IMG/VR virus record: IMGVR_UViG_3300033143_001899
Span: 1-36,052 of that record
Length of the DNA stretch: 36,052 nt
From: a virus
Strand: one strand, 5' to 3'
This document shows, piece by piece, positions 1 through 36,052 of the stretch. Within the stretch, counting starts at the first letter, position 1; each line of letters begins with the position of its first letter. A model generated the notes under the pieces. That model was not told the origin of the DNA and did no database searches. It saw nothing but the letters and a program-made list of their open reading frames with translations. The translations under genes and the position numbers were made by a program.

Positions 1-2046
1 TCCTGATGATTTTCCATATATCTCTCCATATATTCTTACCTCAGAAGCATTTAGATAAGGTCTCCTAAACATAAGTTCTGGAGAATGAAATGTAAACACA
101 TCCTTTTTATATCCTTTTTCATACTGTCCATCTTTTCCTAATTCAGCAAAAGGATTAGGTACAGTAGGTCCTCCAGGATTTGGAATAGGACTTTGATCAG
201 CTGTTCCTAATGGAGGATAGTTAAGTAAACTCTGAGTATAATCATCACATCCATCAGTTTCTAATTCTGCTAAATATGTATCATAATCTAAATCATTGTA
301 TGGATAGTTTGGATAGAGTGCTTGTTTTTTTTCATCTGCACCAGTTAATGTATTGGTATCTGTTTGATCTCCATCAGGAAGATCATACTTTCTCATATTC
401 TTAATTATCCCTTTTCCTATGATAGATCTATTGCCTTCTCTTGTTCCTCTTAGTAATTCATATCCAACAATATTAGTAATGATATTTCCTTGATTATCTA
501 CTGGTGGTGATATATTAGAAAATTCCACCCCTATTAATCTTATTGATTGTGCTGATGCATCTGTTAATGCAAGTGTTCGTGCATTACCTCCTGTTCCATC
601 ATATGGCATTTTATGATGTCTTATTGGTTTACCACAGAGATCACCCCATATATCTTCTTTATTATCTGGATAACGTTCTGTTGATTCCCAATAAGCCATG
701 TTTCCTTTAGAAATGACAAGTCCTCCATCATCTAAAACAGAAGGTGTTAAAGTAGCTAATGTAGCTGTATTAAAGACTTCAAACATTCTATCTGTAGTAT
801 CTACCAGATTTGTTCCTGGTCCAGGAGCTAATTCATCTACTATTGTACCATCCTGTAATTGAAATGTAGATGGTGCTCGTCCTGGAATATGATAAGATGT
901 TGATCTTTCTCCTGTATTATAAATGAATCTTATAAAGAAAGAATATACCTCATCTCTTAAGAATGTTGGATTATGTCCTCCTTTATAATAATAGTCTTTA
1001 GGATATTGTGTTGATACCCATTCAGCTCTTATTTTGTTTGCTTGAGGTTGATAATTAAAATCAAATTGTTCAGATGGTCCTGATCTTATAAGCCAATCAT
1101 TAACAACATACATTTTATCTGTTTTCTCATATGCAGGTGTTCTTAAAGGTAATAGATCAAAAGGAATAATAATTAAACTATTATCTATATTATCTATATG
1201 AATACGTGTTTGTTTTGTACTATATAAACCTAGTCTTTTTGCTTCTGCCTGTTGAAATATATTACTAAGTATAACTACCTCATAATAATCAAAATCTGCA
1301 TCTAGATTACTAACATCTATTGTTAAAGCTCCTCCAACCCCCTGATGATCAAATAATGATTGAACATTAGATATTCCTATATAATCACCTATTTTTTGTT
1401 CATTAACTGTATAAGCTATAAAGACTTGATAGGAACCATTCTTTAATTGACCTCCATCATCAGCTTTATTTAATGTTATACATGGTGTATCTATTAAAGG
1501 AGCAAGTCTTATTTTTTCACAGTTGAGTTGAGTTGTATCATAAAATTCTTTACAATCATTTGATGGATCTATAATCTCTTGTTGTATCCAAGGTACATTA
1601 TCTATGTTAAGTGTTCTTGAAGGATTAATACCATCATCCCAATATACTTGCCATGTACAATCAAAATTTTCTTTAGAAGCACCTGTAATAATATATCTCT
1701 TATCAAATGCTAAACAGATATCATTTACAATTACTTCATAAGCACATTGACTATCATCAAATAGACCTATCTCAGATGAAGTATTATCTGTAGAGAATAG
1801 AACCCATTTATCTCCATATAAATGAACAGATCCTATTAATGTATAACATAAATCTATACATTTTATATTTGCAGGTTCATTTCCTAAAACACCTACATCA
1901 CCATCTGATGAATTATTTGCTGCATTTCGTGCATGTGTCCAGTTTTCCTTTCCTGAAAAACTTGCATTCATGTCTTTGATCATCCCTTTATTAAAGAGAG
2001 AAGTATCAACTGAAGACGTATTAGTAAACTTTTTATTCTCTGCCAT
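1..2046 (-). CDS. Tail stabilisation/muzzle-type protein, 3' end outside window
   Basis: The frame is open from an ATG at 2046 to the window edge, giving 682 residues without a stop. The N-terminus (MAENKKFTNTSSVDTSLFN, then SGKENWTHARNAANN) and the segment SPELMFRRPYLNASEVRIYG near the edge resemble the large tail-stabilisation proteins of crAss-like phages, which form the distal tail with the ring proteins. The middle is mostly beta-rich, with many Asp/Asn and Thr. The start overlaps the stop of the upstream gene by one base (TAATG), so the two are translationally coupled. No promoter box precedes it, so it should be the distal part of the unit starting near 4198. Assignment rests on recalled family features; the exact virion position is not certain. 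Confidence 0.7.
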   Translation of the reverse strand, partial: MAENKKFTNTSSVDTSLFNKGMIKDMNASFSGKENWTHARNAANNSSDGDVGVLGNEPANIKCIDLCYTLIGSVHLYGDKWVLFSTDNTSSEIGLFDDSQCAYEVIVNDICLAFDKRYIITGASKENFDCTWQVYWDDGINPSRTLNIDNVPWIQQEIIDPSNDCKEFYDTTQLNCEKIRLAPLIDTPCITLNKADDGGQLKNGSYQVFIAYTVNEQKIGDYIGISNVQSLFDHQGVGGALTIDVSNLDADFDYYEVVILSNIFQQAEAKRLGLYSTKQTRIHIDNIDNSLIIIPFDLLPLRTPAYEKTDKMYVVNDWLIRSGPSEQFDFNYQPQANKIRAEWVSTQYPKDYYYKGGHNPTFLRDEVYSFFIRFIYNTGERSTSYHIPGRAPSTFQLQDGTIVDELAPGPGTNLVDTTDRMFEVFNTATLATLTPSVLDDGGLVISKGNMAYWESTERYPDNKEDIWGDLCGKPIRHHKMPYDGTGGNARTLALTDASAQSIRLIGVEFSNISPPVDNQGNIITNIVGYELLRGTREGNRSIIGKGIIKNMRKYDLPDGDQTDTNTLTGADEKKQALYPNYPYNDLDYDTYLAELETDGCDDYTQSLLNYPPLGTADQSPIPNPGGPTVPNPFAELGKDGQYEKGYKKDVFTFHSPELMFRRPYLNASEVRIYGEIYGKSSG

Positions 2047-3605
2047 TAGAAATACATATTATTTCCTGCTATAGTTCCTACAGTAGGATAACTTAAAAAC
2101 ATGTTATAATATTTTTGATGCATTGCACGTCTATTTACTTGAATTATTTTATGTATTTCTCTGAAATCTGGTGTATTTACAAAACTTAAAGCATTATTTC
2201 TTGCAGCTTTTAATCTTTGTTCTACCAACTGTAATTGATTTACAACTTGTTCTCCAGCAAAAATCATATTTTCTAGTATCCTTTGTTTTAATGCATACTC
2301 ATAATATTCATTACAATAAGGTTGATCTAATACTAATAAATTACCATCAGTATCTTCCATTGCTCCTTGGTAATTCATATATACTTTACCAGTAGTAAAA
2401 CTTGTTAGAAGGTATCCATCTTTTATTTCAGCAATATCATGTGCTTGTAAATTTACATTGGGGCAATCACATTGAACTGTACTACACTCTTTAATTCTCA
2501 AAGGTGTAAAAAGAGTATATCTTCTTCTTTGTCCTGCTCCTATATATTGAATAACCTGATAATCTGCTTTTCCTTCACATGCAGTTACAACACATACATC
2601 ATTACATGTTGGATCCTCACATGGTCCTGTATATCCTGGTTCTGGTACATAGGGTACAGGATTAGTTGTATCTACATGTGTTCCTGAAGGCATTTCACTT
2701 AATACTTCAAATTCTCCACATATAAATGCATAATTTAAATATGCAAAATCTGTAGGTAACATACCTTTATTATGTTCTATCTCTACTATTGTTTCTTTAG
2801 TTCTATGTATACGTAATCCAAGATCATAGTTTACACGTGTAGCAACTTTAATCAATTGTTGAGGTTCTATCATCCCTTCTAATGAATAAGTTGCAAAATC
2901 AACAGAGACATCTTCCAATAATTGGTCAAATGTTCTATATCTTATATCTTGTTTATTATCTGAATCATCTGGTGGTACTTTCATAGTATTAAACATACTA
3001 GCTAATACCTGTTGTTCTATCTCTGCATATAAAAATTCTGGTATATAAATATTTTGTAAATACCTTGGTGTACAATCATTTGTATCATCACAATCCCATC
3101 TTGAGATATCTCCTTCAAATACTCCTTCTACCTTAATTGCATCCCAAGCTACATTAGGCATATAAATATGATTATTCATATACCAAAAGTATTTTGTCTT
3201 ATTATATCTAAAACTTGTAGTCTTTGTCATAGAAGTATATGTACCTGGTGATGTAGCTTGTCCTTCTATAGAACCATCTATAGATGATACTGTTCTTATA
3301 AGAGGTCCCCAGTATCCTTCCATAAATGTTGGTAGTTCTGTTTTGGTTCTTTTAATAGTACATCCACTTTGTATTCCACTACATTCTGCTTCAATTTTAT
3401 CTACTTCTATTAATTCAACATATGGTAATGCTTGCCATACACTATTAAACTTCATAAGTTTATTTGAAGAGTCTTGTCTTCTCATAAATAACTGAGCATA
3501 CTTTAATACCATACTATATATGAATCTATCAGTCATAAAGGCATCTTGCTCACCAGATTTGATTTGACCTCTTATTCTAGATACTACCTCTCCTATAGTT
3601 GTCAT
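2046..3605 (-). CDS. Tail/ring protein of the crAss-like virion
   Basis: A 519-residue protein. The N-terminus (VSRIRGQIKSGEQDAFMTDRFIYSMVLKYAQLFMRRQDSS) reads like the helical start of crAss-like connector or tail-tubular proteins, and a beta-rich body follows. Residues about 310-400 carry a Cys-rich insert (CEDPTCNDVCVVTACEG, then CSTVQCDCPN). The C-terminus is helical. It overlaps its upstream neighbour by an ATGA junction and its downstream neighbour by TAATG, forming a tight three-gene tail cassette (4135 to below 1). The position next to the stabilisation-like protein supports a role at the portal-to-tail connection. The family assignment is moderate, and the precise ring identity cannot be decided here. 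Confidence 0.6.
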   Translation of the reverse strand: MTTIGEVVSRIRGQIKSGEQDAFMTDRFIYSMVLKYAQLFMRRQDSSNKLMKFNSVWQALPYVELIEVDKIEAECSGIQSGCTIKRTKTELPTFMEGYWGPLIRTVSSIDGSIEGQATSPGTYTSMTKTTSFRYNKTKYFWYMNNHIYMPNVAWDAIKVEGVFEGDISRWDCDDTNDCTPRYLQNIYIPEFLYAEIEQQVLASMFNTMKVPPDDSDNKQDIRYRTFDQLLEDVSVDFATYSLEGMIEPQQLIKVATRVNYDLGLRIHRTKETIVEIEHNKGMLPTDFAYLNYAFICGEFEVLSEMPSGTHVDTTNPVPYVPEPGYTGPCEDPTCNDVCVVTACEGKADYQVIQYIGAGQRRRYTLFTPLRIKECSTVQCDCPNVNLQAHDIAEIKDGYLLTSFTTGKVYMNYQGAMEDTDGNLLVLDQPYCNEYYEYALKQRILENMIFAGEQVVNQLQLVEQRLKAARNNALSFVNTPDFREIHKIIQVNRRAMHQKYYNMFLSYPTVGTIAGNNMYF

Positions 3606-4135
3606 AACTTTATTTTTAATTCTTTTTTATAAAGATCTGTTACTCTTACTTTATTCTTCATAACAATATATTTTGTCCATAACTCAGGATAAGTTTTAGA
3701 AATAGCTCTTTTAAATTTTCTTACAGCAGTAAAGTGCCATAATTCTCTGTTCTTAAAACGATATTTAGTAGAGTAATTTGTATAAAAAATCTTACCAATA
3801 TTACCATCTGTTTCCCAATTTTTATTTTGTAGAACCTTTCCATATTGTTTAGATAATGAATAATCTGTATTAACACCTTTTGCAGCAGCACATGTTCCAA
3901 CAAATAAATATCCTAATGAATCAGGTAATTCTACTCCATCTCTATGTTGAATCACTCCATTCCATAAATTCTCATTATAGAGAGTTATAACTTTTTTAAG
4001 TTTTTCATTATCTATTTCAGAATATGCAGGATATTTTTCTTTAAATTTTTTAAAAGTTTTAGAATTTAATAATCCAATTCTTTTTTCTCTATATCTAGGA
4101 CCTTTTAGGTTTGGTATCTTAAAATTATTAATCAT
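3602..4135 (-). CDS. Conserved-looking tail-cassette protein, unknown function
   Basis: A basic 177-residue protein rich in Lys, Tyr and Asn, with no signal peptide or membrane segment. A central segment (DSLGYLFVGTCAAAKGVNTDYS) and the following NWETDGNIGKIFYTNYS look structured. It is the first gene of the leftmost transcription unit: a TTGTATATT promoter-like box lies 62 bases upstream (4198-4206), and a terminator ends the previous unit just before that. The stop overlaps the next start (ATGA), so it is coupled to the tail protein. I do not recognise a functional domain. Context suggests a virion or tail-assembly role. Confidence 0.6.
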   Translation of the reverse strand: MINNFKIPNLKGPRYREKRIGLLNSKTFKKFKEKYPAYSEIDNEKLKKVITLYNENLWNGVIQHRDGVELPDSLGYLFVGTCAAAKGVNTDYSLSKQYGKVLQNKNWETDGNIGKIFYTNYSTKYRFKNRELWHFTAVRKFKRAISKTYPELWTKYIVMKNKVRVTDLYKKELKIKL

Positions 4136-4197
4136 ATTGCTATATTATAATTTACAAAAAAAAAGGCACTTTTAAAAGTTTATATGCAAGAGAACGT

Positions 4198-4206
4198 AAT
4201 ATACAA
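4198..4206 (-). promoter_or_regulatory. Late promoter-like box TTGTATATT (unit 1)
   Basis: The minus-strand sequence is TTGTATATT, identical to the boxes at 8029, 9820, 11166, 13140 and 31171. It sits 62 bases upstream of the ATG at 4135 and 12 bases beyond the U-tract of the terminator at 4219-4255, the position expected for a -10 element starting a new unit. The leader contains the 12-base palindrome ACTTTTAAAAGT and a run of ten T. Confidence 0.55.
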
Positions 4207-4218
4207 CATCTTTTTTAT

Positions 4219-4255
4219 AAAAAAAGAAGCCCCATCTAGATATCAGAGGGGCTTC
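4219..4255 (-). terminator. Intrinsic terminator after the 4301-4927 gene
   Basis: On the minus strand an 8-bp GC-rich stem (GAAGCCCC with GGGGCTTC at 4226-4233 and 4248-4255), extended by an inner TCT/AGA pairing, is followed by seven U. It lies between a gene end (4301) and the next promoter-like box (4206). Confidence 0.85.
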
Positions 4256-4300
4256 TCAACATTTGTGATAGAAACCAACAACCACCACTTTGTTGCTATT

Positions 4301-4927
4301 TTATAAAGGAAGTGTCTTAGTATGCACCTTTACTGAATCTTTATCAGATGGAATTGGAATAGGAGCTACAAATCTAGATGTTACTTTAATTACATAATCT
4401 GTAACAGGTATTAATGGAACTAGTGAACCTACTACATAACTTACTGTAGGACTTGCAGTTGCTGATGCAATTGCAGGACCAACAGCAACATAATTAAGAC
4501 CATCATCTGTAGATATATTTATTTGAAAATCTTCAGCTAATGCTGACCATCCAGTAAAATTTACAGTTATTGTTGTATTAGTAATATTTGTTAGATATAC
4601 ATAATATATACCATGTCCATTTTCATTATCTTCTTGTGCATCAGTGGGGTCTTCCATATAAAGATATATCTTCTGAAGTGTCATTGCTAATGGTTCATTA
4701 TTCATTACTGTAAGCAGTTTCCCTGGAGATAAAAATCCAGCTACAGGTGCACCAGCTACAACTCTATCTATTCTAAAGTCTTGATCTCCACAATTTCTTA
4801 CACATTCTTCACATACTATTTCTTCACAAGGTTCTGAATTAGAATTACAATCATCATACACACAAGGTGTAACCAAACCGTGATCATTACAAGCACATGG
4901 GGAAGATTTACATTTTATACAACTCAT
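4301..4927 (-). CDS. Cys-rich virion protein with Fn3/Ig-like domain
   Basis: A 208-residue protein in two parts. Residues 1-50 are very Cys-rich (CIKCKSSPCACNDHG, then CVYDDCNSNSEPCEEIVCEECVRNCG, at least 12 Cys), suggesting metal binding or disulphides. Residues about 100-205 look like one fibronectin type III-like beta sandwich (YYVYLTNITNTTITVNFTGWS, DYVIKVTSRF). Such pairs are common in phage fibre or surface-decoration proteins. It follows the large Ig-rich protein after a 10-base gap and is the last gene before a strong terminator, so the two are probably co-expressed and may be partners. The role is inferred. Confidence 0.6.
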   Translation of the reverse strand: MSCIKCKSSPCACNDHGLVTPCVYDDCNSNSEPCEEIVCEECVRNCGDQDFRIDRVVAGAPVAGFLSPGKLLTVMNNEPLAMTLQKIYLYMEDPTDAQEDNENGHGIYYVYLTNITNTTITVNFTGWSALAEDFQINISTDDGLNYVAVGPAIASATASPTVSYVVGSLVPLIPVTDYVIKVTSRFVAPIPIPSDKDSVKVHTKTLPL

Positions 4928-4937
4928 AGTTTTTCAT

Positions 4938-7900
4938 TTAAGGATTTGGACATTCACCTGGGAAATAACCCATAAACATGCCTGTTATGTCTGTTTGTAA
5001 TTGTGCTGCTATATTATATGTTGCACCCTGACTTAATGCAGTAAAGAAGTTAACACTTTGCAATCCTCCTGCTGTAGAATGACCACCAATAGGTGATGTT
5101 GCTGTAGCATAAGGATTTGTTATTGCAGAAGTATCAGCATCTAAACAAGCTAAAGGTATAGTACAACAATCTGTGTCACCTGTTGCTTTTGCTCTATATT
5201 GTTTATTAGGCATTATAGTTGCTGAACCTGCTCCAAATAACATAAATATCCATGCACCTTCTGCTCCTAATGGATTATTATTTAAAGTAAACATAGCAGT
5301 CATTCTTGCTGCTACACCTCCTGGTTGTAAACGTGCTAATGCAGGTGCTAATAAAGCAAGTGCCCAAGTTCCTGTTACAGTTTGATCTCTCATATCTATG
5401 AGGTTATCCCAATCATCATAAAAACTTGTTGTAGGTTGAGGAACACCTCCTCCTACAAATGCATCTGTTAACAAAGGAGCTGTATATGGTGTAGCTAATA
5501 TATTACCTTCATTACAAAATGTCATACAAAATGTCTCTGTAAAAGCTAATGATGCAGGTTCTGCTCCTGCACCTCCTCCACCAATCCAATTAGTGGGTAA
5601 TTGACTTAATCCAGCATAAGCACCTCCTGTTATTGGAAATGGACCTACCTGACCTAAATCTATAATAGCTCTACCATAACTTAATACCTGTGGATCACTA
5701 GTACATGCAATATATAAATTACCTAAAGTACCAGCACATGCAAGATATGGTCCTGCATGCCAAGCTTGTAGTTCAGTTACTATAGCTGTTGCTTGTCCTA
5801 TAGTTACTGTAGTTGTATTAATAAATGCCCAAATATCAACATTTACATCTACTTCAGGAGATACTGTTCTTACTTCTACATTAACTACTGCTGATTCATT
5901 TCCACAAGGTGTTGTAACAGCAATCCCAAATGAATCAGATTGTATATCTGTTCCTGGATGAGTATATGACCATGCACCTGTTAAAGGATTAGTTACAGCT
6001 GCAATTCCAAATTCTGGAGGATCATTTATAGAAAATACAGGAGGTCCAAAAACAGTGGCAACTGGAGTACCAATAACAGTTCCTGCTATTTGACACTCTA
6101 AAGTATAATCATCTAAAATTATTGTAGGACATGTACAACATGCAAATACTTGATCTAATGCAAAAGATACATCATTCCATGCTGCATATATATAATTTAT
6201 TACTCCTGCTCCAGATGTCCATGCATTTACTAACCACCACGTGGCTCCTGCAGCTACAAATGGAACACCTCCACAATCTATAGTATCTGTTCCAAGATCT
6301 GTACCAATAGGAACATTTCCTGGTGCACCTGCAGCAACTGTTGTTAATACATCAACTTGAGGTTGTAAATTTACATCATCAGACACATTATATGTAAAAA
6401 GATTTCCACCAAGCCAACGGGTTCCTAATGCTAATCCTGCAGGTAATATTAACTGAGGAACAAATGCACCTGGTCCTATTGATGTATCTGCACATACAAT
6501 AGGGTCAGTAGTGGATTGTCCTGATTGACAAACAACTTTTGATGCTGGAGTTAATGTAGGCCAAATTTCTATCACCATATTATATAGTGTACCTGATGCT
6601 AATCCAGTAATTGTACCTGAAATAGCTGAAACACCTGTTTCAACAAAAATTTGAGGACTACTACCTGCTGTTGCTAAAGTTAGTGTATCTACAGCACTTA
6701 CACTATAGGTTACATTTCCTGTTAAGCTATTATTAAAAGCATAAGGAATAGTACTAATTGTATTAGGCCCAAAGGTAACAGGAGATGGACAAGGTAAAAA
6801 TGCTGGTACAGATTTTATTAGAGTGAACTGACATGTATTAGGTCCTGGAGCATCTGTTATACAAAAATCAACTTGAACTGAATATGTATCATTAGGAGTA
6901 AGCATACTAACATCTATATCTTGTCCAGCATATGATGCTTGAAACATAGCAGGTTGTAAATAGGCTGAAGTATCTAATCCAAAAGTATCTGTTACTGTTA
7001 CTAATGAACCTGCTGCACAATCATGATAAGGAGGAGGAAAGTCAGATAGATTCCAATTAATAGTTAAAAGAGAACCTCCACTTCCTACTACTGCTGTAAA
7101 ATCATATATCAATCCTTCACATGGTTTAGGGCAACAATTAGCATGTATACCTTGTATTGCTTTATATAAATCACATACAACAATCCAAAGATCTTGTTGA
7201 GATTGAGCCATAGTAGATGGATTAGAAATCCAATTAGCTGCATATTCTCCTAAATAACTTACTCCTGGATTATTAACTGTTTTTGAACCAGAAAAAATAC
7301 AAATACTTGCTAATGCTAATTCAATATCTCCTCCAGCACCAGGATTTCCTACACTTGCTCTTAAGTCACAAAATTGTGATTCTAATGCATTTACTAATAC
7401 ATCTATTGGGAATAATGTAGTTACATTTCCCATTATACATTTAGAATACATTTGTAAAATAGGAGGGGTTATAGCTGCTGCAGCTTGTAATGCAGCCACA
7501 TCAGTAGCTATACTTGTTACATATGAACTTAAGGAATTTAAAGAAGTAAGTATTGGTTGTATCTGTTGTGCTAATTCCCATGCATAATCACATATAGGTA
7601 ACTGTGTTATAGGATTTGTTGCATAATCAGGAGAAATTATTTGTGAAAAACTATCTGGAACATCACATATTATTTCTGCTGATCCTCCAGGAGTTATACT
7701 ACATAAATAATCAATAATAGCCTGTGTTATATCTTGAATATTTAAAGGAGTGGCTGGAGGTAGACACGTACTTAAATCAATGCCACTCATATCTGGATCA
7801 CATAAACATGATGCTTCCATTAATTCACATAACTGTTCAGCTACTTTTGCTACAACATCACTTATTGTATCTCCATTACATATATCTATACATCCTCCTG

Positions 7901-7994
7901 GATTATCAAATTTTAAATCTGGTCCTTGCCAAATTACACAGTTAGATGAAACTGGATCACATGGACTTGTTCTATTAGAATTTGTAGGTATCAT
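4938..7994 (-). CDS. Large Ig-like-repeat virion adhesin/fibre protein
   Basis: A 1018-residue protein. The N-terminal about 120 residues are Cys-rich (CDPVSSNCVIW, CIDICNGDTISDVVAKVAEQLCELMEASCLCDP) and probably form the virion-attachment part. A helical segment follows (about 130-290). From about residue 295 there are several beta-sandwich-like modules rich in Thr, Ala, Gly and Pro (for example YDFTAVVGSGGSLLTINWNLS and SYAGQDIDVSMLTPNDTYSVQ), resembling Ig/Fn3 repeats used for carbohydrate or host-surface binding. No enzymatic motif is visible. It is preceded 34 bases upstream by a promoter-like box at 8029-8037. Cys is unusually abundant throughout. It is likely an exposed receptor-binding or capsid-surface protein. 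Confidence 0.6.
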   Translation of the reverse strand: MIPTNSNRTSPCDPVSSNCVIWQGPDLKFDNPGGCIDICNGDTISDVVAKVAEQLCELMEASCLCDPDMSGIDLSTCLPPATPLNIQDITQAIIDYLCSITPGGSAEIICDVPDSFSQIISPDYATNPITQLPICDYAWELAQQIQPILTSLNSLSSYVTSIATDVAALQAAAAITPPILQMYSKCIMGNVTTLFPIDVLVNALESQFCDLRASVGNPGAGGDIELALASICIFSGSKTVNNPGVSYLGEYAANWISNPSTMAQSQQDLWIVVCDLYKAIQGIHANCCPKPCEGLIYDFTAVVGSGGSLLTINWNLSDFPPPYHDCAAGSLVTVTDTFGLDTSAYLQPAMFQASYAGQDIDVSMLTPNDTYSVQVDFCITDAPGPNTCQFTLIKSVPAFLPCPSPVTFGPNTISTIPYAFNNSLTGNVTYSVSAVDTLTLATAGSSPQIFVETGVSAISGTITGLASGTLYNMVIEIWPTLTPASKVVCQSGQSTTDPIVCADTSIGPGAFVPQLILPAGLALGTRWLGGNLFTYNVSDDVNLQPQVDVLTTVAAGAPGNVPIGTDLGTDTIDCGGVPFVAAGATWWLVNAWTSGAGVINYIYAAWNDVSFALDQVFACCTCPTIILDDYTLECQIAGTVIGTPVATVFGPPVFSINDPPEFGIAAVTNPLTGAWSYTHPGTDIQSDSFGIAVTTPCGNESAVVNVEVRTVSPEVDVNVDIWAFINTTTVTIGQATAIVTELQAWHAGPYLACAGTLGNLYIACTSDPQVLSYGRAIIDLGQVGPFPITGGAYAGLSQLPTNWIGGGGAGAEPASLAFTETFCMTFCNEGNILATPYTAPLLTDAFVGGGVPQPTTSFYDDWDNLIDMRDQTVTGTWALALLAPALARLQPGGVAARMTAMFTLNNNPLGAEGAWIFMLFGAGSATIMPNKQYRAKATGDTDCCTIPLACLDADTSAITNPYATATSPIGGHSTAGGLQSVNFFTALSQGATYNIAAQLQTDITGMFMGYFPGECPNP

Positions 7995-8028
7995 TTAATA
8001 TATTTTTTATGGCTATTCATCTATATAT

Positions 8029-8037
8029 AATATACAA
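8029..8037 (-). promoter_or_regulatory. Late promoter-like box TTGTATATT (unit 2)
   Basis: TTGTATATT on the minus strand, 34 bases upstream of the ATG of the large adhesin gene and downstream of the 8077-9039 gene. Minus-strand flanks are TTTTGTATATTATATATAG. A TTG-containing stretch about 15-20 bases further upstream (GGTTGTTTAAC) could be the upstream element, but this is weak. Confidence 0.5.
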
Positions 8038-8076
8038 AAGTTTTGTTAAACAACCAAGTTACATAATTACTATTCA

Positions 8077-9039
8077 TCATAAACAATCTGTTATTAATGT
8101 TGTTGGTATAACTGTTCCGTCTGGTTCAGCAAATACAATTCCACTTATCCCAGCTGCAATAGGAAGAGGATCTATTAAAAAATATGTGAGTGTTCCACAT
8201 CCTGCGGGTATAGTTGCTCCAACAGTAGAAGTACCAATATATGTACATCCTGTATTTATAACAACAAATCCTGGTATATCTGCATCCCCACCTAATGCTG
8301 CTCCACAACCTGCACCTCCATCTACAGTAAATTGAAATCCTCCTATATCCTTTGATACATTATACATTATCTGTCCACAATTAACAAAATCATGTATAAC
8401 ATTAAATTTTGCATGTACTGTATCTTTTGGTAATGTACATCCTGATGTACAATCTGATGGATCTGTTATTATTGGAGCACAAATATATGTTGGTGTTTCA
8501 CATGCTTCAGGTAAACAATCTATATCTAATACAATATCAAATTTAGTTTGATTACAATATCCTGTACTTGTAAAACAATGACAGAGATTAAGTGTATGTG
8601 CAGTTATAACATTAGCATTTGTCATGGTGTATCTTAATTCACCATTTACATCTGTTTTACCTACATTACCCCCATCAATATAAATGGGATGGTCTTTAAC
8701 AGGATTGCCATTTTGATCTTTTACAGTAAAATAAAAACACTGATATCCATCATCTCCACATGCATCTCCATCTAATGGAGCACATTGTACAGCCCAAGTT
8801 GGTAATGGTTCACCTGGAAAGAAAAACCACATTGTTTCTGTTATAGATGTTAATATATAAACAGGAGTTTTAAGCTCCTCCCAATCACATAATTCTTTTT
8901 GAATAGAATATTTTTCTACATCTACAGGGCAACAATGAGTTATACCAAATCTTTCTTGTCTAAATGACAAAAACACTTCATTAGAGAACTTCTGTTCTAT
9001 TTCTATCTTTTTAATGATTGATTCTTCGTGCCCTGTCAT
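8077..9039 (-). CDS. Virion protein with a carboxypeptidase-regulatory-like domain
   Basis: A 320-residue protein. The N-terminal about 90 residues (KKIEIEQKFSNEVFLSFRQERFG, then TSITETMWFFFPG) are followed at about 95-150 by a segment typical of carboxypeptidase-regulatory-like Ig folds (FTVKDQNGNPVKDHPIYIDG, then GKTDVNGELRYTM). A Cys/Gly-rich beta region closes the protein. The ORF ends in two consecutive TGA codons. The start overlaps the end of the upstream 68-aa gene by 29 bases. It is probably a structural, surface-exposed protein given its neighbours; no catalytic residues are apparent. Confidence 0.6.
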   Translation of the reverse strand: MTGHEESIIKKIEIEQKFSNEVFLSFRQERFGITHCCPVDVEKYSIQKELCDWEELKTPVYILTSITETMWFFFPGEPLPTWAVQCAPLDGDACGDDGYQCFYFTVKDQNGNPVKDHPIYIDGGNVGKTDVNGELRYTMTNANVITAHTLNLCHCFTSTGYCNQTKFDIVLDIDCLPEACETPTYICAPIITDPSDCTSGCTLPKDTVHAKFNVIHDFVNCGQIMYNVSKDIGGFQFTVDGGAGCGAALGGDADIPGFVVINTGCTYIGTSTVGATIPAGCGTLTYFLIDPLPIAAGISGIVFAEPDGTVIPTTLITDCL

Positions 9040-9217
9040 ATTTATTTATTGTTTCATTTTTTCTTATAGCACCTGTACTTGATACTGGTCTGGAAGTTGT
9101 TTTGGGAGATAATTGATTATACTTAGTTAAGCATGTTTTATGAATGGTAGATCCATCAAATCCTTTTGTTTTTTGACATCCACAGGTAAACTTTTTTTTA
9201 CAATACTTACAAACCAT
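9011..9217 (-). CDS. Small zinc-ribbon-like protein
   Basis: A basic 68-residue protein. The N-terminus contains CKYCKKKFTCGCQ followed by HKTC at about 27-30, a Cys/His arrangement compatible with one zinc site. The remainder is Ser/Lys/Arg-rich and probably disordered. It lies between two structural genes, 10 bases after one and overlapping the next, so it is translated with them. The function is unknown; an assembly cofactor or a nucleic-acid-binding minor protein are both possible. Confidence 0.55.
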   Translation of the reverse strand: MVCKYCKKKFTCGCQKTKGFDGSTIHKTCLTKYNQLSPKTTSRPVSSTGAIRKNETINKYDRARRINH

Positions 9218-9227
9218 AGATAATTAT

Positions 9228-9776
9228 TTAACAGCACACATCACAAGTAATCTGAGCTAACTTCTTTTTAGCAAAGTTATATAATTCCATTCCTTCAGTT
9301 GGACTTTGGCAATATTCTACTTTTGCTTTTGCTGCATCTATTAATGTTCTGATATATTTCATTTGAGATAATAAATCCATTCTGGTAGATGTTGGTTCAC
9401 AAGGAGTTATATCTAATTCACAAAGTTTTTTATAATATGTATTTAATAATGTTGTTGTCCTTAAAAAGTTATATTCTACATATACTTTATCATTAGGAGA
9501 AACACTATATCTTATAATATATATACCATCAGGTAAAATTGTTCTTTCACTACTACAATCTGTTGTTTGAATATCTAATGCACAAGCATTAATATTTAAA
9601 TCAAATCCTGGTTGCACCTTTATTAAAGCAGGTTGACTAAACCCAGGAGGTGTAATAAGTAATTCAGGACAATCTATAGATATATTATCTGAATATTGAC
9701 TTGTATCTATTATTCTGAATATTTCACAATTTGCAACTTCTGGAACTTCTAAGCTGAGAATATGTTTAGATGCCAT
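9228..9776 (-). CDS. Cys-rich virion-neighbourhood protein, unknown
   Basis: A 182-residue protein with ten Cys, ending CDVCC. The first about 110 residues are beta-rich (LPDGIYIIRYSVSPNDKVYVEYNFLRTT in the middle); residues about 110-180 are helical (YYKKLCELDI, MDLLSQMKYIRTLIDAAKAKVEYC). This head-plus-helix arrangement recurs as a small conserved protein in crAss-like structural modules. It is the first gene after a strong bidirectional terminator and carries its own promoter-like box 43 bases upstream (9820-9828), so it starts the unit 9776 to 8077. The function is not recognised. Confidence 0.55.
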   Translation of the reverse strand: MASKHILSLEVPEVANCEIFRIIDTSQYSDNISIDCPELLITPPGFSQPALIKVQPGFDLNINACALDIQTTDCSSERTILPDGIYIIRYSVSPNDKVYVEYNFLRTTTLLNTYYKKLCELDITPCEPTSTRMDLLSQMKYIRTLIDAAKAKVEYCQSPTEGMELYNFAKKKLAQITCDVCC

Positions 9777-9819
9777 GTATTTATTTTTTTAGAATGTAAT
9801 TAAGCTTGCTTACGTAATT

Positions 9820-9828
9820 AATATACAA
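9820..9828 (-). promoter_or_regulatory. Late promoter-like box TTGTATATT (unit 3)
   Basis: TTGTATATT on the minus strand, 43 bases upstream of the ATG at 9776 and 21 bases past the terminator stem at 9850-9883. Just downstream, at the expected 5' end of the transcript, is the inverted repeat TAAGC-TT-GCTTA (9801-9812). Confidence 0.55.
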
Positions 9829-9849
9829 AAATTACTGCAATTATAAAAT

Positions 9850-9883
9850 AAAAAGGGCAGGAGTTTTAGCTCCCACCCTTTTT
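9850..9883. terminator. Bidirectional intrinsic terminator
   Basis: The stem is AAAAAGGG with CCCTTTTT, a small internal loop, then GGAG with CTCC, and a TTTTAG loop. A-tracts on one side and T-tracts on the other make it functional on both strands. It separates the 9907-11103 structural gene from the next leftward unit. Confidence 0.88.
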
Positions 9884-9906
9884 ATTATAGAAATCAAGTG
9901 TTAAAC

Positions 9907-11103
9907 TTAAGGACAACTAGTAGTTGCACAATCTTCTTCAATTGCAACTGGAACTACAATACCTGTTAAGGCTGCAATAGCCTCCATTAGAGTTGCTACC
10001 GTAGCAGATTCTGCTGAGTCACATAAAGTTGAGATAGTATATAAATACTGATCATTGTCAAATACTCCTGTTGGATTATTAAAACGTGGAACACTATGTA
10101 AGAGATACCAACGGTCATATAGAGCTGTTCTTGTTACAGCTGCTTTAATATCATCAGAACCTTCAATCTCACGGATCCTTGCACTATCTTGGTTTCCTTG
10201 GTTATAAGGATTTTGCATGTAATTCTCTGTCATGAGAATTTCCCTTATAACAGTTTCACCTTGAGTGTTAGCCATTAATCCTGGAACATATGTTTGTGTT
10301 GCACAAGACTCATAACATGCATCACCACTTTCATCAATAAACATACCCACTAAACTAACAGGTTCTTTATTGTAAAAATCAGTGGTTCTGAATGAACAGT
10401 CACCAAATCTAGTATCAACGTATGCACCAGTAATAGTAATTTTACCACAGTTAAGTGCAGTAGGATCACCTGCTAAAGGTACATATGCATCAATATCTGG
10501 AACTGCTGTGTAAGTTGCACCACCATCAACAGATGTTTCTAAAACAATCTGAATAAATGGAGTTACAATTGGATCATGTACCAATGCTTGAGCAATTTTT
10601 CCTAGAACCCATGTAGGATCTAAGTATTGTTGACCATCTGCACAACAGTAGTTTCCTGTATCCACAGTTGCATAAGCATTGTGATTTAAGAATCTAAGTG
10701 CAGGAGACCCTTTAACATCTAGTCTAAACATGGGATCCTCTCCACAAGGAAAACATGCATCACATGATTCAAGAGTTAAAACTGCTGGAGTCATATCATT
10801 ACAACATGTATGCCAGATCTTTGTAACATATCTAGGGTTGATAAATTTGGATTTAGTTGATTCCAAATAACCACCATGACCAGGATTATTACCAATAGTA
10901 TCACTAGTATGTAAACTTCCTTGAGCTAACATTAGATGTTTTCCTAAGAAATTTTGAATGCCTAAAGCATCAAGAACACCATATGTTTCACCATCAAGTA
11001 CTGCAAATTCTCCAGAGGTTAAATCCTGTGAAGCGTCAGCTAAATCAGTATCAACTGAATTTGCTAAAAATGCTTTTTGAAAAGCGTGATTAAAATAAGC
11101 CAT
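9907..11103 (-). CDS. Abundant-type crAss-like virion structural protein
   Basis: A 398-residue protein beginning MAYFNHAFQKAFLANSVDTD. The segment KGSPALRFLNHNAYATVDTGNYCC and about 16 Cys, many in pairs, match my recollection of a conserved crAss-like structural protein of this type. The body is beta-rich. It is a single-gene transcription unit: promoter-like box and leader hairpin upstream, strong terminator 24 bases after the stop. Its codon use looks more balanced than that of its neighbours, as in the capsid gene. Both points suggest high expression, so an auxiliary capsid, decoration or major tail role is likely. Which of these cannot be decided from sequence reading. Confidence 0.6.
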   Translation of the reverse strand: MAYFNHAFQKAFLANSVDTDLADASQDLTSGEFAVLDGETYGVLDALGIQNFLGKHLMLAQGSLHTSDTIGNNPGHGGYLESTKSKFINPRYVTKIWHTCCNDMTPAVLTLESCDACFPCGEDPMFRLDVKGSPALRFLNHNAYATVDTGNYCCADGQQYLDPTWVLGKIAQALVHDPIVTPFIQIVLETSVDGGATYTAVPDIDAYVPLAGDPTALNCGKITITGAYVDTRFGDCSFRTTDFYNKEPVSLVGMFIDESGDACYESCATQTYVPGLMANTQGETVIREILMTENYMQNPYNQGNQDSARIREIEGSDDIKAAVTRTALYDRWYLLHSVPRFNNPTGVFDNDQYLYTISTLCDSAESATVATLMEAIAALTGIVVPVAIEEDCATTSCP

Positions 11104-11141
11104 AATTTTTAAATTTTATAAATAAATAATATATACATAAT

Positions 11142-11157
11142 GTCTACATCTGTAGAC
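11142..11157 (-). promoter_or_regulatory. Leader stem-loop next to the promoter box
   Basis: The inverted repeat GTCTACA-TC-TGTAGAC lies 8 bases downstream of the TTGTATATT box at 11166-11174, where the mRNA 5' end is expected. In RNA it forms a 6-bp hairpin with an AGAT loop. It could stabilise the 5' end of an abundant mRNA or be an operator; which one is inference. Confidence 0.5.
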
Positions 11158-11165
11158 CCATATTT

Positions 11166-11174
11166 AATATACAA
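11166..11174 (-). promoter_or_regulatory. Late promoter-like box TTGTATATT (unit 4)
   Basis: TTGTATATT on the minus strand, 62 bases upstream of the ATG of the 398-aa structural protein and downstream of the holin-like gene. The long leader contains the 11142-11157 stem-loop. Confidence 0.55.
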
Positions 11175-11199
11175 TTAATTTTCTTAATTGCATAATTTT

Positions 11200-11373
11200 T
11201 TAAGCTTCTTTTTTATTTTTGTCTACAAATGACCAAATTACACCTGCAGTAGATACCAGAATACCAATGATTTCTTGTACAACAGCATCTTCAAGATAAC
11301 CTTTTGCTACTAGACCACCTCCAATTACTGTTAAAGCATGTCTAATTATTCCAAATAATTGTTCTTTCTTCAT
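11200..11373 (-). CDS. Small holin-like membrane protein (57 aa)
   Basis: A 57-residue ORF beginning MKKEQLFGIIRHALTVIGGG and ending FVDKNKKEA. It has two hydrophobic segments: about 8-25 (IIRHALTVIGGGLVAKG) and about 31-50 (VVQEIIGILVSTAGVIWSFV). Charged ends surround them, as in small phage holins and pinholins. It fills an otherwise empty gap between structural genes, 11 bases after the 11385 gene's stop, and ends in TAA. The lysin is far away at 28936, so the lysis link is by type only. It might instead be a structural membrane peptide. Confidence 0.6.
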   Translation of the reverse strand: MKKEQLFGIIRHALTVIGGGLVAKGYLEDAVVQEIIGILVSTAGVIWSFVDKNKKEA

Positions 11374-11384
11374 AATAATTAATT

Positions 11385-12086
11385 TTAGTTAGATCTTTCA
11401 GCTTGTTGAGTTCCTCTCTGATATTGATTCAATTCATCTATATCCCCTGCTAATAATGATGCAGCTTCATCTATAATCAATTCAACTATATCATCTTTAA
11501 ATTCACAAAAAATATTAGTGGTAGTAACAATACCTGTATAAGGATCAACACAACCTTGTATTTCTATATTAATAGGTTTTTTATAATATGTTAATGTTGG
11601 TTTAACTACATCAAATTCTCTTCTATAAATTCTTATTTTATTATCAATTAATGTACAAAAGGTTTCTCCCCATTCAAAATCTGGTCTCTTCAAAGGATCT
11701 CTTAATAGTAATTGTACATTTGCTTCTTCAGCAAGATAACAAGTTAAGGTAAAAGGTTTAGGACAACATTCTGTACTAGCTGTAGTATAGACTCTTTTAT
11801 ATTCCATATAATCAGAAGGAAAATTTGTTCCTTCAAAATATGTATCAGTCACAATACCAGTTAAAGTTATTTCATTCAATAAGATTTGGAGGTCATCTAC
11901 ACGTCTTTTGGACATCTCATCCCCTTCTTTATAGATATTACCTCCATGAAGTTGTCTCCTACACCATTCTATCTGTGCTTTATTAAATGCTTCTACAACT
12001 TGCCAGCATTCAATATTATCATAGTCACTACTAGATAATTTATTAAGACGTTCTTCAACTTTTATTCTTATTGTATCATTATTCAT
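11385..12086 (-). CDS. Head-tail connector (ring/tail-tubular-like) protein
   Basis: A 233-residue protein. The N-terminus is helical (IRIKVEERLNKLSSSDYDNIECWQVVEAFNKAQIEWCRRQL). A beta domain spans about 70-190 and contains the strand pair FCTLIDNKIRIYRREFD and PTLTYYKKPI. The C-terminal helix (FKDDIVELIIDEAASLLAGDI, then NQYQRGTQQAERSN) resembles crAss-like and podovirus connector proteins that dock under the portal. It starts 6 bases after the 340-aa gene, in the same unit. The assignment is by fold pattern and remembered family look, so moderate. Confidence 0.55.
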   Translation of the reverse strand: MNNDTIRIKVEERLNKLSSSDYDNIECWQVVEAFNKAQIEWCRRQLHGGNIYKEGDEMSKRRVDDLQILLNEITLTGIVTDTYFEGTNFPSDYMEYKRVYTTASTECCPKPFTLTCYLAEEANVQLLLRDPLKRPDFEWGETFCTLIDNKIRIYRREFDVVKPTLTYYKKPINIEIQGCVDPYTGIVTTTNIFCEFKDDIVELIIDEAASLLAGDIDELNQYQRGTQQAERSN

Positions 12087-12092
12087 AACAAT

Positions 12093-13115
12093 CTATGTAT
12101 TCCAATATTCTTCAACTTTTGCTAATAATCCAAATAGTGTTTCCTCATTTATTGGATTTTTAAGAAAATCAACAACTTCACTAGGTCTTTTACCTAATTT
12201 AACTTGTGTATTAAGATCTTCAATAAAACCATTACCTTTCATAGTTATTAATTTATAAGATAAGGCATCTTTTACAAGAGCTCTTATTTTTAGATCCTCC
12301 ATAGTTTCATTAGACACAGCTAAAAAAGTTTCTGCAGCTCTTCTTTTGTTTCTTTCTATACCTGTTCCATTAATATATGTATCCATATTTTCATATAACA
12401 CATCATTTGGAGTAGTTTTAGTATATAATGTACTTTCTGCATCAATAACTTTAGCAACATACATTAACTTAGTAACATTAGAATCATAAAGTTTTTGTAA
12501 TTCAACAACTGCTCTATTTTTTATTTTTGTTAATTCAGTTCTTGTTCCTAAAGTCTCTTCTTGTCTATCTAAATAAAACTTAGGTGATGGATTAGCTGTT
12601 TTAGCTTCTTTTAGAGATTTACCCACTAGTGAGAATCCTCCAGCATTAATAGCATAGATTTTAATAAGATCATATGGATCTTTAATAGGATCTAAATAAA
12701 CTGGATCATTTCCACATCTTAATGTAATACGTGACCAAAACTTATCATTATCAGGTTTTAAAAGTGTTACTTTATTCCAAAAAGCAGCATCTTCTGGATC
12801 AATAACATTAGCAGCTAATTCTTTTTCTAATTGAGCTACTGTTTCTCTTATTTCTTTAATCTTTTTTGCCTGTTGTTCAGTTGGCATCATCTTTACATCT
12901 GGAGCAAATTCATTTAATCCAGTTACAAATCTTTTAATACCATTGAGTTCTAAACAAGCTAGTTGTTCTTCATGATAAACACCATCATATAGTGCCATCC
13001 CATAATTTTCTAAGCCCATATTTTCTTTAGTCTTATCAAAAAATGGACGTATAGCTAAAGTCTTTTTTTTACCTTGCTGATACTTTTCTACAATTGTTAG
13101 TTCTTCTGCTTTCAT
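12093..13115 (-). CDS. Crass-type internal/structural protein, unknown
   Basis: A 340-residue, mostly helical protein rich in Lys and Glu, without membrane segments. Notable segments are AQLEKELAANVIDPEDAAFWNKVTLLKP and TKIKNRAVVELQKLYDSNVTKLMYVAKVI. It contains no catalytic motif I can name. It begins a unit: a promoter-like box lies 24 bases upstream, and its leader has an AACCAACAA stretch also seen before the 18187 and 30056 genes. Its neighbour is the connector gene. Candidates are an internal cargo or tail-chamber protein; this is inference from position. Confidence 0.5.
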   Translation of the reverse strand: MKAEELTIVEKYQQGKKKTLAIRPFFDKTKENMGLENYGMALYDGVYHEEQLACLELNGIKRFVTGLNEFAPDVKMMPTEQQAKKIKEIRETVAQLEKELAANVIDPEDAAFWNKVTLLKPDNDKFWSRITLRCGNDPVYLDPIKDPYDLIKIYAINAGGFSLVGKSLKEAKTANPSPKFYLDRQEETLGTRTELTKIKNRAVVELQKLYDSNVTKLMYVAKVIDAESTLYTKTTPNDVLYENMDTYINGTGIERNKRRAAETFLAVSNETMEDLKIRALVKDALSYKLITMKGNGFIEDLNTQVKLGKRPSEVVDFLKNPINEETLFGLLAKVEEYWNT

Positions 13116-13139
13116 TTTATTGTTGGTTTAGTTAATATT

Positions 13140-13148
13140 AATATACAA
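13140..13148 (-). promoter_or_regulatory. Late promoter-like box TTGTATATT (unit 5)
   Basis: TTGTATATT on the minus strand, only 24 bases from the ATG at 13115, the shortest spacing in the window. The leader contains AAACCAACAA directly before the start codon. Confidence 0.5.
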
Positions 13149-13177
13149 ATTTATTGTTTATTATCCAATTAGTATAA

Positions 13178-14191
13178 TTAAGGATAAATACTATAATAAT
13201 TATTTATTGCTGATTCTATATTTCCTTGTATAGGATGGTTAGGAGCATTATAAAGGATAAGTTCTTGTATTTTTCCTTTAATAGTATATCCACTTCCATA
13301 TGACCATAACTCGTATTCTGCTAAACCAGGTCCAGGATATGACCATGAAATGAAATTTATTCCAGTAAATGTAGCAAGTGTTTGTCCTGCTGTTGCGGGA
13401 GGGTCAGGGAGAGGAGGTACAAAATTAGACAAAGCATAAAAAACACTGTCTCTATCTACATTAGTAAATGGGCCACCAGCAGGTAAAGTTTTTGGTAATG
13501 CAACTCCATTTACATACCAATCATTAGGAGGTGAAGTGCCTGGAGAACTTCCATAACTTCCCGTAGTGGTGTTGGCATATTGTCCAGTTCCATAATAATC
13601 TCCTCCATGTCCTCCTCTTGCAAAAACAAATTTTTCATCTTCTATATATTGAACTGAGTAGTGGACTATATCAGTAGCTGTGGCTTCTAAACCAAACACA
13701 TCCCATTGAAATAATGTATCATTACTCCCATCAAAGAATATACCTGGTTTTCCATTTACTTCATAGAAAGCTCCTGGAGCATTAAATGTAGGTTGATAAG
13801 CTGTGGCTGCTGTTTGGTCAAGTAAAAGTCCATTTCCACTTTGATCATACCATTGAACTACAGCTGTTCTTTGTGCAAGACCTATACCATCAGGATCAGA
13901 ATATCCTGGTGCTACAACAAATTCTCCTAGATTAGTAGCTAAAGTAGTCCCTACTACTGCAGTTACAGGAGAATCCATACTTACTACATCATTACTATCA
14001 AAATCTATATCTACTACTTCTGGAAAAGCTATATTAATTCTACGTACACGTAATACACTTCCTATATATGTACTACTTAATTTTCTTAAGGAAAATGCCC
14101 CTAATGCATTAGGATAGTCATCTAAAATATATGTTATTCCTATATCTTGTTGTGCACTTGAGCAAACCCCAAATTTAGATATCATACTCAT
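13178..14191 (-). CDS. Concanavalin/arabinofuranosidase-like virion protein
   Basis: A 337-residue protein. The N-terminal half carries ALGAFSLRKLSSTYIGSVLRV followed by VVQWYDQSGNGLLLDQ and KPGIFFDGSNDTLF. This set is typical of phage proteins with a jelly-roll resembling the catalytic region of fungal arabinofuranosidase B, also described as LamG/concanavalin-like. The C-terminal half is a Gly/Tyr/Pro-rich beta region ending in KIQELILYNAPNHP. The likely role is sugar binding on the virion surface, perhaps with glycan cleavage, but active-site residues cannot be placed. It follows the 209-aa fibre protein by one base. Confidence 0.6.
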   Translation of the reverse strand: MSMISKFGVCSSAQQDIGITYILDDYPNALGAFSLRKLSSTYIGSVLRVRRINIAFPEVVDIDFDSNDVVSMDSPVTAVVGTTLATNLGEFVVAPGYSDPDGIGLAQRTAVVQWYDQSGNGLLLDQTAATAYQPTFNAPGAFYEVNGKPGIFFDGSNDTLFQWDVFGLEATATDIVHYSVQYIEDEKFVFARGGHGGDYYGTGQYANTTTGSYGSSPGTSPPNDWYVNGVALPKTLPAGGPFTNVDRDSVFYALSNFVPPLPDPPATAGQTLATFTGINFISWSYPGPGLAEYELWSYGSGYTIKGKIQELILYNAPNHPIQGNIESAINNYYSIYP

Positions 14192-14192
14192 A

Positions 14193-14822
14193 TCAAACTA
14201 TATTTCCTACACCATCCCAAAGATTTATTCCTACTTTTTTAATTGTTATTGCAGTATGTTCTGATCCTCCAAAAACTGCTGTTCCTGCTCCTGGTGAAAA
14301 TGTTGGACTAAAGAAATTAAAGGTTACTCCAACAGTTGCTCTTATTCTATATACATCTCCAGGAATTACAGTGGGTGTTGCCCAAAATAATGTAAATTCT
14401 GTTCCAATTGGAAAATCTATTGTTGCATCTAGAGGAATTAAAATTTGTTTTGTTCCAGCTACCCCTGTTGATATTAATCTTATATATTTATTTGCATAAG
14501 CTGTTAAAGTTGTAAAAATATCTATAGATGCTGCTGCATCAACTGTAGATATAGTTATTACTTCTGAAAAATCACTTGCTCCACTTGATATTTCTAATGT
14601 CTCATTTCCTCCTCCTGATGGAGTTAATGTTATTCCTGTTCCCTGAGTTAACTTAGTTCCTAAATATCCTGGAGTTGTATCAAATGCAGATACAGAAACC
14701 TTTTCATCTGAACTAGCTGGAATTGAATTTAAAGCTCTTTGTACATTCCTACGTTGCTGATCTAAATGTCTAAATCTTGTTACATAAGGCATACGTCCTG
14801 GTACTTTTTTTATAATAGTCAT
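14193..14822 (-). CDS. Head/tail-fibre-like protein
   Basis: A 209-residue protein. The basic N-terminus (KKVPGRMPYVTRFRHLDQQRRNVQRALNS) is probably the anchor. Then comes a typical phage fibre motif, DTTPGYLGTKLTQGTGITLT followed by GGNETLEIS (about 48-80), and a beta-rich C-terminal domain. The DTTPGYLG/TGITLT/ETLEIS series recurs in fibre shafts of many phages. The stop is TGA, 1 base before the next gene's ATG. Context among capsid and fibre genes agrees. Confidence 0.65.
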   Translation of the reverse strand: MTIIKKVPGRMPYVTRFRHLDQQRRNVQRALNSIPASSDEKVSVSAFDTTPGYLGTKLTQGTGITLTPSGGGNETLEISSGASDFSEVITISTVDAAASIDIFTTLTAYANKYIRLISTGVAGTKQILIPLDATIDFPIGTEFTLFWATPTVIPGDVYRIRATVGVTFNFFSPTFSPGAGTAVFGGSEHTAITIKKVGINLWDGVGNIV

Positions 14823-14870
14823 TGCATAAGATTTTCTTCCATTATCTTGATCATATAATCAAAAGTTCTA

Positions 14871-14890
14871 ATGCTGAGTTACCCCAGCAT
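14871..14890 (-). terminator. Hairpin with GNRA loop, weak terminator
   Basis: On the minus strand an 8-bp stem (ATGCTGGG with CTCAGCAT, one G-U pair) is closed by a GTAA tetraloop, 12 bases after the stop of the 87-aa gene. The following ACTTTTG is only mildly U-rich, so it could attenuate rather than stop transcription. Confidence 0.55.
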
Positions 14891-14902
14891 AAGTTTGCAA
14901 TA

Positions 14903-15166
14903 CTACTGTACTACCATTACTATACCTATAGCATTCAAAGGTGCTGCACCACTCCCATCTGTCTGATATAAATCACCAGTTACTAGATTTGAATTTAATA
15001 CAACATCTGCTTCATCTGCAAATGCAGGAAGAGTTAAAGCATCAATTAGCGTATTTACATGAGCTAATTTTGCTAATCCACCTGTACCATACTGATCTGC
15101 TCTGGCTGCAACTGTTAATGTTGCATCAGGAGTAGTTGCTGAAAATTTACTTGGTAATGTTCCCAT
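14903..15166 (-). CDS. Small head-fibre-like protein
   Basis: An 87-residue, Ala-rich protein. The sequence VAARADQYGTGGLAKLAHVNTL and the terminal part NLVTGDLYQTDGSGA match the short head-fibre/decoration proteins often found beside phage capsid genes (a YGTGG...AKL...VN stretch followed by TGDLY). It lies directly downstream of the capsid gene, after a terminator, so it probably depends on readthrough. Its likely role is capsid surface decoration. Confidence 0.6.
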   Translation of the reverse strand: MGTLPSKFSATTPDATLTVAARADQYGTGGLAKLAHVNTLIDALTLPAFADEADVVLNSNLVTGDLYQTDGSGAAPLNAIGIVMVVQ

Positions 15167-15187
15167 TGTCCTATTTTTTTAAAAGTT

Positions 15188-15222
15188 AAAAAAAAAGAAA
15201 GGGAGAAGACTCAACTCCTCCC
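15188..15222 (-). terminator. Strong intrinsic terminator after the capsid gene
   Basis: On the minus strand the stem GGGAGGAG with CTTCTCCC (8 bp, one G-U) and a 6-base loop is followed by TTTCTTTTTTTTT. It lies 14 bases beyond the capsid gene's TAA and can limit expression of the downstream fibre genes relative to the capsid. Confidence 0.9.
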
Positions 15223-15235
15223 TGTCCCTCTTAAA

Positions 15236-16852
15236 TTAGAATGAGCCTCCCGTAATAGGATTCCTCATAACAATTTTTAATACTTTGGTTGGATCCTTAA
15301 CCCAGATAGCTGGCATGGTCTGCGTCATATAGACACGGTAACCATTGAACTGTCCAGAAGAGGAGAAACCTTGGCTTCTTCCCATATAATCCATTGTACC
15401 ATTTTGATAGAACCATTTCAATTGGTTATCCCAAGAAAGTTTCAACAAAAAGATGTTGTCATTTCCTTCATCAGTGACATCAAAGATCACAAAGCTATAA
15501 GAGCTAAGAGGTCTTCCGTCAATCAGAGGATTCTCAATATCATTAGTATGTAGGTTATCAAAAGCTGGATTTAATACAAACTTAACATTTGCTAAGAATG
15601 GGATAGTATAACTAGTATACGCAAACCCATAATCTAAATCCATTCCTTTACCTGTTACTGCTCCTACATCAGAAGCATTAACAACCATACCACTACCAAA
15701 TACTTCATTGGCAATTGATCTGTTCACTAATTGCATTCCACCAATTCCTGTTTGTACAATTAACTTACGTTTAGGATCTGGTCCTTGAAATTCAACTTTA
15801 CCTTGATAGAAGTTATATAGTTCAGTTTTGAACATATCTAAAGTAAATGAAGATTTATTATAAACTCTTTTGAAAGAGTTATCTAACTGTCTCCATAAAC
15901 CAACAGACATCCTGATATCATCTGGACCATCTTGTTTAACTCTACCACCATGACCCCACATTAAGTAAGTTTCAATGTCATTAGCAATTTTAGATAAATG
16001 AGCTGCTTCAAGATTTGTTAAGAAAGTTCTTGTTAACCTTCCATCTTCAAATGCTTCTCTTGCACCTGCTTTACCCATATTAGTTACTAAGTCTTCAATA
16101 GTTGATACTGAAGGATTAGCATCTTGATCAAAATTTCTCCAGATCTCTGTAACAGGTACTGTACCATCTGCATTCATACCACCTTTGATCATAAGATCAG
16201 CACGGCTTGAAATTGAATAATGTACATGTGCTTCTGCTCCTCCTACAAAGTTATAGAATTCACGGAAACCAGATCCTGTCTCAATGTCTGAGAATCTTTC
16301 ACCATATTCTCCTCTAGCAGAACCCTTTCTGAAATACTTAGTACCAGATTCAAGAAATCTATTATCTAAAGTAGCAGTGTTATCATTATTTACAAGTTGT
16401 ACAGTATAGATAAATCCATCTCCTGCAGGAATAATATCATCTGCAGTGATGTATAATTCAGAACCGTTATACTTGTCATAAGTGATAATATCACCATGTC
16501 CAAATGTTCTTTTGGATAATTTAATTTTGAATGTTTGTCCATCTACACCCTTGTGTAAATTATTACATTCAATATCTACCACTATAAAAGGTAGATCCTG
16601 TGCAATAGGGGTTTGCCACTTATACTCACCACGTGCATTGTCCACATTGATTGTATTCTTACCACCAAACGAAGCCATTTGATATAAAGGCATCTCCACT
16701 TTCTGTGTCATTGCCCATAAATCAACTGGTCCCAAATCCATAGGTTCAGCAGAACCTAGAAGTTGAGTTAGGTGATATGAATCAATATGAGAACTAGTTT
16801 TGTAGTTAGTGTCTCGCAGGAAAATCCCATTGTTTAAAACTGGAGTTGCCAT
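15236..16852 (-). CDS. Major capsid protein, HK97 fold, crAss-like
   Basis: A 538-residue protein with the look of crAss-like major capsid proteins. The N-terminus reads HIDSYHLTQLLGSAEPMDLGPVDLWAMTQ; then MASFGGKNTINVDNARGEYKWQ and, in the middle, YNFVGGAEAHVHYSISSRADL and EAAHLSKIANDIETYLMWG. It is preceded by the scaffold-like gene with a 30-base gap and no promoter box, so both should be on one transcript. It is followed by the strongest terminator in the window, as expected for the most abundant virion protein. The length fits the family. The ATG at 16852 follows an A/T-rich leader without Shine-Dalgarno. Confidence 0.88.
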   Translation of the reverse strand: MATPVLNNGIFLRDTNYKTSSHIDSYHLTQLLGSAEPMDLGPVDLWAMTQKVEMPLYQMASFGGKNTINVDNARGEYKWQTPIAQDLPFIVVDIECNNLHKGVDGQTFKIKLSKRTFGHGDIITYDKYNGSELYITADDIIPAGDGFIYTVQLVNNDNTATLDNRFLESGTKYFRKGSARGEYGERFSDIETGSGFREFYNFVGGAEAHVHYSISSRADLMIKGGMNADGTVPVTEIWRNFDQDANPSVSTIEDLVTNMGKAGAREAFEDGRLTRTFLTNLEAAHLSKIANDIETYLMWGHGGRVKQDGPDDIRMSVGLWRQLDNSFKRVYNKSSFTLDMFKTELYNFYQGKVEFQGPDPKRKLIVQTGIGGMQLVNRSIANEVFGSGMVVNASDVGAVTGKGMDLDYGFAYTSYTIPFLANVKFVLNPAFDNLHTNDIENPLIDGRPLSSYSFVIFDVTDEGNDNIFLLKLSWDNQLKWFYQNGTMDYMGRSQGFSSSGQFNGYRVYMTQTMPAIWVKDPTKVLKIVMRNPITGGSF

Positions 16853-16882
16853 AATTGATTAATTTAATTTAGTTAATAATGT

Positions 16883-18187
16883 TTAAAATCTTTTAAAAAT
16901 GTTGTTGTTTTGTCTTGGAAGCTTTTTCTTTTTAGGTTTATTAGCATCTTCTTCATTCTCTATACCTAATGAGTTTCCTGATCTATCAGATTGAGCAGTT
17001 TTTAATTTCCTTACTGTATTTTCTACAGACTGCTGTGCACCTTTTTCCATTATCCTATCTTTATAACCTTTTGGATCTTGTAAGAGCCATAAAGCTTCTG
17101 AAACTAATTGATAGTTAGGTTCTACAAATTGATATTTTTCTAGAAGATGACCTAATAGATTTGTGTTTTTTCCACTTATAGATGGATAGTTAGGTTGTAC
17201 TAAACCATTATATAACATAGCCTGTACTTTTTTCTCTATTTTAATATCTCCTAATGTTCCATCTTTTAAAGTATGATAAACATTATCCATATATTGTTGT
17301 GATGCTTTCTGTTGTTGTTCAACCATCTTTTGTTGTTCTTGAAGACGTTGTGATACAATAGATTCTTGCATCTTATCTAACTTAGGTTTAAACTTTGAAG
17401 CTTGTGTTTCTAGTTTTCCTAAATCTTTCCATATTTCTATTTCTTCTGATATTTCATTTACATCTCCATATCCTGTAGCTGTAAGATATTCTTTAATGAT
17501 TTGCTCCTGATCTTTTTCTTTTTTTACATCTAAATCTCTTGTTTCTTCTACAGTTGCTAATGCTGAAAATAAACCTTTAAGATCTTGTCCACCATCTGCT
17601 ACATATCTTGCTGCAATTTGTAATTCTTGAGGTAAACTTTCAAAAAACTGTTTAGGAGATTCCCTTCTAACTTCATTAGCTTTTTCTTCTAAGTTAGCAT
17701 TGATTAATTCTTCCCAATCTTTAGTTGTATAATCAACTAATGATTTATCATCATCAAATGGAACAATTTTATCATCTTTAATAAGTCTATCAAATATATC
17801 TGCTATTCCTGATGTATTTTTCTTACCTATTGTAGTTACTGTTTCATCTACTGTTTCTGGTCCATCTACTGCATCTATAGCAGCAAATGCTTCCTCAGTC
17901 TCATTTGTACTTGGTTTTTCTGATACTGGTTTAGTAGATTCTTCTGTAGAAGTTTCAGATGTTGGTTCTTCTTTTACTTCTTCTTTTTCTTCTACTTTTT
18001 CTGCTACATCTGTAGGTTCATTTAAAAAAGAAGGATCAATATTTTCTTTTCTTGTAAAAACATTTGGTTTTTCTGGTTCTTCAGGCAAAGTAATTGCCTC
18101 AGCACCTGGAGTGCCGTTAAAGATCTCATCAAGATTTACATCTTCTTGAGTTACCTTAGTTTCTACTGTTTGTGTTTCTGTGCTCAT
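16883..18187 (-). CDS. Scaffold-like acidic coiled-coil protein
   Basis: A 434-residue protein. Residues 1-120 are very acidic and Thr/Ser/Glu/Pro-rich, probably disordered (EKVEEKEEVKEEPTSETSTE). The centre is helical and includes a Gln-rich coiled coil (SIVSQRLQEQQKMVEQQQKAS). The C-terminus is strongly basic (KPKKKKLPRQNNN). An acidic disordered arm, coiled coil and basic tail just upstream of the capsid gene and downstream of the portal is the standard scaffold position. It starts a unit with a promoter-like box 41 bases upstream and an AAACCAACAAC leader. The function is inferred from position and composition. Confidence 0.65.
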   Translation of the reverse strand: MSTETQTVETKVTQEDVNLDEIFNGTPGAEAITLPEEPEKPNVFTRKENIDPSFLNEPTDVAEKVEEKEEVKEEPTSETSTEESTKPVSEKPSTNETEEAFAAIDAVDGPETVDETVTTIGKKNTSGIADIFDRLIKDDKIVPFDDDKSLVDYTTKDWEELINANLEEKANEVRRESPKQFFESLPQELQIAARYVADGGQDLKGLFSALATVEETRDLDVKKEKDQEQIIKEYLTATGYGDVNEISEEIEIWKDLGKLETQASKFKPKLDKMQESIVSQRLQEQQKMVEQQQKASQQYMDNVYHTLKDGTLGDIKIEKKVQAMLYNGLVQPNYPSISGKNTNLLGHLLEKYQFVEPNYQLVSEALWLLQDPKGYKDRIMEKGAQQSVENTVRKLKTAQSDRSGNSLGIENEEDANKPKKKKLPRQNNNIFKRF

Positions 18188-18228
18188 AATGTTGTTGGTT
18201 TAAAGTTTTGTTTATGATTACTTGCTCT

Positions 18229-18237
18229 ATATACAAT
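18229..18237 (-). promoter_or_regulatory. Variant late promoter-like box TTGTATATA
   Basis: TTGTATATA on the minus strand, one base off the shared box, 41 bases upstream of the scaffold-like gene's ATG. It lies inside the 136-base gap after the portal gene, which also holds the palindrome GTTTATAAAC. Confidence 0.45.
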
Positions 18238-18323
18238 ATAGTTCAAATTTAGTTTATAAACCTTAAAAATTTTAGTGAAAATATATTTATTCTGTAGTAT
18301 ATAGCTAACACCTATTTTTTATC

Positions 18324-21092
18324 TTAATCTTTTTTCTTCTTCTTCTTTTTATTATCAGATTGCACATCATATTTATTTTTATTTTCACGTGCAATTTCTA
18401 GATTTTTATTAGCTATTTCTCTGCGTGTAGCCATTTCTTCTCTACTAATGTTCATTTTATTTTCTTCTTGAGCATTATTAATAGCAGATTGTTCACGTTT
18501 AAGATTCATTTGCTCTCTATATTCATCTCTCTGTCTTATCTCTTGCATAGCATCTTTAAAATCTCCTTCCTGGTTTTGGTTAATATCTACCATAGAACCC
18601 ATTCCTGCAGATCTTATTTCTGCAACAGTGATATCCTTCTGTCTTTCTTTTTCATTTTCTTCAGCCTGGAATTGTAACTTCATCATTTCTTCTTGCTGTT
18701 TAGCTGCTATCTGTTCTTGTTGCATTTGCTGTTGCATTTGCTGTTGTTCCATTCTTTGTGCTTCACCTTTCTTCTCAGAGTCTTTTAAGATATCTGTAAC
18801 TTCTGCAATTGAATCAGATTTAATAATGCTTCCCAAATCAAATATAGATGCTCCAGATGTATTATTAGTGAGTGCTAATTGTTTTAATTGATCTAATATA
18901 GCTCTGTGGTTTGTTCTAGTTGTACAGAACACATTAAAATCTCTTAGTAAGAGGTCTGTTCCATTTATCTGAAAGTTTACTTTTTCAGCTTCAGAATTAA
19001 TATATGTTAATCTTACACTTGGATTAGTACTATAATAGTATTGAGCTAAATCAGTTCTCATTTGATGAACTCTAGGCATAAGATTATCTGAATGATTAGT
19101 AAAATATATTTCTGTTTGTGCATATGATGCTTGTACTGCCTGAGTTACTCCTGTTGCTGTTTTCTGTGCTATAGGAGTTCCTAATCTTTCAGGATTTACC
19201 CCTATTGCTTCAAAACATTGTTGTTTAAAATGATTAGCTAACTGTATTCTTGACATTAATCTATTTGTTTGTTCAAGATTTAAAGTCTGATAATGTTGGA
19301 AATTAGTAGCATTCTCTGTATTAGTTATACTAGTATCCATAGGCATCATCCCAAAGTCTTTCATAGCTACATAAGCTTTAGCTAGATTATTCTTTCCCCA
19401 ATCCTCACCCATTGAATGACGTGGTAATGCATTCTGATCAAACATAATAACTGTTCCAAGTTCATCAACTAGAATATCAGCTATCTGATTATTAACCATA
19501 TTATAACCAACTTGATATGCTTTCATTAGATCAACTAATGATGTAGATCTTGTATTTCTATCTGAGAATACTCTTCCTTCTACAGGAAGTTTACATCCAT
19601 ATAAACTATTATCTCCTTTAAACTGAAAAGGGATACGTGATGGTTTTTGTCTGTTTATTCCTAAATATATAGGATTAAGATTATCAGACATATCCTGTCT
19701 CCAAAATGCTGGAAGATTAGGTCCTATCTTTACTCCCCCACATACTTCATTTATCCAGATCCATTCAACATGTTCTCCTTCAACTAAAGTATCCTTTGTC
19801 TTATTCTTAAATAAAGTTGTATCATAAATAGCTTTAGTATTAATCTTATATCCTTCATCTATTATTTCTTGATAGACATGTCCATCTTTTTTAATACATG
19901 TTAAATGACCCACCTTTCTTTGTGTTTTCCAATAGGTTGTTGTAACACGCATTAATTCTCCTTGTCCCCAAATATGCACATCATCTCCTTCACTTAATAT
20001 CCAACTAAGTATATCTCCTCCTCCTTCTGGACTATTTTGCCAATTACTTATAAATTGCCTATATCCTAAAGATGGAGAACCTACATTCCATTCATGAGAT
20101 CTTGTAGGATCATAATATGAACCATCATTTTGTACTCCTGTAAGTTGATACATTGCTGATCTGGCTGGATAAATACGTTGTAATGATTCTAATTGTTTCT
20201 CATTCATAAGATACCCATATCTATCAATCACATCAGATACAGTCATTAAGTCTATTTTTCCTGCCCAATTTCCATCAGCTATATATCTTGCATCTGGAGA
20301 TTTTTGATAGAATGTAAGTACTGGGTTCCATAATTCCACTTCATAATCATCTTCTAATAAACGGAAATGCCAGAACTCTCTATCTGTAACTAACATATCT
20401 CTAAATCCCCTTTCTTCTAATTCCTTCATTTTGAATCTCTCATCATCTACATTTAATTGATGAGATGCCCATTCCTCAACCATACTTCTATAAGATTTAG
20501 AAAAGAAATCTTCTATTTCTGGTAATGTTTTTAATTTTTCAGGATTTAATTCTTGTTGTGCTTCTTGAGATCCAGGATCCATACCCATTGAAATCATCTT
20601 CATAACTAATTGCATTTCTGCATCAGCTAATAAATTTTCTTCAACAAGTACTCTTTTTTGTTCTAACATCTCATTATATGATGCATCATCTACAGCTCTA
20701 AACTGCACTTTAGAAAATCTTTTACTAAATTCTCCAGATAATACATTTATTACATTTGGTATAATAGGATAAAATTTAAGTTCTAATGCTGTTGCATCTT
20801 CTCTTGTTAACATATCCATTACTCCCTTATACTCATTATCTTCCTCAACTATATAATCTGTTTTATCAATTATTCCCTTTGCAAGTTTATAGTTCTTTAA
20901 TAATTTCCTAGAATTTATTCTTAAAAATTGTAGTCACTGTAATTCTAACCAATCCAGATTCCATGCAAACCAATCATCATCTTTCTTTTTTGCTGTTAGG
21001 AATTGTAATGGTTGTGTTAAACTACTAGTTGTTGGATAGCCACTTTCTGCTTTGGCTCCATTCTTCATTTGCATTGCATTAAATACCTTCAT
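18324..21092 (-). CDS. Portal protein, in-frame UGA at codon 53
   Basis: The gene starts at ATG 21092, overlapping the terminase stop (TAATG). It runs in one frame to TAA at 18324 (922 codons) except for a TGA at 20936-20934, codon 53. The uninterrupted part is 831 residues from ATG 20819. The residues flanking the TGA look like one portal N-terminus: WFAWNLDWLELQ, stop, LQFLRINSRKLLKNYKLAKG, IIDKTDYIVEEDNEY, then ALELKFYPIIPNVINVLSGEF. No ATG, GTG or TTG exists between the TGA and 20825. The C-terminal about 150 residues are Gln/Glu/Lys-rich coiled coil ending in a Lys run. The portal forms the packaging dodecamer. The TGA may be read through (UGA-CUA context), a true mutation, or an assembly error. 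Confidence 0.8.
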
Positions 21093-23281
21093 TATCTGAA
21101 ATTTTTAAAAGGGGATTTTTTAAATTTCTTTTCTCCTATTGTTTTTATTCTTCCTCCCATATTCCTAAATGGATTATACTTTAATTTATATAAATTTTGG
21201 GAGTTTTGCAAGTTATTTGCATCATCTCTTTCTACACGTTTAACATATCCTCTATTAGATTGCTGTACTTTTGCAAAAGCAATCAATGCTGAAAATGCCA
21301 CAAGTCTGTCAACATTAAGTCCTGGAAAATAAGCTAACATTTCTTTAATTAACATTTGATCTGGTATTCTTTCCACTCCAAATGTTACATTCATTACTTC
21401 TCCATTTTCATCTGTTTCCTCATCAATTTGCTCTCTTATATATTCAATTGCATAAGATATCAAATGACTCTTAAAAAGTGTACCTGTATTCTTCCATCCA
21501 TATTCTTGATATACTGTTCTGTTTGATCCAAGATCTTTTAAAAAAAGTATTTGTTGTTTAGGAACTAAATACTTTTGTTTTCTTTTGGCTATCATATGCT
21601 GAATAAAAAGAGAAATATTATTCTCTATAATAGTCCATGCTTTGTACCATTCAATAATTAATTCAAGTTGTTCATGTGTTTTATTTATATCATCATATCT
21701 TCCACACCATGATGCTACTATTTTATCTTTTTCAATAAAATGTTCAATACCATTACTAGTTTCACGTGTTACTTCTACAGGATTCTTATATACAAAGATG
21801 GAACATAGTGAGTCAGATGTAGTTGTCTTTCCTTCTGAAACAGGATCAACAGAAGCATAATATGTTCCAAAAGGAGGATCTGCTATAGGTCTTTCCCATA
21901 CTATTATTGAACCAGTTTTATCTATAGCTTTTCTAGATACTGGAAAATCTGAAATAGGTAATTTAGTTGTTGTAACAGATTTAATTCCTTTTTCTGTTCT
22001 TTCTAATTTAACAAGATCATAAGGATAAACCTTTTCTTCAATACGTCTTAATTGATGTGATAATATACTTTGTGGAAAGATTGAAGCCTTTCTATAGGCA
22101 AATGCTTCTGCTATATTGGTTGGCTTCTGGGAGATTCTAAGTTGGTACTGTTCTGGACTCAAATCTTTTTTCCATTGTTCCCTTTCTTTCTTAATAGCTT
22201 TTAAAGATGGTTCAATTAAAGAATTTCCAAACTTATCTATATGAGGAATCATTGACCATTGCTCAGGAATAAATAATCCTGCTAATCCTATTGTACCTTT
22301 ATCATCTAAAAGATTTGTTTCTACTGCATATATATCACTAGCTTCTGGAGATAATATCATTGTTTTAAGTGGCTCACACTGATCAAGATCACCAACTGAT
22401 CCAGCTGCTATAAACATTCCTGTAGTTAACATTCCTGAAGACATAGCAGGACGTAAGTACTCATAAGTTATTCCCATCTTAGGTGCTATTCCTGCTTCTT
22501 CATGAAAGAAATATGTACACGGTCCACCTACTCCTGTTGTTGCATTCTTTTCAAAAGATGCTCCTTGGATCTTTGATTTTAATCCTCTAGATGTTTTTCT
22601 ATTAGCAATTTTTACTTCAATCTGTTGTTGCCATAATAAGACCTTTTCAGGATTAGATGGTCTATACCATGCAGTATGTTCATTAAGAAATGATTTATAC
22701 TCATCTAAAAACTTCCAAGATCCTTTATCATTTATATAATCTTTAAGTGATGCTCCTATTTTACATATAGAACCTTCTTCAAACCAATACTGATTTAAGA
22801 GTTTTGCCATATGAAAATATGATGAAGCTATTTGTCTTTTCTTAAGTATAGCTGAATGTCTATCATGTAATTCTGCCAAGATTTCATAAAGAGCCATATG
22901 ATATTGTGCATCTCTTACTTTAGCAAAACCATATTTCTTTTCTTCCTTATCAAATATTGGAAGAAAATTTAACCACATATAATAGTCACGTGTTATATAC
23001 CATATATGTTTTTTTCCATGATAAATTACACCTTTTCTACACTTATCTTTTTGATCATCCCAATAAGCAGTATAATCCTTTGATCTAAAAGGTTTATTAC
23101 AATAATAACCTTCCTTATTAAATATATGAGCTTGTTTATTAAAAAGTAATGATGTTGTACTAAACTTATATTGACCAGGTTCTCTAAATAATGTTAATAA
23201 AAAACTTCTAAAATCTTCTTCACTATTAAATTCAGTAGTGATCCATTTACCATTTTTATATGTAGGTATAGAACTATACAT
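21092..23281 (-). CDS. terL: Terminase large subunit
   Basis: A 729-residue DNA-packaging motor. The ATPase half contains a degenerate Walker A region (ILKKRQIASSYFHMAKLLN, about 143-161) and a Walker B-like segment YFFHEEAG (about 257-264). The nuclease half has the acidic motif YYASVDPVSEG (Asp about 479) and the motif FLKDLGSNRTVYQEYG (about 580). These and the N-terminal sequence (RDYYMWLNFLPIFDKEEKKYG, then VRDAQYHMALYEI) fit crAss-like terminases. The ATG at 23281 overlaps the upstream TGA; a TTG one codon earlier is less likely. It is followed immediately by the portal. No small-terminase gene is recognised nearby. Confidence 0.88.
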   Translation of the reverse strand: MYSSIPTYKNGKWITTEFNSEEDFRSFLLTLFREPGQYKFSTTSLLFNKQAHIFNKEGYYCNKPFRSKDYTAYWDDQKDKCRKGVIYHGKKHIWYITRDYYMWLNFLPIFDKEEKKYGFAKVRDAQYHMALYEILAELHDRHSAILKKRQIASSYFHMAKLLNQYWFEEGSICKIGASLKDYINDKGSWKFLDEYKSFLNEHTAWYRPSNPEKVLLWQQQIEVKIANRKTSRGLKSKIQGASFEKNATTGVGGPCTYFFHEEAGIAPKMGITYEYLRPAMSSGMLTTGMFIAAGSVGDLDQCEPLKTMILSPEASDIYAVETNLLDDKGTIGLAGLFIPEQWSMIPHIDKFGNSLIEPSLKAIKKEREQWKKDLSPEQYQLRISQKPTNIAEAFAYRKASIFPQSILSHQLRRIEEKVYPYDLVKLERTEKGIKSVTTTKLPISDFPVSRKAIDKTGSIIVWERPIADPPFGTYYASVDPVSEGKTTTSDSLCSIFVYKNPVEVTRETSNGIEHFIEKDKIVASWCGRYDDINKTHEQLELIIEWYKAWTIIENNISLFIQHMIAKRKQKYLVPKQQILFLKDLGSNRTVYQEYGWKNTGTLFKSHLISYAIEYIREQIDEETDENGEVMNVTFGVERIPDQMLIKEMLAYFPGLNVDRLVAFSALIAFAKVQQSNRGYVKRVERDDANNLQNSQNLYKLKYNPFRNMGGRIKTIGEKKFKKSPFKNFR

Positions 23282-24939
23282 CAAATAAATTTATATCCAT
23301 ATTTTGTTTTAATCTTTTTAAAGATTCTATCTTTTTTATTACTTCTAGGAATATATGAAGAATTAATTTTTTTTAAATCATTATAAGTTAATTCTACCTC
23401 ATCTCCCACCTTTCTTCCAAAATAACTTACTCCTTTAGAACTATTTCTCATATAGACTAAAATATTATAATCAAACTTTTTAAAAGACATGGGATGTTGA
23501 TGTGTCATTTTTCTAAAGGTTACTTGGTGTTCAGCTATTACATTATCATTATAATTTTTATCATGATGTTTTAATACATTAATAAAATAACATTCATCTG
23601 GAATATGTGCATCCTTAAATATAGTATTTGTATAATCATGAGTTACAACCAGTTCTGCATGTTTTCTAGATAATATCATCCACTGTGAACATAAATGAAA
23701 ATCATCCAAGTTATGTATACCTATTTTTTCAGGATTTTTTAATGTATCATACTTCTTTTGCCTAGATGTCTGATATGTCATTATTTTTTGAATCCATGAT
23801 TTATTATTTTGAGATACTATTTTAGTATAAACAATATCAAATGGATATAATGGAATACAACTTTCTGATAACAAATAGAAATACTTATTAGTAGGATCTT
23901 TTAAAGCTTCTTTTAATAAAGCTATTGTTGCTTTTACTAATCCTATCTTTCCCCATTCAGTTTCTACTTTCTCTGGTATTTGTGCTTTTAATAAAAAATC
24001 CTGATCAATACTTTTTACATCTTTTGTGTGGGCATATATATTACACTTATCTTTCCCCTCCTTTAAAAACTCATATATAAGACTTGGTTGATGTAAATTT
24101 CCTTTTGTCAAAAACATAAAAGCTATTTTATCTTTATTTGATGTTTCTAATTTTAAAGGTTCTTTATATTCTTTTGGTTTTACAATTACTGGCACTAATG
24201 GTTTAGTCCTATATATCTTTTTATTTTCAGAAAGTTTAACAATCTTATAATATTTCCTTCTTATCTTAGGTATATTATGTATTTTTTCAAATGTATTCCA
24301 CATATGAGATCTTCTTTTCCAATCTTTGACCTTTTCTAATTCACGTCTTCCTCCTTTTTTAGTTGACTCTTTAGGATTAGTACATTGAACATCATCTATA
24401 ATAGCAAATCTTTCTTTTTCATCCCATCCATTTGCCCATATATATAAATGATCTATACCCCAACCTATTAAAGAAGAATCATACATCTTCATTAAATTAT
24501 TTAAAGCTTTTTTAGTTAATAAAGGAGTATTGACTTCTATATAGTTTGTATATCTAAAAAGAACTCCTGGATTATGTTTTGTTATTCTATGAGATATTCT
24601 ACTCTTTTCATCAAATGAAGGGCCACATATCCAAAAATCATGTGCTTGTGACATTATAAATAATTTATTAATATCTTGAGTGCTTATTATAATATCATCA
24701 TCTACAATAAAGAATCTTTCATATTTACTTAGATTTTTAGTTTTATAAATATGTTCAAAATTCTGAAACTTAGAACCCACTCTTTTTTCTATGTAATCTA
24801 CTTTAGATTTATATCTTTCATAGGTCTTTTCATTACTTCCATAATATACTACCCATACATCATATTCACGTTCTACATCTAACCAAAGATTATCAAAATC
24901 AGTTCTATCTCCTGCTGATGTAAATACTAAATTTTTCAT
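23281..24939 (-). CDS. Two-domain glycosyltransferase (DUF707-like + GT14/Branch-like)
   Basis: A 552-residue protein with two distinct parts. Residues 1-215 resemble the DUF707 type: YERFFIVDDDIIISTQDINK with a DDD motif, IGWGIDHLYIWA, and FAIIDDVQCTNPKES. Residues about 270-540 resemble the Core-2/I-branching (GT14) type: KIAFMFLTKGNLHQPSLIYE, then WGKIGLVKATIALLKEALKD, YFYLLSESCIPLYPFDIVY, and WMILSRKHAELVV. Both types transfer sugars using nucleotide-sugar donors. It lies just before the terminase and in the same operon as two other glycosyltransferases and a methyltransferase, suggesting modification of virion or host glycans. The substrate is unknown. Confidence 0.7.
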   Translation of the reverse strand: MKNLVFTSAGDRTDFDNLWLDVEREYDVWVVYYGSNEKTYERYKSKVDYIEKRVGSKFQNFEHIYKTKNLSKYERFFIVDDDIIISTQDINKLFIMSQAHDFWICGPSFDEKSRISHRITKHNPGVLFRYTNYIEVNTPLLTKKALNNLMKMYDSSLIGWGIDHLYIWANGWDEKERFAIIDDVQCTNPKESTKKGGRRELEKVKDWKRRSHMWNTFEKIHNIPKIRRKYYKIVKLSENKKIYRTKPLVPVIVKPKEYKEPLKLETSNKDKIAFMFLTKGNLHQPSLIYEFLKEGKDKCNIYAHTKDVKSIDQDFLLKAQIPEKVETEWGKIGLVKATIALLKEALKDPTNKYFYLLSESCIPLYPFDIVYTKIVSQNNKSWIQKIMTYQTSRQKKYDTLKNPEKIGIHNLDDFHLCSQWMILSRKHAELVVTHDYTNTIFKDAHIPDECYFINVLKHHDKNYNDNVIAEHQVTFRKMTHQHPMSFKKFDYNILVYMRNSSKGVSYFGRKVGDEVELTYNDLKKINSSYIPRSNKKDRIFKKIKTKYGYKFI

Positions 24940-24942
24940 AAT

Positions 24943-25461
24943 TTACATTTGATCATATGCTAATCCTTGTCCTCCTCTTACCTGACTTTCTTGTTCTTGT
25001 AGCATATCTGTAAATGCTCCTTTATAGGATTGTCTTATTGAATCAAACTTAGAAGCTACATTAGTTAATGATGTAAGATTACCATCTCTTCCATGTTCAA
25101 TGGTTGTTGTTTCCATATATCTAGCCATTTTATCTAATACAGATTTAATACCTTTATATGCTCTAAATGTGGGAGTTTCATATAACTGTATACATCTCTC
25201 AAGAGCATGGGTAATCATAGGATCATCTAATGAGACATCTAAGTTTACTTCATCAGTAACAATATCTTCTTTTTCATGTTCTGGTAAATTAAAAAAAGGA
25301 TTCATATCAGGACTAGGACATGTCATATAAAATAAATATTGTAATATATTCATATGCTCTTTGGGATATGTATCTATAATGTTTTTCAGAAATGTTAATG
25401 TATAACAATGTTCTGAAGGAATAACCTTTCCATTTTCTATATCAAATATTCTTACTAACAT
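24943..25461 (-). CDS. Conserved-looking phage protein upstream of terminase
   Basis: A 172-residue protein, acidic in the middle. The segment AYKGIKSVLDKMARYMETTTI followed by HGRDGNL is a strong helical signature. The N-terminus (RIFDIENGKVIPSEHCYTLTFLKNIIDTYP) looks like a small alpha/beta unit. Its location between nuclease and terminase makes a packaging-related role thinkable (small terminase or neck), but no helix-turn-helix is clear. The gene overlaps the nuclease gene's 3' end by 20 bases, so the two are coupled. The function is not assigned. Confidence 0.6.
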   Translation of the reverse strand: MLVRIFDIENGKVIPSEHCYTLTFLKNIIDTYPKEHMNILQYLFYMTCPSPDMNPFFNLPEHEKEDIVTDEVNLDVSLDDPMITHALERCIQLYETPTFRAYKGIKSVLDKMARYMETTTIEHGRDGNLTSLTNVASKFDSIRQSYKGAFTDMLQEQESQVRGGQGLAYDQM

Positions 25462-26281
25462 GATTATCTTTTAGCCACATAATAATACTCCTTATTTCAT
25501 CTTTTAAATAAGGTAATTTATAAATCTTTATATTTTCTATCACAGGTTCACCATTTACTAATTTACTAATAGGGTAACCATTCTTATCAGTATCTGCTTG
25601 AGCAAACTTTACATGTTGTATAGTTAGGTCACCTATTTTAAGTTTTGGATTATGTTTCTTTATAATATACGCATATAAACTCAATTGTATATTATAGTGA
25701 TTTAAATTACAATCATCTAGATGCCCTAAAGGATTATACATTTTCTTTGTATTACCCTCCCAATTAGTATAACCTTTTTCCTTTATTTCTTTATTAGTCT
25801 TATAATCTGTTATATTAATTTTACCTTTTACAATTTCTACTATATCAGCCTGTCCACAGATCCCAGCAGACTTTAAATAAACTAAATGCTCAGGATAAAC
25901 ACCTTCTTCTAATTTCTGATCAGAAGCAATCTTAATTCCATTATTGTCTATAATAGGTTTAATAATAGGAACTTCTATTCCCTGTCTCTCAATTGTTTTA
26001 AAGTCTAATATATCTGTCTCACGTTGGTTATGATACCAATTCCCTAAATTAATAGCTCTCTCTGATTCACCATTCCAAGCAGCCAGGATATCTTTCTCTT
26101 CCATCCCATACCACTTAGACTTTTTATTCTTAGCTGATTTTCTTGCCTGAGCTTTTGAATTAAACTTAGGTTTAAACATACTTACAAAGGAGGTTACACT
26201 AAGCCATTTAATATTCTCCTTTTCCAGATTCTTATTTAGACTTTCATATATATGTCCATCTTCTTTAAATATTACTGCCAT
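25442..26281 (-). CDS. PD-(D/E)XK nuclease (Cas4/RecB-like)
   Basis: A 279-residue protein. Catalytic-type residues lie in GICGQADIVEIV (acidic) followed by KINITDYKTNKEI (D-Y-K), the D..(D/E)XK arrangement of this superfamily (roughly 135-165). Upstream, LGNWYHNQRETDILD could provide the conserved His/Glu helix. The C-terminal QLSLYAYIIKKHN segment is the usual Q-helix. This nuclease type is regularly found in crAss-like phages and probably works in DNA processing or repair-linked recombination. Its operon neighbours are glycosyltransferases and the terminase. Confidence 0.78.
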   Translation of the reverse strand: MAVIFKEDGHIYESLNKNLEKENIKWLSVTSFVSMFKPKFNSKAQARKSAKNKKSKWYGMEEKDILAAWNGESERAINLGNWYHNQRETDILDFKTIERQGIEVPIIKPIIDNNGIKIASDQKLEEGVYPEHLVYLKSAGICGQADIVEIVKGKINITDYKTNKEIKEKGYTNWEGNTKKMYNPLGHLDDCNLNHYNIQLSLYAYIIKKHNPKLKIGDLTIQHVKFAQADTDKNGYPISKLVNGEPVIENIKIYKLPYLKDEIRSIIMWLKDNHVSKNI

Positions 26282-26292
26282 GATTATTTAAT

Positions 26293-27045
26293 TTATATTT
26301 TTGTTCCCTTTTTTCCTTGCCACCATCTTTTATGTTTTTTTCTCATCTTAGAATAATCTTCTAAACTTTTTCTTTCATTTAAAGGACACCAAGGATCATC
26401 CATATGTAAAGCATAATATGGTGTAAGTCCATAATGTTTATTATATTTTAATTGTGATGCATTAACTTTTGCACAAAATGGTGTAGCAAAGTAACCCATT
26501 CTTTTTCCTGGGGGTAAATAAAATTTTCCTACATCTTGATATAAATCTCTTTTGATGGCTGCTACACCTAATCCTGATTTAGGAATAAGTACATATTCCT
26601 CTGTTATATATTTTACATCTGGAACATTATGTGCTCTATTCCAATTAAATATAGATACAATTCCACAATCATTAAATGTATTATATGCATTAAGAGTAAT
26701 TAAATCCCAATCTCTATAAAAATACATATCATCATTAGCCATTATAAAAATATCTGACTTACTTTGATCTATAATATGATTAAAATTCCATGCAGTTCCC
26801 ATATTTTTCTTATTATAAATAACCTTATAAATAAGTTCTCTTTTTTGCATATGTTCTAACCATTCTACAGTTCCATCATCTGAATTATCATCAATAATAA
26901 ATAATCTATAAGGTACTGATGTAGAGGCAATAATACTCCAAATACATTTTTCTAAATAGGTCAATCTATTATAGGTAACAATACATATATCTAAAGGAAA
27001 AATATCTGTACATTGAGTTAATATAGTTTGCTTTAATTTACTCAT
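26293..27045 (-). CDS. GT2-family glycosyltransferase
   Basis: A 250-residue enzyme with a GT-A fold. DICIVTYNRLTYLEKCIWSI at residues 17-36 begins the nucleotide-binding part. FIIDDNSDDGTVEWL follows, and the metal-binding motif is IFIMANDDMYF (about 103-113). It transfers a sugar from a nucleotide-sugar donor to an acceptor; the acceptor is unknown. The C-terminus is basic. It overlaps the methyltransferase gene by 8 bases, so they are expressed together. A role in glycosylating a virion or host surface component is inferred. Confidence 0.8.
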   Translation of the reverse strand: MSKLKQTILTQCTDIFPLDICIVTYNRLTYLEKCIWSIIASTSVPYRLFIIDDNSDDGTVEWLEHMQKRELIYKVIYNKKNMGTAWNFNHIIDQSKSDIFIMANDDMYFYRDWDLITLNAYNTFNDCGIVSIFNWNRAHNVPDVKYITEEYVLIPKSGLGVAAIKRDLYQDVGKFYLPPGKRMGYFATPFCAKVNASQLKYNKHYGLTPYYALHMDDPWCPLNERKSLEDYSKMRKKHKRWWQGKKGTKI

Positions 27046-27691
27046 TCTTTATATATTTTATAATCAAATGCCGTTTACCTTCTTTTATACAATTTGCTGA
27101 GATACCTAATAATGTTTTAAAATCCTGTGGATAAAGTGTCCAATGGTGTAATTTAACTCCTCTATCTAAAGAACTACCTGGATATGGTACAGTAATAAAT
27201 AAACAACCTCCTATTTTTAAAGCCTTCTTCATATTTAATATAAGTATTTTAGGATCATCTACATGTTCTAATGTTTGTGAACATATAATTAGATCCCATA
27301 TGGCTTTTGGTTCCCATTTAATAGAGTCCTTTACTTTAAAAGTTATGTCTTTATATTCTTTACTTGCTTCAGATATTGCTAAGGGTGAAAGATCATGTCC
27401 TTCAATATATACATCTTGGGGACTTTGTTCTCTTATCCATTTCAATGTCTTTCCCATACCACATCCTATTTCTAATATTGATTTATATTTCTTTTTTAAC
27501 AATGTAGATAAATAAGGAATCATCCATTCATTAAATCTTTCTTTTAATGGTGTGAGTTTAGAATAATGTTCCTCCATTTTTTCTATTGTATTGGGATTAA
27601 TAGTATATCTTTTTTTCATATAGTTTTTTTCTCTAAAGGATAATGTACTTTTTCCCAAAAGATACCATCTATAGTCATCTTTCTTCGCCAA
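27038..27691 (-). CDS. Class I SAM-dependent methyltransferase
   Basis: A 217-residue enzyme. Motif I is ILEIGCGMGKTLKWI (about 70-84), the acidic motif II is IEGHDLSPLAISEA, and WDLIICSQTLEHVDDPK (about 132-148) followed by LKIGGCLFITVPYPG completes the Rossmann-fold signature. The type resembles methyltransferases found next to glycosyltransferases that modify sugars or lipids (UbiE/Methyltransf_11 class). It sits directly upstream of the GT2 gene. The substrate is unknown; DNA methylation is less likely because no DPPY/NPPF motif is visible. Confidence 0.78.
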   Translation of the reverse strand: MAKKDDYRWYLLGKSTLSFREKNYMKKRYTINPNTIEKMEEHYSKLTPLKERFNEWMIPYLSTLLKKKYKSILEIGCGMGKTLKWIREQSPQDVYIEGHDLSPLAISEASKEYKDITFKVKDSIKWEPKAIWDLIICSQTLEHVDDPKILILNMKKALKIGGCLFITVPYPGSSLDRGVKLHHWTLYPQDFKTLLGISANCIKEGKRHLIIKYIKNE

Positions 27692-27718
27692 CTTACTATA
27701 TATTCTTCTTCATGAACT

Positions 27719-28069
27719 TTACCTATTATTTGGTTCATCAACTTTTTCAACATTTTCATCTTCTAAATTTTTTAGTAATTCTTCTTCTAATTCTTCTGTC
27801 ATATAAGATTTCCACCTTCCTATAGGACATTCTGCAGAGAGTGCCCTCATCTTCCATGCTAAACTACAGCCACATTCTATACAACATGGTTGTGTACCTG
27901 GAGCAGTACATTTTGTACCCACGTAATCTATATGTTTACATATTTTACAATTCTGCCATCTTACTTTAGCAACTGCTTCAATATGCTCCTCTTTAAATAT
28001 ATTATTTTTTACACCTTCCAGAATCTGATCAAAATTCCCAAAGGCTTTCATTAGTTTTTCTAGATTCAT
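27719..28069 (-). CDS. Small Cys-rich, probable zinc-binding protein
   Basis: A 116-residue protein. The centre (about 38-80) reads CKICKHIDYVGTKCTAPG, then CCIECGCSLAWKMRALSAECPIGRW, giving eight Cys and one His arranged as probable zinc ligands. The C-terminus is acidic (EELEEELLKNLEDENVEKVDE). It overlaps the previous gene's end by 41 bases. This kind of short Cys-rich protein is common in crAss-like late operons, but its role is not known to me. Confidence 0.6.
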   Translation of the reverse strand: MNLEKLMKAFGNFDQILEGVKNNIFKEEHIEAVAKVRWQNCKICKHIDYVGTKCTAPGTQPCCIECGCSLAWKMRALSAECPIGRWKSYMTEELEEELLKNLEDENVEKVDEPNNR

Positions 28070-28259
28070 CTTGCATTATTTTTATTAACATGTCTGTTTC
28101 TTTTTCATCTAATGTTGCTGGATCTATATGAAACTCTTCATTATCACATATAATAGTTATTACATCATTTGTAAAATGCCAACGGCAATCATACATCTTT
28201 CTTAACCACTTTCTTATTTCAGTTTTTTCTGTTATATTTTCTAAATGTTTTTTTGTCAT
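28029..28259 (-). CDS. Small unknown late-operon protein
   Basis: A 76-residue protein. The middle (WHFTNDVITIICDNEEFHIDP) looks like a small beta hairpin, flanked by helices (ENITEKTEIRKWLRKMYDC and DEKETDMLIKIMQDES). No known domain is recognised. Both ends overlap neighbouring genes (about 41 bases each), the tightest packing in this part of the window, which argues that it is a real, translationally coupled gene. Confidence 0.5.
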   Translation of the reverse strand: MTKKHLENITEKTEIRKWLRKMYDCRWHFTNDVITIICDNEEFHIDPATLDEKETDMLIKIMQDESRKTNESLWEF

Positions 28260-28584
28260 CTTGCATTTTATTAACCATTACAAGTGCATCTTCCAAACTT
28301 TTAATTTTTTCTTTTACACTTACATGTTTTTCATATCCCTTATAAGTCATCTTCTTTAGATTACCTAATATATCTTTTTGTCTATTAATAGCTTTTTCCA
28401 ATTTTTTCTTACGTAGACTAAATGTACCTAAATTATCTACATAGATCTTTGGGAAAACCATTTCAGAAAGATTACGCCTAACTTCAGAATAATAAAAAGA
28501 AATAAAAGATTTAACTACTTCTGGTGATAATCCCACCTGATCAGCTATATTCTCAATGAATATTTTATGGTCTTTGGGATTCAA
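28219..28584 (-). CDS. HU/IHF-like DNA-bending protein
   Basis: A 121-residue protein. The N-terminal helices (FIENIADQVGLSPEVVKSFISFYYSEVRRNLSEM) and then KIYVDNLGTFSLRKKKLEKA match the HU/IHF pattern, whose arm region usually reads G-x-F-x-x-R. An extra basic C-terminal helical part of about 60 residues (KEKIKSLEDALVMVNKMQDDKKTF) follows. crAss-like phages commonly carry an IHF-subunit gene in this location. It probably bends phage DNA for packaging or late transcription. Overlaps with both neighbours mark it as part of the operon. Confidence 0.7.
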   Translation of the reverse strand: MNPKDHKIFIENIADQVGLSPEVVKSFISFYYSEVRRNLSEMVFPKIYVDNLGTFSLRKKKLEKAINRQKDILGNLKKMTYKGYEKHVSVKEKIKSLEDALVMVNKMQDDKKTFRKYNRKN

Positions 28585-28936
28585 CTCCTAGAAATTTATA
28601 ATCTAAGAGGATTGTACCTTCTGTTTGTATGTCCATTTCATTGCAAATACGAATACTCTTTCTATTATTACCTATTTTATTAACTAAGTTCTTTTTTTCT
28701 GCTTTTGTAATTGCATTTCTTGCTGATTGAGGACTTTTAAAGATCTGTTTATCAGAAACAAATTTACAGAAAGAAGTTAATTCACAATCTCCTATTCTTG
28801 CAAGTTCTGTTAAACAGTTTAAGTCAGATAAACTAATTTGAATATCATTCAAAAAACAAAATGTAAGGATCTGGTATTTAATAACACCATCCTTTGACAT
28901 CTTTACCTTTTTTTCTACTTTGTTTACTAATGCCAT
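28565..28936 (-). CDS. Possible winged-helix protein, unknown
   Basis: A basic 123-residue protein. The pattern ITKAEKKNLVNKIGNNRKSIRICNEM (about 74-99) looks like a recognition helix and wing, and the preceding helices (ISLSDLNCLTELARIGDC, SPQSARNAITKAEKK) fit a winged-helix DNA-binding fold. It sits between the lysin and the HU/IHF-like gene, overlapping the latter by 20 bases and the former by one base. A transcription or packaging regulator is a reasonable guess, but no specific family is recognised. Confidence 0.5.
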   Translation of the reverse strand: MALVNKVEKKVKMSKDGVIKYQILTFCFLNDIQISLSDLNCLTELARIGDCELTSFCKFVSDKQIFKSPQSARNAITKAEKKNLVNKIGNNRKSIRICNEMDIQTEGTILLDYKFLGVESQRP

Positions 28937-29715
28937 TATGTTATGTCTTTAGCTTCTATCAACGTATATGTGAAGGTGGTATATTTTGATTTAGTAACAA
29001 TATCCATAAACTCATCAAAATCATCAGGATCTTGAAAGACCTGACATCCTGCTGAATACTTGTTTACATAATTTGTTGGTTTATATGCAGAGCTACGATG
29101 AATATTTATTCCAAACCACCCTTCAGTGATTGTAGCATCATCATAGTCATAGATGTCATCTTGATTTCCATCTCTATATACCTTTACCTTCCCATTACGC
29201 TGACACAGGGCTTTATATTTACCCTGATGTTTATCTATTTTATATACATCTTTATATTGTCCAGCTGCTAATATTGCACAACCATCCTTATTAAGTGGAT
29301 GACCAAGCCAATGTAATCCTGGATCTGTAGTGGCAGACCATGCATGAAACCTCCACTCATCTTTTACTTTATACGACAGAGTAATAAAATCATCATAATG
29401 ATCCGTTACAGTTAAGCCCTTATTATTTCTAATCCCTACAATATTCAATGAAAGACCTTCTGTATTATATTCATACCCTAGTTCTTCTATTGTTTTTTGG
29501 ATTTCATCTCTAGACCACTTGATCTCATTCTCTCCTAATAGAACAGCCCAGGTCTTTAAGCCTACTATTCCATCTGCCTCAAGTCCCACTGCTTTTTGTA
29601 AATCTATTATAGCCTTTTCTGTCTTTGGACCAAAACCTCCATCTGGGGTTAAACTAAGTATCTTCTGAATGATTACTACTTCATCACCACTATCTCCCTT
29701 ACGTAATGTATTCAT
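28936..29715 (-). CDS. Endolysin: PG-binding domain + L,D-transpeptidase-like catalytic domain
   Basis: A 259-residue protein. Residues 1-60 are a peptidoglycan-binding type 1 domain (LRKGDSGDEVVIIQKILSLTP, then GGFGPKTEKAIIDLQKAVGL). Residues about 110-245 hold the catalytic part, ending in GINIHRSSAYKPTNYVNKYSAGCQVF. The His and the S-x-G-C stretch match the HxxS...SxGC signature of L,D-transpeptidase (YkuD)-like enzymes, which would act on cell-wall cross-links. No signal peptide is visible, as expected with a separate holin. Its start overlaps the previous gene's stop. Its role would be cell lysis, or wall cleavage if it is carried in the virion. Confidence 0.72.
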   Translation of the reverse strand: MNTLRKGDSGDEVVIIQKILSLTPDGGFGPKTEKAIIDLQKAVGLEADGIVGLKTWAVLLGENEIKWSRDEIQKTIEELGYEYNTEGLSLNIVGIRNNKGLTVTDHYDDFITLSYKVKDEWRFHAWSATTDPGLHWLGHPLNKDGCAILAAGQYKDVYKIDKHQGKYKALCQRNGKVKVYRDGNQDDIYDYDDATITEGWFGINIHRSSAYKPTNYVNKYSAGCQVFQDPDDFDEFMDIVTKSKYTTFTYTLIEAKDIT

Positions 29716-30056
29716 TACTCAGTTCTTTTCAAGGTTCTTTTGGGAACTTGATCTACATCAAAGTCAGCTCCTGCTTGGGCTGCTGCAAAATCCTGTTCTG
29801 TTTGTCCAGGTACACTTCCATTTTCCTCTTTAGGAGCCATTGCCTGAGCCAAGAACATTTGTGCCTGCACTCTTTCTGCACGAATCTTTTCTATATCCCT
29901 TAAGACTTCTTCATACTCTCTTTGAACTGTAAGATGTTTGATATTTTCTTTATAATAAGCAGTGATCTCTTCTCTTCTTTTCTCTAATTCTGCTTTTGAT
30001 AGTTCTACCTGTTCATCTGAAGGATTCTCAGGAACAACTTTTTTTGCTTTTGCCAT
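29715..30056 (-). CDS. Small coiled-coil protein
   Basis: A 113-residue protein. A helical, strongly charged centre (VELSKAELEKRREEITAYYKE, then REYEEVLRDIEKIRAERVQAQ) forms a coiled coil. The ends are Gln/Ala/Asp-rich and flexible (GQTEQDFAAAQAGADFDVDQ). It is preceded by an AAACCAACT leader and a variant promoter box at 30086. It overlaps the lysin start by one base, so it may act as a lysis-associated or scaffolding factor. The function is unknown. Confidence 0.55.
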   Translation of the reverse strand: MAKAKKVVPENPSDEQVELSKAELEKRREEITAYYKENIKHLTVQREYEEVLRDIEKIRAERVQAQMFLAQAMAPKEENGSVPGQTEQDFAAAQAGADFDVDQVPKRTLKRTE

Positions 30057-30085
30057 TTTAGTTGGTTTTAATTAAACAATAAACA

Positions 30086-30093
30086 AATATACA
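30086..30093 (-). promoter_or_regulatory. Variant late promoter-like box TGTATATT
   Basis: TGTATATT on the minus strand, missing the first T of the shared 9-mer, 29 bases upstream of the coiled-coil gene's ATG. It would start the transcript carrying lysin, HU/IHF-like, glycosyltransferase and terminase genes. Confidence 0.4.
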
Positions 30094-30120
30094 CTTAAAG
30101 TTTAAATAAATGAAGTTTAA

Positions 30121-30825
30121 TTATTTAAATATATCTGAAAGACTCATTTCTGTTTTCTTTCCTCTCATTATATTAGATACATTTTTTCCATGCACCATTA
30201 TTTTTCCTCCTATCTCATTTCTCTTTATAATCTTTACATTTCTAACTTTATGAATTCGTGTATGCATCTGACTAAAACAATGAATAGAAGGAATAGGTGA
30301 ACAAATTGATAAGAACATAGTAGTATGGGGATATTTATATATATTGTTTTGTTTTCCATTAGTATAGATTATTTTTTTAAAATCTACACATACAATTCCA
30401 GTATATGGTTCATTTTTGATTGATTCTTTAACTCTTTGTATATAATCATTAGCATACATATCATCAGTATCTATTCTGGATGTTATGATTCTTTTATGTT
30501 TACTCAATTGACGCATTCTTGCAAGAAATTCATTTAATCCTTCATACTCATCATCTTGATTAATAGTGATCTCTCCTTTTCCAACATATAATATATGATA
30601 CTTTAAATCATACTCATTATATAAAGCCCTTATCTTATCAAGAAAATCTATTGGAGTATCAGGATGTACTAATAATAGTATTTTAAACTCTTTATTGGTT
30701 TGGTTACCTAAAGATCTTACAGTATCCTTATACATCACAAATCTTTCCTCTAACCATTCTCTTTTTAGATGACTATTTCTGCCATGTATCTTTATATTAA
30801 ATCTATTAATTACAAAATGTTTCAT
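30121..30825 (-). CDS. Rhamnosyltransferase-like glycosyltransferase
   Basis: A 234-residue protein. The N-terminus reads KHFVINRFNIKIHGRNSHLK, then EWLEERFVMYKDTVRSLGNQTNKEFKILLLVHPDTP. The core has RIITSRIDTDDMYANDYIQ, with a DTDD metal-site motif at about 127-130. This layout (arginine-containing N-terminal segment, WxxxRF, SLxxQ, DTDD) matches the putative rhamnosyl transferase family. The start chosen is ATG 30825; an in-frame GTG lies one codon before. It is a likely sugar-modification enzyme for virion or host glycans, with the acceptor unknown. Confidence 0.7.
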   Translation of the reverse strand: MKHFVINRFNIKIHGRNSHLKREWLEERFVMYKDTVRSLGNQTNKEFKILLLVHPDTPIDFLDKIRALYNEYDLKYHILYVGKGEITINQDDEYEGLNEFLARMRQLSKHKRIITSRIDTDDMYANDYIQRVKESIKNEPYTGIVCVDFKKIIYTNGKQNNIYKYPHTTMFLSICSPIPSIHCFSQMHTRIHKVRNVKIIKRNEIGGKIMVHGKNVSNIMRGKKTEMSLSDIFK

Positions 30826-30851
30826 CACGAATTATGTTCTCTCAACACCGT

Positions 30852-31136
30852 TTACTGAACAGACTTTAGCTCTGCACATTTCTCATATTCCTCCCTCTCC
30901 TCAAAGAAACGGATAATCACATCCATCTCCCTCATATTAACCCCCTCCTGTGGATCATGAGCCATTATAGCACTTCTTCCCTGACCATGATTACCTGTCA
31001 TCAATTCCTTAAAAGACAGTTTATTAGTTAAAACCCTATAAGAGTTCTCATAAGCTAATTCCATCATCCTTCTTTCAAGTTCCATCTCCTCAACTTCTGT
31101 GAGTTCCTTCTCTTCTTTGCCATTTAATTCTCCCAT
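30852..31136 (-). CDS. Small acidic helical protein, first gene of late block
   Basis: A 94-residue protein: MGELNGKEEKELTEVEEMEL, then RRMMELAYENSYRVLTNKLS, and a C-terminal REMDVIIRFFEEREEYEKCAEL helix. Most is predicted helix and the charge is negative. The ATG at 31136 is preferred over the upstream frame start at 31202, because the extra 22 residues contain the promoter-like box (31171-31179) and look non-coding. The function is not recognised. Being the first gene transcribed leftwards, it might be produced early in the late programme. Confidence 0.6.
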   Translation of the reverse strand: MGELNGKEEKELTEVEEMELERRMMELAYENSYRVLTNKLSFKELMTGNHGQGRSAIMAHDPQEGVNMREMDVIIRFFEEREEYEKCAELKSVQ

Positions 31137-31170
31137 AATTTTTTTATTTTCACAAACCTTTCTATACAAG

Positions 31171-31179
31171 AATATACAA
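31171..31179 (-). promoter_or_regulatory. Late promoter-like box TTGTATATT at the divergent region
   Basis: TTGTATATT on the minus strand, 34 bases upstream of the ATG at 31136. It is the entry promoter candidate for the leftward block and faces away from the rightward genes that start at 31326. Confidence 0.55.
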
Positions 31180-31231
31180 TATTTCTCACACATTCCCCCC
31201 ATCCCTAAATAAAAAGTTATGTGTGTTATGT

Positions 31232-31292
31232 GCTTAAGGGGTCCTACTATTCTGCTCCCCAGCTTATTTTTGGGTGCAGTGCACCCCTTAGC
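31232..31292 (+). promoter_or_regulatory. Structured leader in the divergent region
   Basis: The ends can pair (GCTTAAGGGG with CCCCTTAGC, one T bulge). Inside, TGC-TC-CCCA can pair with TGGG-T-GCA, and a compact hairpin GGGTGC-AGT-GCACCC sits at 31272-31286. These pairings compete, so a switch is possible. The segment is GC-rich compared with the surrounding A/T and lies upstream of the first rightward gene. No U-tract follows, so it is not a classical terminator. Its function is unproven. Confidence 0.5.
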
Positions 31293-31325
31293 TTTATTTA
31301 TTCATTAACCTAAAATTAAAATTTT

Positions 31326-31619
31326 ATGGCAAATTCAGTATTTATGCATAAGATAGTGAAGAACACTATAGTATGCGTCACAGAGAAACTTTCAACCATT
31401 GAACAAACAATCAATGGTCAGAAAGTGCATGTAAGAACACAAGCAGACAGAACCTTTGGTCTGCTTTGCTTGGTGGATGACAAGGGTAAGACCCTTGATC
31501 CACTTACACTTGGCTTGAAGCAAGGGGATGAAATCCCCAACTTCAAGATGTCTGACCAGCCAGTGCTGGATCAGGACACCAAGGAGCCCACTGGGCTCTT
31601 CTGGGTGGAAGCTGCGTAG
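31326..31619 (+). CDS. Small unknown protein, first rightward gene
   Basis: A 97-residue protein, mainly beta-strand-like (KIVKNTIVCVTEKLSTIEQT, then VHVRTQADRTFGLLCLVDDKGK), with an acidic end (LDQDTKEPTGLFWVEAA). It has no domain I recognise. Base composition is clearly richer in G+C than the genes around it, and the 3' part folds into strong hairpins. A/T-only bases precede the ATG. It is followed 48 bases after the stop by an intrinsic terminator hairpin, so it is a single-gene unit and might be strongly expressed early. Confidence 0.6.
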   Translation: MANSVFMHKIVKNTIVCVTEKLSTIEQTINGQKVHVRTQADRTFGLLCLVDDKGKTLDPLTLGLKQGDEIPNFKMSDQPVLDQDTKEPTGLFWVEAA

Positions 31620-31650
31620 CTTCTTCCAGGACTGGGCAGATCAGCCCAGT
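31585..31650 (+). other. Row of three hairpins around the stop codon
   Basis: GAGCCC-ACT-GGGCTC, then GAAGCT-GCGT-AGCTTC across the TAG stop (extended by CTGG/CCAG), then ACTGGGC-AGATCA-GCCCAGT. No U-tract follows the third, so they are not terminators by themselves. They may protect the 3' end, slow the ribosome or form an RNA element. Confidence 0.45.
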
Positions 31651-31666
31651 TTGGCAAGTGAACACA

Positions 31667-31738
31667 CATCATTGGGACTGTTAGACCACTCTAAGGAGCA
31701 GGTTAACAGCCCCAAGCTTGATGTTTTGTTTTGTTTTT
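31667..31738 (+). terminator. Long-hairpin intrinsic terminator
   Basis: The stem is CATCA + TTGGG + CTGTTA with TAACAG + CCCAA + TGATG: one A/C mismatch and a GCT bulge, enclosing 20 bases. It is followed by TTTTGTTTTGTTTTTG. It ends the transcript of the 97-aa gene. Confidence 0.75.
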
Positions 31739-31835
31739 GTGTGTTTGTAAGGAACAAGAAGTAGTCACATTCATACTATTTCATTGCTTCTATACATACA
31801 TATCTTCTCTTTAACCTATAATAAATAACATAGCT

Positions 31836-31997
31836 ATGACTGAACTAACAATATTAAAGAACCTACTTAAAGAAGAACAAGCTAAAGTTAAAAAGCTTGA
31901 AGAACAGCTGGTTGCCGTCAAGGCTTTATCAAATAAACTACACTATGTTTTGTGGGATGATACTTCTTTAGAGAAAGATAGTAACCTGCATGATTAA
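31836..31997 (+). CDS. Small coiled-coil peptide (53 aa)
   Basis: A 53-residue ORF beginning MTELTILKNLLKEEQAKVKK and ending SLEKDSNLHD. The first 33 residues are a heptad-like Leu/Glu/Lys coiled coil (LLKEEQAKVKKLEEQLVAVKAL), and the remainder is polar. It lies between the terminator at 31738 and the tmRNA-like RNA and ends 5 bases before it. Codon use matches the neighbours and the reading frame is clean. Function is unknown; a small oligomeric regulator is possible. Confidence 0.5.
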   Translation: MTELTILKNLLKEEQAKVKKLEEQLVAVKALSNKLHYVLWDDTSLEKDSNLHD

Positions 31998-32002
31998 AAT
32001 AT

Positions 32003-32076
32003 GGGGCTGAGGTTGGCTTTGACTGATGCATTTGTTTATGCATTGGTGTACGTGGGTTCAATTCCCACCAGTTCCA
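32003..32076 (+). ncRNA. Mini tmRNA: tRNA-like domain without messenger part
   Basis: A 74-nt RNA. The acceptor stem is GGGGCTG with CAGTTCC, followed by discriminator A73. The T-arm is GTGGG-TTCAATT-CCCAC. The 5' strand reads GGGGCTGAGGTTGGCTTTGAC, close to the conserved tmRNA start (GGGGCTGA...TGG.TTYGAC), and the 3' strand resembles the tmRNA end (GGGTTCAA.TCCC.CCAG.TCCA). The third acceptor pair is G3-U70, the alanine identity element. A 10-bp stem (32022-32031 with 32038-32047) and a TTGTTT hexaloop replace the tag-coding sequence and all pseudoknots. No canonical D-stem or 7-nt anticodon loop can be drawn. CCA is not encoded. tmRNA is known to rescue stalled ribosomes with SmpB; the job of this short form is inference. 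Confidence 0.72.
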
Positions 32077-32081
32077 CTTGA

Positions 32082-32114
32082 CAAGGGTAAAACCCTTTAA
32101 ACCACCAGAACTGG
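32082..32114 (+). other. Placeholder for coordinate order: see the entry at 32114-32182
   Basis: This entry has reversed coordinates and carries no information; the cloverleaf-like RNA is described in the entry 32114-32182. Confidence 0.
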
Positions 32115-32124
32115 TCCATTCTGG
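32083..32124 (+). other. Small hairpins between the two tRNA-like RNAs
   Basis: AAGGGT-AAA-ACCCTT (32084-32098) is followed by CCAGAA-CTGGTCCA-TTCTGG (32105-32124). The second overlaps the 5' strand of the cloverleaf-like RNA at 32114, so the two folds exclude each other. In addition, ACCAGTTC of the tmRNA-like acceptor (32067-32074) is complementary over 8 bp to GAACTGGT at 32108-32115. Confidence 0.45.
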
Positions 32125-32182
32125 AGATGATCAGTGAACTTAAGCACGTTGGGGAGAGTTGGTAGCTTCCCACTAATGGACA
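32114..32182 (+). ncRNA. Cloverleaf-like RNA with a D-loop-type sequence
   Basis: Terminal stem GTCCATT with AATGGAC (7 bp, perfect), then an unpaired A. Inside are three possible arms: CTG-GAGATGAT-CAG, GTG-AACTTAAG-CAC and GGGGAG-AGTTGGTAG-CTTCCC. The last loop, AGTTGGTAG, is identical to a classical tRNA D-loop but lies where the T-arm would be. There is no T-loop sequence and no regular anticodon arm, so it is not an ordinary tRNA. Internal arms have only 3-6 bp, so the fold is tentative. It ends 25 bases before the next gene. Confidence 0.4.
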
Positions 32183-32207
32183 TATTATTCACTTTAAATA
32201 ATTTATT

Positions 32208-32438
32208 ATGGCTTTAGATAATCCTTATAATATAACTATCAATGATCACTATTGGTGGTGGAGAGAAGCTGTTACTCATCTTGAATCACAAGGTGTTAAA
32301 TATATTGGTTGGGCTAATGGTGGTATTGCATATCCCAAAGGAGATCATGTTGATCTTAGCCAAGGTGATTTTGGAAATAATACTACAGTTAGTTTCTATC
32401 CTGAAACCAATGAAGTAATATGTACTGATATGAGTTGA
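32208..32438 (+). CDS. Small unknown protein, Trp/Tyr-rich
   Basis: A 76-residue protein: HYWWWREAVTHLESQGVKYIG, then WANGGIAYPKGDHVDLSQGDF and NNTTVSFYPETNEVICTDMS. It looks like one small alpha/beta unit with a conspicuous aromatic cluster at the N-terminus. The ATG follows an A/T-rich leader (AATAATTTATT). It lies downstream of the cloverleaf-like RNA. No family is recognised; small early proteins of this kind in phages are often host takeover factors, which is only a possibility here. Confidence 0.55.
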   Translation: MALDNPYNITINDHYWWWREAVTHLESQGVKYIGWANGGIAYPKGDHVDLSQGDFGNNTTVSFYPETNEVICTDMS

Positions 32439-32465
32439 ACATTGTTAACTAATTAAATTATTATA

Positions 32466-32702
32466 ATGGAAATTGAAGACATTTATCAAGGAAGAAAACC
32501 ACATTTAGAATGTGATGTCATTTGTATTAAAATAAAAGGATGGGATGATCTTATCTTATTAGAGAACCATGTTGATAACCGTAGGTTGATGAGAGAGTTC
32601 AACAAGAGAGAGGTATTGAAAAAAATGGATAATAACAAGCCATTAACTGGTATTGACTTAGCATTCTTTGAAGAATCATTGAAAGATGAAGAAGGATGGT
32701 AA
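32466..32702 (+). CDS. Small unknown protein
   Basis: A 78-residue protein: MEIEDIYQGRKPHLECDVICIKI, then KGWDDLILLENHVDNRRLMREF and a charged C-terminal helix (LTGIDLAFFEESLKDEEGW). No domain is recognised. It is preceded by an A/T-rich leader 27 bases after the former gene and ends 13 bases before the tRNA-like element at 32716. The mRNA end may therefore be defined by processing at that tRNA-like fold. Confidence 0.55.
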   Translation: MEIEDIYQGRKPHLECDVICIKIKGWDDLILLENHVDNRRLMREFNKREVLKKMDNNKPLTGIDLAFFEESLKDEEGW

Positions 32703-32715
32703 AGATAAAACATAT

Positions 32716-32777
32716 AGCAGTGGGTAGGTAACCACTCTGAAATAATAGGAGGCAAGGTTCAAGTCCTTGCATTGCTA
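32716..32777 (+). ncRNA. Short armless tRNA-like RNA (62 nt)
   Basis: The acceptor stem AGCAGTG with CATTGCT is fully paired (one G-U), with A as discriminator. The T-arm CAAGG-TTCAAGT-CCTTG is canonical. The space between them is only 31 bases instead of about 41. It holds a 3-4 bp hairpin around GGTAGGTAACC and a 4-bp stem CTCT/GGAG with a 9-base loop. No 7-base anticodon loop with U33 can be drawn. It keeps the elbow half that RNase P and CCA-adding enzyme recognise but cannot decode normally. Confidence 0.6.
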
Positions 32778-32804
32778 CAACATTTCTCACTCAAATTGAT
32801 AATT

Positions 32805-32942
32805 ATGCCTGAATATACAGAAGAACAATTAGAAGAAACCTTGAAGATATGGGAATATCAAGGTATTTATGCAGCTATGGATTATTTCTATGGTTTGGAT
32901 AATAATGAAACCCACATTTCTTTACAAAGTAAAATCAAATAG
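32805..32942 (+). CDS. Small unknown peptide (45 aa)
   Basis: A 45-residue acidic ORF, MPEYTEEQLEETLKIWEYQG then IYAAMDYFYGLDNNETH. It is predicted mostly helical. The TAG stop is 2 bases before the next gene's ATG, a spacing typical of coupled genes. The leader is A/T-rich (AATTGATAATT). No domain is recognised. The MPEYTEEQLEE start and the next gene's MPDKYYEGMQELT start are loosely alike, which may be chance. Confidence 0.5.
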   Translation: MPEYTEEQLEETLKIWEYQGIYAAMDYFYGLDNNETHISLQSKIK

Positions 32943-32944
32943 TT

Positions 32945-33361
32945 ATGCCAGATAAATATTATGAAGGAATGCAAGAATTAACACTTACTGATGGTGAAAC
33001 AATCTATACTGGTTGGCCATCAAAGAAAGAAGACTTCTTTGAGTACTATGCTTCTTTGGATATAAATCCTGAATCAAGAACAGATGTGGAGGAAGTCATG
33101 AATCATTACAATCCTATGTCTGATATTCCTGGTACAAGAACATTTATGAAAACTCTTTGTAACAAGGAGAAATCTCTGGGTTTAATGGAGTTTTTATGGT
33201 ATATCAACTGTCATGTTAGAAATAATCTTAGAGATGAACAAAATAGTTTATCTAATAAAATGGATTATGTAGATCAAAAGTCTGTTTACTATGAAAGTAT
33301 GACAACTAGATATAATCAGATTTGTTTTGAACTAGTTTGTATTTTTATACATGATGCATGA
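32945..33361 (+). CDS. Unknown acidic protein
   Basis: A 138-residue protein: ELTLTDGETIYTGWPSKKED, FFEYYASLDINPESRTDVEEVMNHYNPMSDIPG, then FMKTLCNKEKSLGLMEFLWYINCHVRNNL. The C-terminal half is helical. No catalytic motif is recognised. Its stop TGA overlaps the base of a terminator hairpin, so it ends its transcript and is separated from the Ro-like unit. Its possible role relative to the adjacent RNAs is unknown. Confidence 0.55.
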   Translation: MPDKYYEGMQELTLTDGETIYTGWPSKKEDFFEYYASLDINPESRTDVEEVMNHYNPMSDIPGTRTFMKTLCNKEKSLGLMEFLWYINCHVRNNLRDEQNSLSNKMDYVDQKSVYYESMTTRYNQICFELVCIFIHDA

Positions 33362-33381
33362 AGAGTCTTTTGACTTTTTTT
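33361..33381 (+). terminator. Intrinsic terminator at the stop codon
   Basis: AAGAGTC-TTTT-GACTTTT (7 bp, one G-U) is followed by more T. It starts on the last base of the TGA stop of the 138-aa gene. Confidence 0.7.
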
Positions 33382-33394
33382 GTATCTTTATCAT

Positions 33395-33487
33395 AATCCC
33401 TAAAAGAATAGGTCAGCACTTTAACTTTAACCAAAACTGAAGAGGTTGCCAGGCCATAATCTGGTTCTATTCTGAGGGATTTTTTTT
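33395..33487 (+). ncRNA. Y-RNA-like structured RNA, copy 1
   Basis: A 93-nt RNA upstream of the Ro60-like gene. Outer stem AATCCCT (33395) with AGGGATT (33475-33481); internal loop AAA opposite G; inner stem AGAATAG (33405) with CTATTCT (33467). The interior begins GTCAGCACT and can form AACC/GGTT and CCAG/CTGG hairpins. The outer stem followed by TTTTTTT also acts as the terminator, so the RNA has a defined 3' end. This pairing of 5' and 3' ends around an asymmetric internal loop and an oligo-U end is the architecture of Ro-bound Y RNAs. Sequence identity to known Y RNAs was not seen. Confidence 0.68.
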
Positions 33488-33488
33488 A

Positions 33489-33597
33489 GCTTATCATTGA
33501 AAGATTGGGTCAGCACTATTTAAAACTAGATGTTTTTTCACAGGTAAAAGGGATATAGCGTAGTATGTTATGTTAACTTAACCAATCTGAGGTAAGC
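33489..33597 (+). ncRNA. Y-RNA-like structured RNA, copy 2
   Basis: A 109-nt RNA with the same plan as copy 1. Outer stem GCTTATC with GGTAAGC (33591-33597, one G-U); internal loop ATTGAA opposite GA; inner stem AGATTGG (33502) with CCAATCT (33582). The interior again begins GTCAGCACT, and the right inner strand is again followed by GAGG. The inner stems of the two copies differ at two positions, and both changes are compensated on the other strand. The outer stems differ almost entirely yet still pair. It continues into the hairpin at 33604-33623. It has no U-tract of its own, so its 3' end may come from processing. Confidence 0.65.
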
Positions 33598-33603
33598 ACT
33601 GTT

Positions 33604-33623
33604 ATATAGTTGAAGAACTATAT
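33604..33623 (+). other. 8-bp hairpin after copy 2
   Basis: ATATAGTT-GAAG-AACTATAT, perfect 8 bp with a GAAG loop, followed by TCCTTTGCC. It is not a classical terminator. It could mark the 3' boundary of copy 2 or be a processing site. Confidence 0.5.
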
Positions 33624-33646
33624 TCCTTTGCCTATTAAATTAGAAT

Positions 33647-33682
33647 GAAAGGGTGTCAAAGCCCTTTCTTTCTTTTATTTTT
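33647..33682 (+). terminator. Intrinsic terminator in the leader of the Ro-like gene
   Basis: GAAAGGG-TGTCAAAG-CCCTTTC (7 bp) is followed by TTTCTTTTATTTTT. It ends only 21 bases before the ATG at 33704, so either a promoter overlaps it or expression of the Ro-like gene needs readthrough (attenuation). The annotated GTG of a longer frame lies inside this hairpin. Confidence 0.75.

Positions 33683-36052: not shown

Follow-up and report, generated by a model that had tools for sequence, protein, structure and literature searches.

A phage tmRNA pared down to the tRNA-like domain, with similar RNAs in many other phages

Positions 32003 to 32076 (+ strand) of the window, the 36,052-nucleotide stretch of viral DNA analysed here, encode a tmRNA reduced to its tRNA-like domain (TLD). 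A 10-bp stem with a hexaloop links the two tmRNA ends. The RNA sits within a series of small genes on the + strand. Its parts and its neighbours are as follows.

31836 to 31997, + strand: open reading frame of 53 amino acids, ending 5 nt before the RNA
32003 to 32076, + strand: TLD-only (messenger-less) tmRNA, 74 nt to A73 (RF00023, model R1, fold)
32003 to 32009, + strand: 5' strand of the acceptor stem, GGGGCTG, with G3 at 32005; pairs fully with 32069 to 32075
32010 to 32021, + strand: tmRNA-type D-loop, AGGTTGGCTTTG, without a D-stem (sequence, RF00023 alignment)
32022 to 32047, + strand: helix 2a equivalent of 10 bp (32022 to 32031 with 32038 to 32047), hexaloop TTGTTT (fold, RF00023 alignment)
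32052 to 32068, + strand: T-arm, GTGGG-TTCAATT-CCCAC (sequence, RF00023 alignment, fold)
32069 to 32076, + strand: 3' strand of the acceptor stem, CAGTTCC (U70 at 32073), and discriminator A73 at 32076
32208 to 32438, + strand: open reading frame of 76 amino acids, the next gene downstream of the RNA
33653 to 35197, + strand: DUF2828/DUF7788 protein, phrog_850 'RNA-binding protein', 1.6 kb downstream of the RNA

In order, the RNA reads GGGGCTG AGGTTGGCTTTG ACTGATGCAT TTGTTT ATGCATTGGT GTAC GTGGG TTCAATT CCCAC CAGTTCC A. The acceptor stem, GGGGCTG/CAGTTCC, has seven pairs, among them G3-U70 and G4-U69. CCA is not encoded at the 3' end, where CTT comes next. The D-region, AGGTTGGCTTTGAC, contains no D-stem, and the T-arm comprises 5 bp and 7 nt. 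The 10-bp stem and hexaloop stand where the tag reading frame and pseudoknots would be. The first-pass annotation had described G3-U70, A73, the T-arm, the D-loop and the stem with its hexaloop just as we find them. Its 21-base conserved 5' end is indeed tmRNA-like, with one refinement: the D-loop consensus, TGG.TTYGAC, extends past 32021 to about 32023, where its final AC is already part of the paired 10-bp stem. The predicted fold has a free energy of -27.5 kcal/mol (z -2.8), which none of 200 shuffled sequences equalled. The fold of the reverse strand is unremarkable; hence, we rejected a functional structure there.

Covariance searches identify the RNA as tmRNA. In a local scan, Rfam model RF00023 aligns over model positions 1–374 but passes over the entire middle (45.3 bits, E 1e-16), and the contig-wide search returns the same match at E 1.2e-18. 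About 300 model positions are absent from the RNA. Both ends are matched, including the 5' strand, and the first-pass proposal of a miniature tmRNA with its messenger part deleted is thereby borne out. The score falls 1.7 bits short of the gathering score of 47. Hence, a default Rfam scan is silent on this region. ARAGORN also makes no call here. An independent covariance model (R1), built from 17 other phage RNAs with the window left out, matches at 42.4 bits (E 1.3e-7). Given the RF00023 E-values and the match to R1, we rejected a chance match. A second assembled contig, 99.9% identical, carries the same element.

The RNA has all parts of the TLD of a complete tmRNA: G3-U70, A73, a stemless D-loop and a T-arm. 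The RF00023 alignment places no messenger-like domain (resume codon, tag frame and stop) and no pseudoknots in the 74 nt. Nor did an RF00023 search of the whole 36-kb contig, itself a fragment of a phage genome, find another tmRNA match or a remote coding piece. In permuted (two-piece) tmRNA, the T-arm and 3' acceptor strand are encoded upstream of the 5' acceptor strand and D-loop. Here, the D-loop precedes the T-arm. We therefore rejected a split or permuted tmRNA, the alternative raised in the first pass. The permuted model, RF04321, reaches only 13.3 bits (36–94 of 213). An ordinary tRNA was also rejected: ARAGORN finds none, the best clan match is tmRNA, there is no D-stem and the predicted fold contains the hexaloop.

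The window contig is crAss-like, judged by its terminase. This protein is about 25% identical to named crAss-like terminases. It is related to the terminases of Crassvirales and of phages infecting Flavobacterium psychrophilum, and IMG/VR contains many close relatives. That relationship makes Bacteroidota hosts likely, and the host of this phage is probably a member of that phylum. The 53-amino-acid reading frame ends 5 nt upstream on the same strand, so that the RNA probably lies within a polycistronic transcript and would need tRNA-type end processing. Scans for a promoter or terminator of its own scored no better than shuffled sequence. SmpB and a full tmRNA are both absent from the window contig. 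A second tRNA-like sequence lies 640 nt downstream (32716 to 32777, + strand), with acceptor strands AGCAGTG/CATTGCT, a T-arm and a short middle. It matches tRNA (17.8 bits) and mascRNA (23.6 bits) weakly and is missed by ARAGORN; it has C3-G70, and hence is not of tmRNA type.

The first-pass annotation suggested looking for the same miniature form in related phages; it is present in many unrelated ones. A strict pattern, comprising the tmRNA 5' end (including GGGG.TGA), a gap of 10–40 and the T-arm, matched seven viral stretches and nothing in 84,980 bacterial and archaeal species genomes. With gaps of 41–71 it matched nothing in viruses. Hence, under this pattern the short form is a discrete class. 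A relaxed pattern, in which only the D-loop and T-loop were fixed, was run on viruses and gave at least 120 stretches, mostly TLD-only tmRNAs among the matches listed. Model R1 derives from 17 of the relaxed-pattern RNAs, with the window and a marine group left out. It nevertheless scores the marine forms at 46–57 bits, a crAss-like relative of the window (L110) at 58.5 bits and Streptomyces phage RNAs at 55–77 bits. The R1 search returned at least 119 matches in at least 118 loci, representing at least 91 distinct sequences of 63–89 nt. These counts include near-identical contigs (a rough grouping by similarity leaves about 61 clusters), and the contigs are metagenomic, many of them fragments. 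The 91 distinct sequences listed span 41 acceptor-stem types. In most of the matches listed, helix 2a contains an additional hairpin (consensus AAAGCC-NNNN-GGAA); the window RNA is one of a smaller group whose helix 2a carries its cap directly. RF00023 scores exceed the gathering threshold in 37 of 40 other records searched.

Cultured carriers are the Streptomyces phages pSt2308, Alone3, LuckySocke, GiJojo, Shaeky, BRock and Riptide. Their TLD-only RNAs sit in large tRNA arrays, and the annotation tables consulted do not label them as tmRNA. Riptide carries two forms, a TLD-only RNA (L253, 1477–1556) and a longer tmRNA of 269 nt (W05:94862-95130). A TM7 phage gave a weaker R1 match. Five marine contigs (L003, L004, L006, L007 and L009) encode a 64–68-nt version adjoining a conserved small gene. 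The first of these is T4-like, with DUF1549, DUF1553 and DUF1501 genes, which are typical of Planctomycetota and Verrucomicrobiota. DUF1549/DUF1553 and DUF1501 genes also occur in a T4-like marine phage contig (L112, 12151–15094), hinting at its host. Two phage contigs more distantly related to the marine group (L128 and L129, 1501–1566, - strand) carry TLD-only tmRNAs with acceptor strands GGGTGGC/GCCATCC and an encoded CCA, at a different genomic place. Among the 60-odd crAss-like relatives of the window searched, many of them fragmentary records, only L110 also carries a TLD-only RNA. This rarity makes the RNA look dispensable there.

PHROGs families match seven of ten large reading frames sampled from IMG/VR carriers. 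When R1 was run on 197 genomes of the Rhodococcus class, two had matches, both in surroundings that are phage-like by eye inspection of their reading frames. One match in a Rhodococcus genome contig (L010, 18.9 bits) was rejected as a chance direct repeat. Annotation tools mostly overlook these genes: ARAGORN calls overlap the RNA only three times in 85 carriers. BLAST of the 74-mer against cultured phages gave only partial matches on the T-arm side, many of them tRNAs. In the course of this work we also noted permuted tmRNA genes unannotated in the records of three phages, Bordetella PHB04 (L012), Achromobacter Axy11 (L013) and Tunturiibacter Tunturi_4 (L016). In the last of these, a release-factor gene with an RF-1 domain lies directly upstream. 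The tRNA array of Mycobacterium phage Rey (L018), which also has a full tmRNA, contains a GOLLD RNA (182.5 bits, 2828–3251) and a sub-threshold YrlA match (43.6 bits, 2411–2480).

The structure is supported by covariation. In a MAFFT alignment of the 17 RNAs, 92.6% of pair cells are standard, compared with 67% after shuffling and at most 53% after sliding; the covariation score is 0.673 against 0.158 for shuffled alignments. For 68 distinct sequences aligned to the model, covariation reaches 0.674, whereas shuffled alignments give 0.133 and slid ones no more than 0.107, and 96.6% of pairs are formed; this alignment, being fitted to the model, leans towards the structure, and the MAFFT alignment agrees with it. 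Acceptor pairs 4–7 vary among the 91 distinct sequences listed, with three to five pair types each. Conversely, pair 3-70 is G-U in 90 of the 91, and A73 is equally frequent (90/91). Neither the 3' acceptor strand nor position 73 was specified in the search patterns. One filter demanded A73; the model search did not, though G3-U70 and A73 raise its score. The exception (L259, 983–1060, + strand) has acceptor strands GCCCCTG/CAGGGGT, with C3-G70 and G73. That it was still found indicates that departures from G3-U70 and A73 are detectable. Alanine identity is lost in this RNA, perhaps through recoding to another amino acid. In tmRNA, a G-U third acceptor pair is the determinant for alanyl-tRNA synthetase (AlaRS), and the TLD makes contact with SmpB through its deformed D-arm (PMC3985003). 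The near-invariance of G3-U70 suggests selection for alanine charging.

The best reading of these sequences, to which we assign a probability of roughly 0.55, is that the phage-borne TLD would be alanylated by the host, bind SmpB and compete with host tmRNA, suppressing trans-translation and tagging. The parts for charging, binding of SmpB and EF-Tu, and entry into stalled ribosomes are retained; those for resumption and tagging are gone. We infer the steps from transcription and processing, through charging and binding to SmpB, to entry into the ribosome and the final effect, as follows. Briefly, host tRNA-processing enzymes would cut the RNA from a longer transcript, the host would supply CCA and AlaRS would alanylate the product via G3-U70 and A73. 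The charged RNA would then bind host SmpB and EF-Tu and compete with host tmRNA for SmpB and stalled ribosomes. Having entered the A site, it would take over the nascent chain. Since no resume codon or tag is offered, trans-translation and the tagging of proteins, including those of the phage, would be suppressed. No SmpB gene (PF01668) was detected in 46 carrier records, so host SmpB would be used. The functional part of the first-pass interpretation, that a charged RNA titrates SmpB or AlaRS and so disturbs rescue, is plausible and had earlier been proposed for mycobacteriophage DS6A. No link with a tag-dependent defence, also suggested there, was found.

The published precedent bears on how such an RNA might act. 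In E. coli, the TLD-only tmRNA of DS6A reportedly inhibits the endogenous tmRNA (PMC4131195; PMC11915505, citing Mao et al. 2009), perhaps via SmpB titration according to the second source (PMC11915505). The inhibitory DS6A-like molecule is described as working whether or not it can be charged with alanine (PMC4131195). Hence, pure titration of SmpB leaves the conservation of G3-U70 unexplained. In nature, some function must depend on charging; this points towards action within the ribosome, by blocking or by tag-free rescue. That function could be helpful rescue instead of inhibition. Such a rescue factor would be an alanylated mini-tmRNA that, with host SmpB, accepts the peptide; the complex would then dissociate by drop-off and peptidyl-tRNA hydrolysis, and phage translation would recover without degradation of phage proteins. 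The near-invariant alanine identity fits peptidyl transfer better than mere titration. In 22 of 85 carriers the RNA lies within 1 kb of tRNA genes and, together with its place in the Streptomyces phage arrays, this resembles a translation-support kit. Furthermore, the tmRNAs of oomycete mitochondria that lack a coding sequence (CDS), retained along with SmpB, are thought to aid with incomplete mRNAs (PMC11915505). However, a release-factor/ArfB domain (PF00472, RF-1) is absent from all 46 carrier records, so release would have to be the host's, and inhibition is the outcome of the sole published test known of such a form. We consider rescue unlikely, though the best placed of the alternatives; the sequence by itself is compatible with both blocking and rescue.

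The RNA could instead be processing punctuation, a generic tRNA-like fold serving only as an RNase P and RNase Z cut signal in a polycistronic phage transcript. It begins just past a same-strand reading frame, and there is a weak match (22.7 bits) to mascRNA, a tRNA-like RNase P signal. However, a cut signal needs none of G3-U70, A73 and the tmRNA-type D-loop, the first two of which recur in 90 of 91 sequences unselected by the search patterns. This explanation is very improbable. Less probable again is a remnant: a tmRNA gene undergoing decay, or an attP copy that integration into host ssrA left behind. The 3' ends of tmRNA genes are common integration sites, mycobacteriophages ZoeJ and LilSpotty have only a 3' tmRNA stretch immediately upstream of the integrase, and in one carrier (L187) an integrase lies about 1 kb from the RNA. 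Yet both ends are retained with strong compensatory pairing, a pattern that largely refutes a remnant; the strict pattern yields no intermediate sizes, and a tyrosine integrase occurs in just three of 46 carriers and is lacking from the window contig. The least probable account, a Y-RNA-like partner of the DUF2828 protein downstream, builds on a putative link to that same-strand neighbour, which we take to be possibly TROVE/Ro-like, and on the tRNA-like parts of bacterial Y RNAs, but the neighbour was not noted beside other carriers on unsystematic inspection and YrlA (RF02553) is unmatched in the Rfam scan at E up to 10, compared with E 1e-16 for tmRNA; a Y RNA was hence rejected.

Competition with host tmRNA thus remains our preferred reading for the window RNA. 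More tentatively, and at somewhat less than even odds, TLD-only tmRNAs may be a widespread, dedicated class of phage RNA, mostly with the inner hairpin in helix 2a. Members would be selected for alanine charging and, within the ribosome, would serve as acceptors that supply no tag, thereby turning off trans-translation during infection or taking its place. They would not be passive sponges for SmpB. If TLD-only RNAs do block or bypass trans-translation, then phages interfere with a means of ribosome rescue that nearly all bacteria share. The cultured Streptomyces phages make function directly testable.

A TLD-only tmRNA in a phage (DS6A) and CDS-less organellar forms are already published, and the window RNA joins that kind. 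The breadth of the class in phages, the covariation and the inner-hairpin architecture are new, being undescribed in the open-access literature searched (subscription papers lay outside the search). What was a curiosity of one phage becomes a recurrent phage RNA, with at least 91 distinct examples and a clear alanine-charging signature. The 2025 tmRNA database lists nine 'standard, no CDS' genes among 97,179 tmRNAs, and 79 phage tmRNAs in all. Bacterial tmRNA (RF00023) shares with the window RNA the acceptor stem with G3-U70, the stemless D-loop, helix 2a and the T-arm; in the window RNA, the messenger-like domain, tag and pseudoknots are gone and about 300 nt are missing. Full-length phage tmRNAs (for example in Mycobacterium phage Rey, Chryseobacterium phage MA9V-3 and crAss-like cr272_1) have the same TLD parts. 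Their annotated lengths are 340–376 nt; the order is standard or permuted, and there is space for a tag frame and pseudoknots. The RNA of DS6A is a close likeness, being phage-borne with little beyond the tmRNA TLD. Like that type, the window RNA keeps the standard order of 5' and 3' tmRNA ends, with a short stem-loop between them and no tag frame. DS6A is one mycobacteriophage, compared here by its published description, whereas the window RNA belongs to a crAss-like phage and has the 10-bp stem and hexaloop. A tag frame is also missing from the CDS-less tmRNAs found in the mitochondria of oomycetes and in the plastids of Mallomonadaceae, the latter about 65 bp long (PMC4131195, PMC11915505). 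Those organellar RNAs descend from bacterial genes, and oomycetes keep a nuclear SmpB. Phage TLD-only RNAs, in contrast, belong to viruses, and the hosts of those viruses are expected to retain a full tmRNA.
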